Source: Candidatus Poribacteria bacterium (GTDB lineage Bacteria; Poribacteria; WGA-4E; WGA-3G). From it: a stretch of 64,000 nucleotides of DNA. Made by a program: the position numbers and the translations under genes. A model generated the notes under the pieces. The model searched no databases. It was not told the DNA's origin and saw only the letters and a list, made by a program, of their open reading frames with translations. Numbering within the stretch: position 1 is the first letter of the stretch; every line of letters starts with the position of its first letter. Location: NCBI GenBank assembly GCA_028821605.1, contig JAPPFM010000059.1, forward strand, positions 186,001-250,000, given 5' to 3'. This document shows positions 1-64,000 of this stretch, one piece after another.

Positions 1-468
1 TAATTAAAAGACCAGAATTTGATTGGAAAAGGGTGCATAATTTGAAAGAATTGTAATAATCCTAATTTTACAATAAAATCTGAAAATATGTTGACATTTT
101 TGGAGACAAGGTTCCTCCATGCTCCGCTGGTGCTGGCGAGGTTCCTTAAATTCGCCTACCGACAACCGATAACTCTCACTGCGAGGCAAACTGATAACTA
201 ATATGAGAGAGATTTCTAACCCCGATCGGTTCTAAAAAGTGAATGGTTCTGGTGTTGTCAGAAATATAACTTGACAAAATAAATCGTTTATGGTATTATT
301 ATAGTGTCCTGAATCGCAACTCAGCAGACACAGCAAAAAATCCGCCATATATGACGATGTTTTTGCAACGCCTTCATCAAGGAGGACTAACCTCGTTCAT
401 TGAGCGAAGTCGCCCCTACATGGTATGGAGATTCTTATTGTAAATCAAGCGGAAAGGAGTTTTTCAAC
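1..468. other. Intergenic leader region with repeat fragments and ferredoxin promoter
   Basis: I see no convincing gene here. Positions 66-150 resemble the left part of the TA-flanked MITE family found at 50588-50727 and 54341-54482 (shared start-like block TAAAATCTGAAAATATG, then an interior with CCGCTGG/GGCGAGG). Positions 169-189 carry a 21-bp block that occurs identically at 19806-19826 and as its reverse complement at 26676-26696. The ferredoxin promoter lies at 271-299. An open frame could begin with TTG at 400 and run into the ferredoxin, but the better ribosome site is in front of 469. Confidence 0.6.
271..299 (+). promoter_or_regulatory. Sigma-70 promoter for ferredoxin gene
   Basis: A TTGACA box (271-276) and TATTAT box (294-299) are separated by exactly 17 nt. 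The implied transcript would start near 306 and carry a leader of about 160 nt before the ferredoxin ATG at 469. The same arrangement recurs at 1237-1265. Confidence 0.75.
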
Positions 469-726
469 ATGACGTATGTGATTTGTGAACCGTGTATTGA
501 AGTCAAGGACAGTGCATGCGTTGATGTGTGTCCAGTGGACTGCATTCATCCTCTACCCGATGCTGATGAGTTCGAAGAAGCCGACCAACTCTACATCGAT
601 CCGGAAGAGTGCATCGATTGTGGTGTATGTGAACCCGAATGCCCCGTCGAGGCTATCTTCATGGAGGAAGATGTCCCTGAAGAATGGGAAGAGTACATCG
701 AAATCAATGCGGAATACTTTGAATAA
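469..726 (+). CDS. fdxA: 7Fe ferredoxin (3Fe-4S/4Fe-4S)
   Basis: Small soluble electron carrier of 85 residues. The first Cys set reads C6-x2-C9-x7-C17-x3-C21-P, and the second is the classic CIDCGVCEPECP block. The order and spacing match the Thermus/Bacillus-type seven-iron ferredoxins, which carry one 3Fe-4S and one 4Fe-4S cluster; this is from family knowledge and the cluster content is not proven by sequence. The tail is very acidic. I chose ATG 469 because GGAAAGGAG lies just upstream; a TTG at 400 would add 23 residues unlike the family. The gene has its own promoter (271-299) and an intrinsic terminator (764-820), so it is probably transcribed alone. Confidence 0.9.
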   Translation: MTYVICEPCIEVKDSACVDVCPVDCIHPLPDADEFEEADQLYIDPEECIDCGVCEPECPVEAIFMEEDVPEEWEEYIEINAEYFE

Positions 727-763
727 CGGATAGTCGGAGCAATCCTTCCATCGTGACTCACTG

Positions 764-820
764 AACGGTTGTTGATTTGCGGGACCGCCCATGGTCGCAC
801 AAATTAGCAACCGTTTTTTT
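764..820 (+). terminator. Intrinsic terminator after ferredoxin
   Basis: A long imperfect stem starts with AACGGTTG and closes with CAACCGTT, followed by a run of seven Ts. It lies between the ferredoxin stop and the DUF971 start at 832. Confidence 0.75.
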
Positions 821-831
821 GAGAAGCCATC

Positions 832-1149
832 ATGCAGAAATCTCAACCAACTCGTATTGAAAGAACCCAGACAAGCCTGAAAATCGAATGGAAAGATTCG
901 TACCAAAGCGAATTGTCCTACCGCCTTCTCCGACAAAAATGCCCCTGCGCCCACTGCGATGCCACGCGAACAGGAAAAGATCCTTTTCACATTTTACCCT
1001 CTGACGATTTTTTTCAAAACCTATCTCTTGTGGACATTCAGCGAGTCGGACGCTACGCAGTGAGATTGGTATGGAACGATGGACATCGCACTGGAATTTA
1101 TACGTTCCAATTTCTGCGTGAGCTGAGCGAAAACCCGCCTGAAATTTAA
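832..1149 (+). CDS. DUF971 / gamma-butyrobetaine hydroxylase-like N-terminal domain protein
   Basis: A 105-residue stand-alone DUF971 domain. Family marks visible are the basic, Trp-containing start (LKIEWKD), the Cys cluster CPCAHC, and the closing segment VRLVWNDGHRTGIYTFQFLREL. In larger proteins this domain sits at the N terminus of gamma-butyrobetaine dioxygenases and is thought to bind zinc. Alone it also occurs next to iron-sulfur or Mrp/ApbC genes. Here it follows a ferredoxin gene, which would fit an iron-sulfur link, but that is inference. The gene starts only 11 nt after the ferredoxin terminator, with GAGAAG as a weak ribosome site. Confidence 0.8.
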   Translation: MQKSQPTRIERTQTSLKIEWKDSYQSELSYRLLRQKCPCAHCDATRTGKDPFHILPSDDFFQNLSLVDIQRVGRYAVRLVWNDGHRTGIYTFQFLRELSENPPEI

Positions 1150-1236
1150 GCAAAATATATCCTAAAGCTAAATACCCCTATTTTCCCTGAAGATATTGTA
1201 TAATTCAAAGTTAGACATAGACTTTATCATTTTAAT

Positions 1237-1265
1237 TTGACAAATAAGGAAATTTGTCGTATTAT
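1237..1265 (+). promoter_or_regulatory. Sigma-70 promoter in 1150-1670 gap
   Basis: TTGACA (1237-1242), a 17-nt spacer and TATTAT (1260-1265). It lies about 48 nt upstream of a small open frame at 1313 that has its own ribosome site, and it could also serve the secreted protein gene at 1671. Confidence 0.65.
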
Positions 1266-1312
1266 AACTGATATATTGGGTGCCACCTAAAAGATTTTAA
1301 AATAAAGGTGAG

Positions 1313-1480
1313 ATGATGCGAAACGGATTTATTAATGTCAACATTGAGGTAACAATTTCCCGTGCGATTGCTGTGGGTATCTTCCAAAGTGAAGATATGT
1401 GCTATGCTGACATGTCCTTACCTGAGTCTGTAATCAGAGAGATCGCGTTTAACCCCCCCCTTCTGCTTATCAAAAATTAA
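1313..1480 (+). CDS. Possible small protein of 55 residues
   Basis: An ATG-ATG start (1313/1316) is preceded at a good distance by AAAGGTGAG and, further up, by the near-consensus promoter 1237-1265. The product begins MMRNGFINVNIEVTISRAIA and ends LLLIKN. I do not recognise a family. The frame passes through a run of eight Cs (1453-1460). With one extra C, the frame would continue open for roughly 60 more codons, to a stop just before the secreted protein gene; with one C fewer it stops within about 15 codons. It may be a real small gene, a remnant, or a variable 5' segment. The remainder of this 520-bp gap shows no other gene. Confidence 0.35.
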   Translation: MMRNGFINVNIEVTISRAIAVGIFQSEDMCYADMSLPESVIREIAFNPPLLLIKN

Positions 1481-1670
1481 GCATTTCTATTTATAGAACA
1501 GCATCGGTTGTTATCGTCGTGCTGCAGTCGCGCCCGCGTTCGCTCCCTTTTGCTTGGCGTGTCTCTTCGCAGGCTATTTTGTTTTCGTATCGGCTTTCGG
1601 CGGGTGCGTGTTATTTCCGCACCGATGTCCGACCGGTTGGTTAAAATCCTCATCACATAGGAGAATTTAG

Positions 1671-3323
1671 ATGCATAAAAGAATGAAACCACTTTTTTCT
1701 TATAATTTTAGCGACGGTATAGTCTCAAATCGCTTGATATTTTCCCTAATTTTTTCTTTTTTCTTTTTTGCCGTGTTTACCCCTATCGTAACGCCAGAAG
1801 AAACGGAAGAAAAAACGACGGTTGACATAAGCAGTAAAAAGATAGCAGATGTTGATCCTAACACACCAGGGGACCAAAGTGGTTGGGCCATGACGTTCAA
1901 GATCGTCTCAGGGCCGGATCCTGGTCCAAACTTTATTAATGATATTTTTATAGAAAATACTCCGGTGACAGAGCATCCTCTTTTCAAGAGCTTTGGGAAG
2001 ACGAGTGATGATCCTATCATCTATACACTCATCGTATATGATGAAACCCCTCCGTCTGATGAGAGTTCAACGGGCAATTCCGCCACGCCGCCAAGTCAAC
2101 CGGAACCCAAAACCCCCTCAGCAACTTCTACTGAACCTTCTACCGAGCAGGCACCCAAGGTGTCCACGCCTGATGAGAGTTCAACGAGTAAGACACCAGC
2201 ACAGCAGGCTGCTCCTCAAAGTTCAACACGGAATACACCAGCACAGCAGGCTGCCGCTCAAAGTTCAACGGGGAATACACAAGGAACGCCGCGTTCGGAC
2301 ACCACTAACACACCTGCCGATACGACACGAACACCGACACCTGATACACCTCAGCAACAAGCATCTAATTTGGTTGTTGAAGCACTTAAAGTAAACAAAG
2401 ATGTTTTGGATGCAGGTGAATCTTTTACAATTTCTGCAGTTGTCAAAAATCAGGGCGAAGGATCGTCGGAAACCACAGGAACGCTAACATACTATCAATA
2501 CTTTGATGATAAGTCCGTAGAAAAGGTGGGTGAATCTGAGATTGCCTTACTTGCTGCTGGCGAAACAACCGATGTCGGTATTACACTGACAGCACCAGAA
2601 ACGTCTGGATCACATTCTTATTATGCATGTGTTAGCACGAACTGCGCATCTATCGTCAAGATTTCTGTCAGATCAGAAATAAAAGAATTGGTAATTTCTT
2701 CTGGAGATAATCAGACGGGAACCCCTAACAACGATTTGCCTAACCCTATTTCTGTACAGGTATTAGATGAGGATGGCGTAGGTGTTCCACGTGTTCTCGT
2801 TATTTTCCGAGTTGTGTCTGGCACAGCTCACATGAGGCGAGCAGGGGGCCCTAAAAGATGGCGCGGTACGTCTGCGTGGACAGATAGTGAGGGGTATGCG
2901 AAAGCGTATGTCACGCCAGCAGACACGGAAACAATAAAGATTCGAGCAAGTGTTGATGGTTTAGACCCAGTCGTCTTTACGGTTAATCCTGAACAGGTGG
3001 GCAGTGCTCCTTCAGCACAGTTGCAATCTCATATAACCGCTTTGTTGGCGAACTACCCAAACCCCTTTAACCCAGAGACGTGGATTCCTTATAGGTTAGC
3101 GAAAGCGTCAGAAGTTGTTGTGGTAATCTTTGCTTCAAATGGGCAAGTCATTCGTCGGCTACACCTCGGTCATCAACCCGCTGACATCTACCAAAGTCGT
3201 AGCCGTGCTGCCCACTGGGACGGCAAGAATGAATACGGTGAACCCGTCGCAAGCGGTGTCTATTTTTATACGTTTACAGCCGGCGATTTCATTGCAACGA
3301 GAAAAATGTTGATAATGAAATAG
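1671..3323 (+). CDS. Secreted CARDB/Ig-like protein with T9SS-type C-terminal domain
   Basis: A 550-residue exported protein. A hydrophobic segment at residues 22-40 acts as signal peptide or anchor. Residues about 125-225 are a Ser/Thr/Pro/Gln-rich linker with near-repeats (PAQQAA, SSTGNT). A CARDB-like adhesion domain spans about 230-335, followed by a Big-1/Ig-like domain (about 338-443). The final 95 residues carry NYPNPFNPETWIPYRL and end with GVYFYTFTAGDFIATRKMLI, the pattern of a FlgD-Ig/T9SS type A sorting domain. GGAGA precedes the ATG. The product is probably displayed at the cell surface; its ligand is unknown. No secretion-machine gene is in the window. Confidence 0.85.
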   Translation: MHKRMKPLFSYNFSDGIVSNRLIFSLIFSFFFFAVFTPIVTPEETEEKTTVDISSKKIADVDPNTPGDQSGWAMTFKIVSGPDPGPNFINDIFIENTPVTEHPLFKSFGKTSDDPIIYTLIVYDETPPSDESSTGNSATPPSQPEPKTPSATSTEPSTEQAPKVSTPDESSTSKTPAQQAAPQSSTRNTPAQQAAAQSSTGNTQGTPRSDTTNTPADTTRTPTPDTPQQQASNLVVEALKVNKDVLDAGESFTISAVVKNQGEGSSETTGTLTYYQYFDDKSVEKVGESEIALLAAGETTDVGITLTAPETSGSHSYYACVSTNCASIVKISVRSEIKELVISSGDNQTGTPNNDLPNPISVQVLDEDGVGVPRVLVIFRVVSGTAHMRRAGGPKRWRGTSAWTDSEGYAKAYVTPADTETIKIRASVDGLDPVVFTVNPEQVGSAPSAQLQSHITALLANYPNPFNPETWIPYRLAKASEVVVVIFASNGQVIRRLHLGHQPADIYQSRSRAAHWDGKNEYGEPVASGVYFYTFTAGDFIATRKMLIMK

Positions 3324-3391
3324 GCAAAGGTGATTGCGGTTGTCAGGTTGGGATCGTATCCGTTGGAAAAGTGCGAGAGATATGGGATGCT

Positions 3392-3961
3392 TTACTCCGA
3401 TAGCAATCGAGCGACAAGATAGCAGTTTGGTGTTTTTTTCGTAGCACCGAGTTCCTTACTAAGATCCTGACACACTCTCCAGTAACGCGTGTAATTGAGC
3501 GGACGGAATTGGCGACGTTTCCCAATAAAGGTTTTGTGGCAACAGGCTAACTCATTGCTGTTTTGAATTGGGTATCCCCAGACGCGACAGATAACCGGGC
3601 GGTGTTCATAAACAGAGCAAACGCCGCCGATGAGCATAGGACATTCACCTTCCGGTGTGCCTTTTACCACTTCAATCGCTTTCATACCAGCATCCGGCAT
3701 TATGTTTTCAACATTGTAGCCGTGCGCTTTTAATTTTCTGATGCTCCGTTCCGCTTTTTGGCGAATATATGTGCGGAGTTCGGCAGGAAGGGCTTCCAAC
3801 CCTACCTTCAGATCACGAGCTTCAACCTCACTTATCGCCATTGTTGAAGTATTTAGGCAGCAGGAAAAGCAGTCAGATGGGCACGGTATGCCGCCCGATT
3901 CCTCACGCAAGCGTTCAACATCGCGTTGGATTTCATCAACGAGTTCGTAATATGCTTTCAT
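3392..3961 (-). CDS. YkgJ-family cysteine-cluster protein
   Basis: 189 residues with the YkgJ (putative zinc/iron-chelating) pattern: an N-terminal CPSDCFSCCLN cluster, then CPMLIGGVCSVYEHRPVICR and a later ACCHKTF. YkgJ-family proteins are thought to hold a metal ion or iron-sulfur cluster; the biochemical role is unsettled. The gene ends convergent to the secreted protein gene and starts 8 nt after the stop of the cold-shock/Sm-like gene, so the two are probably co-transcribed. Confidence 0.8.
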   Translation of the reverse strand: MKAYYELVDEIQRDVERLREESGGIPCPSDCFSCCLNTSTMAISEVEARDLKVGLEALPAELRTYIRQKAERSIRKLKAHGYNVENIMPDAGMKAIEVVKGTPEGECPMLIGGVCSVYEHRPVICRVWGYPIQNSNELACCHKTFIGKRRQFRPLNYTRYWRVCQDLSKELGATKKTPNCYLVARLLSE

Positions 3962-3969
3962 GGCAGCAC

Positions 3970-4920
3970 CTAACCTACGGAAAAACTGTAGACAGCATGC
4001 CGAAAAATAACGACTTTCGCGCCGTTCTCTAAAATGAGCTTAATCTCATACGGACTGACCCAATCTATAGTCCCGCGAAACATTTCACCTTCACGAAGGT
4101 TAACCTGAATCGGGGTGCCATTTTTTCGGGCGTGTTGAACGGCTTCTGTATCAATCTCAGGTGCCTGCGCGTCAGGGGCAAGTTGTGTCAATTGCTGTGC
4201 CTTCACAGCGTCATCAATAGCAACAGAAGCCTGAACCCTTTCCGCATCAACATCTTTATAGCAGTATTTAACATCTGTTTTCGCGACGTGCTGTTCCTTT
4301 CCATTGCTATTGAGTGTCAGCGTAGAAAGCGTCATTTCAAGGACGGTAGCAGGGAGTTGCACCTGGTTATACAACGCAAAAAACATAGATGTTTCAAAAT
4401 TAATCTGCTTAAGAATGTAGAGGTCGCCAAAGCTGAGTTGCTTGGAAGACGGGTCTTGTCCCTCTCGTGCTTGTGCTGTGGAGTCGTCAGAATTTCTTGT
4501 TGAGGTGTGTTGAGGCTCTGCTTTAGACCTTGAAGGTGCTGTGGATGTATCGCGGTCTCGGCGATTCCGAAGGGGTCTTGATTCATCGGCTTTGTAATCA
4601 GTGTTGCTCATTCCCTCATCACTGAGAAATTGTCCCTGATTCTGACCGGGGAAGCCAGCATAACCACGTGGAATAATTGCTTTTCCCTGCCGCAGCCATC
4701 GGCGTTCTGTTGGTGTCAATAAGACTTCGACATTTTGGGCAACGAGTCCCTTCTCGCCTTCAATAATGTTGTACTTTACGCGCTGCCCGACACGGAGCTC
4801 TTCATATTCGGGCTGCTTAATCGCGGAGCTGTGTAAAAAGACATCAGCATCACTGCTATCTTGCGCGATAAATCCGAAGCCTTTATCGAAATTGTAATAC
4901 TTAATCCGTCCTGTAGGCAT
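3970..4920 (-). CDS. Cold-shock domain protein with two Sm/Hfq-like domains
   Basis: 316 residues. Residues 1-68 are a typical cold-shock domain with the RNP1-like KGFGFIAQ and RNP2-like DVFLHSSAI motifs. Residues 70-162 form a polar, disordered-looking linker rich in Arg, Ser, Asp and Gln. Residues 163-222 look like a degenerate Sm fold (FFALYNQVQLPATV...). Residues 262-316 fit an Hfq/Sm domain well: TPIQVNLREGEMFRGTIDW resembles the Hfq Sm1 strand set, and VVIFRHAVYSFS resembles the Hfq YKHAIS Sm2 motif. The cold-shock call is firm; the Sm calls rest on motif pattern only. A role in RNA binding or post-transcriptional control is inferred. AGGAG lies 7 nt before the ATG. It precedes the YkgJ gene. 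Confidence 0.8.
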   Translation of the reverse strand: MPTGRIKYYNFDKGFGFIAQDSSDADVFLHSSAIKQPEYEELRVGQRVKYNIIEGEKGLVAQNVEVLLTPTERRWLRQGKAIIPRGYAGFPGQNQGQFLSDEGMSNTDYKADESRPLRNRRDRDTSTAPSRSKAEPQHTSTRNSDDSTAQAREGQDPSSKQLSFGDLYILKQINFETSMFFALYNQVQLPATVLEMTLSTLTLNSNGKEQHVAKTDVKYCYKDVDAERVQASVAIDDAVKAQQLTQLAPDAQAPEIDTEAVQHARKNGTPIQVNLREGEMFRGTIDWVSPYEIKLILENGAKVVIFRHAVYSFSVG

Positions 4921-5331
4921 TGTACGCTCCTGTGGTCGTGTCCCTTTTCAGGCAGATGACGTTAACCATTCGCGTTCCTTTTGCATAAGGGGAGCCTGCA
5001 AGCAAGACCCCAAATCTCTCAGAACTGTTCAACTTGTCGTATCCCCGCACACTTCACTGTATCCGATTAACCGTTGGATCGCAACCTCTCATTTAAAAGC
5101 AGCAGAAAACCGTAAACTAAATAGCACTGCAGAATGTAAGGTTTTTCTTGACACAATACCCTAACTCTTTTATAATAGAACAAATCTCATCTTGCTTTAC
5201 AGCAAACACCGCCCTATAAGACCGAAAAGAGGGCAAATTGCCAAGACACTATATATTAAATCATAATCCAACACATTTGTCAAGTACGAGACTATAGACA
5301 CACCGGTTTCAGTTTTAAAGGAGACTTTAGT
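4921..5331. promoter_or_regulatory. Divergent intergenic region with consensus promoter
   Basis: The gap between the cold-shock gene (minus) and the amidohydrolase gene (plus) contains a full-consensus sigma-70 promoter on the plus strand: TTGACA at 5148-5153, 17-nt spacer, TATAAT at 5171-5176. The amidohydrolase would have a leader of about 150 nt, with AAAGGAGA before ATG 5332. I could not identify a clear minus-strand promoter or a known riboswitch. Confidence 0.7.
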
Positions 5332-6621
5332 ATGGCAACCACCGATTTGACACATCACATCCAATCCATCCGCCTTGTTGATACACACGAACACATGAGG
5401 CGCGAAGCCGAATGGGTGGAAAATGGTCCCGATATCCTCCAAGATCTGTTCGGAAACTATGTTCCAGCCGACCTTGTAACAGCCGGTGCCTCCCCAAAAG
5501 CGATGGAAAACCTAATGGATGCATCCCAAGACATCGCATCACGGTTTGAAGGTATCCGAGACGCGTGGGAAGCGACACAGTTTACTGGATATGGCGAAGC
5601 AGTCAACCTCATCGCGAAACACATCTATGGACTCGACGAACTAACAAGCGATGGACTTGCGGGTGCCGATAACCTAAAGACGCTTCGCAGTCCCGGCAAA
5701 CGCTATCACATTTTACACGACATCGCGAATCTTGACCATATTCAAACGGATGACTTCAGTTGGCAGTGCACACCAGACACATCCGGTCCCGATTTTTTCC
5801 TCTACGATCTTTCGTGGGCAACATTCTGTAACGGACAGGTTGATCCCAGTGCTATTCACGCCGAAACAGGCGTTGAAGTCAACGACCTCGCTTCCCTTAA
5901 ACAAGGCATGGAGGCGATCTTTGCCAAGCATGCCCCGTGTGCTATCGCCGTAAAATCGCAGCATGCTTACAACCGTACGCTCGATTGGATCGAAAGGAGC
6001 GATGCTGAGGCTTCTGCTGCACTTAACGCTGTTCTCACAAAACTCGCTTCAGATATTGACGAAGCAACACGACTCTGTCTCGGCGATTGGTGCTGGGCGA
6101 GAGGTGTTGAACTCACGATTGAACACAACCTCCCCTTTAAAATTCACACCGGTTATTATGCTGGCAACGACCGAATGCCGGTGCGGCGTATCCCTGCTGG
6201 CAATATGTGTGCGCTGTTCGCTCGTTATCTTGACGCGAAGTTTGTTCTGATGCACATCGCCTACCCTTACAACGATGAATTGGTTGCGCTCGCCAAGCAC
6301 TATCGCAATATTTGGGTTGACTTTTGCTGGGCGTGGAGCATTGATCCCTACAGTTCGCGTGATTTCCTCCGACGATGTATTCATGCGGTGCCCTCAAATA
6401 AGCTGTTCGCCTTCGGTGGCGATACGGGGTGGCCCACCAGCGCAATGGCGTATGCGATCCAAGCTCGAAACGAAATCCGACGCGCCCTTGAGGCTGAAAT
6501 TGCAGACGGCTACCTCACGGAAAAACAGGCAATGGCGTTTGCAACTCGGATTATGAATACGAATCAATACGACTGCTTTGACATAAGCGGCACCCGCTCG
6601 AGCATTGCAAAAGCAGCGTAA
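5332..6621 (+). CDS. Amidohydrolase-superfamily protein
   Basis: 429 residues with the layout of an amidohydrolase-2/uronate-isomerase-like TIM barrel. The metal ligands expected of the fold are visible: HxH in VDTHEHM near the N terminus, a lysine in AIAVKSQHAY, His in FKIHTGYYAGN, His in FVLMHIAYPYNDE, and a closing Asp in FAFGGDTGWP. The substrate cannot be read from sequence; hydrolysis, isomerisation or decarboxylation of a small carboxylate or sugar acid are all possible. It ends one base before the convergent mtnA stop, and its strong promoter suggests solid expression. Confidence 0.8.
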   Translation: MATTDLTHHIQSIRLVDTHEHMRREAEWVENGPDILQDLFGNYVPADLVTAGASPKAMENLMDASQDIASRFEGIRDAWEATQFTGYGEAVNLIAKHIYGLDELTSDGLAGADNLKTLRSPGKRYHILHDIANLDHIQTDDFSWQCTPDTSGPDFFLYDLSWATFCNGQVDPSAIHAETGVEVNDLASLKQGMEAIFAKHAPCAIAVKSQHAYNRTLDWIERSDAEASAALNAVLTKLASDIDEATRLCLGDWCWARGVELTIEHNLPFKIHTGYYAGNDRMPVRRIPAGNMCALFARYLDAKFVLMHIAYPYNDELVALAKHYRNIWVDFCWAWSIDPYSSRDFLRRCIHAVPSNKLFAFGGDTGWPTSAMAYAIQARNEIRRALEAEIADGYLTEKQAMAFATRIMNTNQYDCFDISGTRSSIAKAA

Positions 6622-6622
6622 A

Positions 6623-7663
6623 CTACGAGTCCCGTAATGCCTTCAGACTATCTGTATAGGGTGCGCGTGCGACACCTTTTTCCGTAATAATCGCTGTGAC
6701 GAACGCAGCCGGTGTAACGTCAAACGCGGGACTATAGACCTTGACACCTTCAGGGGCAGTTAGTTTTCCAAAGCCCTCAGTTACCTCTTCCGCTGCCCGC
6801 TGCTCAATAGGAATTTCTGCTCCTGTTTCAAGGGCGAAGTCTAACGTTGAAGTCGGGGCGGCGACATAAAAAGGGATACCGTGCGCCTCTGCAAGGATAG
6901 CAACGTTATAGGTGCCGATCTTGTTTGCAGTGTCACCGTTTGCTGCAATGCGGTCAGCTCCGACAATAACGCATTGGATTTTATCCTCTTTCATGACCTG
7001 CGCCGCCATGTTGTCACAGATAAGGGTTACATCAATGCCTGCCTGCATGAGTTCCCAAGTGGTGAGACGCGCGCCTTGTAACAGTGGGCGCGTCTCATCA
7101 GCATAAACTTGAATTTTTTTACCAGCTTCGTGTGCACTGAACATAACGGCTAACGCTGTGCCATAGTCGGATGTAGCTAACCCACCAGCATTGCAGTGCG
7201 TCAAAATCGTATCGTTTTCATTCAGCAACGCCATGCCGTGCTGCCCGATAGCACGACACATCGCTTTGTCTTCATCAATAATCTCCAGAGCCTCAGCAAG
7301 CAGCACCTCTTTGAGTTCAGGAATCTGAAGATAGCTGTTCTTTTCGGCTGTCTGCGTCATTCTATCGAGTGCCCAAAACAAATTGACGGCTGTTGGTCGT
7401 GACGTTGCCAGATAATCGGTAGCGGACTTGAGTTCAGCGGCAAAATCATCGTAGGTTTTAGCAGTAGAATCCCATATTCCGAGCACCGCGCCCAAGGCAC
7501 CAGCGATGCCGATTGCGGGTGCACCGCGCACACGTAGCGATTTAATTGCTTCCCAAGTTGATGGAAGATCATCGCAATAAATTTGCTTGAATTCGTTGGG
7601 CAACAGCGTCTGGTCAATCATCCGAATTCTGCCATCCGCCCACTCAATTGTTGAAACTGCCAT
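6623..7663 (-). CDS. mtnA: S-methyl-5-thioribose-1-phosphate isomerase
   Basis: 346 residues, the usual length for MtnA, which converts methylthioribose-1-phosphate to methylthioribulose-1-phosphate in methionine salvage. Diagnostic motifs are IRVRGAPAIGIAGA-like text near the N terminus (LRVRGAPAIGIAGALG), THCNAGGLAT containing the catalytic Cys, and GADRIAANGDTANKIGTY with the catalytic Asp. The related eIF2B subunits lack this motif set. GGAGG lies 13 nt upstream of the ATG, a rather long spacing. No other salvage gene is adjacent. Confidence 0.93.
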   Translation of the reverse strand: MAVSTIEWADGRIRMIDQTLLPNEFKQIYCDDLPSTWEAIKSLRVRGAPAIGIAGALGAVLGIWDSTAKTYDDFAAELKSATDYLATSRPTAVNLFWALDRMTQTAEKNSYLQIPELKEVLLAEALEIIDEDKAMCRAIGQHGMALLNENDTILTHCNAGGLATSDYGTALAVMFSAHEAGKKIQVYADETRPLLQGARLTTWELMQAGIDVTLICDNMAAQVMKEDKIQCVIVGADRIAANGDTANKIGTYNVAILAEAHGIPFYVAAPTSTLDFALETGAEIPIEQRAAEEVTEGFGKLTAPEGVKVYSPAFDVTPAAFVTAIITEKGVARAPYTDSLKALRDS

Positions 7664-7803
7664 TTTTCGGTAAGGTTCCCTCCTCTAAAAAAAACGAAGT
7701 ATATTTCAAAGAAATAGACAAAAGACTACGGTTGGTGTTACAAGATAATAGCACTTTCCATGCCACAGGGCAATCAAAATTCACAGTTCAGTTTTCTGAG
7801 AGA

Positions 7804-9441
7804 TTAAATAGGACATGTTAAATGCCCAAGTTCGTTGGTTAAACGCAGGTTCTCAGAGTAATCAACGGGACAATCGATAACCGAAGGGACCTTCTGACTG
7901 AACGCATCTTTGAGTATGGGCACCAGTTCGTCACTCCCTTCAACTCTATAACCCTTGGCACCGAAGGCCTCGGCGTATTTAACAAAGTCAGGATTCGTGA
8001 AATCGATGTGTGCGGGTCTACCAAAACCGTTCATCTGTTTCCACTCAATAAGTCCGTAAGCCTCATCATTGAAGATAAGTGTAACAAACGGCACCCCAGT
8101 TCGCGTTGCGGTTTCGAGTTCCTGTGAGTTCATCATGAATCCACCGTCCCCGCAGATTGCCAAACATTTACGTTCCGGGTAGATAAGTTTGGCGACGAAA
8201 GCACCGGGTAGCGCGATTCCCATGGAGGCAAACCCATTGGAGATAATGCATGTATTGGGTTGATAACAGGGATACATACGGGCAATCCACATTTTGTGTG
8301 CGCCGACATCGGAGATGAGAATGTCATCTTCAGCGAGAACGGAGCGGACATCACTCAAAATTTTTTGTGGCTTCATCGGAAACTCTGTATCATCGCGATG
8401 CTGGTCAAGTTGATCGAGTATGATTTTCCGTAAGGTGTTTGAGGCATACTCTGAATCTTTGGGATAGATTTCTTGTGCCATCAGGTGTCTAAGGCTCTGC
8501 CGAATATTGCCGACCATTTCGACATCCGTAACATAGGCGGCATCACTTTCGCTCGGTTCGGTATCAATATGGATGAGTTTTTTATTTCGATCAGGATTCC
8601 AGAGACGTGGATGATATTCAACAATATCATAGCCGATTGCGATAACGAGGTCTGCGCGATCGAATCCACAAGAAACGAAATCGTTTGCTTGCAACCCGAC
8701 ACTGAGGAGAGAGAGTCGATGGGTCCACGGAATACTACCTTTGCCCATGAAGGTATGGGCAACAGGGATATTCGTCATCTCAGCGAGTTGGGTCAGAATC
8801 CGAGAGGCACCTTGACGGACAACGCCATTCCCCGCAAGGATAATAGGTTGCTTTGCATCGTTAATCAGCTGCGCGGCGCGTGCCAAACAGGACGCAACGG
8901 GTTCTGCTTCGCTCGGAAAGTCATGTGGGACAGGTTCCGCGCTAATTTCCATTTTTGCGACATCTTCAGGAAAATCGATGTGTGTCGCCCCCGGCTTTTC
9001 TGCTGTCGCGACCTTAAAGGCTTTGCTGATCGATTCCGGTATGATTTCAGGGAGGTGGAGAAGTGTATTCCATTTTGTCATCGGTTTGAAAACAGAAACG
9101 ACATCCATATATTGATGCGATTCTTTGTGCATCCTGTCGAGACTTGCTTGCCCGGTAATTGCAACGAGCGGTGCCCTATCCATATTGGCATCAGCAACCC
9201 CTGTGACAAGGTTCATGGCACCCGGACCGAGAGTAGAAAGACAGACCCCCGCGCGCCCAGTGAGTCGTCCGTAGACATCCGCCATAAAGGCGGCACCCCG
9301 TTCATCGCGGGTCTGAATAAATTGAATATCGGATCCCAATAAGGCATCCATTAAATCCAAGTTTTCCTCACCCGGTAATCCGAAAATATAATCAACGTTT
9401 TCATTTTCTAAGCATTTAACGATCAATTCTGATGCTTTCAT
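7804..9441 (-). CDS. Thiamine-diphosphate acetolactate synthase (AlsS-like)
   Basis: 545 residues of the ThDP-dependent AHAS superfamily, closest by eye to catabolic AlsS rather than IlvB: the start MKASELIVKCLENENVDYIF and the segment TRDERGAAFMADVYGRLTG with the ThDP-activating Glu match that group. The ThDP-binding GDGGFMMNSQELETATRT block lies near residue 440. Predicted reaction: two pyruvate to acetolactate and CO2, without a regulatory subunit. It is separate from the ilvBNC operon. GGAAG precedes the ATG. Another ThDP carboligase specificity is possible. Confidence 0.8.
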   Translation of the reverse strand: MKASELIVKCLENENVDYIFGLPGEENLDLMDALLGSDIQFIQTRDERGAAFMADVYGRLTGRAGVCLSTLGPGAMNLVTGVADANMDRAPLVAITGQASLDRMHKESHQYMDVVSVFKPMTKWNTLLHLPEIIPESISKAFKVATAEKPGATHIDFPEDVAKMEISAEPVPHDFPSEAEPVASCLARAAQLINDAKQPIILAGNGVVRQGASRILTQLAEMTNIPVAHTFMGKGSIPWTHRLSLLSVGLQANDFVSCGFDRADLVIAIGYDIVEYHPRLWNPDRNKKLIHIDTEPSESDAAYVTDVEMVGNIRQSLRHLMAQEIYPKDSEYASNTLRKIILDQLDQHRDDTEFPMKPQKILSDVRSVLAEDDILISDVGAHKMWIARMYPCYQPNTCIISNGFASMGIALPGAFVAKLIYPERKCLAICGDGGFMMNSQELETATRTGVPFVTLIFNDEAYGLIEWKQMNGFGRPAHIDFTNPDFVKYAEAFGAKGYRVEGSDELVPILKDAFSQKVPSVIDCPVDYSENLRLTNELGHLTCPI

Positions 9442-9592
9442 AGATACACTTCCTTGTGTTTTTTAGCATACAAAAAATTTGTTTTTTCTCTCTGAATTGC
9501 CTATCATTATAATATAACAGATTGAATTCAGAATTACAATTTTAAAGTAGTAAGCATACACGGCACACCGTACAGCAACACCACAAATAACT

Positions 9593-12500
9593 ATGACAAA
9601 AAAATTTATCTATCTCTACATTCTCGTCCTATTCGTCAATTCACAATTCGCCTTTGCGCAAACCAACTCAGACGACTTTTCCTACATCACCGAAACGCCG
9701 GGAGAACTGATTGTCCGTTTACATCCGGATGCCTCCAGCGAGCAACTTGAAACGTTGAGTAGACGGCTGGGTGCGATGGACGTTTCCCCTATCTTTCCAC
9801 GGAATACGCTTGCTGGACAACACCCACGACTCTGCCGTAATTATCTCATCCGATTTCCAAAAGGGCGGGCGTTGGACCCCTTACTGCGACGGTATGAACG
9901 GCACGCTGCAATTGCGGCAGTTGAGACGAACCGGCTCAATCAGTTTTGTGCGGGAACGGCACCGAACGACCCAAACTATACAGAACAGTGGAATCTAAAT
10001 TTGCTAAATATGCCGCAAGCATGGCAGATCGAAGGTGGAAAACCACACGTGACAGTGGCAGTTGTTGATAGTGGGATAGCAACCCAACATCCAGAATTCC
10101 GCTCGCAGCTTTGGGAAAACGTCGGTGAGGTTCCGCGAAACGGCATTGACGATGACGGCAACGGCTATATTGACGACAGAAACGGATGGGACTTTAGCGA
10201 CGCACCGACCCTTCTCGGCAGTGGTGATTGGACGACACGTGACAACGCACCTGAAGACGAAACAGGACACGGGACACATGTCTCCGGCATCATCGCTGCG
10301 GAAGCCAACAATGGAATTGGAATTGCAGGAATCGCCCGAAATTGCCGTTTGATGCCTGTAAGGGCGAGTTTCAAATTTGGCGGTGGCACGTATATTCAGA
10401 ATGACGATGCCGCTGCTGCCATCGTCTATGCAGCGGATAACGGAGCAAGCATAATTAACATGAGTTGGGGAGACACGGTGCGCGCCTTCATCATAGAAGA
10501 TGCAATAGAATACGCCTACAACCGTGGATGTGTTCTCGTTGGTGCAGCAGGAAATTCGGCAGTATCAGGTTCTTATTATCCGGCGGGTCTCAAAACCGTC
10601 ATCTCTGTCGCGGGACTTGGACGGGAAAGATATTTGTATGACGGCTCCAATTTTGGTGCCACAATTAGCATCGCCGCGCCAGCTGAAGAAATCCTCAGCA
10701 CAGCACTTAATGGGGAATATCGAAAGCTATCCGGTACATCCATGGCGGCTGCCCACGTCTCTGGCGTTGCTGCGCTCGTTCTGTCCGCAAACCCGCACGC
10801 CACCAATACAGAGGTTCAAGAGAAACTAATTGCAACTGCAAAGCCGCTTTTCATTACCGAACTCGTTGGTGCTGGTTCACTGGATGCACACGCCGCACTC
10901 GCGGCTTCAACACCTTTCATCGCGCAGATTGATTCCCAGCGGACATCCCAACAGACTCTCGAAAGCATTGAAATCTTTGGCAGCGCGGGGGGTGCTGAAT
11001 TTACTGAATACTGGTTGGAGTACGGCATCGGTGAAGTGCCGAATTTATGGTTTCCTTTGGGAGCCGTGCAAACCGAACCGAAGTTGAATGCCTGTCTACA
11101 TGAGTGGGACATTTCCACAGTAGCAGAAGGTAGGTATACACTGCGACTCAGTGTTAAACTGGTAGATAGAGGCATCAAGAGAGTCAAAACAGTTGTTGAT
11201 GTGAGCCACAGATCACCACTTATTTTAAGGCACGAATCGCAGCTGTGGTTTGCAGGAAACAAGCTTGATTCAATAGTGATATGGGAAACAGAGGAATTGA
11301 CCACAGGCAAAATAGAACTCCTCACAGCAAATGGAAATATTGATAGAACGGGACGCTCAGACGCAGAGAATCTGCTTCATATTGTCAACTTGTCCGACTT
11401 AGGTGTCTCGCCGGGGGTCTATATGTACCGCTTGGTGGCGCGAAATCGTGCAGGGTTCCAGCGTATTGATGACAACAACGGCAGGCTGTATCAGATTGAG
11501 GTGCAGAATACAGCAATTCATTCATCACATCTCTCACAAGTCGCATCAGCCGATTATGGATTGCACGCTATTGTTTCGCCAGTGGATATAAACGGAAATG
11601 GAAGATTAGAACTCTTCGCTGTCGAAATGGATACAGGTACGGCACAAATTTTTGAAATAACGGATAACAGGATACACGAGCCGGTCTTTTCATTCACTGA
11701 ACCCCTATGGCCCTGGGCGACAGCGGATACAGATACAGACGGTCTTATAGAGATATTGTGCAATGCCTCAGGCACAGCGTTTTTATTGGAGCAACCCGCA
11801 CTGGGCGAATTTCCAACGGAACGTATCTGGGAAGCGCGAGGGAACTGGAGTCGGACAATTGTAGATGCGGATGCAGATGGTATGCCTGAAATCTTTGCGC
11901 GCGACGATGCGACCAATTCTATTTCAGTATACGAAGCAGTCGGAGATAACAATCATACAGTTATAGCCACTCTTGAAAATCCGACGGGGGGAGATAACGG
12001 AATTAGTGCGGATTTTGCTACCGGCGATTTTGATGGCGATGGACGGGTAGAAATTTTAGTCGGGGACAGCGATGGAGAACTGTTCATCTATGAAGCGGTT
12101 GGAAATAATCAATACAGACAAACGTGGATAAGTCCACTTTCCGAGGGGACTCCCCAACTTTTTGCCGCTGGGGACCTTGACGGCGATGGAAACGCAGAGT
12201 TCGCTATCTGTGCGAAGACGGGGACTCAAATTGGTAGCATAGAATTGGATACTCGGTACCATCACTGGCTTTTGACGGTTTTCAGTTCAGAAGGTGATAA
12301 CACATACCGTCCTGTGTGGCAGCAGCGCATCCGCGATTTACACGACAGTGGAAACGGAATGACGATCGCGGATGCAAACAGTGATGGGCGAAATGAACTT
12401 TGCATTTCTGTCCAACCGAACTTCTATCTCGTGCAATACGACGGTGCACCGTATCGACCTATCTGGCACCATTCCGCGACAAGCACTTTTAAACCGATTG

Positions 12501-13201
12501 TGACGAATCTAAACGGAGATGACGCAAATATACTGCTATTCAATAGCAATAACACCTTGACGGCTTTTAATGGGAACTCAAATGGCGGACATTCAGAGTC
12601 ATCCGAATCGGTATCCGCTGTGCCAACCCATCGCCCGCGGCTGCTTACCGCTGTGCTTTCACCACCGAATCAACTTCTGCTGCAGTTTGACAAACCAATG
12701 GGAACCTCAGCGACACATGCTGGACGTTACCGTCTGTATAGGCAAGAAAATAGGGAAAACAGTGCGGAGAGTTATACACCGCGCTCGGCAATCCTCGATA
12801 AGACCCGGAAACGGGTTGTGCTTACATTCCCACCCGAGGTTTTCCGCACCGGAAATCATTATCAGATTGAAGCATTGCAACTTTCTGATATATACGGTGC
12901 TAATCTCGCAGACGATGCCAGAACCTTGACAATAACACTCTCGGCACCAACGTTGGCAGAGGCGATTGTCTACCCCAATCCGGCGGAAGCATGCAATCAG
13001 GTTACATTCGATAAACTGCCAACGAAAACCAATATTTACATCTACGATGTTAGTGGAAATTGCATCGCGTCGCTTACGAAGACGGAACGTGAAAAGGACA
13101 GAAGGGTTTGGGACGTTACAGGAGTCAGCACTGGTATTTATATCTATGTTCTTTCGTCTGAAATGGATCGGCGCGTCGGTAAACTTTCCATCATCCGTTA
13201 A
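9593..13201 (+). CDS. Secreted subtilisin-like protease with FG-GAP repeats and T9SS-type tail
   Basis: 1202 residues. A signal peptide ends near residue 23 (FAFAQ). An inhibitor-like propeptide follows (about 30-110), then an S8 peptidase domain with the triad Asp159 (VAVVDSG), His226 (GHGTHVSG) and Ser383 (SGTSMAAAHVSG). After an Ig-like region come at least five FG-GAP/VCBS motifs with Ca-loop text such as DFDGDGRVEILVGD and DLDGDGNAEFAI. A further Ig-like segment precedes a C-terminal YPNP-type sorting domain ending GKLSIIR. It is likely an exported calcium-binding protease acting at or outside the cell surface. The triad is intact. The gene ends 7 nt from the convergent TPR gene. Confidence 0.9.
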   Translation: MTKKFIYLYILVLFVNSQFAFAQTNSDDFSYITETPGELIVRLHPDASSEQLETLSRRLGAMDVSPIFPRNTLAGQHPRLCRNYLIRFPKGRALDPLLRRYERHAAIAAVETNRLNQFCAGTAPNDPNYTEQWNLNLLNMPQAWQIEGGKPHVTVAVVDSGIATQHPEFRSQLWENVGEVPRNGIDDDGNGYIDDRNGWDFSDAPTLLGSGDWTTRDNAPEDETGHGTHVSGIIAAEANNGIGIAGIARNCRLMPVRASFKFGGGTYIQNDDAAAAIVYAADNGASIINMSWGDTVRAFIIEDAIEYAYNRGCVLVGAAGNSAVSGSYYPAGLKTVISVAGLGRERYLYDGSNFGATISIAAPAEEILSTALNGEYRKLSGTSMAAAHVSGVAALVLSANPHATNTEVQEKLIATAKPLFITELVGAGSLDAHAALAASTPFIAQIDSQRTSQQTLESIEIFGSAGGAEFTEYWLEYGIGEVPNLWFPLGAVQTEPKLNACLHEWDISTVAEGRYTLRLSVKLVDRGIKRVKTVVDVSHRSPLILRHESQLWFAGNKLDSIVIWETEELTTGKIELLTANGNIDRTGRSDAENLLHIVNLSDLGVSPGVYMYRLVARNRAGFQRIDDNNGRLYQIEVQNTAIHSSHLSQVASADYGLHAIVSPVDINGNGRLELFAVEMDTGTAQIFEITDNRIHEPVFSFTEPLWPWATADTDTDGLIEILCNASGTAFLLEQPALGEFPTERIWEARGNWSRTIVDADADGMPEIFARDDATNSISVYEAVGDNNHTVIATLENPTGGDNGISADFATGDFDGDGRVEILVGDSDGELFIYEAVGNNQYRQTWISPLSEGTPQLFAAGDLDGDGNAEFAICAKTGTQIGSIELDTRYHHWLLTVFSSEGDNTYRPVWQQRIRDLHDSGNGMTIADANSDGRNELCISVQPNFYLVQYDGAPYRPIWHHSATSTFKPIVTNLNGDDANILLFNSNNTLTAFNGNSNGGHSESSESVSAVPTHRPRLLTAVLSPPNQLLLQFDKPMGTSATHAGRYRLYRQENRENSAESYTPRSAILDKTRKRVVLTFPPEVFRTGNHYQIEALQLSDIYGANLADDARTLTITLSAPTLAEAIVYPNPAEACNQVTFDKLPTKTNIYIYDVSGNCIASLTKTEREKDRRVWDVTGVSTGIYIYVLSSEMDRRVGKLSIIR

Positions 13202-13208
13202 GTTTCCA

Positions 13209-15194
13209 TTACTTTGCCGCATTGAGAGGGACAAAAGCAGGGTTGAGTTTGAATACGTTTCGGATTGCTTTTACTGCTTTCTTCCGTTCGTTGGCTTTTA
13301 GCGCGACTTGTGCGAGATGATAGTGCGGTTCAACAGCATCGCTCTGGAGATCAATGGCACGTTCTAAAGTTTTCATTGCCTTGTTAACCTGACCCCGTCT
13401 CGATAAAACCCAGCCAAGGGTATCGTGATAGGCAGCGACATCCGGATTAAGTGTCACCGCTATATAGGCTAACGCCTCAGCAAGTCTCAGTTCGGGAGCA
13501 GTTTGCAAAACGGAGCCTATAGACGACAGCGGTAAAACTTGCGAGTCTGCAGCTAAAACGTGCGGATAATTGTCTGCATAGAGGCGCGCAAGGTTATTGT
13601 ATGCCTCGCCATATTTAGGCGCAAGGCGTATCGCCCGTTCGTATGCGCGTTGTGCGTCTAATACACGTCCGAGTTTCATGTAGGCTATACCAAGGATATT
13701 GTAGGTTTCATAGTCGCGTGCCGTTCCCGCTTCTATCGAAGTAAGTGGATATACACCAACGAGCGAGGCTTCAGCAGCAAATACGTCGGGATTGTCGTCC
13801 TCTCTCGCCTCTAAAAACGTTTCATAAGCTTCAGCGGCGAGTGCATACTGACCTTCCTTGAAGTATGCAAATCCGAGTTTTCTATAGAAATTAATCGGTA
13901 ATATATCGAGATTCTTACTCAATTCATACGAACTAATAGCTTTCCTATAATACCCCTCTTGAATGTAGAAATCACCTTCTGCCAAGGAGCGTTTTACCAA
14001 CGCCGGTAGTTCACCGTCAGAAAGTCCAATGCGAGATAGTGGACTTAACTCTACACTACTATATTTCTGATATTGGATAAAACCGATCGTAGCAATAATG
14101 AGAGCAGCCCATAAGAGCAGATAAACACGCGTTCGGTATATCCACTGTTTAGAGAGGTACCTGCCCGGGTGTACCAGCGTGAGGAAAAAATTCTCACGAG
14201 GTGGTTCTTCAAGTGCAGCTCCTTTTGTATGATACGGTACAGTGGTAGCATTGGGTGCTAATACAGGAAGGTTAATCGAAGAACCTGCGAGACGAGTAGA
14301 TCGCGCGATGGATTCCGCTAAATCGTCTATTTCCTTATCCGCTTTTTCTCGTTGCGTCGATTCCGCATCAGTTGCTTCGTGCTCTGTAGACTCTTCAGGA
14401 TGTGCCGGATCCGTGTTATCGGTTCCCTCTTCTACAGGTTCCGCTTCATCCATAACCTCAATCGGTTCCTCAGTGAACTGTGTATAATTCGTTGCATCAG
14501 TTATCTCTTCTGGTGCCGCCACAGTCTCTTCGTATAGGTCAGGTTGTTCCTCACCAGATTCAGCTGCTGATACCTCATCTGTCGCCGCATCCTCTACCTG
14601 TTCTATAAGCAGATCCTCGAACGCGTCTGTTTGAAGCCGTTGCGCACTGTGAGCGGGTGAAGGATCTGAACCCAGTTCTACCACTTCCGCTTCCGGAGCG
14701 ACCTGTAAATCTTCAAAACTCACTGTCGGCGATTCATTCGCATCCATCTGTTCATCACGCGGCTCAGGTTCGGATGCCTCTGGAGATGCAGAAGTGTTTC
14801 CGTCAGCATAACGGGTCCGAATACGGGCGATACTTTTTTTCACTTCTATCCGCGTGAGTATAGAACCCGCAGTGGGGAATGATTCGAGCAGCGGAAGGGC
14901 ATCAGGTGTAGCCAACTCGCCAACAGTCTCAAGCATTGCCCAAAGCGTAAGATCGTTTGACTCGACCTGCAACGCTTCAAGTAGCGGCTCAGCTGCGCGA
15001 GTTGCGTCCAGCTGCGCAAGTGCTTTCGCGGCTTCGCGGCGTATCACCGAATCCGAATCAGCAAGGCACTCAATTAGGGAGCTTATCCCCTGTGAGTTGC
15101 CTTGTGCGACAAGACTTGCAATAGCACTGCTGCGCACAATGCTCGGTTGTGTTGTATCTGTTACATTCTGGATGAGTTGCTCAAAAGATAACAT
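13209..15194 (-). CDS. HEAT-repeat / transmembrane / TPR protein
   Basis: 661 residues in three parts. Residues 1-120 are HEAT-like repeats (RSSAIASLVAQGN, RREAAKALAQLD). Residues about 125-330 form a very acidic, low-complexity stretch. A single membrane helix follows (VYLLLWAALIIATIGFI, near 345-365). The C-terminal 280 residues are tetratricopeptide repeats (YETYNILGIAYMKLGRVLDAQ, YHDTLGWVLSRRGQVNKAMK). This suggests a membrane-anchored scaffold with protein-binding modules on both sides, the HEAT part probably cytoplasmic. No enzymatic motif is visible and the partner is unknown. Confidence 0.8.
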   Translation of the reverse strand: MLSFEQLIQNVTDTTQPSIVRSSAIASLVAQGNSQGISSLIECLADSDSVIRREAAKALAQLDATRAAEPLLEALQVESNDLTLWAMLETVGELATPDALPLLESFPTAGSILTRIEVKKSIARIRTRYADGNTSASPEASEPEPRDEQMDANESPTVSFEDLQVAPEAEVVELGSDPSPAHSAQRLQTDAFEDLLIEQVEDAATDEVSAAESGEEQPDLYEETVAAPEEITDATNYTQFTEEPIEVMDEAEPVEEGTDNTDPAHPEESTEHEATDAESTQREKADKEIDDLAESIARSTRLAGSSINLPVLAPNATTVPYHTKGAALEEPPRENFFLTLVHPGRYLSKQWIYRTRVYLLLWAALIIATIGFIQYQKYSSVELSPLSRIGLSDGELPALVKRSLAEGDFYIQEGYYRKAISSYELSKNLDILPINFYRKLGFAYFKEGQYALAAEAYETFLEAREDDNPDVFAAEASLVGVYPLTSIEAGTARDYETYNILGIAYMKLGRVLDAQRAYERAIRLAPKYGEAYNNLARLYADNYPHVLAADSQVLPLSSIGSVLQTAPELRLAEALAYIAVTLNPDVAAYHDTLGWVLSRRGQVNKAMKTLERAIDLQSDAVEPHYHLAQVALKANERKKAVKAIRNVFKLNPAFVPLNAAK

Positions 15195-15509
15195 AGTTTT
15201 TCTTTACACAAATTGAACCCTATTACTATTTTTAATACACTACCCCCATTAATAAAACGATTTTTATGGAAAGAGGGTTTCAAACCTGTAGCGTAAGGAC
15301 ATCCACAGTATGAATTTGATATTGGGGATTCAGAGATATAAGGTGTTGATTGTCTGAATCAGGATTTACAGGATTCAGGGATTTGCTGGATTGAATTGGC
15401 TATCGGACATCAGTAGACGGAGGACGAGGTTGGAAACCTCGCCGCCTCAAACCGTCGAAGCAATTCTGAAATCTACCATAGATGTCTCTGAATTCCTACA
15501 AAAGAGCAC

Positions 15510-15538
15510 TTGACATTTTCCAGAAAAGCCTGTATCAT
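15510..15538 (+). promoter_or_regulatory. Sigma-70 promoter for substrate-binding protein cluster
   Basis: TTGACA at 15510-15515, a 17-nt spacer and TATCAT at 15533-15538. It would give a leader of about 130 nt that contains the perfect palindrome at 15603-15629. Confidence 0.65.
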
Positions 15539-15602
15539 AAACCACATATTTTTCTTAATAGGACTTAAGCAATTTTCTTACGAACAGCAACTACCACATG
15601 CC

Positions 15603-15629
15603 GCTGGCGAGGTTTCAAACCTCGCCAGC
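15603..15629 (+). repeat. Perfect 27-nt palindrome in 5' leader
   Basis: Two 13-nt arms (GCTGGCGAGGTTT and its exact complement) surround a single C. There is no T-run after it. It lies between the promoter at 15510 and the gene at 15674, and is one of several GGTTNNAAACC-type repeats in the window. Confidence 0.8.
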
Positions 15630-15673
15630 GAGAAAGCTGCCTAAGTCATGCTTAACAAACATCGGAGAAATTT

Positions 15674-17266
15674 ATGAAATATAGGTTTTTTACACCGATT
15701 CTCTTATTCACTTTCCTAATATGGTCACTCACAGCGTTTTCCCCTGTATTTGCCGACTCACATTCAAAGCAGGGCGGCACCCTAATATTCGGTCGTGGTG
15801 GCGATTCTGTCGGGTTAGATCCAGCCCTTGAGGAAGATGGAGAGTCCTTCAAAGTCTGCGATAACATCTACGATACACTCGTTCAATATAAAGAGGGGAG
15901 TGCTGAACTTGAGCCAGGTCTCGCCGAAAGTTGGGAGAACTCGGAAGACGGTTTGACGTGGACTTTTCACCTTCGGCAAGGCGTAACCTTCCATGACGGA
16001 ACCCCCTTCAACGCCGAAGCCGTTCTCTTTTCCCTTAACCGACAGCACGATAAAACCCATCCGTTCCATAGGGTTGGTGGCAGCTACATTTACTGGATAG
16101 CCACAGGCTTGGCAGAGATTGTCGATAAAATCACTGCCATTGACGAGTTTACCGTCCAAATTCGCCTTAAAACGGCTTACGCCCCGTTTATCTATACGAT
16201 CGCAATAACCCCGTTCTCCATTGTTAGCCCAACAGCGGCGCAAAAATGGGGTGATGAGTTTTCTAACAACCCGGTTGGTACCGGTCCGTTCAAGTTTGTG
16301 CAGTGGGACAGGAAAGATAAGATTGTGCTTGCGGCAAATGATGCCTACTGGGATGGGCGACCTATGTTAGATAGAGTTATCTTCCGTTCTATTCCTGATA
16401 ACTCGGTGAGGCTTATTGAACTTCAGCAAGGAAGTCTCCACGCCATGGAGTTCCCAAATCCGGACGATTTGGAACAGATTCGAGACGATGAGACGCTTGA
16501 GTTGATCGCGCAACCCGGTATGAGTATCGGCTATCTTGCGATGAATATGGACAAGCCACCTTTTGACAATCTCAAAGTCCGACTCGCGATTAACCACGCC
16601 ATTAACAAATCAGTGATTATTGAACATCTATATCAGGGAATGGGTATCCCCGCGAAAAACCCGATTCCACCGACGCTTTGGAGTTATGACGATTCGATTG
16701 AGGGGTACGCTTATGATCCAGAACTGGCGAAGCAACTTCTCACTGAAGCAGGATACCCCGACGGTTTTGAGACAACGCTCTGGGCATTGCCGGTCCCGCG
16801 TCCCTATATTCCAGACGGACGAGCACTTGCAGAGGCACTGCAATCAGAACTCCGAAATATTGACATTGAAACAAAAATCGTGACCTTCGATTGGGGCACC
16901 TATCTTGAGAAAACGAAACACGGTGAACACGATATGGCAATGTTAGGATGGAGTGCCGACCTCGGTGATCCAGATAATTTCCTCTATTTTCTTTTAAGCA
17001 AATCGTCAGCGGAGAAGCCCGCCGGAAATATCGCATTTTATCGAAGCGATGAAATGCAAAACGTTTTAGAGCAGGCGAGAGCAATCTCGGATCGAGAAAA
17101 GCGGGTTTCGCTCTACCAAGAGGCACAGCAGATTTTTCATAAAGATGTACCGTGGGTGCCGTTGGCGCACGCAAAACAAATTTTAGTGATTAACAAAAAG
17201 GTCAAGAATCTCAAACTCCATCCCTTGAAATGGAGGTACTTCCGCCAAATTTGGATTGAAAAATGA
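15674..17266 (+). CDS. ABC transporter substrate-binding protein, family 5 (DppA/OppA-like)
   Basis: 530 residues with a signal peptide ending near FADS. The family-5 solute-binding pattern is clear: GGTLIFGRGGDSVGLDPA at the mature start, WTFHLRQGVTFHDGTPFNA, NPVGTGPFKF and the C-terminal DVPWVPLAHA. The family binds peptides, nickel-chelates or sugars in the periplasm and passes them to a membrane ABC importer. No permease or ATPase gene is adjacent. The stop overlaps the ATG of the downstream dehydrogenase by four bases (ATGA), so the two are translationally coupled. Confidence 0.9.
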   Translation: MKYRFFTPILLFTFLIWSLTAFSPVFADSHSKQGGTLIFGRGGDSVGLDPALEEDGESFKVCDNIYDTLVQYKEGSAELEPGLAESWENSEDGLTWTFHLRQGVTFHDGTPFNAEAVLFSLNRQHDKTHPFHRVGGSYIYWIATGLAEIVDKITAIDEFTVQIRLKTAYAPFIYTIAITPFSIVSPTAAQKWGDEFSNNPVGTGPFKFVQWDRKDKIVLAANDAYWDGRPMLDRVIFRSIPDNSVRLIELQQGSLHAMEFPNPDDLEQIRDDETLELIAQPGMSIGYLAMNMDKPPFDNLKVRLAINHAINKSVIIEHLYQGMGIPAKNPIPPTLWSYDDSIEGYAYDPELAKQLLTEAGYPDGFETTLWALPVPRPYIPDGRALAEALQSELRNIDIETKIVTFDWGTYLEKTKHGEHDMAMLGWSADLGDPDNFLYFLLSKSSAEKPAGNIAFYRSDEMQNVLEQARAISDREKRVSLYQEAQQIFHKDVPWVPLAHAKQILVINKKVKNLKLHPLKWRYFRQIWIEK

Positions 17267-18297
17267 CAAATATGAATAAATCCGTATTTCGTGTAGGTGT
17301 CACGCGGGACTTTCTGGGTCCCGATGGCACCTCTGATTTAGATGACTTTGCCGGTCCGCTTTTTGATGGAGCCGGTCTACAATGGGAATATATTGCTGAA
17401 AATACACCAGTATTACAAGCAACACAAGTGCAGGATTACGATGCACTCTTAGTATTGGGCGCGGGTATCACCTCAGAGACGTTCACAGGGACAGACAAAT
17501 TGTCTATCATCGCTCGATTCGGTGTTGGCTATGATAAGGTGGACGTGGAAGCCTGTACTGAAAACGGTGTGCTGCTAACAATTGCCCCCGATGGTGTTCG
17601 CCGTCCCGTTGCTACCTCCATCATGACCTTTGTCCTATCGCTGAGCCACATGCTGCTAATAAAGGATCGACTCACCCGTGCTGGCGGTTGGAGAAATACA
17701 CAAAACTATAGAGGAATGGGGTTGATTGGCAGAACGCTTGGACTTGTCGGTATGGGTAATATTGGAAAAGAGGCATTTAAATTAGCGAAACCTTTCGGGA
17801 TGCGTCATATCACTTACGATCCATACGTCACACCTGCTGAAGCGGCAGAAGTCGATGTAGAACTTGTCGATCTGGACACCTTGATGCAAACTGCCGATTT
17901 TATATGTGTTTGCTGCCCGCTAAATGAAGAGACGCGAGGGATTGTTGATGCGAGACGTATCGGGTTGATGAAACCGACGGCTTACCTTATCAACACCGCA
18001 CGCGGTCCGATCGTTGATCAGAAGGCATTGACAGAGGCACTGCAGAATCGACGGATCCAAGGAGCAGGACTCGATGTCTTTGAGCAGGAACCAATGAGTG
18101 ATGATGACCCGCTCTTAAGCTTGGACAATGTAATCGTTACACCGCACAGTATCTGTTGGACGGACGAATGCTTTGAAGGCAACGCCAAGAGTGCGTGTCG
18201 GAGTATCATCAGCGTGGCTGCTGGGCAAATCCCTTCGTATGTTGTTAACCGCGATGTTATAGACAGCCCAAAATTACAACAGAAGTTAGCACGATAA
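17263..18297 (+). CDS. D-isomer-specific 2-hydroxyacid dehydrogenase
   Basis: 344 residues with the NAD-binding GMGNIGKEA motif and the catalytic set of the family: Arg in INTARGPIVD, Glu in DVFEQEP and His in VTPHSICW. Similar to phosphoglycerate or glyoxylate/hydroxypyruvate reductases, but it lacks an ACT domain, so a serine-pathway role is not indicated. The start overlaps the binding-protein stop; a PhyH gene follows 16 nt downstream. This suggests a small catabolic unit for an imported hydroxyacid-yielding compound (inference). Confidence 0.88.
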   Translation: MTNMNKSVFRVGVTRDFLGPDGTSDLDDFAGPLFDGAGLQWEYIAENTPVLQATQVQDYDALLVLGAGITSETFTGTDKLSIIARFGVGYDKVDVEACTENGVLLTIAPDGVRRPVATSIMTFVLSLSHMLLIKDRLTRAGGWRNTQNYRGMGLIGRTLGLVGMGNIGKEAFKLAKPFGMRHITYDPYVTPAEAAEVDVELVDLDTLMQTADFICVCCPLNEETRGIVDARRIGLMKPTAYLINTARGPIVDQKALTEALQNRRIQGAGLDVFEQEPMSDDDPLLSLDNVIVTPHSICWTDECFEGNAKSACRSIISVAAGQIPSYVVNRDVIDSPKLQQKLAR

Positions 18298-18313
18298 AAC
18301 GTGGAGGAACATC

Positions 18314-19108
18314 ATGCTCACAGAACAGCAAATCAAGCATTTTCACACCTTAGGATTCCTCGTTTTTCGGCAAGTGTTCAACCAAGACGAACTGAACACG
18401 ATACACGAGGAGTTTGAAGCGGCGATGGAGGCGGCGTATCGCCACGCGCCATTTGATGGAACGCGTAGACACTGGCTGCCAATGATGGGATCCGAAACGC
18501 CGTTCTTCGCGAATTTACCGGAAGACCCACGGTTCTCAGAAGTGGCAGAACAACTGTACGGCGATGACGTATTTTTCGTCGTTTCGGACGCAAACCGTTA
18601 TGTCGGCAACACAGGCTGGCACCCCGACCATAACGCCGATCCAACCCAAGATTGCTACGGGGTGAAATTCGCTTACTATCTCGAACCTGTTGATGCCGAA
18701 AGTGGAGCGTTGCGGCTGATCCCAGGTTCTCATAACAGGTCACTGCACGACGATCTGCGGGAGAATTTGAATGAACTGGGACTGGAGATTTGCGATGTTC
18801 CGGGTTATGTTTGCAAATCGGAACCGGGTGATGTTGTTGCTTTCGATATGCGTTGTTGGCACGCAAGTTGGGGTGGCAATGATGACCGTCGGATGTGCAC
18901 AATAGTTTACTATAACAATCCCAAGACCCCTGAAGAAGATGCTGCTACACGCAATCGCGCACGAAGCAATGCAAAGAGTCCCGAACACTTTAACCGACCG
19001 GGTACCTCACTCTACGATCCGCGCTGGGTTGCAAATCCAGGGGGAAGTGAAAGGCGACAACGTTGGATCGATCGATTGCGTGAATTGGGATTTTTAGATA
19101 CGGTTTAG
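18314..19108 (+). CDS. Phytanoyl-CoA dioxygenase (PhyH) family protein
   Basis: 264 residues. The 2-oxoglutarate/Fe(II) oxygenase core is visible: HxD in TGWHPDHNADP, the second His in DMRCWHASWGG, and downstream Arg residues (DDRRM) fit for oxoglutarate binding. ESGALRLIPGSHN is the typical PhyH strand. Substrate unknown. GGAGG precedes the ATG at good spacing, and the gene is likely in one transcript with the binding protein and dehydrogenase. A second PhyH protein lies at 25733-26581. Confidence 0.88.
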   Translation: MLTEQQIKHFHTLGFLVFRQVFNQDELNTIHEEFEAAMEAAYRHAPFDGTRRHWLPMMGSETPFFANLPEDPRFSEVAEQLYGDDVFFVVSDANRYVGNTGWHPDHNADPTQDCYGVKFAYYLEPVDAESGALRLIPGSHNRSLHDDLRENLNELGLEICDVPGYVCKSEPGDVVAFDMRCWHASWGGNDDRRMCTIVYYNNPKTPEEDAATRNRARSNAKSPEHFNRPGTSLYDPRWVANPGGSERRQRWIDRLRELGFLDTV

Positions 19109-19132
19109 ACGTGCTAAGTTTTATAGGAGCGG

Positions 19133-19170
19133 GCTTTCCTCTCAAGTCCAAAGACTTCGGAGGAAACCCA
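19133..19170 (+). promoter_or_regulatory. Hairpin upstream of unknown gene, overlapping a GGAGG
   Basis: The arm GGGCTTTCCTC (from about 19133) can pair with GAGGAAACCC (to about 19169), with an inner AAGTC/GACTT stem. The second arm contains GGAGG, the only ribosome-site-like motif before ATG 19178. The text TAGGAGCGGGCTTT resembles REP-like repeats known in other bacteria, so a repeat remnant is also possible. Confidence 0.45.
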
Positions 19171-19177
19171 AAAACTA

Positions 19178-19729
19178 ATGAGAAAGAAAAAACAGACAAC
19201 AATTGATAAGCGAATCCTAAAAGCGGAATGCTTGCGAATTACGCCAGACCTCCAAGCACTACCCTTTCAAGAGGAGATATACAAGAACCTTGAATCTCGC
19301 GTAGGATTTATCCACCACGGCGTTGTTGTTCATGTCCAGGAAATTGGCATCCCCGAAGAGTTGGGCGCGCACGATTCTGAGAAAGATATTGCTATACCTC
19401 GTCTGTCATGTTTTATTGTGCTTGTAACACAGGTAGCACTCCACAATATCAATCGCCTGCCAACTGTTTTCAAGGAGGCGGTATGGGAAACTATTGACGA
19501 CATTATCTATGAGAGTGCGGAAGTTCCAGAGATTCTTTTCGTTATTATTGGCAACTGCATAGAGAAAGCAATGGCAGAAATCAACTACGACCAGTTGAAG
19601 CATGAAAGCGTCTTAAATCGGTTATGGAATAACATCAAGTCCGCTTATGGGGAGAAATACACCGCAAGTGATATCGAGATTTTCGACAGCTTCTACGAAT
19701 CTGAGGCGGATCCCGATGATGCAGAATAG
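19178..19729 (+). CDS. Hypothetical protein, 183 residues
   Basis: I do not recognise a family. The product has a basic start (MRKKKQTTIDKR), a central mixed hydrophobic region (FIVLVTQVALHNINRLP) that could be helical, and a very acidic end (SFYESEADPDDAE). No signal peptide or Cys cluster is seen. It follows the PhyH gene by 69 nt and may share its transcript. The GGAGG upstream is 14 nt away and sits in a hairpin stem, so translation may be weak or controlled. Confidence 0.6.
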   Translation: MRKKKQTTIDKRILKAECLRITPDLQALPFQEEIYKNLESRVGFIHHGVVVHVQEIGIPEELGAHDSEKDIAIPRLSCFIVLVTQVALHNINRLPTVFKEAVWETIDDIIYESAEVPEILFVIIGNCIEKAMAEINYDQLKHESVLNRLWNNIKSAYGEKYTASDIEIFDSFYESEADPDDAE

Positions 19730-20139
19730 CACCTGATAGATAATCAGAGACATCGCCCCCGAATCGTCGCAGCGTAACGTCTCGATGATCTAGTTGATTG
19801 TAGAAATAACTCTCACTGCGAGGCAATTTCAATAGAAGCGAAAACTCGCCACCACTGCTACTGAAGTGCCCTAACCTCGCCTCACAACAGCTAAGTAATC
19901 GTAGATTTTACCATAGTTGTGAACGTTTCCGGTTCGTTAGATTAACCAGTGACTTTTCCTTTCCATCCGCAATAATACCTTCTCTTTCTCAAGTGATTAA
20001 TGCTGTTTCCCATAAAACTCGCCCATTTGCCAATTTGCAGAATTATGCAACCTTTCCCGCCCGATTCGCGTCACTTGGTCAAATCGGGTGAGTGCCGAGA
20101 TTTGAAGTTCAAGTTTATCCGTACCGACAGGAGAGATCG
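19730..20139. repeat. Intergenic region with repeat remnants
   Basis: No gene found. It holds a copy of a 21-bp repeat (19806-19826; other copies at 169-189 and 26676-26696) and a degenerate right-end remnant of the TA-flanked MITE family (about 19843-19915, ending GTAGATTTTACCATAG). A long open frame enters the sigma-factor gene from 20092, but translation from 20140 is better supported. Confidence 0.5.
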
Positions 20140-21405
20140 ATGAGAAACGATGATGTTGCATTGGTTCGCCGGACCCTTGCAGGTGACGAAACAGCCTTCG
20201 CGATGTTAGTGGAGAAATATCAAAGACAGGTTCACGCGACCGCGTGGCGGACAATTAAGGATTTCCACATTGCTGAAGACATCGTCCAAGAAACCTTTCT
20301 GAAAGCACATCAGAAACTTGAGACGCTGAACGATCCGCATCGCTTCTCTGCGTGGATTAACGCCATTGCCACGCGATGTTGTCTTGCGTGGTTTCGAGAG
20401 AAACGCCTGAATTCCGAACTTGCTGAGAATATAAACATCGCCATGAGACACGGCGATCCGTATTCTGGATACCTCGCGGGAGAGCAAGCGAAAGAGGCAA
20501 CGCAAGAACTACGTGAAACCATCAAAAAGTGGCTTGCGAAATTGCGGGAAAGTGAACGCACTGTCGTTACGCTCCACTACTTTGATGGAATGTCCTGCGA
20601 AGAGATCGCCGCTTTTTTAGATGTAACTCCCAATACGATAAAAAGTCGGCTCAGTCGTGCGCGGCAGCGATTAAAGAAGTGCGAATCTTTTGGGCGATCT
20701 ACGCCTGGCGATTTTCAAACTTTCGCAACACTAAGTGAGGTCGCTAAAATGGAACGCAATATAAAGGTCAGCTTTAATGCCGCTACCGAAAGTGGCAATC
20801 AGTCAGGAGATGGAAGTGTCTCCTTAATAAGAAACGATGCACTTTTGCGAGTTAAAAGTCTTAATTGCGGTTGGGAAGGAGACAGTCGATTTGAGTGTGT
20901 GCTAACAGCCTTACTCGGAACGGCTGTTACGCCTGCCGTTCTCAGGTTTCCGATAGTTGTAGGCGATACTTGGACGCAGGAAGGATTTTGGAATTCGCAG
21001 GTGAAAACAATCTTGGATGGTCACGAACAAGTAGAAGTTCCCGCCGGCGTTTTCCCTACGTGTCTGAAGCATAAAAGTGTCCTTACCGACATCGATTCTC
21101 ACTCACAGAACAGCCCGATTATTATTACTAACGATAAACGCTATGAACCAAGTGACAAAGAGATGAGTCCGTTTATTAACGGGGTACGCTATTTGTGGTT
21201 TGCTAAAGGCGTTGGGCTTGTGAAAACGCGTTATGAGCATGCCAACGGCATCACGACAGAGATAGAATTAATGGAATATAGAACCCCGGGCAAGACAGAA
21301 GAATATCTGCCTTTGCAAATTGGTTCTACGTACACATATAAATCGTGTAGTTCCTATCTCGACGAGACGATTGTTGAAACGTGGCGCGTCACTGAAAACT
21401 TTTGA
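20140..21405 (+). CDS. ECF sigma factor with long C-terminal extension
   Basis: 421 residues from ATG 20140, chosen because CAGGAGAG lies just before it. Residues about 5-80 form sigma region 2 (YQRQVHATAWRTIKDFHIAEDIVQETF); about 125-185 form region 4 with a helix-turn-helix (MSCEEIAAFLDVTPNTIKSR). The remaining 230 residues have no sigma motif: they read as beta-rich text (FPIVVGDTWTQEGFW, YLPLQIGSTYTYK) resembling extracellular lipoprotein domains, yet no membrane segment is seen. The end WRVTENF looks abrupt compared with such domains and is followed at once by a palindromic element (21441-21613). It probably steers the following permease genes. Confidence 0.82.
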   Translation: MRNDDVALVRRTLAGDETAFAMLVEKYQRQVHATAWRTIKDFHIAEDIVQETFLKAHQKLETLNDPHRFSAWINAIATRCCLAWFREKRLNSELAENINIAMRHGDPYSGYLAGEQAKEATQELRETIKKWLAKLRESERTVVTLHYFDGMSCEEIAAFLDVTPNTIKSRLSRARQRLKKCESFGRSTPGDFQTFATLSEVAKMERNIKVSFNAATESGNQSGDGSVSLIRNDALLRVKSLNCGWEGDSRFECVLTALLGTAVTPAVLRFPIVVGDTWTQEGFWNSQVKTILDGHEQVEVPAGVFPTCLKHKSVLTDIDSHSQNSPIIITNDKRYEPSDKEMSPFINGVRYLWFAKGVGLVKTRYEHANGITTEIELMEYRTPGKTEEYLPLQIGSTYTYKSCSSYLDETIVETWRVTENF

Positions 21406-21440
21406 ATCTAACTGATCTCATTTGGAGACAGAAGCGTCCC

Positions 21441-21613
21441 GTAGGTTGGGTTGAACGGGGACCTACTAAAGATCGGACACAACACAGAGTTTTCAAGTAA
21501 CCAAAAAACCTGAAATCACCCAAAACCGAGTGAAACCCAACGCATTATGATACCGACCCCGTTTGGGATGTTGGGTTTCGCTACACCATAGGTGTCAATT
21601 CAACCCAACCTAC
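21441..21613. mobile_element. Palindromic element with GTAGGTTGGGTTGAA ends
   Basis: The ends GTAGGTTGGGTTGAA (21441-21455) and its exact complement (21599-21613) are inverted repeats. Inside is a second inverted pair, GAAACCCAAC (about 21532) and GTTGGGTTTC (about 21571). There is no coding frame. It resembles a MITE or a REP-like folded repeat between the sigma-factor gene and its downstream permease gene. Confidence 0.6.
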
Positions 21614-21661
21614 GTCCTTAGTGGATCTCAACCTTTTCTTTGTCGTAATGGAGGCAACGTA

Positions 21662-23149
21662 ATGCTTTGGACAATTGTTAGAAGAGAAATCACAGCAAAT
21701 ATTTTGAGTTTCAGATTCCTCATGGGGTTGCTCATCTATTTTTCCCTGATTGTGACAAATCTCTTCGTTTTGACCAGAGGTTACGAAGATAGGCTGCAAA
21801 GTTACCAAACGGCTATTCGAGAAAATGAAGATAAGATAGGTCAGGTAACGAGATACTCTGAATTCGGACTCACTCATATATTAAAGTGTGATAGAAGCCC
21901 GAAACTACTCAGCATTTTCAACGAAGGTGTAGATAAAAGAAAAGGAAATACAGTAACGGTGGCGCACGGATATGTTCCTGCCGTTGCCGAGCACCACGGC
22001 TCTGATAATCCCTATCTGAACATTTTTTCCTCTATTGACTTCACGGTAATCTGCCAAGTGGTGATGAGCCTACTCGCACTGCTTTTCTCCTACGACGCGA
22101 TATCGCGAGAAAAGGAAGCCGGGACTTTGAGGTTGGCACTCTCTTGCGCGGTTCCGAGACCAACGCTGCTTCTGGGCAAATATATCGCTGGGATGGTATC
22201 TATTTCGCTTCCGCTTGTTACGAGTTTCGTCGCAGGCTTGTTAGTGATACAATTTTCCGCTTATGTCTCCTTCAGTAGTTCAGATTGGGGACGGATACTG
22301 TTAATCTTTCTGCTATCCATGCTTTACGTCTCGCTTTTTTTCCTGATAGGACTTTTTCTTTCCACTCGAACCGACCGACCTTCTATCACGCTCATGTTCT
22401 CAATGTGCGTCTGGGTGCTTTTCGTGCTTATCGTTCCAAATCTGACAGTCTTATTGGTGGAACATGCCAGTCCGATACAGTCAGAGGAACCGTATAAAGA
22501 GCAGGCACGTGACCAGTGGAAGCAATATGAAGCCGAAGTTAAAGACTATTTTGAGAAACGAGGGGTTGAGGGACCACTCGATCGCGCCAATTTTGGTGGT
22601 GTAGGTGCTCGCTCAGGTGTCAACGACTATGACAGTGGTGAGACAGTCCACGTGGGTGGTTTTGAGAACGAAGAAGGTGTACCCTTTGCCCAAGAATGTT
22701 ATGGATTCAAAGAAAATCTCCGTACGCAATACGCCGAAAAGATATGGCAAATACGCAAAGCGTATCTCGACAGAAATCCGAACCGACAATCTCTATTAAC
22801 ACTGAACATATCCCGTATATCTCCGGCAGCGGTTTATTACAATGCCGCTGCAATTCTTGCGGAAACAGACTTGGGTAGTTTCTGGCGATTTATGGAACAG
22901 ACCCGACAATATCGTCGTGAATGGATCGACTATCTAAGGGATGAAAAAATATTCTCTTCGCGCAGATGGTTTACGACTGAATTTGACGATCCCATTGACT
23001 TGAGCAGAATTCCGAGATTTAACGAACAGAGCGAAGGCATCGGCAACAGTCTGCAACGCGCATCATTCGATATTATGATACTCGCGGTATTAAACATGCT
23101 GTTCTTTATGGGCGCATTCATCTCATTCCTACGCTACGACGTTGTATAA
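21662..23149 (+). CDS. ABC-2 type transporter permease
   Basis: 495 residues from ATG 21662, selected because ATGGAGG is just upstream; the longer frame from 21563 runs through the repeat element. A first membrane helix is at the N terminus, a large extracytoplasmic loop follows, then FSYDAISREKEAGTLRLALS, the coupling-helix text typical of ABC-2 permeases, several helices, a second hydrophilic loop and a final helix. It is 31 nt upstream of a paralogue, so the two probably form a heterodimeric exporter channel. No ATPase gene is adjacent. Confidence 0.8.
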   Translation: MLWTIVRREITANILSFRFLMGLLIYFSLIVTNLFVLTRGYEDRLQSYQTAIRENEDKIGQVTRYSEFGLTHILKCDRSPKLLSIFNEGVDKRKGNTVTVAHGYVPAVAEHHGSDNPYLNIFSSIDFTVICQVVMSLLALLFSYDAISREKEAGTLRLALSCAVPRPTLLLGKYIAGMVSISLPLVTSFVAGLLVIQFSAYVSFSSSDWGRILLIFLLSMLYVSLFFLIGLFLSTRTDRPSITLMFSMCVWVLFVLIVPNLTVLLVEHASPIQSEEPYKEQARDQWKQYEAEVKDYFEKRGVEGPLDRANFGGVGARSGVNDYDSGETVHVGGFENEEGVPFAQECYGFKENLRTQYAEKIWQIRKAYLDRNPNRQSLLTLNISRISPAAVYYNAAAILAETDLGSFWRFMEQTRQYRREWIDYLRDEKIFSSRRWFTTEFDDPIDLSRIPRFNEQSEGIGNSLQRASFDIMILAVLNMLFFMGAFISFLRYDVV

Positions 23150-23179
23150 TGGTGGTTCAGGGTTTGCAAAGGAGTCAAC

Positions 23180-24649
23180 ATGATCTGGCACATAGCAAAA
23201 CGAGAAATCCTTGATAATTTGACGCGTTTTCGATTTGCACTCACGCTGATTCTGGTAATGGTGCTGATGGTGATGAATGCCGTGATATTCGTGAGCAGTC
23301 AATATCCGCGAAGGATCGCGGAATATTCCGAAGATACCAACCAAGCCGTCGAATCGCTCAAAACGAAAAGCAGTAATTTAAGTGAGCTTGCAGTAAAGGG
23401 CCCAGGATATCTACACAAATCGGTTAGCCCATTAACTTTCATTGCAATGGGAGAGGATGCGAATTTACCCAAGCGAGTTGAAGGGGCTCCAAGTGGCGGC
23501 TATGGTATAGGTATGACGACACCTGATTTTAGTTTCAGCTACTCTTGGTCGGCAAACTGGTGGCTTCAGTACCCACAGCATACATCCCGCAAAAACGATT
23601 CGTTGCCAAACTTCACGGAATTGGATTGGACGTTCATCATCGGGTTGGTCATGAGTTTTATGGCGATTCTGTTCACTTACGATGCAATCTCTGGAGAACG
23701 TGAAACAGGCACGTTAAGCTTGCTCATGTCTAATTCCGTGTCACGCGCGACCGTGCTTCTGGGAAAATTCATGGGTGCGTTTCTCACGATCCTGATTCCG
23801 TTGTTTATTGGGATACTATTGAATTTAATGATCGTCAACGCGTCAAGATTGGTGTCCCTTAGCGGAGGCGAATGGGCGCGGATGGGGATAATCTTTGTTA
23901 CTTCCGCTGTCTACATCTCAATATTTTTATGGCTTGGACTGTTCATCTCAAGCCAATTTTCTAATTCGTCAAGCAGTTTGCTGACGTTGCTGTTAATTTG
24001 GATTGTGTTTGTGGTGCTTATCCCGAACACTATGGGCGTATTGGCAAACGGTTTCCAGCAAGTGTCCTCAAGAAGCGAAATTTCTCGCATACAGAAAGCA
24101 AAAGAAGACGAAATTGATACTCGGCACAAAGAAGGAGACAAACTTTACAGAACAGGTTCGCCTTCCGACACGCCACCTAAAATTGAGGTATTAAGGATGT
24201 GGGCTGACTATCTAAACGAACATGCTGATGCCAAGAGCAGCATCAATGATGAACATCTCAATAAACAGTTCGCACAAGTTGAATTTACGCAACAAATTAC
24301 GCGACTCTCCCCGGCGGCTATCTATAAATATGCTGTAGAATCTTTGGCAGGTACAGGATTCGCCAGACATAAACGATTCGTTCAACACGCGCGACGCTAC
24401 AGACAGCAGTTCGTCGACTTTATTAAATCAGAAGATAGAGGAGACAACGACAGTTACCACGTTTATCTTGTAAAAGAAGGGTTATCCCAAAAACCAGTCA
24501 TCTTTAATAGCATTCCTAAGTTTTCAGAACAGTTGACTGTGGGTATCACCTTCGGAGGCGCACTGTTGGATCTAACGTTGTTAGTCTCGCTCGCCCTCCT
24601 CCTATTCATGGGGGCAGTTTTAGTGTTTATGAGAATTGATGTTAAATAA
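23180..24649 (+). CDS. ABC-2 type transporter permease
   Basis: 489 residues, paralogous to the preceding permease: same N-terminal helix pattern (MIWHIAKREILDNLTRFRF), the matching FTYDAISGERETGTLSLLMS coupling motif and the same end (FMGAVLVFMRIDV). AAAGGAG lies before the ATG. It presumably pairs with the upstream product and an ATPase encoded elsewhere. Substrate unknown; in such sigma-factor-linked sets, export of lipid or peptide-like compounds is common, but nothing here tells. Confidence 0.8.
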   Translation: MIWHIAKREILDNLTRFRFALTLILVMVLMVMNAVIFVSSQYPRRIAEYSEDTNQAVESLKTKSSNLSELAVKGPGYLHKSVSPLTFIAMGEDANLPKRVEGAPSGGYGIGMTTPDFSFSYSWSANWWLQYPQHTSRKNDSLPNFTELDWTFIIGLVMSFMAILFTYDAISGERETGTLSLLMSNSVSRATVLLGKFMGAFLTILIPLFIGILLNLMIVNASRLVSLSGGEWARMGIIFVTSAVYISIFLWLGLFISSQFSNSSSSLLTLLLIWIVFVVLIPNTMGVLANGFQQVSSRSEISRIQKAKEDEIDTRHKEGDKLYRTGSPSDTPPKIEVLRMWADYLNEHADAKSSINDEHLNKQFAQVEFTQQITRLSPAAIYKYAVESLAGTGFARHKRFVQHARRYRQQFVDFIKSEDRGDNDSYHVYLVKEGLSQKPVIFNSIPKFSEQLTVGITFGGALLDLTLLVSLALLLFMGAVLVFMRIDVK

Positions 24650-24706
24650 AATCCCGAGAAATCGTGATTCGGAGATCGATTCTACACCCACCGTAGCAGA
24701 TCCTTT

Positions 24707-24735
24707 TTGACTGTTCCCACTGAATGTGCTATTAT
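24707..24735 (+). promoter_or_regulatory. Sigma-70 promoter before HAD hydrolase gene
   Basis: TTGACT (24707-24712), a 17-nt spacer and TATTAT (24730-24735). The MITE at 24738-24840 begins two bases downstream, so it would lie in the leader of this transcript. Confidence 0.55.
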
Positions 24736-24737
24736 TT

Positions 24738-24840
24738 TATAGTGAAATCTATAAATAAAGAGACATCTTGTAGGGGCACCCCTTGTGGGTGCCTGCAACA
24801 CACCGTTTACAATGTCTAATTAAGTCTAAACTTTACTATA
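24738..24840. mobile_element. MITE with TA-flanked terminal inverted repeats, 103 bp
   Basis: The left end TATAGTGAAATCT and right end AAACTTTACTATA are imperfect inverted repeats. Both begin or end with a TA, as expected for TA target duplication by IS630/Tc1-type elements. The interior has the hairpin GGGGCACCCCTTGTGGGTGCC and the family block AATGTCTAATTAA. No coding capacity. Confidence 0.6.
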
Positions 24841-24911
24841 ATAGCAACATATCCAGTAGTATCGTGAAAACGTATCCCTAATTACCGCATCCTGCTTAGA
24901 CGCGGATAGGA

Positions 24912-25646
24912 ATGGAAGCGAGCATGGACGTAACCCAAATCAGACTCGTTATTTTTGATGTTGGACAAACACTACTGTTCTTGACCCCGCCCTCAGAAGA
25001 AGTATTTCTTGCGAGGTGTCAGCAACTTGCTATAGACGTTAAATTGGAAGACCTGAAACGAGGTTGCAAAGCGGGTGAACTATGGGTCGCCCAAACTATA
25101 ATGAATGAACAACAAGGCGCGCCAAGAATGTCTGATGAAGAATTCGACATGAAATGGGAATACGTTGTTCTTGAAACGGCTTTAAAAGATCGGAAAGAAA
25201 ATATCGAGGATTTAGTCAACAAACTGAGAAATATTGACGGACCCACACAAAACTGGAGCGCACCTCCAGAAACATATACGGTGCTAAATGAACTCCAATC
25301 GAAAGATCTGCCGCTTGGCATCGTTTCCAATTTTCCGAAAATATTACCTGACCTGTGTAGAAAGGTGGGAATTGCTGACTATTTTGATTTTATAATCGCT
25401 TCCGAAGAGGTTGGCATCTCAAAGCCGGACCCAAGTATTCTTCAGATGGCTTTGCAGAGAGCACAGGTTAAACCACATGAAGCGGTATATATAGGCGACC
25501 ATCCGTTTGATATCCTATGTGCGAAGAAGGTGCCTATGCCAATCATCTGGTTTAACAAAGATAATGATCCGATTCCAGATGGATTTACATCTTATCCAGA
25601 TTTTCAAATTAGTGCCTTATCAGAAATTGTAGAGATTATCATTTAA
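24912..25646 (+). CDS. HAD-superfamily hydrolase
   Basis: 244 residues; ATG 24912 or the in-frame ATG 24924 may be used. HAD motifs: I is FDVGQTLLF (the second acidic residue of DxD is replaced by Gly, as in dehalogenase/REG-2-like members), II is GIVSNFP, III is the Lys in GISKPDPS, IV is YIGDHPFD. A cap domain lies between I and II. Predicted hydrolase for a phosphate ester or haloacid; the substrate is not evident. Confidence 0.82.
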   Translation: MEASMDVTQIRLVIFDVGQTLLFLTPPSEEVFLARCQQLAIDVKLEDLKRGCKAGELWVAQTIMNEQQGAPRMSDEEFDMKWEYVVLETALKDRKENIEDLVNKLRNIDGPTQNWSAPPETYTVLNELQSKDLPLGIVSNFPKILPDLCRKVGIADYFDFIIASEEVGISKPDPSILQMALQRAQVKPHEAVYIGDHPFDILCAKKVPMPIIWFNKDNDPIPDGFTSYPDFQISALSEIVEIII

Positions 25647-25732
25647 TGTGAGACGGGCAATTTTCAGTGTGAGCAGTGCAACAGCAACATCAGGTTACAA
25701 GATATTTGGGTTTCACTTACTCTGCCGTTGGA

Positions 25733-26581
25733 TTAATCGACAGCAGGACGCGGTGGGTTTCCCCAGTTCCCGCTTCTATCCTCTCCACTCACGACGACCC
25801 CTTCCCTATCCCAGCGAAAGGATGCTTGGACATCGGTGGTGCAGTAGCGTAAAGTCAGACCGCACCGTCGTTTCGGTGAGGGATTGGCGTTCGATCCGTG
25901 TAAAAGTAGATCGGTATGGATAGAGATTTCGCCCGCTTTGAGTTCAACATCCACAGGTTCACCGTACTGTTCAGCGTCCTCAACGACTTGACCCAAGACG
26001 CTGTTATCGTCGGGTTCGCTGTGTCGAGGTGTCAAGTGTCCAAGCTGATGCGAACCTGTAATAAACCGCATCGCACCGTTTTCAACAGTTGCGTCGTCAA
26101 TTGCGAGCCAGACGGTAACAGTCTTGGAGGGAGTCAGGGGCCAGTAACCCGCATCTTGATGCCAACCGACGGTCTGCGAATCGTGGGGCATCTTGCAGAA
26201 GTAGTGCGCACCCCAACCGATAACGTCTTCACCAATCAGGTCTTTCACACAAGCGACGATCTTTGGGTGTGTGAGCAGGTCATAGACCTTCCCGTATTTT
26301 ATATGTGCGGAGATAATCGAATAACTACTCCCGCCTTCTGAAAGGACGTTTGCTAATAGGGCATCAAAATATTGACGGTGTTCACCGATTTCGGCTTCAT
26401 CGAAAATGGGGATGCCTTTTATATAACCGACGCGGTTGAAATCAGCCAACTGTTCTTGGGTTAGGACCTTCGGATGCTCCGTGGTGCTTGGATGAAATTG
26501 GAGATCGCGCCCCATTTCAGCGAGTTGTTCCCACGTCGGCATGATTTTGTCAGTCTTGTAGGTTACGCCTTGATTTGACAT
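25733..26581 (-). CDS. Phytanoyl-CoA dioxygenase (PhyH) family protein
   Basis: 282 residues from ATG 26581; AAGGTGA is 8 nt upstream. A GTG four codons earlier is in frame but overlaps that site. Iron ligands are HxD in VGWHQDAGYWPL and His in LLLHGSNANPSPKRRCG, with Arg for oxoglutarate. NGAMRFITGSHQLG is the typical PhyH strand. It is more like the classical PhyH proteins than the one at 18314, and stands alone. Substrate unknown. Confidence 0.88.
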   Translation of the reverse strand: MSNQGVTYKTDKIMPTWEQLAEMGRDLQFHPSTTEHPKVLTQEQLADFNRVGYIKGIPIFDEAEIGEHRQYFDALLANVLSEGGSSYSIISAHIKYGKVYDLLTHPKIVACVKDLIGEDVIGWGAHYFCKMPHDSQTVGWHQDAGYWPLTPSKTVTVWLAIDDATVENGAMRFITGSHQLGHLTPRHSEPDDNSVLGQVVEDAEQYGEPVDVELKAGEISIHTDLLLHGSNANPSPKRRCGLTLRYCTTDVQASFRWDREGVVVSGEDRSGNWGNPPRPAVD

Positions 26582-26651
26582 GTGTTGCTTCACCTTATCT
26601 AAATTCTGATTTCATTCTACCACAAACACCACTAAAATGGTATAATATATT

Positions 26652-26764
26652 AGTTGTCAGTTATCGGTTGTCGGTTTGCCTCGCAGTGAGAGTTATCAGT
26701 TAAGAGCCTGTTGATTTACGGATAACCTCTTGTAACTGAAGACCGAAGACTGAAAACTTATAAC
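26652..26764 (+). repeat. GTTATCGGTTGTC-type palindromic repeat
   Basis: The block begins GTTGTCAGTTATCGGTTGTC, passes through the 21-bp repeat at 26676-26696 and ends with text similar to its own complement (AACCTCTTGTAACTGAAGAC). Related copies are at 157-200, 27943-28012 and 31562-31742. It precedes the gene at 26810. Confidence 0.55.
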
Positions 26765-26809
26765 CTAAAAATCATATTACAGATTATATCTTGAAATTGA
26801 GGCTTTTTA

Positions 26810-27943
26810 ATGGCACATGCATATACCCCCGGTCTTAAGGTCACCGAGGGAATGATAATTCAAAAAGAACGCAGCCTCCCGCTTGAAGGCGAGGTACTCG
26901 TTGAAATCGGTGCAACAGTTGAGGCAGAGGATATCGTCGCGAAGGCAGACCTACCGGGTAACGTTCAGCTGTTAAACGTTGCCAACCTGCTTAGTGTTCC
27001 ACCTGAAGAAGTTGCCGAATATATGCTTAAATCTGTAGGTGAAGCCGTCTCAGAAGACGAGATTATCGCCACAACAAAAGGGCTTTTCGGGCTTTTTAAA
27101 TCGCAAGCACGGTCACCGATCGACGGCACGATTGAAGCCGTATCGGATGTCACAGGACAGGTTATCCTTCGTGAACCGCCCATTCCAGTGGAAGTTAAAG
27201 CATACACAAACGGCACAGTAACAGAGACCGTCCCAAACGAAGGTGTCACAGTAGAAACCTATGGGACTTATATCCAAGGCATCTTCGGTGTCGGCGGTGA
27301 GACAGTTGGGAACTTAGTGGTCATCTCTCAATCGTCGGAGGATGAACTGACTGCTGAACAGATACTGCCTGAACATCAAGATGACATTGTGGTCGGTGGC
27401 TCTCTTGTCACGACCAGTGCAATCCAGAAGGCGATCCAGCAGGGTGTCAAGGGCATTATTGCTGGCGGCATTGATGACGCTGATTTGCGGAAACTTCTCG
27501 GCTATGAACTCGGCGTTGCGATTACTGGCTCCGAGGAGATCGGCATCACACTCGTTATCACAGAAGGGTTCGGAAAGATAGCAATGGCGGAGCAAACGTT
27601 CACACTCTTGAAAGCGCGGGAGGACATGAAAACCTCCATCAACGGCGCGACACAGATTCGTGCTGGAGTCGTCCGTCCGGAGATAGTGATTCCATTGGTA
27701 TCAGACACTGCGGAAACGATAGAGGAGGAGCAGGATGGAAGCGTAGAGGGTATTTTAGAGGTTGGCAGCTCGGTGCGGATTATTCGGGAACCGCATTTTG
27801 GCAAATTGGGACGTGTGACGGAACTGCCGGTAGAACTTCAGAACTTGGAGACAGAAGCGCAGGTTCGGGTGCTGCGCGTTGAACTCGAAAACGGTGAACA
27901 GATGACGCTCCCTCGTGCCAATGTTGAAGCGATTGAAGAATAG
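26810..27943 (+). CDS. Unrecognised protein with barrel-sandwich and KOW-like segments
   Basis: 377 residues; I cannot assign a family name. The N terminus reads like a barrel-sandwich (lipoyl/RnfC-like) fold: ERSLPLEGEVLVEIGATVEAEDIVAKADLPG, given here as GEVLVEIGATVEAEDIVA, then SPIDGTIEAVSDVTGQVIL. The middle has Gly-rich text (GVKGIIAGGIDDADLRKLLG, VAITGSEEIGITLVITEGFG) that could be a Rossmann-like or ligand-binding part. The end (VRIIREPHFGKLGRVTELPV, ENGEQMTLPRANVEAIE) looks like a KOW/SH3-type domain. There is no signal peptide or membrane helix. It is monocistronic and flanked by repeats. Confidence 0.7.
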   Translation: MAHAYTPGLKVTEGMIIQKERSLPLEGEVLVEIGATVEAEDIVAKADLPGNVQLLNVANLLSVPPEEVAEYMLKSVGEAVSEDEIIATTKGLFGLFKSQARSPIDGTIEAVSDVTGQVILREPPIPVEVKAYTNGTVTETVPNEGVTVETYGTYIQGIFGVGGETVGNLVVISQSSEDELTAEQILPEHQDDIVVGGSLVTTSAIQKAIQQGVKGIIAGGIDDADLRKLLGYELGVAITGSEEIGITLVITEGFGKIAMAEQTFTLLKAREDMKTSINGATQIRAGVVRPEIVIPLVSDTAETIEEEQDGSVEGILEVGSSVRIIREPHFGKLGRVTELPVELQNLETEAQVRVLRVELENGEQMTLPRANVEAIEE

Positions 27944-28012
27944 TTGTCAGTTATCAGTTGTCGGTTATCAGTAACAAGAATATATCACCTTCTAATAACT
28001 GATAACCGCGTG
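27943..28012 (+). repeat. GTTATCAGTTGTC-type repeat copy
   Basis: It begins TTGTCAGTTATCAGTTGTC and contains the inverted text TAATAACTGATAACCG. It belongs to the same group as 26652-26764 and 31562-31742, and lies directly after the stop at 27943. Confidence 0.5.
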
Positions 28013-28066
28013 TTCACACTGGCAAGGTTCTAACCTCACCTTTAGCGTATAAAAGGGAAGGGTATT

Positions 28067-29182
28067 CTATGGGAGGTTTTCATACCACTTGACATTACCA
28101 GTGCTGAGACCGCTCGCGACGATGTCCAATCTACCGTTTCCGTTCATATCTAAGACGTGCATCTGTCCAACGCCTAAGCCGCCGTTGTCAATCGTCTCTT
28201 TACGCCAGTGGTTATGCTCCAAATCCGCCGGACGATAGAGGTGAAGGCTTGTGCCTTCGCCGTTGTAGCCACAGATAATTTCCAATACACCATCGCCATC
28301 AACATCAACAGCAGCAAGGGAGTGACCGCGATTGAGCGTATCATCAATGAGGTGACGCTCCCACGGATCGGTACGTAGATCACCAGTGGCTTTATACCAG
28401 ACGAGGTTGTTCCCGTGCCACGGTTCAATACCTAAAATTTCATTGATACCGTCGCCATCAATATCCGCCGCGAACGCATCACTACACTCAAGATTGCTGA
28501 TGATCCACTTACCCCAGTTGTCAGTCATCGGGTTAACAGGCGGTTCATACCAGATCAATCCTTCTGTGCAACTGATTAAGACATCATCGCGACCATCTTG
28601 GTCAACATCGTTGATACTCAAGCCGTGGTTGATGTGGAGGGAATCGTCAAGAAGATGGGATTGCCAAGAGGTTGTATCTCGTGGGACATCCGAAAGCTCA
28701 TAGCACCAGAGCGAACCCGGACTGTGCCATTCACCGGGTTTGCCATCCTCACCGCGGATTGAGGCAACGATGAGAAAAGGGGCAGATGCTGACGCGTTTC
28801 CAGAGAGATTCGCCAATGCAATGCGGTGAATAAACGGAACATCGGCGATGCGGTAGCTCTTCCAGTTTTGTCTGTCTTGCACCGGTGCCTCAAGCCAGTG
28901 GAGGTACCCCTCGGCAGCGTTTACACCACGATTGAAGCCGCTACCCACAATGAGATCGGGCGTTCCGTTATCGGTCAGATCGTAAGGAGCAATAGTGATG
29001 TGTCCGCTATCTTGATCGGTTACGAGATGTCTTTTCCAATGGGGTGCCTCATACCAAGCAATGATCGGTTCGCCTATAGAGCCAGCGATGATGTCAAGCT
29101 GCCCATCTCCATTTATATCGGCGACGGCAAGCCCGTAAACGCTTTTGAAAGTGTTGTCCAGTAGATGTCCTCTGAATTCCAC
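28067..29182 (-). CDS. FG-GAP/VCBS-repeat beta-propeller protein
   Basis: 371 residues from a GTG start at 29182, chosen because GAGGAGG lies 7 nt upstream; a longer frame to 29209 adds residues unlike the fold. At least five Asp-rich propeller motifs occur: DINGDGQLDIIAGS, DVDQDGRDDVLISC, DIDGDGINEILGI, DVDGDGVLEIICGY, DMNGNGRLDIVASG. Such proteins bind calcium and form seven-bladed propellers, often as ligand-binding or extracellular proteins. No signal peptide is seen, so its location is uncertain. Confidence 0.82.
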   Translation of the reverse strand: MEFRGHLLDNTFKSVYGLAVADINGDGQLDIIAGSIGEPIIAWYEAPHWKRHLVTDQDSGHITIAPYDLTDNGTPDLIVGSGFNRGVNAAEGYLHWLEAPVQDRQNWKSYRIADVPFIHRIALANLSGNASASAPFLIVASIRGEDGKPGEWHSPGSLWCYELSDVPRDTTSWQSHLLDDSLHINHGLSINDVDQDGRDDVLISCTEGLIWYEPPVNPMTDNWGKWIISNLECSDAFAADIDGDGINEILGIEPWHGNNLVWYKATGDLRTDPWERHLIDDTLNRGHSLAAVDVDGDGVLEIICGYNGEGTSLHLYRPADLEHNHWRKETIDNGGLGVGQMHVLDMNGNGRLDIVASGLSTGNVKWYENLP

Positions 29183-29229
29183 AGCTAACCTCCTCACGCA
29201 ACGGCACACACCGTGTGCCTCTCGTTACT

Positions 29230-29730
29230 TTAGGGATTGCGGAAAAACCTTATTATCCCAGGTTCTATCTCATACCCAACACTCGACCAAAACGCGATAG
29301 CCCCTGGATACTTCTCCTCCACGAGTGCAGTGATGCGTTTCGCACCGTGTTTCACTAAACATCTCTCGCCTTCCTTGACTAAGGCGCGTCCAATACCACG
29401 TCGCCGATAGTCAGGATGAACTGCGATCCGATACATGTTCCCGCGCCATCCGTCAAAAGTGGCGATTAAGGAGCCAACGATTCGACTATCCGCCTCGGCA
29501 ATCAGCACGAATGCCGGGCTTTCTATCGTGTTTCGGATGTCCGTGATCGTATCTGTGACGCTCGGAGAGGTGCCAGCAACTTGCCACAAAGCGAGAAGTG
29601 CTTCTGCTTCTTCGGGGCGACACTCGCGAATGAAGAATGGGTCTGGATGGGTATTTGTATTGTCGGATACATCCATTGTTGGGACCGGTGCGGTTGGACG
29701 AAGTTCAAGTAAATATCTCGGTAATTCCAT
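29230..29730 (-). CDS. GNAT-family N-acetyltransferase
   Basis: 166 residues. The acetyl-CoA-binding motif A reads IAVHPDYRRRGIGRALVKEGE (about residues 100-120), followed by VEEKYPGAIAFWSSVGYE, the typical motif B text. The N-terminal 25 residues are outside the domain; the start at 29730 has only a weak ribosome site. Substrate unknown. It lies downstream of ilvC on the same strand but 148 nt away, with a repeat in between. Confidence 0.85.
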   Translation of the reverse strand: MELPRYLLELRPTAPVPTMDVSDNTNTHPDPFFIRECRPEEAEALLALWQVAGTSPSVTDTITDIRNTIESPAFVLIAEADSRIVGSLIATFDGWRGNMYRIAVHPDYRRRGIGRALVKEGERCLVKHGAKRITALVEEKYPGAIAFWSSVGYEIEPGIIRFFRNP

Positions 29731-29769
29731 AAAAAGCAGTTTCAGTCAAAAGGAGTGACCAATCTTGAA

Positions 29770-29803
29770 AATCCTTGAATCTTGTAAATCCTGCTTCAGA
29801 CAA
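29770..29803 (-). repeat. Copy of TGAATC-hairpin repeat
   Basis: Read on the minus strand it is nearly identical to 15350-15382: TTGTCTGAA, then CAGGATTTACA and GATTCA. It falls between the acetyltransferase and ilvC. Confidence 0.6.
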
Positions 29804-29878
29804 TAAACATCGCGCATTACCGAATTAAATTCTTAATCCTCATGAAACCGTACCTACCAGGGTCTGGGAAAGGACAGT

Positions 29879-30871
29879 CTACTCGTCAAGCCAACTCATC
29901 ATGCTGCGGAGATTCTTGCCGACCTCTTCTATTTCGAGTTCTGCCTCCTGCCGGCGGAGCGCGCCGAGCACAGGTTGATTCGCCTCATTCTCCAAAACCC
30001 ATTCCCGTGCGAAGACACCTTCCTGCACGTCCTTTAAGATTTGGCGCATCTTGTCTCGGACATTGTCGTCAATAATCTGCGGACCACGTGTGAGGTCTCC
30101 GAATTCGGCGGTATTGCTAATATCATTCCGCATTTTGCTCAATCCGCCAGAGTAAATCAAGTCGACAATCAACTTGAGTTCGTGGAGACACTCAAAATAA
30201 GCCATTTCGGGTTGGTAACCAGCTTCAACGAGTGTATCAAAAGCGGCTTTGATGAGTGCAGCGGTCCCACCACACAGGACAGCTTGTTCACCGAAAAGGT
30301 CGGTTTCGGTTTCTTCACGAAATGTGGTCTCAATAACCCCTGAACGTGTGCCACCGATACCTCTGGCATAAGCGAGTGCGACATCGCGAGCGAGACCGGA
30401 CGTATCTTGATGGATAGCGATAAGACACGGTACACCGCCGCCGCCTTCAAATACTTCACGGACCAGAGAACCGGGTCCCTTCGGCGCAATCATCGCGACA
30501 TCAATATCGCCGGCAGGCACAATCTGCCCAAAATGGACGCTGAACCCGTGCGAGACGAGAAGCATATTGCCTGCTTCCATATTTGGAGCAATCTGGTCGC
30601 GGTAAACAGCGGCATGGCGTTCGTCGGGAATGAGTACCTGAACGATGTCCGCCATCGCTGAGGCCTCCTCAACAGTTTTGACGGTTAAACCCTCCGCCTC
30701 TGCACGCTCCTTTGAGCGACTACCTTCATATAACCCGACGACGACGTTTGCACCGCTGTCTTTAAGGTTCAGCGATTGGGCGCGACCTTGCGCACCGTAG
30801 CCGACGACAGCGACGGTACGCTCTTTTAGTAAATCAAAATTAGCATCACTATCGTAATAAATCGTTGCCAT
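29879..30871 (-). CDS. ilvC: Ketol-acid reductoisomerase
   Basis: 330 residues, the length of class I enzymes. It converts acetolactate or acetohydroxybutyrate to the dihydroxy acid using NAD(P)H and Mg. The GYGAQGRAQ dinucleotide motif is near residue 25; metal ligands lie in [14 protein letters not shown] and [17 protein letters not shown]. Third gene of the ilvB-ilvN-ilvC set under the T-box at 33473-33870. The leader carries the start-adjacent motif ACCGCAAGGAAAATTAAAA shared with five other genes. A possible further control is a 180-nt gap from ilvN. Confidence 0.97.
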
Positions 30872-31055
30872 TTTTTTAATTTTCCTTGCGGTTCGTTCAG
30901 GGATCCCGTATGGGAAAACGGTCCTTTCCGTATATCCAGTTTCCCGGCGCGATGCTTGGGCTTACGCGCCCGTAACAACGGCGCGTGCGGAATTTGAATT
31001 AAAAATTCTGGTAACACCAGCAATTCGGATTGCACGTTTTGCGGATCGTTAAAAA

Positions 31056-31556
31056 TTACTTTTCGGTACCGCGTAACATCGCTATTTTACCGGTGCGTGC
31101 TAATTCAAGGATACCGTACGTATTGAAAATATCAATCGCCGCTTTCAACTTACCCTCATCACCTGTGATTTCAAGGACAAGTGAGGCGGGTTTCATATCT
31201 ATAACCCGTCCACGAAAAACTTCCGCGACTTGTAGAACCTCGGTACGTTTTTGAGGATCATCGGTAGCGATCTTGATAAGAACAAGTTCTCGCTCAACAT
31301 GCGTTCCAGCGGTGGAGAGGTCGGTCACCTCAATAACATCAATGAGTCTGTTTAAATGGTGGTAAATCTGTTCAATGATCTGTGCGTCACCGTGTGTGAC
31401 AAGGGTTATCTGCGAAATGCTTTTGTCATGCGTTTCGGCGACGTTGAGACTGTCAATATTAAAGCCGCGCCCGCTGAAGAGTCCAGCCACACGGGCAAGG
31501 ACTCCAAATCGGTTTTCGACCAAAACGGAAAAGATGTGTCGTTTTTCAGAATTCAT
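31056..31556 (-). CDS. ilvN: Acetolactate synthase small (regulatory) subunit
   Basis: 166 residues with the ACT domain start FSVLVENRFGVLARVAGLFS and the C-terminal domain ending ELARTGKIAMLRG. It binds branched-chain amino acids and gives feedback control to the IlvB subunit. Weak ribosome site (AAAAGA) before the ATG. It sits between ilvB and ilvC with gaps of 190 and 180 nt. Confidence 0.96.
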   Translation of the reverse strand: MNSEKRHIFSVLVENRFGVLARVAGLFSGRGFNIDSLNVAETHDKSISQITLVTHGDAQIIEQIYHHLNRLIDVIEVTDLSTAGTHVERELVLIKIATDDPQKRTEVLQVAEVFRGRVIDMKPASLVLEITGDEGKLKAAIDIFNTYGILELARTGKIAMLRGTEK

Positions 31557-31561
31557 TCTTT

Positions 31562-31742
31562 TATAGTTTTCGGTTCGCCTGCTGCGCAGGCTTTCAGTTA
31601 TCGGTTTTATGGTTATCGGTTATCGGTTCGGTTTTTCTCCGAAAAACCTTTCGGTCATCGGTTAAGAGGTGTTTTTGATAGGGTGTTTCCCCTCGTTTAA
31701 CGGTCCCCTCTTGTAACTGAACAACCGATAACTGACAACCTT
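31562..31742. repeat. TTATCGGTT-type repeat between ilvB and ilvN
   Basis: Multiple TTATCGGTT/AACCGATAA units on both strands (for example 31611-31627 and 31722-31741) and the hairpin GCCTGCTGCGCAGGC. Part of the group at 157-200, 26652-26764 and 27943-28012. It is inside the operon, and its folds may influence ilvN expression. Confidence 0.55.
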
Positions 31743-31749
31743 AAAATCG

Positions 31750-33426
31750 TTAGGATAGCCCGCGGATAACATCTCCAAGTCCAGCACCCGCTGGCACCAT
31801 TGGGAACACGTTCTCCTCTTCATCAACGATAAAATCAATAACCACAGGACCATCGGTGATCCCTTTCGCCTTCTGTAATGCGGGTTCGACCTCGTCTGGG
31901 TGTTCAACCCGCAGCCCTGTGGCACCGAATGCCTGTGCAAGCAATGCGAAATCAGGATTATCGTGGTAATCGACAGCAGAGTAGCGTTTGCCATGGAACA
32001 ATTCCTGCCATTGGCGCACCATCCCCAGGTACATATTGTTGATGATGAAAACCTTAATCGGCAGTTTCATCGTAATCGCTGGCACCAACTCTTGGATCGT
32101 CATGATATAGGAACCGTCCCCGTTGATGTTAACAACGGTTTTGTCCGGACATCCGAGCTGCGCACCGATTGCGGCGGGGAGGCTAAAGCCCATCGTACCG
32201 AGACCACCGGAGTTGAGCCACTGCCGCGGTTCGGTGAATTTGAAGTATTGCGCCGCCCACATCTGGTGCTGCCCGACATCCGCGACAACAATGGCATCGC
32301 TGTAATGCTCATAAATCTGCTCAATGACATATTGTGGCATTACCTTATCGGCTTTCTGCTCATATTCAAACGGGTACTTCTGCTTCCATTCCTGAATTTG
32401 GTCGCGCCATGGGTCAATGTCTGCTGTCCCAACCTGTTTATTCAGTTCTGTCAGAACGCTCTTCGCATCACCTACGATCGGAACATCCACCGGTACATTT
32501 TTTCCGATACAGGAGGCATCAATATCAATGTGAATTTTCTTCGCGTTTGGTGCGAATTTACTGAGATCACCTGTAACGCGGTCATCGAACCTTGCGCCAA
32601 TAGCGATAACAAGATCAGAGTCGGTAAAAGCGTAATTAGCGCAACAAGAACCGTGCATTCCGGGCATTTCCATCGCCAAAGGATGCGTTTCGGGAAATGC
32701 ACCGAGTCCCATTAATGTAACAGTAATCGGAATCTGGGTTTTGAGAGTGAGCTGCCGCAGCTCCTCACTGGCATTGGCGAGTACAACACCACCACCGGCA
32801 TAAAGCATGGGGCATTTCGCTTCTTTAATCAGTGCCGCCGCCTTTGCAATTTGTGCTGGATCACCATGAACTTGCGGCTTGTAGCTACGGATATCAACTG
32901 TTTCTGGATATTGAAACAGTGTTTCGTGTATCTGCGCATCTTTGGCAATGTCAATGACGACAGGACCGGGTTTCCCCGTCTTCGCGAGATGAAATGCCTC
33001 AGCGACGACATCTGCTATCTCATCGCTACTTTTGATGAGGTAACTATGCTTACAGATCGGACGTGTTACACCGATAACATCACACTCTTGGAAGGCATCA
33101 CTACCGATATAATGGGTAAAAACCTGTCCAGTAATCGCAACCATCGGAATCGAATCCATATAAGCGGTTGCAATGCCGGTGACAAGATTCGTTGCGCCGG
33201 GACCGGAAGTTGCGAGCGCGACCCCGACATCCCCAGTCGCGCGTGCATAGCCATCAGCGGCGTGGGAAGCTCCTTGTTCATGCCGCATCGGTATCAATTT
33301 AACTTCGGTCTCACTGTAGAGGGCATCGAAAATCGGCATCGCCGCGCCACCGTTTACACCGAAGATATATTCGACACCTTCCCGCTTGAGACTGTCAACA
33401 AGGATTTGCGCTCCTGAAAGTTCCAT
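31750..33426 (-). CDS. ilvB: Acetolactate synthase large (catalytic) subunit
   Basis: 558 residues from ATG 33426; GAGGA lies 9 nt upstream, while the in-frame ATG at 33441 has none. The ThDP-activating Glu is in MRHEQGASHAADGYARATG; the ThDP/Mg motif is NINGDGSYIMTIQELVPA. It forms acetolactate and acetohydroxybutyrate at the entry to valine, leucine and isoleucine synthesis, with IlvN as partner. First gene of the T-box-controlled operon; distinct from the AlsS-like protein at 7804-9441. Confidence 0.96.
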   Translation of the reverse strand: MELSGAQILVDSLKREGVEYIFGVNGGAAMPIFDALYSETEVKLIPMRHEQGASHAADGYARATGDVGVALATSGPGATNLVTGIATAYMDSIPMVAITGQVFTHYIGSDAFQECDVIGVTRPICKHSYLIKSSDEIADVVAEAFHLAKTGKPGPVVIDIAKDAQIHETLFQYPETVDIRSYKPQVHGDPAQIAKAAALIKEAKCPMLYAGGGVVLANASEELRQLTLKTQIPITVTLMGLGAFPETHPLAMEMPGMHGSCCANYAFTDSDLVIAIGARFDDRVTGDLSKFAPNAKKIHIDIDASCIGKNVPVDVPIVGDAKSVLTELNKQVGTADIDPWRDQIQEWKQKYPFEYEQKADKVMPQYVIEQIYEHYSDAIVVADVGQHQMWAAQYFKFTEPRQWLNSGGLGTMGFSLPAAIGAQLGCPDKTVVNINGDGSYIMTIQELVPAITMKLPIKVFIINNMYLGMVRQWQELFHGKRYSAVDYHDNPDFALLAQAFGATGLRVEHPDEVEPALQKAKGITDGPVVIDFIVDEEENVFPMVPAGAGLGDVIRGLS

Positions 33427-33472
33427 GCCAATTTTCCTCATAAATTGTAGGGATCGTCCCTACGGGAGTCGT

Positions 33473-33870
33473 TAAAATTAAAAAACCTTCTCGTTCCAAA
33501 CATGGAGACGAGAAGGACATTTACACTGACCTTACCGTGGTACCACTCCAATTCCCTTTCTCATTTTTACGTAAAGTCTCACCTAACACGAGAAAGAGCA
33601 CTCTTTGGGATGCGATAACGGGCATCATACCGACTAATCCTACTTATCGCGATTCGGAGATCACTCCTACAATTGTTCAGATTAGCAGCTCCAGGGCGAC
33701 CTTCAGTCGTGGAAACTTGAGGAGACCTTTCAGCCGATGAGTCTCCATCTCTCGCAAGCCCAGACGACTTACTCCTCCCCTTCAACGCCTTTTCGGGTAA
33801 TCTATTTAGATGTTAATTACGCACGCCGTTTTACGAAAGTTTCACGGTCATGCTGAAAGGATTATATTTA
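33473..33870 (-). promoter_or_regulatory. T-box riboswitch leader of ilvBNC
   Basis: On the minus strand the leader has the T-box core GGAGTGGTACCACGGT (plus-strand 33533-33548), preceded by a long stem I with GGAGGAGTAAGT, GAGAGATGGAGAC and CTGAAAGGTCTCC. An intrinsic terminator follows: CCTTCTCGT...ACGAGAAGG (33485-33515) and a T-rich tract (33473-33484). The specifier candidate is GTC (valine) at 33697-33699, before CCTGGAGCTGC; this is less certain. The NNN of TGGT would pair with an A discriminator, as in branched-chain tRNAs. Low charging of the tRNA would favour read-through into ilvB. Confidence 0.88.
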
Positions 33871-33877
33871 CCCTTTA

Positions 33878-33906
33878 AGTATAACACATTTAAAGAGCGA
33901 TGTCAA
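33878..33906 (-). promoter_or_regulatory. Sigma-70 promoter of ilvBNC operon
   Basis: On the minus strand TTGACA (33901-33906), 17-nt spacer and TATACT (33878-33883), placed just upstream of the T-box leader. Confidence 0.75.
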
Positions 33907-33931
33907 AAAAAACTTAACTCGGCAGACATCC

Positions 33932-33992
33932 GCTATTTTGGGAGTAAAGGGTAGGTCTGAAACGCTGTTCGCGCCTACCCCTCCCAAAATCC
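33932..33992. other. Hairpin between sodA and the ilv promoter
   Basis: TTTTGGGAG and GGGTAGG pair with CCTACCC and CTCCCAAAA, giving a strong two-part stem just after the sodA stop. There is no long T-run, so it may be a factor-dependent terminator or a 3' stabilising fold. Confidence 0.5.
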
Positions 33993-34009
33993 TAAACTTT
34001 TGTGGCAAG

Positions 34010-34615
34010 TTAGGCATTCGCCACATAGAGTTCGTTAACTCGGGTCCAGTTGATGACGTTCGTCCACGCTTCAACGTAATCTGGACGGAGATTCTGATAT
34101 TTCAGATAGTACGCATGTTCCCAGACATCGATTCCGAGAAGCGGTGTATGTCCTTGCATGATAGGGCTGTCCTGATTCGCTGTAGAATAGATTTCTAACC
34201 CACTGTCGCCGAGGACGAGCCATGCCCAGCCAGAACCGAAACGTGTGGTTGCGGCTGTTACAAACTGCTCTTTCGCCGCTTCAAGTGATCCGAAAGCACT
34301 GCTTATTGCTGCAGCGATTTCTCCACCGGGTTCACCACCGTTGGGACTCATGATGGACCAGAAGAGGGAATGATTGGCGTGTCCACCACCATTGTTGATG
34401 ACAGCTTGACGCTTGTCTTCCGGGACCTGATCAAGGTTACTGAGCAGTTCGTGAATATCCATATCAGCGAGATCACCGAGTCCCTCTAAGGCAGCGTTGA
34501 GATTGTTGACGTAGCCTTGATGGTGTTTGCCGTGATGGATTTCCATCGTTTGTGTGTCAATATGGGGTTCCAAAGCATCATGCGCATAAGGGAGCGCTGG
34601 TAATGTATGTGCCAT
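34010..34615 (-). CDS. sodA: Superoxide dismutase, Mn/Fe family
   Basis: 201 residues. Metal ligands: His in [16 protein letters not shown], His in [11 protein letters not shown], and Asp/His in [13 protein letters not shown]. Converts superoxide to oxygen and peroxide. [21 protein letters not shown] suggests the Mn or cambialistic group, but sequence alone does not fix the metal. GGAGG precedes the ATG. Its promoter is at 34707-34735. Confidence 0.95.
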
Positions 34616-34706
34616 TTAAAAATAGCCTCCTATTTTGTTCTTTTACATGCGCTTGCGAATTTTGCGCTAAGGGGCGTGCAAGCAATGTTCTTAAAAAATC
34701 TAAGAG

Positions 34707-34735
34707 AGTATAACAGATTTGTCAGAAGTGTGCAA
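34707..34735 (-). promoter_or_regulatory. Sigma-70 promoter of sodA
   Basis: On the minus strand TTGCAC (34730-34735), 17-nt spacer and TATACT (34707-34712). The leader is about 85 nt. A GCTTGCACGCCCCTTAGCG / GCGCAAAATTCGCAAGC fold is possible in it. Confidence 0.65.
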
Positions 34736-34792
34736 GTTTTTTCTAAAAAGAGGGATTTCAAACATCGTCAGCAGGAAACAGGGGAAGGCAGG

Positions 34793-37700
34793 TTAGTCAT
34801 CCGATTGGCTTACTTCAGAAATTACACCAACACGGCATACGCGCTTATAGGTGCAATAACTACAGGGTTCCGTTTTGTTACGCGGAGTAAGGGGCTTGTC
34901 ACCATGTTCTTCAGAATCTACAAAGCCATATTCATCGGTCTCTATAAAACCATCTTCTTCAGATACGGTAAAGGTTTCGACGCGCGTGATGAGTGGAAAT
35001 TTACCCTTAGAAATACTGTCAACGTACTGTTGAACATAGCCACGGGTCCGGGCAAGCCGCTCCTCAAAAAGTTCATCCTCTAACAACTGACCACTTCTGG
35101 AACTCACTGGTTTCCAGCCTGTACCATCGTAATCACTGTAGGCAACCTTGTTTAAAGACTCCTTTCCGATACCGAGTTCAACTTTACATTGGTCCAACCT
35201 TATTTTATGATAGAGTCCCGCCGCCGAGTTTAACCCTGTGAGTCCGTGTTCCTCCAGTAGTTTCTCTGTGATTTGAAGGTAGATGGGGAGTTGGAGACTC
35301 CGTCCGTTAAGTATCTCCGGCATTCTAATTGTGGAGCTGCCCGTTTTATAGTCAACAACATTAAAGGCACCGTTTCCAATATCAATGCGGTCAATTCTGC
35401 CCTTCATACGCACGCCACCAATACGGATTGGTTTCGTACAATCAAGTTCCAAATCTGTCAGTTCGTCCGATTGACCGAAGTTAATTTCAAAGTAGCGCGG
35501 AATAACGGGTAAACCATAGGTGCGTTCCGCTTTAAGCCACTTATGGAGAGCAACGCGAAGTTTCTCTATGTCCATTTCCCAAAAAAGGTTCCCTTCGCTA
35601 ACAGGGGTTTCCTTGCGCAGACTACGGTGTTCTTCAGATTTGGTGTTTAACATTTCGTTTAATTGCCTTTTCGCGTCTTCAAAAACCTCCTCGCTACATT
35701 GTCCAATACTCGGATATCCTTGCTCGCGGCGACTGTTGTAAAATGTGCGGAGAATCTCATGAAGTAATGACCCTCTTTCAAGACTGGATAACTCATCCTC
35801 TGTTTCCTCTTCTTCAGGACGGAACCTCAAAACACCATCAACAAAGTACTGAAACGGACACTTCGCGTAAGTTTCTAATTCTGTGACGGAATAAACTTTC
35901 CGCCGCCGATTTTCCAACCGTAATTGACTTTGGACAGAAAGCATTTCAGCCGCTAACACGCCTTCATAAGCCAAATGCTCATGTGTTTCCTCGCGGCTCT
36001 TTTCAATCGCAATTACATGGTCTATCAGAGAATGCATGTCTGCTAAGTTATCTGGGAATTCTTGGTTGGACGGCGTAGGTGTAGTCCATACGTGGTTGCC
36101 ATACATACTGAGAAAACCTGGAACGCTGCCCCGTTCAGGATTCGCGATTTCAATCGTCTCAACGTCAGCGATTGCTCTTAATTGTCCAAGAAACGGAGAA
36201 GAGATTAGTTCCGATTCGCGTTCACGTTGTGGTACAAGGAGGTAGAGTCGCTTACGAAAAGATTTGAGGACTCGATAGAACATGAATCGATTATCGTGTA
36301 GTTGCTCCTCCTCAGTACGATAAGGAGTTTCTGGCAGCAACGGATCTGGACGATAATTTTCTGGGAACCTACCTTCTACAAAATCACCCAAAAAGACGGT
36401 ATTAAATTCTAAGCTTCTAAGCTCACTGAGTTGAACAATCTTGACACGCTCTCCGTTTGCCGCCGCTCTGTTTTGATAGTTCGTATGCCTTGCAATGTAG
36501 TAAAGTTTTTCAATATAGTTGTCAATGAAATCAGTCTCATTTCCTTCCGATTTTAATACTTCGCAAAATTCCTTGACAATCCTATTGAATTGGCGATACG
36601 CCTCAACCTCTCCTTCAACGATTTCCCGGTTCTGTCCGAGCATAGGATTTAGAATATGCTGAACAACCGCGCCATCTGCAAGCAAGCCGTCAACGTATTC
36701 CTGAAACTCGACAGGTTGAAACAGACGTGTGTGCAATGCAGGCTCAACATCAGGCTTTTCTATAGCAAGTTTTGGCTTGCAAGCTGTGCCAAAATAGGTA
36801 TCGTTTAGCGCGACTCGACGCGATGAAAGACGGGAAAAGATCGCTTTGATGACCTCTGACTTTGTTAATGGTATACTTTCAACAAGCGAATAAGGAATGC
36901 CGTAAGCAGGAAAAATCTCGGCGATTCGCTGTTGATAATATCCTACATTGTAATAGGCAACACAGATGTCACTGAGTTTGCAGTCACCTTCTGAGACATG
37001 TTTTTGGATTTGGTGTGCGATCTGCTCCACCTCTGCCGAACGGTTGGCTGGTTCCAATAACCTAATCTGAAACGCCGTATCGGAATTTGGAACCGAAGTT
37101 GCCTTGGCAGTATCCAATTGAAACAGGTTATCAGCGAAGCGTTGATGTAGACTGGGTTCACGTTCATAGGTAGTATCAATCTGGACATCCACCGCTTTAA
37201 ATTGCGAGACGAGCTTGGTAATATTTTTATAGAGATTCTCATTTTCTTCAACACAGTCGGTCCGGAACCACATCTCTATGTTAGGCATCTGGGCGATGCG
37301 TGTCAAGATTTTGATGTCAGCTTGAGAAAGTACAGTGAAACCTTCAACAACAACAAGATTGACTTGCGGAAACGCGTTCCTCATAAACCGTGGATCGAAA
37401 TTGTTAGCAAGGTACAGGTGTCTACCTTGCTCATCAATCCAGCGATCTTCAAGCTTCGTCTCATAATCGTTATAAATGTGAGCGAGGTCAATCCGGGTTG
37501 GATTATCTCTTATAATGTTTTGGGGTGTCTCGCCGCGTTCTCTGAGACGGTTAATTGTGTCTGCGATGAGGGAGAGCGTGCTATCCGGCACTGAAAGGTC
37601 TTGGCTTGGTCGGAACGCCTCATAACGGTAGGCATCGGTATTATTCGCGATTTCATGAAGCCAAAGGGTTTTGAGGCCTTGCGAAATATGTTGTCTCGCT

Positions 37701-37900
37701 GGGCGCACTTGGGTGTATAACCGCTGCACAAAATTTTCAATGTTATACACGCGCAAGTCAGCAACTACCCGATTTGGGTGATAACCGACCAATTCACGTT
37801 GGCGATGCAAACGCGCAGAATCGGTCGGTACAATGACGACAAAGGTATTCGCCTCATCGTTTTCAATGCGGGTTTTAAGGATGTTTTCTATATCTCGCAT
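34793..37900 (-). CDS. AddB-like helicase-nuclease subunit with Fe-S cysteines
   Basis: About 1035 residues from ATG 37900 (a GTG at 37915 is in frame). The C-terminal third has a PD-(D/E)XK nuclease core, GRIDRID...FNVVDYKTG, framed by four Cys: TYAKCPFQYF and EPCSYCTYKRVC, the AddB/RecB-type iron-sulfur staple. The first 700 residues resemble an inactivated UvrD-like helicase: the start FVVIVPTDSARLHRQREL lacks the Walker A GxxGxGKT seen in Bacillus AddB. Predicted role: double-strand-break end processing. No addA gene is next to it. It follows metG by about 25 nt and likely shares its promoter. Confidence 0.8.
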   Translation of the reverse strand: MRDIENILKTRIENDEANTFVVIVPTDSARLHRQRELVGYHPNRVVADLRVYNIENFVQRLYTQVRPARQHISQGLKTLWLHEIANNTDAYRYEAFRPSQDLSVPDSTLSLIADTINRLRERGETPQNIIRDNPTRIDLAHIYNDYETKLEDRWIDEQGRHLYLANNFDPRFMRNAFPQVNLVVVEGFTVLSQADIKILTRIAQMPNIEMWFRTDCVEENENLYKNITKLVSQFKAVDVQIDTTYEREPSLHQRFADNLFQLDTAKATSVPNSDTAFQIRLLEPANRSAEVEQIAHQIQKHVSEGDCKLSDICVAYYNVGYYQQRIAEIFPAYGIPYSLVESIPLTKSEVIKAIFSRLSSRRVALNDTYFGTACKPKLAIEKPDVEPALHTRLFQPVEFQEYVDGLLADGAVVQHILNPMLGQNREIVEGEVEAYRQFNRIVKEFCEVLKSEGNETDFIDNYIEKLYYIARHTNYQNRAAANGERVKIVQLSELRSLEFNTVFLGDFVEGRFPENYRPDPLLPETPYRTEEEQLHDNRFMFYRVLKSFRKRLYLLVPQRERESELISSPFLGQLRAIADVETIEIANPERGSVPGFLSMYGNHVWTTPTPSNQEFPDNLADMHSLIDHVIAIEKSREETHEHLAYEGVLAAEMLSVQSQLRLENRRRKVYSVTELETYAKCPFQYFVDGVLRFRPEEEETEDELSSLERGSLLHEILRTFYNSRREQGYPSIGQCSEEVFEDAKRQLNEMLNTKSEEHRSLRKETPVSEGNLFWEMDIEKLRVALHKWLKAERTYGLPVIPRYFEINFGQSDELTDLELDCTKPIRIGGVRMKGRIDRIDIGNGAFNVVDYKTGSSTIRMPEILNGRSLQLPIYLQITEKLLEEHGLTGLNSAAGLYHKIRLDQCKVELGIGKESLNKVAYSDYDGTGWKPVSSRSGQLLEDELFEERLARTRGYVQQYVDSISKGKFPLITRVETFTVSEEDGFIETDEYGFVDSEEHGDKPLTPRNKTEPCSYCTYKRVCRVGVISEVSQSDD

Positions 37901-37925
37901 TTTGTCACGGCACACGGAGTGCCTA

Positions 37926-39821
37926 CTATTTTATTTCTGTGCCGAGCGGCATTTCTGTTTCAAGGGTTGCCAAGACCACGGAGTCACCACTTCCCGCGAG
38001 AACCATACCTTGCGACTCAACGCCGCGAATGGTGGCGGGTTCTAAGTTTGTGACAACTATTACCTGTTTTCCTATCAAAGCCTCTGGCGTATAGTGTTCG
38101 GCAATCCCGGCGACCAGTTGTCGTTTCTCTGTGCCGAGGTCAACCTGCAATTTGAGAAGTCGGTCAGCCCCTTCAATGGACTCAGCAGCGAGGATACATG
38201 CCACCCGAAGATCCAGCTTTTGGAAGTCAGCAAAGGAGATGAGGTCGCTTGTTTTTTCTGTCTTCTTCTGTTTCGGTTTGTCTCCCGTTTTCGGTTGCGG
38301 TTGTTTCCGCTGTTTAGTATCAACGCGCGGGAAAATAGGTTCGCCTCTGCTGACCGTTAGTCCTGCGGGTAAATGTCCCCATTCCGAGACAGTATCAAAT
38401 TCCAGCAGACCGATCTGTTTCTGAATTTTCTCAGCAGTATCTGGGACAAAAGGGGAGATTAGCACAGAGATGAACCGTAATGCCTCTAAACTATTGTAAA
38501 GGATCGTGCCCATTCTCGGTTTCGTCTCCGGCTTCGCGAGCGTCCAAACCTGTGTCTGTTGAACATAGCGATTAATGCGCCGGACAAACTCCCAGATGGT
38601 TTCCAACGCCGCGTCAAACGCAAATGCTTTTATGTGTCCGTCTAATTTATCTACGGTCGTCTGTGCCATCGCTTCGATTTCATCGTCGAATTCTCCCGGT
38701 GTCGTCGGTGCGGGAATCCCCTCAAAGTTCTTGTTGACTAAACCGAGGACGCGGTTGAGCAGGTTGCCGAGATCGTTCGCGAGATCGGCGTTGTAGCGTG
38801 CCTGCAAACGCGCAGGGCGGTAATCACCATCGTTGCCGAAACTAAATTCGCGTAGGAGGTAATAACGGAACGCATCTAATCCGTATTGCGCGATGTCTGC
38901 ATCCAGGTCAACAAAAATACCTCGCGTTTTACTCAACGCTTCGCCATCTTTCGTCATCATCCCGTGTGCAACGATCTGCTTGGGAAGTGGCAAGTCTACA
39001 GACATCAACATTGCGGGCCAGATCAGCGCATGGAAGCGGGTGATGTCCTTCCCCATCATGTGGACATCAGCGGGCCAAAAAGTGCGATACTGCTCACTAT
39101 CGGTTTCATAACCGAGTGCTGTCATATAATTCATCAATGCTTCAATCCAGACGTAGACGATATGCTCAGGATCAAACGGTAAAGAGATTCCCCATGAGAC
39201 AGAGGACCGAGAGATGCTTATATCTTCCAATCCAGAGTTGAGGACGCTCAGGAGCTCATTGCGCCGAGCTGCGGGATAGACAAAATCCGGATTTTCGTGG
39301 AAATGCGCCAGTAAGCGATCTTGATACTTGGAGAGTCTAAAGAAGTAGTTTTCCTCTTCCAGCCATTCCAAGGGCAATTTATGAATCGGGCAGATTTTTT
39401 CGTCCGTCAACTCTTTTTCAGGAACAAACCGCTCACATGGGAGGCAATAGTATCCTTCATAAGTCCCTTTGTAGACATCCCCGCTGTCGTAGAGGGCGGT
39501 GAGGAATTTCGCCGCGCCGCGCTTGTGCATATCGCTTGTCGTCCGCATGAAGATATCGTGCGAGATATTCAACCGTTTCCAAAATTTGATAAATGTAGGT
39601 GCTATTTTATCGCAATAATCTTGCGGGATAAGTCCTGCCTCTTCAGCGGCTTTATGTATCTTTGCACCATGCTCATCAACGCCGGTCAAAAAGAACACCT
39701 CATCTCCTTTGAGGCGGTGATAGCGCGCCAAAGTATCTGCGACAATGGTACTATAACCGTGTCCCGCATGCGGTTCATCGTTGACGTAGTAGATGGGTGT
39801 GGTAATGTAAAATGCGCTCAT
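37926..39821 (-). CDS. metG: Methionyl-tRNA synthetase
   Basis: 631 residues, type with C-terminal tRNA-binding (OB-fold) domain (FADFQKLDLRVACILAAE ... VVLATLETEMPLG). The HIGH-like motif is HAGHGY. A zinc knuckle appears as CLPCERFVP and CPIHKLPLEW. The KMSKS position reads ALSKTRG, where the first Lys is replaced. It charges tRNA-Met and is the first gene of a unit with addB. Confidence 0.95.
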   Translation of the reverse strand: MSAFYITTPIYYVNDEPHAGHGYSTIVADTLARYHRLKGDEVFFLTGVDEHGAKIHKAAEEAGLIPQDYCDKIAPTFIKFWKRLNISHDIFMRTTSDMHKRGAAKFLTALYDSGDVYKGTYEGYYCLPCERFVPEKELTDEKICPIHKLPLEWLEEENYFFRLSKYQDRLLAHFHENPDFVYPAARRNELLSVLNSGLEDISISRSSVSWGISLPFDPEHIVYVWIEALMNYMTALGYETDSEQYRTFWPADVHMMGKDITRFHALIWPAMLMSVDLPLPKQIVAHGMMTKDGEALSKTRGIFVDLDADIAQYGLDAFRYYLLREFSFGNDGDYRPARLQARYNADLANDLGNLLNRVLGLVNKNFEGIPAPTTPGEFDDEIEAMAQTTVDKLDGHIKAFAFDAALETIWEFVRRINRYVQQTQVWTLAKPETKPRMGTILYNSLEALRFISVLISPFVPDTAEKIQKQIGLLEFDTVSEWGHLPAGLTVSRGEPIFPRVDTKQRKQPQPKTGDKPKQKKTEKTSDLISFADFQKLDLRVACILAAESIEGADRLLKLQVDLGTEKRQLVAGIAEHYTPEALIGKQVIVVTNLEPATIRGVESQGMVLAGSGDSVVLATLETEMPLGTEIK

Positions 39822-39880
39822 CGTATTTCCTTCTGTTTTTGGGGTTCCCGTTCAGTCAGCATTGACTCATTTGTTAAGAA

Positions 39881-39909
39881 ATTATACCACGAGAAAACCC
39901 GTTTGTCAA
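39881..39909 (-). promoter_or_regulatory. Consensus sigma-70 promoter of metG
   Basis: On the minus strand TTGACA (39904-39909), 17-nt spacer and TATAAT (39881-39886), a full match. The leader is about 55 nt. I see no T-box or S-box in it. Confidence 0.8.
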
Positions 39910-39990
39910 CTGAGCTTTCTCGCTAATTAAAGGATATACAGTTGCGGGTGCTTGGCATGCGGTGAAGAGTGCTCATACAAACCTGCTACC

Positions 39991-40950
39991 TTAATATTTG
40001 AGTAACTTCAAACACATTACCTCTAAAGCCAAGGTAGCGTTTGTGTTTGTGTTTTCAATGAGGGATTTGGTGTCAAAGATAGTCTGGATGGCTTGCTGTA
40101 TGCGCAGTCGAGAGTAACGGGGAACAATCGCTCGGAGTTCGTCAAGGGAGTGGATATGTGTTATGAGTTCGCTAGGCGCGCCTTGTTGTAAAAAGAGAAG
40201 ATCGCGATACCAAGTCACCAGTTCACTTAAAGTCTCTGGGTTATCTTTGAAGTTTTCAGCGAGTCTGAAAGCGGCTAATAGATTGGTCTCCTTGAGGACT
40301 TCTGGAACGCTTTCAGTGCGTATGTCGCCTTTTTCAAGTTGCGTGAGTGCTTTTCCAATTGCTCCGTCTGCGGCAATAGCGAGTGTTGTGGCTTGCTCCG
40401 GTGGTACTGAAAATTTTTCCACCAAAGTTTTGGCTAATTCTTGCGGCGGCATCGGATGGAATTGTAAAATTTGGCATCGGGAACGTGTGGTTGGCAGTAA
40501 CGCTCGGATGTTTGACGTGAGTAGGATTAAAACGGAGGATGCAGGTGGCTCCTCAAGCGTCTTGAGTAAACAGTTCTCTGCCTCTGCGTTCATCCGTTCC
40601 GTGTCTGTCAAAATATAGATTTTTCGACTCGCTTCAAGGGGCTCATAGATAATCTGTTTCTGCAATTCTCGGATTTGTCCGATCTTCAACTGACGCCCTT
40701 CAGGATGAATGAATTGTAGGTCAGGATGGTTGCCTGAATCTATCTTCCGACAGGCGAGACATGTTCCGCACACCGTCGGTGGTTGTGTTTTTTGTTGGCA
40801 AAGGATTAGTTGCGCGAAATAGCGGGCGACCGTTTCCTTGCCAACTCCCTCCGGTCCGTAGAAAAGGTAAGCACCGGCAATACGATCCGATGCGACAGTT
40901 CGTTGGAGTTGTTCGACAATTTGTTGGTGTCCAATGATTGGATTTTGCAT
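39991..40950 (-). CDS. holB: DNA polymerase III delta' subunit
   Basis: 319 residues from ATG 40950, preceded by GGAAGG; the longer frame from 40962 starts within that site. Clamp-loader AAA+ features: GPEGVGKETVARYFA (Walker A variant), a Cys set CQQK...CGTCLACRK (zinc), LLKTLEEPP and the TTRSRCQILQF SRC motif. It loads the sliding clamp with DnaX and HolA. It lies downstream of tmk, an arrangement common in bacteria. Confidence 0.92.
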   Translation of the reverse strand: MQNPIIGHQQIVEQLQRTVASDRIAGAYLFYGPEGVGKETVARYFAQLILCQQKTQPPTVCGTCLACRKIDSGNHPDLQFIHPEGRQLKIGQIRELQKQIIYEPLEASRKIYILTDTERMNAEAENCLLKTLEEPPASSVLILLTSNIRALLPTTRSRCQILQFHPMPPQELAKTLVEKFSVPPEQATTLAIAADGAIGKALTQLEKGDIRTESVPEVLKETNLLAAFRLAENFKDNPETLSELVTWYRDLLFLQQGAPSELITHIHSLDELRAIVPRYSRLRIQQAIQTIFDTKSLIENTNTNATLALEVMCLKLLKY

Positions 40951-41053
40951 TTTTCCTTCCAAGAGGGAAGTGAGGAAGTTGCCAAGTGATCTAAAGTTGT
41001 TATTGCACCAGAAGCCTCTTTCAACTTTACAGACCTCATAACTTTCGCACCCT

Positions 41054-41668
41054 TTACCATGCGTAATCTTGATATTCAGCTAAGATCGCAGCGTGGACAG
41101 CATCTGGAGACTGTGTAGCGTCTATCAGTTTGATACGATGTGGGTTCGCTTTCGCGACGGATAGGTATCCCTCGCGAACCTTCCGATGAGATTCCAACGA
41201 CTCTCTGTCCAGACGGTCGCGGTGCACGCCTCCTTGCTGTTGGCGGGATAGTCCTATCTCTGGGGATAGATCGAGGACAAAGGTGATGTCAGGTGTCAAG
41301 CCATCAGTAGCAGTGTAATTTAATTGGTGAATAAACGCAAGGTCAATGCCCCCGCGATAGCCTTGATAAGCGACAGTAGCATCAATAAACCTATCACAAA
41401 TGACGGTTCGCTTCGCGTGTAATGCGGGACGTATGAGTTCGTTGACGTGTTGTGTACGTGCGGCAGCTATCAGCAACAACTCTGTCATCGGCGTTATTCC
41501 GTCTGATGTCAGAAAGATGTCGCGAATCCGTTCAGAAATGCGTGTGCCGCCAGGTTCACGGGTGAGCACAATGTCCGGTCCCAGTGCGGTTGCTAAACGT
41601 TGTGATTGCGTCGTCTTACCTGACCCTTCTATACCTTCAAATGTAATGAAAATCCCACGTTGTGCCAT
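41054..41668 (-). CDS. tmk: Thymidylate kinase
   Basis: 204 residues. P-loop FEGIEGSGKTTQSQRLA, dTMP-binding DRFIDATVAYQGYRGGID and LTREPGGTRISE are characteristic. Phosphorylates dTMP to dTDP. The leader ACCGTAAGGAAAATAAAAA just before ATG is a variant of the start-anchored motif. It forms a likely unit with holB, 103 nt downstream. Confidence 0.95.
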   Translation of the reverse strand: MAQRGIFITFEGIEGSGKTTQSQRLATALGPDIVLTREPGGTRISERIRDIFLTSDGITPMTELLLIAAARTQHVNELIRPALHAKRTVICDRFIDATVAYQGYRGGIDLAFIHQLNYTATDGLTPDITFVLDLSPEIGLSRQQQGGVHRDRLDRESLESHRKVREGYLSVAKANPHRIKLIDATQSPDAVHAAILAEYQDYAW

Positions 41669-41775
41669 TTTTTATTTTCCTTACGGTTAAACGACGTGCG
41701 ATGAAACATTGACGATCCTTGATCACAAGCCGTCCGAGCACTACCTGTCGGATTCGGTTTATAGATAAGGGCAAA

Positions 41776-42792
41776 TCAGATAAAAAGCACCCACATAGGG
41801 TTTTCCCCAACAGCATAGGTAGTGAGAGGAGACAACGCTCCACTTTTCCGATTAATACGGTAGGTAGCGAGTTTGCCTGAATCCTGACCACCGACAAAGA
41901 GATAATTGCCAGTTCCGTCGATGTTGAAAACGCGCGGGGTGGGTTCGGTTAACTGATGCCCGATGGGAGTTAATTCTCCGTTCTCTTTATCAATTGCGAA
42001 TCCTGCAATGCTGTCGTGCCCGCGATTAGAGACGTAGAGAAACGCTCCTTGTGGATCGATGTGAATCTGCGCGCAAGTATTATCTGCATCAAAATCTACG
42101 GGGAGCGTAGAGAGATCTTCCTGTAGATCTACTAAGATTCCGGGGTGGTCTCCTCCTTCCTGAAGGGCGTATGCGGAGACACTCGATCCTTGCTCATTTG
42201 AGGAATAGAGAATCGGTTTACTTGGATGAAAACAGAGATGTCGGGGTCCAATCGGGGCACCCGGATTGAGATTTCCTACAGGATTTTGCGTAAGTGTGCC
42301 TGTATCCTCGTTAAAATGGAACTGGTAGATAGCGTTTCGGGGCACAGTGTGTGGCACAAAGGCAAACCGATTTGAGGCATCCGTCTCAATAAAGTGAGCG
42401 TGTATATCGGTTTCGACGGTCTGAAGCGTTTCGCCTTGGACGGTTTTATCATCGCCGATTGTGTGTACAGTAACTTTGCCAGCACCGTAATAGGCGGAAA
42501 GCAAAAAATTACCGGTTTTGTCTGGCGCAATATAACACGTATCCGCGTCTAACTGGACTGTCCGCAAGTGTGAGAGGTGTTTTGTCTCTTCGTCAATACG
42601 GAAACTTGCGATTTCGCGACTGGAGCGTAGACCAGCATACAAGTAGTTACCACAGGGTGAAAGTGCCAATGGACCCGGAGAGCCGCTGACATTAATATCT
42701 TCCTGAAGTTCGATGCTACCATCAGAAGCATCATACGTGTAAATGGCGATTCTGTTTTCTCCTGCTATGGAGAGATAGACGTGCGTTTGCAT
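41776..42792 (-). CDS. Lactonase, seven-bladed beta-propeller (6-phosphogluconolactonase type)
   Basis: 338 residues of the YbhE/Pgl-like lactonase fold: repeated blade text such as GSPGPLALSPCGNYLYAGLR, IHIDPQGAFLYVSNRGHDSI and FNIDGTGNYLFVGGQDSG. The family hydrolyses 6-phosphogluconolactone in some bacteria; others act on different lactones. No signal peptide. The leader matches the start-anchored motif (ACCGCAAGGAAAATTAAAAA). It sits between tmk and a thiolase gene, with no pentose-phosphate genes near. Confidence 0.88.
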   Translation of the reverse strand: MQTHVYLSIAGENRIAIYTYDASDGSIELQEDINVSGSPGPLALSPCGNYLYAGLRSSREIASFRIDEETKHLSHLRTVQLDADTCYIAPDKTGNFLLSAYYGAGKVTVHTIGDDKTVQGETLQTVETDIHAHFIETDASNRFAFVPHTVPRNAIYQFHFNEDTGTLTQNPVGNLNPGAPIGPRHLCFHPSKPILYSSNEQGSSVSAYALQEGGDHPGILVDLQEDLSTLPVDFDADNTCAQIHIDPQGAFLYVSNRGHDSIAGFAIDKENGELTPIGHQLTEPTPRVFNIDGTGNYLFVGGQDSGKLATYRINRKSGALSPLTTYAVGENPMWVLFI

Positions 42793-42957
42793 ATTTTTAA
42801 TTTTCCTTGCGGTTCGTTGAAGTAGGTTGACCTTTGACGTTTCTCTTCATCTATCTGAAGAAATGCCCAAGCAAAACCCCTCCATTTCATTACGGGCTAT
42901 GCGCGCATTAAAACTTCGTGGGTGTGGCGGAAGGGGAGGAACACTGCCTCCTTTTTT

Positions 42958-44145
42958 CTACGTCGGATTTAGAAAAATACCGGCGGCACCCATACCACCG
43001 CCGACACACATCGTTACCATGCCGTATCGGTGACGTTGCCTACGCATTTCATTAATCAGGCTCACGGTGAGTTTTGTTCCGGTGCAACCGAGAGGATGTC
43101 CTAACGCAACTGCCCCGCCGTTGACGTTTACTTTTTCGGGGGGCAACTGTGCCTCTTCAATTACGGCGAGGGCTTGCACAGCAAATGCTTCATTGAGTTC
43201 TATAACGTCTATATCTGCTAAAGTTAACCCTGCCGACGCAAGTGCTTTCGGGATTGCAGGCACAGGTCCGATTCCCATGATTTCGGGCGATACACCCACT
43301 GTGGCGTAGCCGACAAAGCGAGCCAAAGGCTCGTAACCTTCCGCTTCCGCGCGCGCCTCGGACATGAGGACGACAACGGCGGCAGCGTCACTCATCTGGG
43401 AGGCGTTGCCAGCGGTTACAGTTCCGTTTACATGAAAAACGGGTTTGAGAGATGCCAACGCTTCTGGCGATGTATCTCGGCGGGGTCCCTCATCCATATC
43501 AAAGACAGAATTGTTCGTTTCAGGAGCACCTTCTGAATTGAGATGCGTCTCCTCTACTGTGAACGGAACAATTTCTTCTCGAAATTTGCCTGTATCAATC
43601 GCCGAGATCGCCTTGCGATGACTCTGATATGCATAAGCGTCCTGTGCAGTGCGAGATATACTATGTTTTCGCGCCAGATTTTCAGCAGTTAATCCCATAC
43701 TGAGATAGGCATCCGGCGCATGTGCTATAAGTGTAGGGTTCGGTGAAAGATTGGTACCAAAAGGTACTTGACTCATACTCTCCACACCACCCGCGATTAC
43801 TATCTCGGCGCGTCCAGACAAAATCTGCTCGGCACCCATCGCTATCGTTTCTAAACCGGATGCACAGAAACGGTTGATCGTAATGGCAGGGACGGAAACC
43901 GGAAACCCAGCACGTAAACTTGCGATGCGGGCGACGTTGTATCCCTGCGGTCCCTCATGCGTGGCACATCCAATAATGACATCGTCTATCGCTTCCAAGT
44001 CAAATTGTGGAAGTTTCTCAACAGCACCACGAAGTGCAGCAGCGGCGAGTTCGTCTGGACGTGTGTTTCTCAGCGTTCCTTTTCCCGCTCTTCCTACAGC
44101 TGTGCGCACCGCAGATACGATAACTACGTCTGATGGCGTTCGCAT
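42958..44145 (-). CDS. Acetyl-CoA C-acyltransferase (thiolase)
   Basis: 395 residues. Nucleophile Cys in NRFCASGLE, the His of NGGAVALGHPLGCTGTK and the second Cys in CVGGGMGAAGIF give the complete thiolase triad. It cleaves 3-ketoacyl-CoA (beta-oxidation) or condenses acetyl-CoA. The start codon shares one base with the stop of the upstream enoyl-CoA hydratase gene (TAATG), so translation is coupled; the pair is a beta-oxidation unit. Confidence 0.93.
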   Translation of the reverse strand: MRTPSDVVIVSAVRTAVGRAGKGTLRNTRPDELAAAALRGAVEKLPQFDLEAIDDVIIGCATHEGPQGYNVARIASLRAGFPVSVPAITINRFCASGLETIAMGAEQILSGRAEIVIAGGVESMSQVPFGTNLSPNPTLIAHAPDAYLSMGLTAENLARKHSISRTAQDAYAYQSHRKAISAIDTGKFREEIVPFTVEETHLNSEGAPETNNSVFDMDEGPRRDTSPEALASLKPVFHVNGTVTAGNASQMSDAAAVVVLMSEARAEAEGYEPLARFVGYATVGVSPEIMGIGPVPAIPKALASAGLTLADIDVIELNEAFAVQALAVIEEAQLPPEKVNVNGGAVALGHPLGCTGTKLTVSLINEMRRQRHRYGMVTMCVGGGMGAAGIFLNPT

Positions 44146-45134
44146 TACTTTTTACCTTTTTGCACCGTTGCTTCTATCCTTGCATGCGTTTCCTCTTCCC
44201 CACAAAGGCTGAGGAAGACCTCATGTTCCAAGTCAAGTAGATACTGTTCGGTGACGAATTGTGGAGCCGAAAGTGCGCCGCCACAGAGGACATAAGCCAA
44301 TTGATTGGCAAGATGCTGCGTATAGTCATCAATAGCATCCGCTTGCCGAAGGAGATGCGTTTGTAAATTGAGACGAACGATCCCCTCTTCACCAAGAACA
44401 AATATCTGTGGTGGTTCGGGTGGGTTATGCCCTGTTTCGTGCATTGACAGAGCAAGTCTTTTGGTATCTTCGAGATGCGTCTCCTGATTCGATGAGATAG
44501 CATCCGTCCGGCGAAGGTAACCGAGCTTCACTGCTTCTGCAGCGTTTTGTGAAATCGTGGATTCTCGGATGGTATCAAAAGCCTTATTAACATGCGGAAA
44601 CAGGTCCTGAATTGGCGCAGGCAGCGTCTGTCCGTCCAGACATCGGAGTGCCATCTCCTTCGTGCCCCCGCCACCCGGAATAAGCCCAACACGAAGTTCG
44701 ACGAGACCGAGGCGACTCTCCGTAAATGCCTGTACCGCATCAGCCCCGAAGGCAAGTTCGCATCCACCGCCGAGTGCCATGCCCACTGTTGCCGCGACGA
44801 CCGGTTTTGATACTGTCCGAAGCCGTGTACAGACAGTTTGTAGTTTTCGGAGTGTCCCCGAAATCGCTTCCCAATTTTTGCTCTTGGCACGCTCCAGCAG
44901 GAGAATAAGGTCGAGTCCCACCGAAAAATGCTTCGCCTCTGTAGCAACGATCATCCCTGCATAGTTCGTTTCTACCTCGTCTAACGCTGCATCAAACATC
45001 TCCAGCATTCCGTCCCCGATGATGTTCAACTTGCTATGCAGTTCAAACCGGGCGATGCCATCACCGATGTCTATCAAACTGGCATCCGCATTGGAAATGA
45101 TAGGTTTAGTGTCTGTCGTTTTTAATGTTGACAT
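44145..45134 (-). CDS. Enoyl-CoA hydratase-like protein (FadN C-terminal type)
   Basis: 329 residues. SLIDIGDGIARFELHSKLN and VGMALGGGCELAFGADAVQA with VELRVGLIPGGGGTKEM match the hydratase half of FadN-type 3-hydroxyacyl-CoA dehydrogenases, which normally carry a ~400-residue NAD-binding half in front. Here that half is absent: the frame starts at 45134 and the upstream gene is a cupin. It is probably a stand-alone hydratase; the dehydrogenase step must be encoded elsewhere. AAGGT precedes the ATG. Confidence 0.82.
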   Translation of the reverse strand: MSTLKTTDTKPIISNADASLIDIGDGIARFELHSKLNIIGDGMLEMFDAALDEVETNYAGMIVATEAKHFSVGLDLILLLERAKSKNWEAISGTLRKLQTVCTRLRTVSKPVVAATVGMALGGGCELAFGADAVQAFTESRLGLVELRVGLIPGGGGTKEMALRCLDGQTLPAPIQDLFPHVNKAFDTIRESTISQNAAEAVKLGYLRRTDAISSNQETHLEDTKRLALSMHETGHNPPEPPQIFVLGEEGIVRLNLQTHLLRQADAIDDYTQHLANQLAYVLCGGALSAPQFVTEQYLLDLEHEVFLSLCGEEETHARIEATVQKGKK

Positions 45135-45183
45135 CTCAACAATTTACCTTAGGGGCACTCTCAAACTGTTCAGTAACGAGGCC

Positions 45184-45582
45184 TTACACGTCGAAGTGGT
45201 AGATAATTTCATCGAACCGATCCGCTGCGAAGGTAAACAGGAAAACCAAATTCTCGGTGCCTGTGCAACGGAGCGAGTGCTTTGCGTTAGAAGGTATAAA
45301 GACTGACGCACCCGGGCTGAGTGATGCCTCGTGATCGTCTACTGTCACATACCCGTGCCCACTGATGACATAGTATGTCTCTGCAGGGGCGTGGTGATGA
45401 AGCGGAAGAAGGGTCCCTGGCGTCATTTCCGCTATTCCGGTAGAGAGTTGACTGCTGGGGCCACGTTCACCCGATATGAGGATCTTCCAACGCACTGGAC
45501 TTTTGGCGGCGAGGTCTGGATCGTCCCACGTTTCCCAGTCAAGTTCTGCTTCGTTGAGGATAATAGGTCTCTGTTTACTCAT
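45184..45582 (-). CDS. Cupin-domain protein
   Basis: 132 residues (start ATG 45582; GTG 45588 also in frame). Single conserved cupin with the metal-ligand pattern HHHAPAETYYVISG and later HSLRCTG. Such proteins may bind a metal or be small enzymes or sensors; no substrate is indicated. It lies 50 nt upstream of the hydratase-thiolase genes and may be the first gene of that unit. Confidence 0.8.
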   Translation of the reverse strand: MSKQRPIILNEAELDWETWDDPDLAAKSPVRWKILISGERGPSSQLSTGIAEMTPGTLLPLHHHAPAETYYVISGHGYVTVDDHEASLSPGASVFIPSNAKHSLRCTGTENLVFLFTFAADRFDEIIYHFDV

Positions 45583-45665
45583 AGGCACATTCTAACAAAT
45601 CAAAGGGGATTTTACAAGATTTTTCTGATTCAATGGGCATCCCCCCAATGCTTATATACAAAAGA

Positions 45666-45689
45666 AGGGCAGGCACCAGGTCCTGCCCT
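45666..45689 (-). terminator. Hairpin after ilvD
   Basis: AGGGCAGG/CCTGCCCT stem (plus-strand 45666-45689); on the minus strand it is followed by TCTTTT, consistent with a modest intrinsic terminator for ilvD. Confidence 0.6.
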
Positions 45690-45712
45690 ATAGATAAAAA
45701 TGGGAACAGGTT

Positions 45713-47392
45713 TTATCCTGTCACAGCCCCTTCAGAGGCAGAAGAAACCGAACTGGCATACTTTGCCATAACACCGCGAGCATAGCGCGGTTCAGGGGAT
45801 GTCCACTGTTCAAAGCGTGCTTGAATTTCCGTGTCGGAGAGTTGAACATCGAGTCTTCGTTCCTTTGCATCAATTACAATTTCGTCCCCCTCTTGAAGGA
45901 TAGCAATCGGACCGCCTCTTGCTGCTTCGGGAGCGACGTGGCAAATCATGAAACCGTGTGTTGCGCCAGAGAACCTGCCATCGGTTAAGAGGGCAACATC
46001 TTCGCTCAAACCCGCACCGACAATCGCTGCCGTTACGCCCAACATCTCGCGCATACCGGGACCACCGGTGGGTCCCTCATAACGAATAACGACAACATCA
46101 CCCGGTTTAATCTCTCCACCTTTAATCGCGGCAAAGGTATCCTCTTCACGTTCAAAGATACGTGCGGGACCGCGATGGAGCGTTCTGTCCTGTCCGGCTA
46201 ACTTGATAACACACCCGTCTGGGGCAAGGTTCCCCCTCAAGATGGCGAAACCACCCGTCGGTTTGAGCGGGGCATTTACCGGTCTAACGACTTGTTGTCC
46301 TTCAGTTTCGGTCGCTGCGTTTGCCTCTACACCGATAGTTTTACCTGTCACCGTAAGTTCGTCAGTGTGGAGCAAGCCTGCTTCTGCCAAGCGTTTTGCC
46401 AAGAACGGAATGCCTCCCGCTTCATAGAGATCGGTGGCGACAAACTGCCCACCGGGTTTGAGATCCGCCAATACCGGGGTTCTTTGACTAATCGCGTGGA
46501 AGTCCTCAAGTGTCAACGGAATCTGTGCCTCGTATGCGATAGCGAGGAGATGCAAAACGCCATTCGTAGAACCACCCGTTGCAGCGACAGAGGTAATCGC
46601 GTTTTCAAGCGACTTACGGGTGATAATCTGACTCGGTCTCCGGTCATTAGCGAGCATGTCCATGACAAGCTGCCCCGCTTTATATGCTTCCTGATCCTTT
46701 TCTTCTGCAACGGCGGGGACACTTCCGCTTCCCATCGGGGCAATACCTAACATTTCAACGGCTGTTGCCATGGTATTGGCGGTAAATTGTCCACCACATG
46801 CCCCCGGCCCCGGACACCCTTTACTAATGAGATCGTCCAATTCTTCGACGGTTATTGTGCCTTCTGCGTGCTGCCCGACTGCTTCAAATACATCTTGGAT
46901 GGTGACATCGCGTCCCTGAAAGTTGCCGGGCATAATTGAACCGCCGTAGAGCGTGAGCGACGGAATATCTAACCGTGCCAACGCCATGACGGTACCGGGG
47001 ACGGTCTTATCGCACCCACAGAGGGCAACGACAGCATCAAACATGTTGCCGATGGAAACCAACTCAATAGAATCAGCGATGATTTCCCGACTGATAAGTG
47101 AGGTTTTCATACCTTCAGTGCCCATCGTGATACCATCAGAGATACTAACGGTGTTGAATTCAAGCGGTGTTCCGCCTGCAGCGCGGATACCCTCCTTGAC
47201 CTTGGCGGCAAGTCTTCTCAAGTGGAAGTTACAGGGACCGATTTCGATCCATGTATTGGCAACCCCGATAATCGGCTTGTCAAGGTCGTCAGGGGAAAGC
47301 CCGCCATCGCCAAACATGAGCATGGTGCGTGCAGCAGCGCGGTCGGGTCCATCAGTAATCGCATAACTTCGGGGTTTCAACTTATCGGACAT
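45713..47392 (-). CDS. ilvD: Dihydroxy-acid dehydratase
   Basis: 559 residues, normal length. Fe-S cysteines occur in [12 protein letters not shown] and [38 protein letters not shown] is also typical. It makes 2-keto acids from the dihydroxy acids produced by IlvC, the third shared step in branched-chain synthesis. It is unlinked to ilvBNC (12 kb away) and shows no T-box. AGGAG precedes the ATG. Confidence 0.96.
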
Positions 47393-47480
47393 TTCTTTGT
47401 ATTCTCCTACAAATTGATGAAAAGGCAGAAGGCGGCATGGGAAATCAGTTCCCTACAACGCCGAAATTTAGAAATCGCAA

Positions 47481-48008
47481 CTACATCGTAAATTCGTAGA
47501 CAAGTTCTCCATTCGGAGCATTTTTGAGTCGTAAAATGATGGTGCCTGCTTCCTGTCGGTAAGCGTTCTGATATAGTGTTTTGATCGGTGTAAGATCGAA
47601 GCGATAGTTATCCGTTGGATATGCTTCGCATGTATCGCCGTTAGCATTGTGTGCGATAGAAGCATGGAGTTGAACAGGGAACGATTCAAGGAACGTATCC
47701 GAAACAACGAGTGTGAATTGGTGATCTTCACATCCACCACTATAGGATACACTAATATCCAGCGTATCATCTGTGATAGTGGCAGAATTTAAGGTATATT
47801 CGTCGGTTCCGAACCTATCCCCTGCATCACCAATGAAAACAGCACCTGTATAAAATATTTCGTCTGGATTAACGTCATCTACGGAAATAGATGCGGTATC
47901 ATCAGGTTCTGCCTTCATTTGGTTGTTTAACTGCTGGCACCCCATGACGAAAATGGACAGACTCAAGGCATATACAATGACCTTTTTAAATCTCATGTTT
48001 ATGTCCAT
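47481..48008 (-). CDS. Small hypothetical lipoprotein
   Basis: 175 residues. A signal sequence with lipobox FVMGC at about residue 24 predicts an acylated, periplasm-facing protein. The start may be 48008 or the ATG at 47996. The mature part is acidic and beta-rich, with a Cys pair in YSGGCEDHQFTLVVS and DTCEAYPTDNYR that may form a disulfide. I do not recognise the family. Its position after hppA (48038-48056 hairpin between) gives no clue. Confidence 0.7.
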   Translation of the reverse strand: MDINMRFKKVIVYALSLSIFVMGCQQLNNQMKAEPDDTASISVDDVNPDEIFYTGAVFIGDAGDRFGTDEYTLNSATITDDTLDISVSYSGGCEDHQFTLVVSDTFLESFPVQLHASIAHNANGDTCEAYPTDNYRFDLTPIKTLYQNAYRQEAGTIILRLKNAPNGELVYEFTM

Positions 48009-48037
48009 TGGGTATATAAGGTTTGTGCTAAAACTCA

Positions 48038-48056
48038 GCGCGGTTACAAACCGCGC
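48038..48056. other. Hairpin downstream of hppA
   Basis: GCGCGG-TTACAAA-CCGCGC; on the minus strand it lies 30 nt after the hppA stop and is followed by TGAGTTTTAG. Possibly a weak terminator, and one of the GGTTACAAACC repeats. Confidence 0.55.
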
Positions 48057-48086
48057 CTACCGGGTCTAGTGTTTGATGCTCAATCA

Positions 48087-50444
48087 CTACATACCGAGCC
48101 AACTGTTAAGCATACCACCGTATTTCGCAATGAGACCCGCAAACACGACAGACACCATAGACATCAATTTAATTAGGATGTTAAGCGAAGGACCAGAGGT
48201 ATCTTTGAAGGGATCCCCGACCGTATCACCGACGACGGTAGCTTTGTGTTGTTCAGAACCTTTTTCACCGTATTCGTCCTTATGGCTGCCTTCTTCAATG
48301 AACTTTTTGGCGTTGTCCCATGCACCACCGGCATTTGCCATCATGATTGCGAGGACAAACCCAGTCGCCAAGCCACCTGCCAGCAATCCTAACACACCAC
48401 CGACATCAAAAATTAGACCGACAGCGACAGGCACAATGATGGCGATGAGTGATGGGAAAATCATCTCCCGTTGTGCACCAACGGTTGAGATTTCGACACA
48501 TCGTGCGTAATCCGGTTTCTCTTCCCCTTTCATAATGCCCGGTTTCTCGCCAAACTGACGGCGGACTTCTGCGACCATAGCACCAGCGGCACGTCCAACG
48601 GCTTTCATTGTCAATGCACAGAAATAGAACGCCATCACCGCACCGATGAACAATCCGATGAGGACCTGTGGGTTCATCAAAGTGACGTTGTAGTAGTCCA
48701 TAAATTGACTGACGCTGACCTTTAGCGTCTCAACTGTGCCCTCGCCCTCAATATCCAGTGTTTCCTTGCCTGCCAAGTGGATTAAGCCATATCGGATTTC
48801 TTCCAAGTAGGCAGCCAAGAGTGCAAGTGCCGTTAGGGCGGCTGAACCGATTGCAAATCCTTTACCTGTTGCGGCGGTCGTATTACCGAGGGCATCTAAC
48901 TGATCTGTACGCTCTCGGACACTTTTATCAAGTTCCGCCATCTCCGCGTTTCCGCCAGCATTGTCCGCGATGGGTCCATAAGCATCTGTAGCAAGGGTAA
49001 TACCGAGTGTCGCCAGCATACCCACAGCAGCAATACCGACACCGTAAAGTCCCATCAACGGTTCCGTTGCCCCGCCGGGGAGGTAGTAACTGATAGCAAC
49101 TGCGGCAACAATCGTTATGACTGGAATCGCTGTTGATTCCATACCGACAGCGATGCCTTCAATAATTACTGTCGCGGGTCCGGTTTGTGCCTGCTTCGCG
49201 ATGGCACGCGTCGGAGCATAATCGTGAGAGGTAAAAATTTCGGTAACTTTACCGATAACCAAGCCTGCTACAAGACCAGCGATAATTGCACCCCACACCT
49301 GCCACTTGTTGGGAAGATCAAGGTAGATAAGGACAGGAAGCGACAAGACTGCGATGCCTACAGCACTACCGTTAATGCCGAAGTTAAGTGAGCCCATCAA
49401 CTGTCTCATTGATGCGCCCTCTTTTGTTCGCACCAGATAGATGCCCAAAATGGAGAGAATCACGCCGATACCGGCAATAATCATCGGTGCCGAGAGATAT
49501 TTAAGTTGGAGGGCAAGGTCACCGTGATCTTTGGCAGCGACAGCAGCAACACCAAGAGCAGCCGTCGCGAGGATTGAACCTGCGTAGGATTCGTAGAGGT
49601 CTGCCCCCATACCTGCGACATCACCGACGTTATCACCGACGTTATCTGCGATAACAGCAGGGTTACGCGGGTCATCTTCTGGAATCCCGGCTTCAACTTT
49701 TCCAACCAGATCTGCCCCAACATCCGCGGCTTTGGTATAGATGCCACCGCCAACACGAGCGAAGAGTGCTTGCGTTGAGGCACCCATGCCGAAACTGAGC
49801 ATAATCACAGTAATTTGCGGCAGAGGGTTTACTTCTAAAAATCCAGGCAATATCTTGGGGAACAGGTAGTAAAGAATGAGAAACCATCCAGTAATGTCAA
49901 GGAGTGCGAATCCGACGACTATTAATCCCATAACCGCGCCAGCACGGAATGAGACTTTCAAGCCGGCGTTGAGTCCTTGCATCGCGGCACTTGTCGTGCG
50001 TGCGGAGGCGTTGGTCGCTGTCTTCATGCCGAGGAAACCGCAGAGTCCTGAGAAAAAACCACCTGTGAGAAAGGCAAACGGAACGACTTTGTTCTGGGCA
50101 TCAAGGACGAAAGCCATGAAGATAAATATAAGGCAGAGAACAACAAAAACGATACCTACTACCTTGTATTGTTGTCTGAGATATGCCATCGCGCCCTCGC
50201 GCACAGATTGAGCAATCTCGCGCATTGTCTCGTTCCCCTCGTCCTGCTTCATCACAGAACGATAGAAATGGTACGCGAAACCTAAAGCGATAAGCGCGCC
50301 AACCGGAGCAATCCACCATACCGGTGGCAGCGGGGGTTGGGAGTTTGTTTGGGCAAAAGCTTCGGTAGCTAAATTTAGGATGGGTAGGAATATCAGAAAT
50401 GATTTCCAATTTAGCCACCCTCTCTTGCAAGTGATATCACGCAT
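48087..50444 (-). CDS. hppA: Membrane-bound pyrophosphatase, ion-pumping
   Basis: 785 residues from ATG 50444, selected because AAGAGG is just upstream; a frame to 50513 adds unrelated residues. About 15 membrane helices. The PPi/Mg site reads DVGADLVGKVEAGIPEDDPR and NVGDNVGDVAGMGADLYE. The GNTTAATGKG motif has Ala and Gly where K-independent enzymes have Lys and Thr, pointing to a K-dependent Na or H pump. It couples PPi hydrolysis to ion export. An N-terminal segment ending LATEAFAQ resembles a signal peptide. Confidence 0.94.
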   Translation of the reverse strand: MRDITCKRGWLNWKSFLIFLPILNLATEAFAQTNSQPPLPPVWWIAPVGALIALGFAYHFYRSVMKQDEGNETMREIAQSVREGAMAYLRQQYKVVGIVFVVLCLIFIFMAFVLDAQNKVVPFAFLTGGFFSGLCGFLGMKTATNASARTTSAAMQGLNAGLKVSFRAGAVMGLIVVGFALLDITGWFLILYYLFPKILPGFLEVNPLPQITVIMLSFGMGASTQALFARVGGGIYTKAADVGADLVGKVEAGIPEDDPRNPAVIADNVGDNVGDVAGMGADLYESYAGSILATAALGVAAVAAKDHGDLALQLKYLSAPMIIAGIGVILSILGIYLVRTKEGASMRQLMGSLNFGINGSAVGIAVLSLPVLIYLDLPNKWQVWGAIIAGLVAGLVIGKVTEIFTSHDYAPTRAIAKQAQTGPATVIIEGIAVGMESTAIPVITIVAAVAISYYLPGGATEPLMGLYGVGIAAVGMLATLGITLATDAYGPIADNAGGNAEMAELDKSVRERTDQLDALGNTTAATGKGFAIGSAALTALALLAAYLEEIRYGLIHLAGKETLDIEGEGTVETLKVSVSQFMDYYNVTLMNPQVLIGLFIGAVMAFYFCALTMKAVGRAAGAMVAEVRRQFGEKPGIMKGEEKPDYARCVEISTVGAQREMIFPSLIAIIVPVAVGLIFDVGGVLGLLAGGLATGFVLAIMMANAGGAWDNAKKFIEEGSHKDEYGEKGSEQHKATVVGDTVGDPFKDTSGPSLNILIKLMSMVSVVFAGLIAKYGGMLNSWLGM

Positions 50445-50587
50445 TAAAAACCTCTTTTCTTTTATTTTTCTACGATTGGCATTCTGCTCGGTTTTGTTCA
50501 GTCCCTTCCGCAATAACGGGTAGTGAATCCCTGTCCAAAACCGGTTTTTTGTTAAATTTGTACCGTCATCTCAGTAATTCACGCTTT

Positions 50588-50727
50588 TTTAGTAAACCTG
50601 AAAATATGTAGACAGTTGTTTAGCGATCAGAACTCTCACTGCTGCTGGCGAGGGAGTTTTTGCTGGGGTGTTTCTGCTAGTATCCTCGCCCTTCAACAAT
50701 GTCTAATTAATTGTAGATTTTACTATA
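50588..50727. mobile_element. MITE with TA-flanked terminal inverted repeats, 140 bp
   Basis: Left end TTTAGTAAACCTGAAAATA and right end GTAGATTTTACTATA. The interior is nearly identical to the copy at 54341-54482 over about 85 bp, including GCTGGCGAG, TTTTTGCTGGGGTGTTTCT and AATGTCTAATTAATTGTAG. No coding capacity. It lies between folC and hppA. Confidence 0.65.
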
Positions 50728-50749
50728 ACAATAGGTACCATATAACAGT

Positions 50750-52132
50750 CTAAACAAAAAATGAGTCTCCCTCCTGACTGTCGAAACCTGAAAACCATTC
50801 TAACACTTGACCGACAAGGTAGAGCGAACCTGTAATACAAATTAAATCTGTTGGTGATGCGTCGGATAACGCCTTCTCGATCGCTTTTTCCGGCATCGAA
50901 CACGTAGCCACCCTCTTGCATATACGCTTCCATGAATCCCGTATTTCTTCAGCTGGCATCACACGCGGGTTATTGGGAACTTGTGTTGTAATCACGGAAT
51001 CTGCTGTTTGTGAGATAATGTCGCCAATTGCTGTCAGATTTTTATCTTTCATTAGGCTAACGATAAAGGTCACCCGAGTATAACGAAAACTCTGACGGAT
51101 CGTACAGCATAACGCCTCCATTGAGACCGGCGAATGCGCACCATCGAGTACGACAATCGGTGAGGACATAATTCGTTGGATTCGTCCATGCCACTGCACA
51201 TTCTTAAAGCCCGTGTAAACACTGGTGTTCGGAATTATGTATCCTTGCTGTTTAAGGCATTCAATCGCTGCAATAGCCGTTATCGCGTTTATAAACTGAT
51301 GGTGTCCTAAAAGCGGCAAAGTAAGCTGCGAATAACGCTCCGAATCCGTTTCCACGTCAAATTGCTGTGCTACTGGAACACCATCGGTATCCTGAACGAG
51401 CCGAGGAATTGACACACAGGAATTTTTGCCTACTAAACCCTTTGCTTCAATAATCGGTGCCTTGCGTTCACCTGCCACTTTTTCAAATACAGCCTGCGCC
51501 TCCGGATGCTGCGGAGCGAGTGCCAAAGGACACCCCTGTTTAATGATTTCCGCCTTCTCACCTGCTATCTCAGTATACGTCTCCCCCAATATCGCAGTGT
51601 GCTCCAAACCGATTGGCGTAATAACGGTTGTGATCGGCGTGACAACGTTTGTCGCATCGAGTCTACCGCCCAAGCCAACTTCGATAACGGCAAAGTCTGT
51701 TGCTTTGTCGGCGAAATAGGAAAAAGCAAGCGCGGTGTATATTTCAAAAAACGAAACACGTCCGAATTCGGAAGCCGAAACAGTCTCGATCGCAGGCTTG
51801 AGTTTCTCAATATGGAACGCAACGTCTGATTCTGAAATTAACTCATCATCAATACGGCACCGTTCTCGTGGTCTAATGAGATGCGGGGATGTAAACAAGC
51901 CCGTTTTATAGCCAGCATGCGTAAGCACTGATGCCACAAGTGCAGCCGTAGAGCCTTTCCCTTTGCTTCCTGCGATGTGGATAACCTTCAATCTATCGTG
52001 TGGATTATCAAGCAGTTCCAGTAATGAGGTGATCCTATCCAGATTATAGAACCGCGCCTGCCGTGAAAAATCAGGACTTCTTTCATAGTCAATAAATGAT
52101 TCGATATAGGCAAGCGCTGCTTCATAATCCAT
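50750..52132 (-). CDS. folC: Folylpolyglutamate/dihydrofolate synthase
   Basis: 460 residues. P-loop HIAGSKGKGSTAALVAS and the Mur-ligase fold (TSPHLIRPRERCRIDDE, EVGLGGRLDATNVV) identify the enzyme, which adds glutamate to folates. It follows glyA by 57 nt, a functional one-carbon pair. Leader ACCGCAAGGCAACTTAAAA before ATG is a diverged copy of the start-anchored motif. Confidence 0.93.
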   Translation of the reverse strand: MDYEAALAYIESFIDYERSPDFSRQARFYNLDRITSLLELLDNPHDRLKVIHIAGSKGKGSTAALVASVLTHAGYKTGLFTSPHLIRPRERCRIDDELISESDVAFHIEKLKPAIETVSASEFGRVSFFEIYTALAFSYFADKATDFAVIEVGLGGRLDATNVVTPITTVITPIGLEHTAILGETYTEIAGEKAEIIKQGCPLALAPQHPEAQAVFEKVAGERKAPIIEAKGLVGKNSCVSIPRLVQDTDGVPVAQQFDVETDSERYSQLTLPLLGHHQFINAITAIAAIECLKQQGYIIPNTSVYTGFKNVQWHGRIQRIMSSPIVVLDGAHSPVSMEALCCTIRQSFRYTRVTFIVSLMKDKNLTAIGDIISQTADSVITTQVPNNPRVMPAEEIRDSWKRICKRVATCSMPEKAIEKALSDASPTDLICITGSLYLVGQVLEWFSGFDSQEGDSFFV

Positions 52133-52189
52133 TTTTTAAGTTGCCTTGCGGTTCGGTGAGGGCGGGATGTGTCAAAAACGTTCCTCTAA

Positions 52190-53458
52190 CTACTCTAAAT
52201 ATTCATAAATCGGGAATTGTGTGCAGAGTTCTTTGACTTTCTCCCGGATTTGCCGTTTGATAGAGGCTTTCTGCCTGTTTTCAAGTGTCTCAGCGATGAA
52301 ATCCGCAACTTGGACCATCTCATCCTCTTTCATTCCGCGGGTCGTAATCATCGGTGTACCGAGGCGTAGCCCGCTTGTTGTTCTCGGTTTCCTTTTGTCG
52401 AAAGGAATCGTGTTTTTATTCACAATAATTCCGGCATCTTCCAAATGATCGGCGGCTTGTCGTCCACTTAGCTTCTCATACTTGGAGGTAAGATCTATCA
52501 ACATCAGGTGATTGTCGGTTCCACCGCTCACCAATCGGAATCCATTTTCAATTAACCTCGCAGCGAGTGCTTTAGCATTTTTAACAATCTGTGCCTGATA
52601 TGTTTTGAAAGCGGGTTCGCTCGCTTCCTTGAAGGCAACGGCTCTCGCAGCGATTGTATGGAGAAAAGGTCCGCCCTGTAAACCCGGAAATACCGCGCGA
52701 TCAATCTTATCCGCATGTTCGGCTTTACACATAATCATGGCACCGCGGGGACCGCGTAACGTCTTGTGTGTTGTTGTTGTAATCACATCGCTGTATGGGG
52801 CGGGATCCGGATGTGCACCACCAGCAATAAGCCCCGCAATATGAGCTATATCTGCAAGTAAGTAGGCACCCACAGAATCAGCAACCTGCCGCCATGCAGC
52901 AAAATCAAAGTGTCGAGGATAGGCTGTCGCACCGACAACAATAAGTTTCGGACGATGCTCCTTAGCAAGACGTGCGATCTCTTCCATGTCAATCCGCTCG
53001 GTTTCAGCATCTACACCATAAGCAGAAATGTTGTAATAGTTCCCCGAGAAGTTGACACCAGCACCGTGCGTGAGATGTCCACCTTGACTGAGAGACATAC
53101 CGAGAATCGTGTCCCCCGGTTCGAGCAGCGCGTGGTAGACCGCCATGTTCGCTTGGCTGCCAGCGTGCGGTTGGACATTGACGTGATCAACACCAAAGAG
53201 TCCCTTCGCGCGTTCAATCGCGAGCGATTCGACATCGTCCATAAACTGACATCCGTTATAGTAACGCTCACCCGGATAGCCTTCAGCATATTTATTGGCG
53301 AGAATGCTGCTCTGCGCATCCATAACAGCACGGCTGGCATAATTCTCGGAAGGGATTAGCATGAGAGAATCTTGTTGGCGTTTGAGGTCTTTGGCGGCGA
53401 TTTCAACAATTTGCGGGTCGACTTCACCTAATTTGGAATTTAATGTGTTCATTTCCAT
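52190..53458 (-). CDS. glyA: Serine hydroxymethyltransferase
   Basis: 422 residues. The PLP lysine motif reads [25 protein letters not shown] and [12 protein letters not shown] also fit. Makes glycine and methylene-tetrahydrofolate from serine. Start 53458 or ATG 53452. First of a glyA-folC unit. Confidence 0.96.
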
Positions 53459-53523
53459 TCACCGCTTGTAATTAAATTTTAATTTAAAATACGAGATGGC
53501 ATTGTATTTGTAGAGGTTAAATT

Positions 53524-53706
53524 TTAACACAAATTCGCTACAAATTCAAATTTTTCTAAGAGTGGGTATACATCGTTGCGACGCAACCAATCTAAAGGAT
53601 AGAAGCGTGGAAGGATAGAAACGAAAACTGAATGAAGATCATCTATTGTGCAAAGTCCCTGTGTCTCAGTAGGACACGAGACTTTTAATACAGTTCTGAC
53701 ATCCAT
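53524..53706 (-). CDS. Possible small protein overlapping the aspartyl protease gene
   Basis: 60 residues, start MDVRTVLKVS, with a 22-bp overlap with the protease gene end. The C-terminal text FYPLDWLRRNDVYPLLEKFE looks protein-like, but no family is known to me and there is no separate ribosome site. It may be a translationally coupled small gene or chance. Confidence 0.3.
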   Translation of the reverse strand: MDVRTVLKVSCPTETQGLCTIDDLHSVFVSILPRFYPLDWLRRNDVYPLLEKFEFVANLC

Positions 53707-54098
53707 TCGCCATCATGGTCAGGATTATAGATTAACCCTTGCTTCATGTCAAGACAGAGGTCGAGATCCTCTAACATGATATGTCCGATAAGGACAGGCG
53801 TGCCTTCAGGGACACCCAGAACGGTCGTGATGCTCTCACGTTCCAAGAGCCTAAATTGGACGGGTGAATAAATCCAAAGTTCCGTGAGACCGTTGACCGT
53901 TCGCACCGGCTCACTTCTAAACGGTGTTAAGCCGAGTTGCTCAATAAGGGATGGTGGTAGACCGAGCCGTGTTGCGCCGGTATCGACGAGGGCATCTTCG
54001 ACGGTAATTCGCCGCACGTCTTCGGGGTTCATAAAGCCAGCCCCCGCTAAAGTAAGTTCGTCGTTGTTTGCGAGTTCGATTCTTGCTGTATGTCTCAT
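53685..54098 (-). CDS. Retropepsin-like aspartyl protease domain protein
   Basis: 137 residues. The catalytic motif DALVDTGATRLGLP and the later VLIGHIMLEDLDLCLD (flap and second Gly/Asp strand) fit the clan AA family of single-domain, dimeric retropepsin-like proteases. Function unknown in bacteria. A promoter may lie at 54279-54308 (TTGACA, 18-nt spacer, TAAAAT on the minus strand). AGGAAACATTCAAAATG is the start context. Confidence 0.75.
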   Translation of the reverse strand: MRHTARIELANNDELTLAGAGFMNPEDVRRITVEDALVDTGATRLGLPPSLIEQLGLTPFRSEPVRTVNGLTELWIYSPVQFRLLERESITTVLGVPEGTPVLIGHIMLEDLDLCLDMKQGLIYNPDHDGEWMSELY

Positions 54099-54575
54099 TT
54101 TGAATGTTTCCTCTTTTTTTGTATTTTAACCCTGCCACCTTTTTATGCACATAGCACTCCACTGGAGAGCAGGTATTTGATTGCGCAGTTTTCTATAGAC
54201 ATAACACTCCGCTGGAGTGTGAAAAGCACCTGACCCCTGGCTTGAGTATATAAAATTCGTTAGGTAGCAAGTTAGGTTATTTTAACATCTTTTTGCGAAG
54301 TTTGTCAAAAGAAAAGGCTTCAGACTCAAAAACCGAAAACTATAGTAAAATCCGAAAATAAAACGACACTTTGGAAAACACAAAACACTTCACCACCGCT
54401 GGCGAGAGTGTTTTTGCTGGGGTGTTTCTTCATAGTAACCTCGCCCTTCCATAATGTCTAATTAATTGTAGGTTTTACTATAAATAGGCCTGCTCTGCAA
54501 CATTTCAGTTGTGTTATATTGGGAATCGTGCTAAACTGATAGGTATTAGAACTTCGTAGAGAGAGGCATCTATTC
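54099..54575. repeat. Intergenic region with palindromes and MITE
   Basis: No gene found. ACACTCCGCTGGAGTGT (54204-54220) is a perfect palindrome and a partial copy is at 54151-54170. A MITE spans 54341-54482. The gap separates a minus-strand protease from the plus-strand lipoprotein. Confidence 0.6.
54341..54482. mobile_element. MITE with TA-flanked terminal inverted repeats, 142 bp
   Basis: Left end TATAGTAAAATCC and right end GGTTTTACTATA are clear inverted repeats with TA at both outer ends. The interior closely matches 50588-50727. No coding capacity. Confidence 0.7.
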
Positions 54576-56831
54576 GTGCATATTATCAGACGATTGCGGA
54601 ACATAAAATACCTGATTGTGTTCATGTTTCTGCTTGTGTGGGGATGTGATTCACAGCAAACGAATCAGACCCGTCAATCCGAAACACAACAAGAGTCCCC
54701 CTCTGAAGCTACGGAACTTGTCACCCCGCCTCCACGTGCCGAAGACTGGCACATGTTCATGCACAACTTGGGCTTTTCTGGACTTAGTCCAGATACGAAC
54801 CTTACACCACCTCTGAAGTTGCTCTGGAAATTCAAGACAGGTGGACCCCTCTACGCCTCCCCAGTAATTGCGAACGGTATTTTGTATATCGGCTCAACTG
54901 ACGGCAAATTGTACGCCCTTGATGCAAAGCGGTGGGGTATTAAATGGGTTTTTGATGCAGGGGATACTATCCGCCATTCCGCGACGGTCTTGGGGAATCA
55001 GGTTTATTTCAATGCCCGGAATAACAAAGTCTACGCACTGGATACGGAAACAGGCGAAAAACTGTGGGAATTCAAAACAAAAAGCTGGATGGATGCGCCA
55101 CCAATCGTTTCTGACAATAAAGTTTATGTTGGGGCATTCCCGTCAAAAATCTATCTACTAAACGCAAGGACAGGCGAACTTGAAGCAATGCGTGAACGGA
55201 CAGTCCACATTCGTGGCATTGAATATGGGTGTGCCAAAGGCGTGTTCCGCCCTATTCTTCCAGAACACAATGCGAATCTGTGGCGGGGTCACACAGATGG
55301 GAGTGAGAGTTATCCTGTAACAGCAAATGGTATCGTCTATATCGGTGCACGAGATGGACAGCTGCACGCGTTCGACGTAACATCTAAGGCAGAAACTTGG
55401 GCGTATCAACTCGGCGGCTTTATAAGTGCTGCGCCTGCTATCTCTGATCGCATCCTCTACGCCGCATCTGGCGAGGGTAGCGTTTATGCGTTTACAAACG
55501 CAAGCGAGGTTACAAACCTCGTCAGCAAGAATCGCACAACAGATACTCGACCGCACGGTGTTGTAACGCATGACGCTGCCCCCGTTTACACCAGAAAAAA
55601 CGGGGTTACAAACCCCGCCAGCGAAGGATCTTCTGTACTGTTAGAACTCAACGATAGGGTGCACCTGCCGATCGTGCAAGTTTCGGATGGATGGTATGAG
55701 ATTGAACTCCCGAACGGTGTTCGCGGATGGATGGACAAATTCGCCTTCGGGGAGTTTGAAGAAACAGATGGAATCATGTTCAATACGAATTTCTGTCGCA
55801 GTGAAGACCAGTCAACTGTGGCACCGCGTCCGGTGCAATTGATTGAAGGTGCGGAATTCCCACGTTGGAGTCCTGATGGAGAGTTTATCGCATTTTTGAG
55901 AAGGGCAGACCTTGGCAGCAGGTATTGGCGCGCGAATGAATTGTGGATTATGGATCGGAAAGGAGAGCGAGCGCGAAAACTCTATACTGGCCAGTTTTAC
56001 AATCCATACATTTCTTGGTCGCTTGATAGTAGACTTTTGGCGTTTGAGGTTGACGAAAATGGCGAGCGGTATATCTATACAGTGGATTGGAAGTTTGGAC
56101 GGATTAGACAATTGGCTCGTGGAGATGGACCCGCCTTCTCACCTACGTCCAACCGTTTGGTGTTCAGAAGACGCGACTTCTCTCTAACTGGGGGGTTGGA
56201 TGTCGTCTATCGAATCAACAGCGATAGCAGTGGTTTGGGTGCTATTGCCCGTGTCCCAATTGAACATCCCAAGCGTTCTTATACCTATCTATCTGCGCCG
56301 TCTTGGGCACCTGATGGCACCCGCGTCGCTTTCGGCGTGAACAACTCAAAATACGTCGGTGTTCGTATCCAAGATATAGAGGGGCAACGCATAACAGAGA
56401 TTCAGACGCAGCATCAACAAGTACATCAACTGAACTGGTCAGCAGATGGAACGCAGCTGGCTTATGTCTTGTCCGGTGGTAACCGTCCCGGTCAGTTGGT
56501 CGACAAGCAGCTGCACCTGTCAGAAACGGTGTCAACTTTAACACAGAGCCAAATCCTAAAACATACGTCCCCATCGTGGTCACCGACAGGTAAACGACTG
56601 GCATATTTGGAACGTGAGGACTGCGTAGGCATCCGTTGGAAGGTATGGGTCTACGACCTTGACAGTGGTAAGAAATTCCCTATTGCTCGCACACCAATGA
56701 AACTAACATCTGTCGTCTGGATGCCTGACGGTAAACATCTTTGCCTGTGGCAAACGTCGGATTACTTGCGCGATAACGCGTATAAACCTGCCCTGACGAA
56801 AGGGTGGATTGTGCCTGTTGACCTCCGCTAA
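54576..56831 (+). CDS. Lipoprotein with PQQ propeller, SH3-like and TolB-like propeller
   Basis: 751 residues, GTG start with GAGAGG upstream. Lipobox LVWGC near residue 24. Residues about 70-310 are PQQ-like propeller blades (GSTDGKLYALDAKRWGIKWVF, here GKLYALDAKRWGIKW; DGQLHAFDVTSKAETW). About 330-395 is an SH3-like domain (WYEIELPNGVRGWMDKFAF). About 410-750 is a TolB/PD40 propeller (EFPRWSPDGEFIAFLRR, SWAPDGTRVAFGV). Two repeat-derived inserts, ASEVTNLVSK (309-318) and NGVTNPASE (342-350), interrupt the join and the SH3 region. Probably a periplasmic scaffold. Confidence 0.82.
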   Translation: MHIIRRLRNIKYLIVFMFLLVWGCDSQQTNQTRQSETQQESPSEATELVTPPPRAEDWHMFMHNLGFSGLSPDTNLTPPLKLLWKFKTGGPLYASPVIANGILYIGSTDGKLYALDAKRWGIKWVFDAGDTIRHSATVLGNQVYFNARNNKVYALDTETGEKLWEFKTKSWMDAPPIVSDNKVYVGAFPSKIYLLNARTGELEAMRERTVHIRGIEYGCAKGVFRPILPEHNANLWRGHTDGSESYPVTANGIVYIGARDGQLHAFDVTSKAETWAYQLGGFISAAPAISDRILYAASGEGSVYAFTNASEVTNLVSKNRTTDTRPHGVVTHDAAPVYTRKNGVTNPASEGSSVLLELNDRVHLPIVQVSDGWYEIELPNGVRGWMDKFAFGEFEETDGIMFNTNFCRSEDQSTVAPRPVQLIEGAEFPRWSPDGEFIAFLRRADLGSRYWRANELWIMDRKGERARKLYTGQFYNPYISWSLDSRLLAFEVDENGERYIYTVDWKFGRIRQLARGDGPAFSPTSNRLVFRRRDFSLTGGLDVVYRINSDSSGLGAIARVPIEHPKRSYTYLSAPSWAPDGTRVAFGVNNSKYVGVRIQDIEGQRITEIQTQHQQVHQLNWSADGTQLAYVLSGGNRPGQLVDKQLHLSETVSTLTQSQILKHTSPSWSPTGKRLAYLEREDCVGIRWKVWVYDLDSGKKFPIARTPMKLTSVVWMPDGKHLCLWQTSDYLRDNAYKPALTKGWIVPVDLR

Positions 56832-57997
56832 AACGCCGTTTCAAACAGCGCGACCATATCCGCTTCCGTACATTCCCTCGGATTGAATTTGTGGCAGTGA
56901 TCGAGCATTGCGTCCGCTCCGAGTTTCGGAATCTTCTTTCGATCCAAGCCAGCAGCTCCGAGACCGGTGGGCATATTCAGTTCTATATTGTATGCCTTGA
57001 TTTTATCAATGGCAGCATGCCCCGCTCCATTGATATCCATGTCACTCGTATCTATCCCTAAAGCACGAGCAATCTCGGCGTATTTCTCTCTCGCATGAGA
57101 AAAGTTGAATTCCATAACAGGCGGAAGGAGAATCGCGTTCGCTACGCCGTGCGGGATAGGAGCATCCGTGGAGAGTTGATGCGCCAGAGAATGAACCGCG
57201 CCGAGTCCCTTCTGGAACGAAAACGCTGCCATACAGGATCCCAAGAGCATCTCGCCGCGCGCTGCTACATCACTACCGTCGTGGTAGACCTTTTGGATAT
57301 TTGAACTCAGCATTCTGAGTGCCTGCAATGCAACCCCCTCAGCGATAGGGTGATACTTCGTCGCGACGTACGCCTCAATACCGTGCGTAATAGCATCCAT
57401 ACCCGTTGCAGCGGTGAGCGCAGGGGGCATGCCGAGTGTTAGCCCCGGATCCAGAAGTGCGATGTTTGACATGTTGAACGGTGTAACGATTGCCCGCTTG
57501 CGCCATCGATCGGTCGTGTTTAAAGATGTATCCGTAATAATCGAACCCTGTGAGACTTCACTGCCGGTGCCAGCCGTTGTCGGGACACAGATGAGGGGTG
57601 GCATATCCTCACGAATGCGTTCAAGTCCACCGACATCAGCGTAATATGGTTCCAAAGGCGGGGCATGGGTTGTCAAGAAACGTATGGCTTTAGCGGCATC
57701 CATCACACTCCCGCCACCCACAGCAATAACCACATCACACACTTCGGCCTTGTAGGCTTCCACACCGTCTGCGATGCTGATGTCCGTCGGATTCGGTTCA
57801 ATATCTGAATATGTAGTGTGCGATAAACCGACTGCGTCTAAAGCATTTATCGCTTTCGCAAGAATACCGGCATTAATAACACCAGCATCGCTTACCAAGA
57901 GTGGTTTTTTGCCATCAAACGCTCTGACATGTTCACCTAAGTTTTGGATGGTGCCATCGCCAAACTCAATTCGCGGGGGTAAAAAGTAGTTGTGCAT
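56828..57997 (-). CDS. Iron-containing alcohol dehydrogenase
   Basis: 389 residues. NAD-binding AVGGGSVMDAAKAIRF; metal ligands Asp/His in ATGMDAITHGIEAYVA and His in SLAHQLSTDAPIPHGVANAI. Oxidises or reduces a primary alcohol/aldehyde; substrate not fixed. Convergent with the lipoprotein gene, overlapping by four bases. No good ribosome site before ATG 57997. Confidence 0.92.
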   Translation of the reverse strand: MHNYFLPPRIEFGDGTIQNLGEHVRAFDGKKPLLVSDAGVINAGILAKAINALDAVGLSHTTYSDIEPNPTDISIADGVEAYKAEVCDVVIAVGGGSVMDAAKAIRFLTTHAPPLEPYYADVGGLERIREDMPPLICVPTTAGTGSEVSQGSIITDTSLNTTDRWRKRAIVTPFNMSNIALLDPGLTLGMPPALTAATGMDAITHGIEAYVATKYHPIAEGVALQALRMLSSNIQKVYHDGSDVAARGEMLLGSCMAAFSFQKGLGAVHSLAHQLSTDAPIPHGVANAILLPPVMEFNFSHAREKYAEIARALGIDTSDMDINGAGHAAIDKIKAYNIELNMPTGLGAAGLDRKKIPKLGADAMLDHCHKFNPRECTEADMVALFETAF

Positions 57998-58020
57998 TTG
58001 AAATTTTTTGCATAAAGGTA

Positions 58021-58044
58021 GCGCGAGGCGGTAAGACCTCGCGC
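58021..58044. other. Hairpin between dehydrogenase and LamG genes
   Basis: GCGCGAGG and CCTCGCGC form a perfect 8-bp stem around a short loop. It may terminate transcription or stabilise a 3' end; no T-run on either side. Confidence 0.5.
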
Positions 58045-58070
58045 GACAAGTTATTAACAGTTTTCAAAAC

Positions 58071-58793
58071 CTATTTCACAGATTTCAGGTTCGCCCAAGT
58101 TGTTGCGAGTTTGCTCCGCGCATCAACTGGCAAAGACGGACCATCAGGTCCGTAAACAAGGACATCGTCATACTTCGCAACTGTGCTCCACGTCGCTAAA
58201 CCGACTCTCCCAACACCGTTTTCGGTGTCATCGTCCACCTTCGCGACCTCTTCATCATTGAGGAAGAGCGTGTAACTACCGGGTTCATTGATAATCTTGA
58301 TGCTATACCAATCTTTTTCATCGATAGTGTGATTGCTATTAGCACCGCCTTTACCACCCCACGATTCAACCTGTGAGCGTGTGTTTCCCCAACCACCAAG
58401 GTTCCACCAGTACTCCAACGAGGGTTTAAGTTTCTCCATACGCGGTGGATGGTCTTCAAGAGCCTGTCCGCGGGGCTGCATTAAGCCTTGGCACCGGAAC
58501 ATAATCAGGAAGCCCTCAGCACCGCTGATCTTGCTGCCTCTCACCTCGAAAGTGTAATCATTCCATTTGTCATCCCAGAATTCGTCAGCGACGACACTCA
58601 TACAGTTGGGGGTATTTTGGAGTTGATGGTATTCATCAGCCTTGAGTTCCCATTCTCCAAAAAGGGGCACCCATTTCTTTTCGGATTCTTTCGGATCATC
58701 GAAATTATCCTCAAAATAGGTTTGCGACATCGCAAGCGCGGCGATGCCGAGCGTGATTGTACAAACAGTAATGAACATATTACGTCTGTTCAT
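58071..58793 (-). CDS. Secreted LamG/DUF1080-like domain protein
   Basis: 240 residues with a signal peptide ending near LAMSQ. A single lectin/glucanase-like beta-sandwich is suggested by FEDNFDDP, the GEWELKADEYHQLQ strand, VESWGGKGGANSN and the typical end DDTENGVGRVGLATWSTVAKYDDV. The fold occurs in glycan-binding and glycoside-processing proteins; no catalytic residues are evident. GGAGA precedes the ATG. It lies 57 nt downstream of the DUF1549 lipoprotein gene on the same strand, probably one unit. Confidence 0.8.
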   Translation of the reverse strand: MNRRNMFITVCTITLGIAALAMSQTYFEDNFDDPKESEKKWVPLFGEWELKADEYHQLQNTPNCMSVVADEFWDDKWNDYTFEVRGSKISGAEGFLIMFRCQGLMQPRGQALEDHPPRMEKLKPSLEYWWNLGGWGNTRSQVESWGGKGGANSNHTIDEKDWYSIKIINEPGSYTLFLNDEEVAKVDDDTENGVGRVGLATWSTVAKYDDVLVYGPDGPSLPVDARSKLATTWANLKSVK

Positions 58794-58850
58794 AATAGTA
58801 TTCTCCTATTACTTGTATTTCGTGTTGCATAGCCTGTTAGGCTGTGCAAA

Positions 58851-60503
58851 CTAATGATTGAGCGAAAATTCGGCTGAATTGAGTAAGACCCAATAGAGGT
58901 CTTCATAAGCCAAGTCTTTGTTACGATAGAGACTGCGTTCCATATAGCGTTGAAAATAGGTTTTTTCTTGAGTCGTTGGCAATCGAGAGAGGACATTGAG
59001 ATAGATATACTCCAATCGGTCTGCGGGTTCGCGCCATTTTTCCAAGACGTAGTTTATAAAGCTGCCGCGTTCTTCGTGACTTGCACTATTGTTCACCATG
59101 TCTCCGTTAATCATCATAAGTGCTTGTAGCACGGTGCCGTTGAAGGCTTCGATCTCTTCCATCTCGCCGTTATCAAGGAGAAAAAGAAACTTTTGGAGAT
59201 GTTCGCGTTTCTTTTCTTCAAGCGAGCGTAGCATTCCCCTTCGGTCTTCGCCCCCTTGCTTCTTGATACCTTCCATTTTAACCTGTTGTAGCCTTTCAAA
59301 ACCGGTAGCTTGCAGGAGCGAATAGAAAAACTGTTCAGCCGTTAGCGGTTTGACATAAGCATGCGAGTAATAGCGTTCGTCATCCTCATTACTTTTATTC
59401 GTTTGCGATGTGCGTTGATACGTCTCTGAATTCAGGATTGTTCGCATCAAGTGTTGTAAATCGTAGTCATGGATCACGAAATCATTTGCGAGCCACTTCA
59501 GGAGTTCAGGATTCGTAGCTTGGTTTTCTTCTCCGAACCCATCAACGGGTTCAACAAAAGCACGTCCCATAAAGCGTTTCCAAATCCGATTCACGAGTGC
59601 CTGACTAAAATACGGATTTGATTTATCGGTCATCCATTGTGCGAGTGCTTCGCGCTTTTTAAGGCGTGAACCCTTGTATTCCGTTCCATCCAAAAAGTGT
59701 GGGCGGACATGCTTCTCAAGGTCTCTCACCCAAATCGAATCTTCGGGTTTGTTGGTAAGAAGGAAATTGTCGATTCTTCTCTCATTACCAACCATATCCA
59801 TACTTTCAATGAATCCTTTCCGCTCACTTTCAATGCCAGTGAAGAAGGCAGCTACGCCAAAGAAATCCTCTTGGCTCCATACTTCTGTCTTATGATCGTG
59901 GCATTCTGCACACTGCATAGGGATCCCTAAAAAGAGTCGGGAGGCATGTGAAGTCAGAGAAACAGGCGAACGCTCGTAACGCAAGATATAATTTCCCGCA
60001 CCGTTGTCCCGTAATTCCCCATCGGCGGCGATAAGCTCCTGAACAAACTGATTGTACGGCATATTTTTTGCCAAAGCATCCCGGACCCAAAGTCTTAATC
60101 CGAGGCGTTGACTGTCGCCATCCCCGCGTCTACCGATCAACCAATTCACCCATAACTCGGTCCAGTAATCAAGATAGTCTTCACTGTCAAGCAGCTCCTC
60201 AATTCTTTTCTGGCGTTTGGTTGAGGAACCGTCCTTGAGAAAGTCTAAGACCTCTTCGGGTGTCGGAATTCTGCCAGTCATATCAAGATGGACGCGACGC
60301 AAAAACTCTGTATCCTCGGATACCTTTGAGGGTTGAATCCCTTCTCTTTTAAGCACCGCATTGATATGCCGGTCCAGGTGCTTCGTGCTTGACGAAACCT
60401 GTCGCGTCGGTGTGACCGTAGTTTTCGTGCAACCGAACGTCAAAAGGGTAAAAATAAGGAGGATAAGGGGGTAAAGAATGGGCATTCCAAAAAAGGTTTT
60501 CAC
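58851..60503 (-). CDS. DUF1549/DUF1553 lipoprotein
   Basis: 550 residues, GTG start with GGGAG upstream. Lipobox LTFGC near residue 25. DUF1549 comes first (VHLDMTGRIPTPEEVLDFL) with the heme-like CxxCH text CAECHDHKTEVW, and DUF1553 second (NRIWKRFMGRAFVEPVDGFG). These paired domains are common in planctomycete-like bacteria as surface or cell-envelope proteins of unknown role. A usual partner (DUF1501) is absent. Confidence 0.85.
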   Translation of the reverse strand: MKTFFGMPILYPLILLIFTLLTFGCTKTTVTPTRQVSSSTKHLDRHINAVLKREGIQPSKVSEDTEFLRRVHLDMTGRIPTPEEVLDFLKDGSSTKRQKRIEELLDSEDYLDYWTELWVNWLIGRRGDGDSQRLGLRLWVRDALAKNMPYNQFVQELIAADGELRDNGAGNYILRYERSPVSLTSHASRLFLGIPMQCAECHDHKTEVWSQEDFFGVAAFFTGIESERKGFIESMDMVGNERRIDNFLLTNKPEDSIWVRDLEKHVRPHFLDGTEYKGSRLKKREALAQWMTDKSNPYFSQALVNRIWKRFMGRAFVEPVDGFGEENQATNPELLKWLANDFVIHDYDLQHLMRTILNSETYQRTSQTNKSNEDDERYYSHAYVKPLTAEQFFYSLLQATGFERLQQVKMEGIKKQGGEDRRGMLRSLEEKKREHLQKFLFLLDNGEMEEIEAFNGTVLQALMMINGDMVNNSASHEERGSFINYVLEKWREPADRLEYIYLNVLSRLPTTQEKTYFQRYMERSLYRNKDLAYEDLYWVLLNSAEFSLNH

Positions 60504-60676
60504 AACAAAGAATCTCCCAACTTAGCGTTTAATTAGGTTGGGCCAGTATGCAAATAAAGCATAATGCGTAGGTAGTTTAATTTTAACCCAATCACTCACA
60601 AGACATCAAGGAAAATTGCCAAAGCCATGAAGACACAAGTCGGAGATTGAACAAAAGGATCGTCAAAAAACGGATA

Positions 60677-61729
60677 TTAAGTCCATCGAACGCCTGTCGG
60701 AATGATACCAACATCTTCACCACGACGCATCGCTTCAGCGGCATCAAGGATACTTGCCAAGTCGTGTTGCGGTTCATAGTCCAACAGCGTTTTGATTTTG
60801 CTTAAATCAAATTCAAAATGGAGGGGTTGCGGAAGTTGCACATCGACAAAATCCTTATGGTAGCGTTCAGATAGGTATGGAGCGACCTCTTCATGTTTAA
60901 AGACACCATTTCCACCGAGCGTGAATTCTTCGCCGACAGCGGCATCCTTTTCGATCCCTAAAACTAACCCTTGCACAATATCCCGAACATCGGTGAAATG
61001 CTCTTTATAGGGTTGTCCGTTAGGATTGCGTTTGAGTATAAACTTTTCTTGCCCATCCCAAAGGCGTTTGATGGTCTCTGCAGTCTCTAATTCAGTGGGA
61101 TCGTCGCCTTTATAATTCTTGTATCGGTTATAGATAGGACTAAAAACAAACTGTTTTGGCAAATCGTCTTCGTTGAGAAATTCGCTCGGTTCAATGACAG
61201 TTGTGAATCGGAAGACTGTGGAAGGCACACCGTATTGGTGATGATAGGTCATACACAACTCCTCACCAATCCATTTAGTAAGGAAATAGGGCATGTGATG
61301 GTATTTGGCGACCATGTCCTCGGTAATTAGTTCATCGAAAAACCGACCTTTCTCGGTAAGTTCCCAATAAATTGCCTCGGTACAGGCATAGACAAGGCGA
61401 TGGATATTCGGATTGAACTCGCGGATACACTCTAAAATATTGAGCGTTCCCATGCCGTTGATTGCCAAGTATTGGCGGTTATCAAAGGGACCCCCAAACG
61501 CTGCAGCGATATGATAAATGGCATCTACCCCATCAACGGCTTTCTTGACATCCTCGTATTCGCGCAGGTCTCCGAGGACAGTCTCTACACGCTCAGCACC
61601 ATCCCATCTTCCGACACGATTGACATCCCCCGGATAAACAAAACTGCGGATATCATGCCCTTTTTCTAACAATCTTTTGACGAGATTTGATCCGATACGA
61701 CCCGTACCACCTGTAACTAATATTTTCAT
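60677..61729 (-). CDS. NAD-dependent epimerase/dehydratase (extended SDR)
   Basis: 350 residues. NAD motif TGGTGRIGSNLVKRL at the N terminus and catalytic pair Tyr/Lys in MPYFLTKWIGEEL. Substrate unknown, probably a nucleotide-sugar or related hydroxy compound. Leader CCGCAAGGTAAATTAAAAAT lies directly before ATG, one of the six start-anchored copies. It is 170 nt upstream of the DUF1549 lipoprotein gene. Confidence 0.9.
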   Translation of the reverse strand: MKILVTGGTGRIGSNLVKRLLEKGHDIRSFVYPGDVNRVGRWDGAERVETVLGDLREYEDVKKAVDGVDAIYHIAAAFGGPFDNRQYLAINGMGTLNILECIREFNPNIHRLVYACTEAIYWELTEKGRFFDELITEDMVAKYHHMPYFLTKWIGEELCMTYHHQYGVPSTVFRFTTVIEPSEFLNEDDLPKQFVFSPIYNRYKNYKGDDPTELETAETIKRLWDGQEKFILKRNPNGQPYKEHFTDVRDIVQGLVLGIEKDAAVGEEFTLGGNGVFKHEEVAPYLSERYHKDFVDVQLPQPLHFEFDLSKIKTLLDYEPQHDLASILDAAEAMRRGEDVGIIPTGVRWT

Positions 61730-61870
61730 ATTTTTAATTTACCTTGCGGAATGATAAGCGTAGTTTCATGTTTGATGTCCCTTGGCATAGAGCCAGCGCG
61801 GCACGTTGTTTGCGCTTACGTTTTCGTGGACATTTTTCTAATTCTCTTTTACAAACTTTCCAAGAGTAGC

Positions 61871-63499
61871 CTAAAAAGTAACCGCATACCCATCGGTTCT
61901 CGGATCGGAACCACCGATGAGTGCACCAGATTCAGGATGAACCATAATCGCCTGAGCGCTCCCCGGACCACCCCAATCTCCAACGAGTTGAAGCGCATGT
62001 CCTTTCTCCGCTAACCCCTCCTGTGTATCGGAAGCGAATCGGGTTTCTAACTGGAGATCATTGGAACAAGTGTGTGGAATAGTAGATTCCATCGGGTTCT
62101 GTAAACTGCGCCACCGTGGTGCGGAGACTGCTTCTTGTGGTGTCATTCCGAAGTCAACAATATGCGTAACGAGCTGCAGGTTCGTCTGGACCTGTGTATC
62201 TGCCCCAGGTGTACCACACGCTAAGAAGGGGTGACCGTCTTTTGTAACAATAACAGGATTCATGGTGTGGCGGACACGTTTGCCCGGCATCAAACAGTTC
62301 GGATGCTCCTCTTCCAGATGCCAATAGGTCATACGATTGTTCAAAAGGACACCTGTGTCACCCGCGACTAAACTGGAACCGAACCCCGATTGGATACTCT
62401 GCAGTACACAGACAAGGTTGCCCGCGCGATCCGCGGTGCAGAAACAGGTTGTATCTTCGTATGCTTCTGGACCACCAGCAGGGACATCAAAAGCTGCCTT
62501 ATTCAAGTCAATACGTTCTGCTTGTTCAGCAGCGTAGGATTTGGATAACATCCCCTCTATCGGAACATCCACCCACTCTGGATCTGCCATATATTTTTCC
62601 CGATCGGCGAACGCAAGCTTTTTTGCCTCAACCATCAGATGAACACTTTCAGTGGTATTGCATCCCAAACTTTGCAAATCAAATAGCTCAACCATGTTCA
62701 ATTCTTGAAGCAAGATATGTCCGCTTGAATTGGGTGGCATCTCATAGACTTCGTAACCGCGGTAATTGACATGTATAGGGTCATTCCAGTGTGCGTGGTA
62801 GTTAGCGAGGTCTTCGGCAGTCAAGAGTCCATCGTGGGTGCGGCTGAACTCTCCAATAGTCTTCGCAATCTCGCCTTTATAGAATATATCTCTGCCATGT
62901 TTTGCTATCTTTCGGAGTGTGGTACCGAGGTTAGGGTTGGCGATGAACTGACCAGCGGGGATTGGTTCACCATCGTTTGTGAAAATGGCACGACTGTCCG
63001 GTTCAGCGGCGAAACGTTCGTTTTCGCCTCTAAGTCCACCAGCAAGTCTATGACTCACAGGAAATCCGTCTTCACAGAGCGAAATTGCTGGCGCGAAAAC
63101 GTCCTCTAATTTGAGTGCACCGTAGCGTTCGTGTGCGAGAAGCCATGCGTCAACGATCCCCGGCACCGAAACACTCCGTATGCCTTTCATCGGGATTCCA
63201 CCGTCTTTAATGTAGGTTTCCCGTGTCGCAGCACGCGGTGCGGGCCCAGTTCCATTTACCGCCTCGACCTTCCCGGTTTCCGCCCAATAGATGAGAATAA
63301 ACCCGTCGCCGCCGAGTCCAGAGCCAGCAGGTTCAACCATACCGAGAGCGACAGCGGTTGCGATGGCAGCATCAACGGCGTTGCCGCCTGCCATCATTGT
63401 CTGAATGCCTGCTTGTGAGGCGAGTACGTGTCCAGAGGTAACCATTCCGTTCCTGCCCATCACAGAGGGACGGAACGCTGAGCCGTGTGGAGATTGCAT
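61871..63499 (-). CDS. ggt: Gamma-glutamyltransferase family protein
   Basis: 542 residues. MVTSGHVLASQAGIQTMMAG and GSGLGGDGFILIYW are the N-terminal hallmarks. The self-cleavage/nucleophile Thr is in YEDTTCFCTAD; GVLLNNRMTYW completes the site. No signal peptide is visible, so it may be cytoplasmic or a relative of acylases. The leader is the start-anchored motif (ACTGCAAGGAAAATTAAAAA). Confidence 0.88.
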   Translation of the reverse strand: MQSPHGSAFRPSVMGRNGMVTSGHVLASQAGIQTMMAGGNAVDAAIATAVALGMVEPAGSGLGGDGFILIYWAETGKVEAVNGTGPAPRAATRETYIKDGGIPMKGIRSVSVPGIVDAWLLAHERYGALKLEDVFAPAISLCEDGFPVSHRLAGGLRGENERFAAEPDSRAIFTNDGEPIPAGQFIANPNLGTTLRKIAKHGRDIFYKGEIAKTIGEFSRTHDGLLTAEDLANYHAHWNDPIHVNYRGYEVYEMPPNSSGHILLQELNMVELFDLQSLGCNTTESVHLMVEAKKLAFADREKYMADPEWVDVPIEGMLSKSYAAEQAERIDLNKAAFDVPAGGPEAYEDTTCFCTADRAGNLVCVLQSIQSGFGSSLVAGDTGVLLNNRMTYWHLEEEHPNCLMPGKRVRHTMNPVIVTKDGHPFLACGTPGADTQVQTNLQLVTHIVDFGMTPQEAVSAPRWRSLQNPMESTIPHTCSNDLQLETRFASDTQEGLAEKGHALQLVGDWGGPGSAQAIMVHPESGALIGGSDPRTDGYAVTF

Positions 63500-63552
63500 T
63501 TTTTAATTTTCCTTGCAGTTCGTTCAGATAGGTTTGACTTTCGTCTTTATCA

Positions 63553-64000
63553 TTAAGCAAGCATCTTCTTGGCGAACGCTTCAACATCAACGCGTTCGTG
63601 TGTTCGCGCCGACTCATTGCACGCTTCCATGAGTATCCATGTGCCGAGGGTTGTGTCTTGCATCCAATCTCGATCCGTGCCGTTGGCAATCGCCTGCGCG
63701 AAAGCATCGAATTGGAGCCGATCGTCCTCTATAAGTCCTGCGTGTAAATCTTGGAGGTTTAAATCCTCAATCGTTTTACCGAGTCGGAAAAGTTGAAGAT
63801 GCCCTGCGTCTCGTCGGAGATCTCCGTCCTCACCGTGGAAACTCCAGCTGCCACTCCAACCGAAAGGACCGGCATGTCCCGCCCGCGTTCCTGCATAGGA
63901 GAAAGGGGCACCGTTTGCGTATTCCATAAGCGCGTTGCCCCCAGCTGTCCCCCAAGCCTCGATTTGCCCAAGCTCTGGGTCGCGACGGTTGTGAACGTGC
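63553..64000 (-). CDS. Gfo/Idh/MocA oxidoreductase (5' end outside window)
   Basis: The minus-strand frame is open to the window edge, so the start and NAD-binding domain lie beyond 64000. At least 149 codons are visible. The C-terminal text (SFHGEDGDLRRDAGHLQLF and MQDTTLGTWILMEACNESAR) is typical of the family, which oxidises or reduces sugar-like compounds. It ends 54 nt before the ggt start and may be co-transcribed. Confidence 0.75.
   Translation of the reverse strand, partial: HVHNRRDPELGQIEAWGTAGGNALMEYANGAPFSYAGTRAGHAGPFGWSGSWSFHGEDGDLRRDAGHLQLFRLGKTIEDLNLQDLHAGLIEDDRLQFDAFAQAIANGTDRDWMQDTTLGTWILMEACNESARTHERVDVEAFAKKMLA

Follow-up and report, generated by a model that had tools for sequence, protein, structure and literature searches.

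A single chain encoded in the window (the whole stretch of 64,000 nucleotides that was analysed) was shown by computation to join a canonical cold-shock domain (CSD), a conserved motif, a linker that evolves fast and two Hfq-type Sm folds. In bacteria, Csp and Hfq are textbook RNA chaperones and are separate proteins. The CSD-Sm-Sm protein is real and conserved, and a CSD paired with two Hfq-like domains was not found described. In the open-licence literature, no publication on a fusion of CSD and Hfq came up, and the single Hfq paper that names Poribacteria is about the membrane protein FlgV, which was formerly termed an Hfq homolog. The gene and its parts are as follows.

3970..4920 (-), coding sequence, with its stop codon, of the 316-aa CSD-Sm-Sm protein; conserved across 62 related loci
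4927..4931 (-), ribosome-binding site AGGAG, 6 nt ahead of the ATG, read directly in the sequence
4723..4920 (-), cold-shock domain, residues 1-66 (Pfam CSD 1.8e-19; CspA in the PDB 5.5e-13)
4660..4722 (-), conserved post-CSD motif LLTPTERRWLRQGKAIIPRGY, residues 67-87 (invariant alignment columns; dN = 0)
4438..4659 (-), variable polar linker, residues 88-161 (dN/dS 0.8-1.1 over residues 91-160)
4255..4437 (-), Sm1, the first Hfq-like Sm fold, residues 162-222 (AlphaFold2; Foldseek; hhalign to a stand-alone Hfq-like protein 2.8e-8)
4153..4254 (-), helical connector between both Sm folds, residues 223-256 (AlphaFold2 secondary structure)
3973..4152 (-), Sm2, the second Hfq-like Sm fold with an FRHA motif, residues 257-316 (Pfam Hfq_1 8.3e-6; MJ1435; E. 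coli Hfq)

The open reading frame lies on the minus strand and starts with ATG exactly at the positions that an earlier note on this DNA had given for it, and the gene proposed there was borne out by the 316 codons and the AGGAG site in front of them. The reading frame of the tandem Sm part is unbroken in 62 relatives. A chance ORF was ruled out by this conservation together with low dN/dS, and the succession of one CSD and two Sm folds is more than a chance observation, the frame being kept in the relatives under strong purifying selection. In comparisons with two close relatives, dN/dS was 0 in the CSD and 0 in the stretch that follows it, 0.08-0.09 in Sm1 and 0.09-0.26 in Sm2, and a near-neutral 0.8-1.1 in the linker, which is the pattern to be expected of folded domains with a spacer between them. 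An Rfam search of positions 3200-5500 of the window gave no match, so no known 5'-UTR element was seen there.

The canonical cold-shock domain that the same note had read in the N-terminal part was confirmed. It matched Pfam CSD (PF00313) over residues 3-65 with 69.8 bits against a cut-off of 27 and contains both RNP1 (KGFGFI) and RNP2 (VFLHSSAI); by fold, RNP motifs and Pfam cut-off it belongs to PF00313. In this respect it is like CspA, CspD and CspE, which have the same canonical CSD with RNP1 and RNP2. Unlike them, however, the Poribacteria protein adds the post-CSD motif, the linker and the tandem Sm part, and with 316 aa and two more domains it departs from the free-standing CspA-type size of about 65-75 aa. 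The Csp equivalog models of NCBIfam scored the CSD far below their cut-offs, CspD being the best and CspE-type models coming next. The note had further described a disordered linker of 90 residues. A linker is present and presumably disordered over residues 88-161, and both its length and its sequence differ among relatives, but its variable part is about 70 residues long, because the first approximately 20 residues after the CSD form the strictly conserved motif LLTPTERRWLRQGKAIIPRGY. The 21 residues of this motif match no known family, and their conservation beside a varying linker suggests that they are possibly a docking peptide.

Of the two Sm segments, the second had been taken as near-Hfq and the first as the weaker one, and both readings held. 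In hmmscan against Pfam, Sm2 matched Hfq_1 (8.3e-6, 26.3 bits) and Hfq (2.6e-4, 21 bits), each with a cut-off of 27, and it passed Hfq_1 in the genome search with 29.4 bits; it is thus borderline. TIGR02383 (Hfq) gave 21.9 bits on the 316-aa protein against a cut-off of 61.7. The family profile of Sm2 found the Hfq-like protein MJ1435 in the PDB (E about 4e-6) and matched E. coli Hfq with an E of 1.4e-5. Sm1 had no match among the Pfam and NCBIfam models. The sole match of its profile to PDB sequences was S. aureus Hfq, suggestive only with an E of 0.31, and the direct profile comparisons were weak both with E. coli Hfq (E 0.13) and, in hhalign, with Sm2 (probability 8.7). Intermediate sequences and the fold are what support a homology of Sm1 and Hfq. 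For example, the Sm1 profile matched a stand-alone Hfq-like protein of 96 aa (L194:4155-4442 (-)) from G084, a genome that belongs to the same phylum but to none of the families of the class, with an hhalign probability of 95 and an E of 2.8e-8; this protein is over the Pfam cut-offs for both Hfq_1 and Hfq. Furthermore, it matched (E 1e-6) a 195-aa protein of G041 from the same class (L186:3119-3703 (-)), in which a CSD and a linker precede a single Hfq-like domain whose motif is QKHA; this may be an intermediate on the way to the CSD-Sm-Sm form. These two matches suggest that an Hfq-like domain joined the CSD first and that the second Sm fold was gained afterwards.

AlphaFold2 modelled the tandem module from a 45-row alignment with a pLDDT of 93.5 and a pTM of 0.89, showing the Sm topology of a helix and five strands in each half, and Foldseek found Hfq with this model at 1.9e-4. 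When Sm1 was modelled in isolation (pLDDT 88.8), all of the best 50 Foldseek matches in the PDB were Hfq (best E 5.8e-5), with a TM of 0.76 on the query and about 0.75-0.94 on the targets, and the superposition on Hfq was about 0.9 A over 61 residues (aligned columns). The isolated prediction and the fold search ruled out some other fold for Sm1. Both segments named as Sm-like therefore stand as Sm folds by their AlphaFold2 topology and their structural matches to Hfq, and by helix and five strands both halves belong with Hfq. Like Hfq (PF17209, TIGR02383), PF21979, the cyanobacterial NF047718 and the archaeal MJ1435, they have the Hfq-type Sm fold; the YKHA motif of Hfq has its counterpart in the FRHA of Sm2, and the conserved glycines are common to both. 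The protein differs from the Hfq families in having two divergent Sm folds in one chain together with a CSD, in the loss of the Tyr25 and Gln8 equivalents, and in its scores, Sm2 being just under and Sm1 far under the family cut-offs. NCBIfam NF010691 (176 positions), which we take to be a double-Hfq model, gave the protein 15.2 bits against a cut-off of 270, over positions 28-76 of the 176. Two Sm domains in one chain occur in the Zymomonas mobilis Hfq ZMO0347, a tandem Hfq of the Sphingomonadales, where nucleotide-binding pockets were described for both Sm-like domains and a hexamer of three chains was raised as a question (PMC2877685). The CSD-Sm-Sm protein likewise has two Sm domains per chain and poses the same question about a three-chain hexamer, whereas ZMO0347 has no CSD and two described pockets in place of the CSD and the degenerate Sm1 seen here.

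The distribution was determined by a scan of 84,980 species, one genome per species, with a peptide pattern that favours close relatives, and all of the 62 confirmed loci came from Candidatus Poribacteria or uncultured Poribacteria. The carriers are sponge-associated Poribacteria, in which the gene is conserved. The tandem Sm module was present in 79 of the 85 genomes of the phylum and in all 56 high-quality ones. The full CSD-Sm-Sm architecture recurred in related genomes as the note had envisaged, namely in 56/59 genomes of the window's family (f1) and 69/83 of the class. Three f1 genomes lack it, and in one of them (G001) there is a fragment at a contig edge. A stand-alone hfq was sought in the same genomes, and none was found in the class, where Hfq matches lay in frames of at least 158 aa except for one of 84 aa. 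The latter was rejected as a free-standing hfq, as it holds a stop and overlaps a dehydrogenase-like gene. All other CSD matches in f1 were in frames of at least 199 aa, apart from one 80-aa frame at a contig edge, and ordinary Csps of 65-110 aa are present in families f2, f4 and part of f3. Among the draft f1 genomes neither an intact free-standing Csp gene nor an intact free-standing Hfq gene turned up, so that the CSD-Sm-Sm gene is the sole housekeeping-type candidate for Csp or Hfq there, with the caution that draft genomes can miss small genes. Since the Hfq-like domains are fused in a larger chain, a search for a stand-alone hfq would report Poribacteria as lacking one. The viral contigs and phages searched contained no relative, and one Macrococcoides plasmid gave a weak match; a viral or plasmid origin was rejected.

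We lean towards the view that this protein is a Poribacteria-specific RNA chaperone which, in the window's family, takes the place of free-standing Csp and Hfq proteins alike. That it is an RNA chaperone at all is plausible, and the earlier idea that such a chain brings along the partners to which it binds is only one possible interpretation. The residues of the RNA site were mapped on E. coli Hfq by an alignment of 45 sequences. Sm2 retained the equivalents of G29 and G34 in 45/45 sequences, of H57 in 43/45 and of R16 in 42/45, with Phe at Y55 in 45/45, Tyr at F42 in 40/45 and Arg at K56 in 39/45. It has the YKHA-type motif in the form of FRHA and a plausible proximal-type pocket, and it may bind RNA there; Sm1 has neither motif nor pocket. 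Sm1 keeps the K56 equivalent in 43/45 and little else of the RNA site, though two lysines of its own around a YCY stretch, K218 and K222, are invariant. In Sm2, Tyr25 is replaced (Thr in 34/45) and so is Gln8 (Asp in 38/45), which makes A-rich distal binding doubtful. By alignment, then, Sm1 appears degenerate as an RNA site and the distal site of Sm2 appears changed.

We infer the oligomeric state, the RNA targets with their specificity and the role of the protein, and the following course is proposed. The two Sm domains would assemble into a ring, most simply from three chains that form a pseudo-hexamer of six positions, alternately Sm1 and Sm2. Sm2 would supply a U-binding pocket like the proximal one of Hfq (Tyr291, Phe306, Arg307, His308) together with basic rim residues, and Sm1 would be mainly structural or would bind a different ligand. 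The CSDs, as arms on flexible linkers, could bind and melt single-stranded RNA and pass it to the ring. With U-rich RNA held at the Sm2 positions, the protein may anneal or remodel RNA, and its likely role would be in post-transcriptional control or RNA remodelling under stress. One conserved gene that apparently merges and replaces Csp and Hfq would be a natural test of their cooperation on the same RNA, and equally of the way in which asymmetric bacterial Sm rings encoded in tandem function. The chaperone-ring proposal is weakened because the distal residues are lost, Sm1 keeps little of the RNA site, the tandem part is acidic and the Hfq models stay below their cut-offs. Furthermore, the helical connector could hinder a closed ring.

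Some of these points would equally suit a cold-shock protein whose tandem Sm part only oligomerises or docks proteins, giving avidity to the CSDs and no RNA binding of the Hfq type. Sm folds can act as protein-protein modules, Sm1 is without most RNA-site residues, Sm2 is without Tyr25 and Gln8, and the tandem part has a net charge of -5. However, the pocket residues of Sm2 are among the best-kept positions of the module, beyond what a mere scaffold needs. In addition, several families of tandem Sm proteins of about 200-350 aa have no CSD, indicating that the Sm part is useful without one. We regard a purely structural Sm part as unlikely.

The strictly conserved LLTPTERRWLRQGKAIIPRGY motif (dN = 0), which adjoins a linker that is free to vary, could also belong to a transcription-linked RNA-binding factor, such as an antiterminator or a nascent-RNA chaperone, in which the CSD would act as in antitermination of the CspA/CspE type and the motif would dock on RNA polymerase or another partner. 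The CspE-type NCBIfam models do rank after CspD for the CSD, far below their cut-off as they are. But no sequence match of the motif to known polymerase-binding elements was found, and the neighbour genes are not transcription genes; we consider a function in transcription very unlikely. One of these neighbours is the following gene.

3392..3961 (-), downstream gene of the CxxCxxCC (YkgJ) type (Pfam PF03692 5.1e-5)

It begins 8 nt past the core stop codon on the same strand. Of the 62 related loci, 51 have a homolog of it, which in nearly all cases begins no more than about 120 nt from the core gene. This closeness in most loci makes an operon likely, and the two genes probably share one. A divergent amidohydrolase gene was kept in 40/62 loci.

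To return to the CSD-Sm-Sm protein, related tandem Sm modules are not restricted to it. The more distant ones are found in large proteins, at the C-terminus or close to it. For example, two proteins of 1208 and 1244 aa have N-termini like SACS/TmtA ATPases and a tandem Sm at the end (L131:6080-9703 (-) and L132:3027-6758 (+)). Five others begin with a GmrSD-type part that is followed by the tandem Sm and a CSD-like end: L134:413-3247 (+), L135:4224-6887 (-) and L136:2713-6093 (+), where the CSD was matched by Pfam, and L183:3889-6621 (-) and L184:4237-6954 (-), where it was recognised by eye and each has a CSD match in the genome search. These proteins combine the same two RNA-binding folds as the core protein in reversed order. 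The tandem Sm was also found on a UvrD helicase with S1 domains (L133:3045-7076 (+)), on a triple-S1 protein with a Pfam CSD (L138:44-1342 (+)) and on an RNase H-like protein (L137:5376-6464 (-)). Besides the core gene, the window's genome encodes two further Hfq-domain proteins. An 826-aa frame of this genome (L057:3949-6426 (+), G000:C12) joins a GmrSD (DUF262-type) nuclease to a C-terminal Hfq domain above the Pfam Hfq cut-off and counts among the GmrSD nucleases that bear a distant tandem module; no paper on Hfq fused to DUF262 was found in the open-licence literature. In the same genome, L056:5785-6639 (+) (G000:C53) stands, together with related proteins of the genus, for a group of accessory proteins (about 170-320 aa) whose Sm1 is degenerate and whose Hfq domain exceeds the Pfam cut-off; some of them have, in addition, an N-terminal part that no Pfam model matched. 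The accessory module was absent from the plasmids and phages searched, and many genomes have the core gene with no accessory module detected. In the tree, a branch with 100/100 support splits the core family, with and without CSD, from the effector-type modules, and 15 of the 16 CSD members cluster with 98/99 support.

These fusions could be arranged in a two-tier Sm system, in which a housekeeping CSD-Sm-Sm ring would serve as Csp and Hfq, and defence-type effectors (GmrSD nucleases, SACS ATPases, UvrD helicase) would carry matching tandem Sm tails, often with their own CSD, for RNA sensing or docking. We consider such a system quite unlikely. If true, the Sm module would be a modular RNA-recognition tag, which to our knowledge is not described in bacterial immunity. 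That restriction and ATPase effectors bear modules of this sort suggests how RNA recognition might lead to defence. That the core protein itself belongs to a defence-related RNA-sensing network, its tandem Sm co-assembling or sharing RNA ligands with the GmrSD, SACS-type and UvrD tails, is highly improbable. In its favour, GmrSD, SACS/TmtA-like and UvrD proteins carry tandem Sm modules, in several cases together with a CSD, and a GmrSD-Hfq protein occurs in the window's own genome. Against it, the core and accessory modules fall on either side of the fully supported branch, their Sm1 sequences are divergent, and the core gene so often occurs where no accessory module was detected.

The sole other CSD in the window's genome lies at the N-terminus of a protein of 906 aa that also contains a RAMP domain (L182:4081-6798 (+), G000:C58) and is reminiscent of the 'CSD domain-containing protein Cmr6' of PDB 9arw.

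What the first reader, a model, noticed from the sequence alone, without database searches (positions are those of the whole stretch)
33473..33906. T-box leader, promoter and terminator controlling ilvBNC, probable valine specifier
A complete chain is visible: promoter TTGACA/TATACT, stem I, T-box core GGAGTGGTACCACGG and a terminator with T-run. T-boxes are rare outside Firmicutes and a few other groups. The specifier candidate is GTC at 33697-33699. The T-box N base is U, fitting tRNAs with an A discriminator.
Basis: partly seen in the sequence, partly recalled or inferred. Interest (0 to 1): 0.55.

Follow-up and report, generated by a model that had tools for sequence, protein, structure and literature searches.

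The report
Valine tRNA-sensing switch on ilvBNC
The stretch is a standard T-box, an RNA switch that probably turns on the genes for making valine when its transfer RNA is uncharged; the surprise is only where it is found, in an uncultured bacterial phylum not listed among T-box carriers in the surveys I could read.

Summary
On the minus strand, window 33794-33501 matches Rfam T-box (RF00230) over its full length at 104.9 bits against a gathering score of 93. It lies between a near-consensus promoter and ilvB-ilvN-ilvC. The genome carries a tRNA-Val(GAC) gene with discriminator A, matching the UGGU bulge. Terminator and antiterminator share the segment 33512-33504. The organism belongs to candidate phylum Poribacteria. 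There, 78 of 84 genomes have a T-box. Of 137 T-boxes read, 70 have GUC and one AUC, and these precede ilvB (67) or ilvD (2), with two cut by contig ends. The other 66 have UUC, with pheS downstream of 65. Stem I covaries. Valine T-boxes near ilv genes also occur in Bacillota, so the kind is known. What is added is the phylum, the near-universal Val/Phe pair within it, one natural Val-to-Ile specifier change, and a dispersed short repeat in the stem II loop. New member of a known kind; modest interest.

The parts
33878..33906 (-). sigma-70-type promoter: TTGACA (33906-33901), 17-nt spacer, TATACT (33883-33878)
   Evidence: (11 of 12, TG before the second hexamer)
33501..33794 (-). T-box leader, full RF00230 match
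   Evidence: 104.9 bits, E 4.2e-22, model 1-219
33688..33788 (-). Stem I with AGAGA bulge (33752-33748) and distal loop GGCTGAAA (33735-33728)
   Evidence: covariation
33698..33700 (-). specifier codon GUC (Val) in the specifier loop GAA-G-GUC-G
33633..33687 (-). stem II region (CTAATC...GATTAG) with the S-turn-like GAAC/AGTAGG (motif name recalled) and, in its apical loop, a dispersed repeat unit GTAGGAGTGATCTCCGAATCGCG (33670-33648)
33616..33632 (-). stem IIA/B pseudoknot element CGGTATGATGCCCGTTA (element name recalled)
33535..33549 (-). T-box / antiterminator 5' arm GGAGTGGTACCACGG, with the UGGU that would pair with tRNA ACCA
33504..33512 (-). antiterminator 3' arm CTCGTCTCC, shared with the terminator
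33480..33516 (-). intrinsic terminator hairpin CCTTCTCGTCTCCATGTTTGGAACGAGAAGG followed by T6
31750..33426 (-). ilvB, acetolactate synthase large subunit (likely start ATG 33426 after GAGG)
31056..31556 (-). ilvN, acetolactate synthase small subunit
29879..30871 (-). ilvC, ketol-acid reductoisomerase

Best explanation
[quoted passage not shown] Transcription starts near 33870 on the minus strand. When valine is plentiful, the leader folds into the terminator (33516-33486) and RNA polymerase stops. When tRNA-Val is uncharged, its anticodon GAC pairs with the specifier GUC in stem I, and its free 3' end ACCA pairs with UGGU of the T-box. That stabilises the antiterminator, which uses the 33512-33504 segment that the terminator needs, so the operon is read. 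Shown by sequence: the parts, their order, the specifier register, the tRNA gene with A73, stem I covariation, and the shared segment. Inferred: the transcription start, tRNA binding, the charging response, and that all three genes are one transcript.
For: RF00230 match over the full model, 104.9 bits. The same register gives UUC before pheS in the same genome. All 137 Rfam T-box matches were read: 70 GUC and 1 AUC, and 66 UUC (with nine rows resolved by eye). tblastn puts ilvB downstream of 67 of the 71 GUC/AUC leaders and pheS downstream of 65 of the 66 UUC leaders; two of the four ilv exceptions precede ilvD. Stem I: 97.5% of cells paired against 89.2% shuffled; 16 of 18 pairs change on both sides, 0 of 500 shuffles as high; slid versions 30-60% paired (34 of 71 leaders after removing near-duplicates). 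tRNA-Val(GAC) present, ending in discriminator A. Terminator form -22.4 against -16.1 kcal/mol with the antiterminator forced; antiterminator alone -11.1. A hairpin plus T-run lies downstream in 67 of 71 ilv leaders; in three more (L118, L124, L148) a long-loop terminator is visible in the printed sequence, and L121 ends at a contig edge.
Against: No experiment or transcript data. No poribacterium in culture is known to me (recalled). The pheS leader of the same genome is below the gathering score (79.7 against 93 bits). The same hairpin test found a terminator in only 45 of 66 pheS leaders, so the pheS set is less well supported. tRNA-Val(TAC) and (CAC) genes also exist; by base pairing the leader would sense mainly the GAC isoacceptor.
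Confidence: 0.93

Rival explanations
1. It is a T-box, but it responds to leucine or isoleucine tRNA, like the B. subtilis ilv-leu leader (CUC, Leu; the title of that work is in the reference list seen).
For: The ilv enzymes serve all three branched-chain amino acids (general knowledge); one poribacterial genome, G026, has AUC (Ile) at the same position.
Against: The Rfam register gives GUC here, and 70 of 71 ilv-type leaders read GUC. A Leu codon would need another register, for which the pheS control gives no support.
Confidence: 0.04
2. It is a decayed or non-functional T-box, kept only as sequence.
For: A dispersed repeat sits inside the leader, so it has taken an insertion.
Against: Stem I covaries; the specifier, the T-box core and the terminator are kept across the phylum; the repeat lies in an apical loop.
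Confidence: 0.02
3. It is a peptide-leader attenuator or another riboswitch that only resembles a T-box.
For: Attenuators of ilv operons exist in enterobacteria (recalled).
Against: Full-length RF00230 match over threshold and no other Rfam family over threshold in the window.
Confidence: 0.01

Closest known systems
RF00230 T-box, valine-specific leaders near ilv genes in Bacillota (L101 Syntrophomonadaceae, L073 Bacillota)
   Same: GUC specifier in the same register, stem I, IIA/B element, T-box core with UGGU, upstream of ilvB on the fetched loci.
   Different: Different phylum. In L101 and L073 the T-box lies 2-3 kb before ilvB, not next to it. Those genomes carry 11 and 12 T-boxes; poribacterial genomes carry none to three.
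B. subtilis ilv-leu T-box (CUC, Leu; title seen, rest recalled)
   Same: Transcription antitermination of the branched-chain operon by uncharged tRNA.
   Different: Leucine specifier instead of valine.
T-boxes of Geobacter leuA, Deinococcus and Chloroflexi
   Same: T-boxes outside the classical Gram-positives, few per genome.
   Different: Other target genes and amino acids; a different phylum.

Membership tests
T-box riboswitch (RF00230) | match to the covariance model over the gathering score | tested here: met
   104.9 bits against 93, model 1-219
T-box riboswitch (RF00230) | conserved T-box core with UGGN bulge | tested here: met
   GGAGTGGTACCACGG here; N is U in 136 of 137 phylum matches by the script's pattern (L218 has GTGGTCCCG)
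T-box riboswitch (RF00230) | Stem I with AG bulge, distal loop and specifier loop | tested here: met
   covariation
T-box riboswitch (RF00230) | specifier codon matching an existing tRNA with complementary discriminator | tested here: met
   GUC; tRNA-Val(GAC) ending in A73
class I (transcriptional) T-box | intrinsic terminator mutually exclusive with antiterminator | tested here: met
   shared segment 33512-33504; predicted energies
T-box riboswitch (RF00230) | uncharged tRNA binds and causes readthrough | not testable with these tools
   needs in vitro transcription or probing

The most novel reading that the evidence does not exclude
A pair of T-boxes, valine on ilv and phenylalanine on pheST, was already in the last common ancestor of Poribacteria and has been kept nearly throughout the phylum. 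G002, the one T-box carrier outside the window's class, has both. This would add a phylum-wide, vertically inherited case to the question of whether T-boxes spread from Firmicutes or are older. In one lineage (G026) the valine specifier became an isoleucine one, a natural specificity switch within a kept leader.
Probability: 0.7. Interest if true: 0.45.

Novelty: new member of a known kind. Interest (0 to 1): 0.33.

Why it matters
The surveys read here place T-boxes in Firmicutes, Actinobacteria, Chloroflexi, Deinococcus-Thermus and Geobacter-type Proteobacteria, and name two scenarios, horizontal spread from Firmicutes or presence in a common ancestor. A candidate phylum in which nearly every genome has the same two T-boxes is a clean case for that question. 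It also suggests that uncultured poribacteria sense valine and phenylalanine through tRNA charging. The mechanism itself is textbook.

Tried and rejected
Leucine specifier: rejected by the Rfam register and the pheS control. Simple promoter/terminator scans: not decisive alone. A first automatic leader extraction by motif failed for 31 of 138 loci, so coordinates were used instead. The terminator test with a 45-nt window missed long-loop terminators; some of the 21 pheS leaders that it scored as lacking one may be false negatives, and I did not check them one by one. fold_alignment was not run on the expression-platform alignment A2: several rows have loop insertions and its 3' half is poorly aligned. 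A tree of T-boxes was not tried: Wels et al. found such trees unreliable. Origin by transfer from a named donor was not tested. Literature: T-box + riboswitch + Poribacteria 0 papers, Poribacteria + T-box 0, Poribacteria + riboswitch 1 (a Methylacidiphilum genome paper; listing and start of abstract only). TBDB and Rfam member lists could not be inspected, so an earlier listing of poribacterial T-boxes is not excluded.

Full report
What is there. On the minus strand of the window, from promoter to gene: TTGACA (33906-33901), 17 nt, TATACT (33883-33878), a leader, and ilvB with its likely ATG at 33426 after GAGG. cmscan of the whole window against Rfam 15 gives one match over threshold, RF00230 T-box at 33794-33501 minus, 104.9 bits, gathering score 93, E 4.2e-22, model 1-219. 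Downstream are ilvB, ilvN and ilvC by Pfam; upstream is a superoxide dismutase gene.

Specifier. The alignment to the model reads UGAA-G-GUC-G-CCCUGGAGC, so the codon is GUC, valine, at 33700-33698. A control for the register comes from the genome itself: its second T-box lies in front of pheS, behind infC-rpmI-rplT-like genes (these gene names are my reading of the sequence, not a family search), and reads GAA-U-UUC-A, phenylalanine. The genome has 45 tRNA matches. ARAGORN on the loci of the best 30 finds tRNA-Val with anticodons GAC, TAC and CAC, tRNA-Phe(GAA) and tRNA-Ile(GAT). tRNA-Val(GAC) ends in a discriminator A, and so does tRNA-Phe(GAA) by my reading; both fit the U of UGGU.

Switch. 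The terminator CCTTCTCGTCTCCATGTTTGGAACGAGAAGG (33516-33486) folds at -18.3 kcal/mol and is followed by six T. The T-box GGAGTGGTACCACGG (33549-33535) can pair with CTCGTCTCC (33512-33504), which is inside the terminator. Over 77 nt the terminator form is -22.4 and the forced antiterminator form -16.1 kcal/mol; the leader cut before the terminator's 3' arm folds into the antiterminator at -11.1. This is the standard class I arrangement: terminator by default, antiterminator when a tRNA stabilises it. Binding of tRNA was not tested.

Organism and phylum. An ilvB relative at 98% identity lies in a record titled Candidatus Poribacteria bacterium (L033). That contig has the length and the T-box position of G067:C47, a genome of the window's genus. 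In the phylum search, 78 of 84 genomes have a T-box at E up to 0.001, 54 of 55 of the better genomes, and 60 of 84 over the gathering score. The six without are G001, G003, G005, G006, G009 and G032; completeness 64-91%. T-boxes also occur in G002, which shares only the phylum with the window's genome, and it has both kinds.

Census. All 137 matches were read. Specifier GUC 70, AUC 1, UUC 66 (127 unambiguous GUC or UUC by script plus the AUC row; nine others resolved by eye from the printed rows: L122, L151, L171 and L180 as GUC, and L188, L194, L206, L209 and L218 as UUC). L171 lacks one base between GAA and GUC. By tblastn, ilvB lies downstream in 67 of the 71 GUC/AUC loci and pheS in 65 of the 66 UUC loci. 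Of the four ilv exceptions, L113 and L121 end at the edge of the contig, and L122 and L135 have ilvD instead. The one pheS exception, L170, has a DUF4041 protein downstream. Stem I of 34 of the 71 ilv leaders (near-duplicates removed) shows 16 of 18 pairs with changes on both sides and 97.5% of cells paired, above all 500 shuffles and above versions slid by 1-3 columns. These leaders are related, so the shuffle counts are not probabilities.

Specifier change. G026 has AUC, isoleucine, in an otherwise matching leader before ilvB (L115). Its genus has two genomes here; the other, G025, has GUC. Wels et al. cite work by Grundy et al. that a single base change in the specifier switches the amino acid (section read). 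The switch rests on one genome with 6% contamination, although the surrounding leader resembles its sister's.

Comparison. Of 25 genomes reached through ilvB relatives, 8 have T-boxes: three from Bacillota-type records (10, 12 and 11), an Atribacteria-labelled genome (12), Pelotalea and a Geobacter (one each), a Deltaproteobacteria-labelled genome (7), and the poribacterium (2); a Peptococcaceae genome had none. Among 20 ilvB loci scanned, two Bacillota loci have T-boxes over threshold, and both read GUC. So a valine T-box near ilv genes is a known kind of thing. The surveys that I read in part list Firmicutes, Actinobacteria, Chloroflexi, Deinococcus-Thermus and Geobacter-type Proteobacteria (PMC2494555 section 16 part 1; PMC3766115 passages). 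The TBDB paper (PMC7778990) was read in passages and one section. Searches for Poribacteria with T-box found no paper.

Repeat. The stem II apical loop of this leader holds GTAGGAGTGATCTCCGAATCGCG, a unit found 15 times in the genome with up to two mismatches, against none for the reversed control. A script flagged such units in 13 of 71 ilv leaders, in two of them as a tandem pair (L131, L132) (the flag is a loose pattern, and some loops could not be cut cleanly). It looks like a mobile or REP-like element (name recalled) that has entered a tolerant loop.

Verdict. The finding is right in nearly every detail. It is a typical T-box in a place where T-boxes were not on the lists that I could read.

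Noticed in passing
window 33648-33670 (minus); also 24662-24685: Dispersed short repeat GTAGGAGYGATCTCCGAATCGCG inside the stem II loop of the T-box; 15 copies in the genome at up to 2 mismatches, 0 in the reversed control; other ilv leaders of the phylum carry the same or related units, two of them in tandem. A weaker copy lies at 24662-24685.
   Followed up: partly
window 33447-33465 (minus): A second small palindrome-like unit CCGTAGGGACGATCCCTAC between the terminator and the ilvB start, perhaps of the same repeat family.
   Followed up: no
L115 (G026:C18), specifier AUC: Natural Val-to-Ile specifier change in an otherwise kept ilv leader; the sister genome G025 has GUC.
   Followed up: partly
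L122 (G004), L135 (G002): In two deeper lineages the valine T-box precedes ilvD instead of ilvB.
   Followed up: partly
L170 (G039:C15:56300-57800): A DUF4041 protein stands downstream of a Phe T-box where other genomes have pheS; pheS was not found in the fetched stretch.
   Followed up: no
L118, L124, L125, L148, L164, L169: The terminator of the ilv T-box has a long loop in these leaders, by eye in the printed sequences.
   Followed up: no
G098 (genome of L070, titled Candidatus Atribacteria bacterium): 12 matches to RF00230 at E up to 0.001, none over the gathering score, possibly a divergent T-box set in another phylum.
   Followed up: no
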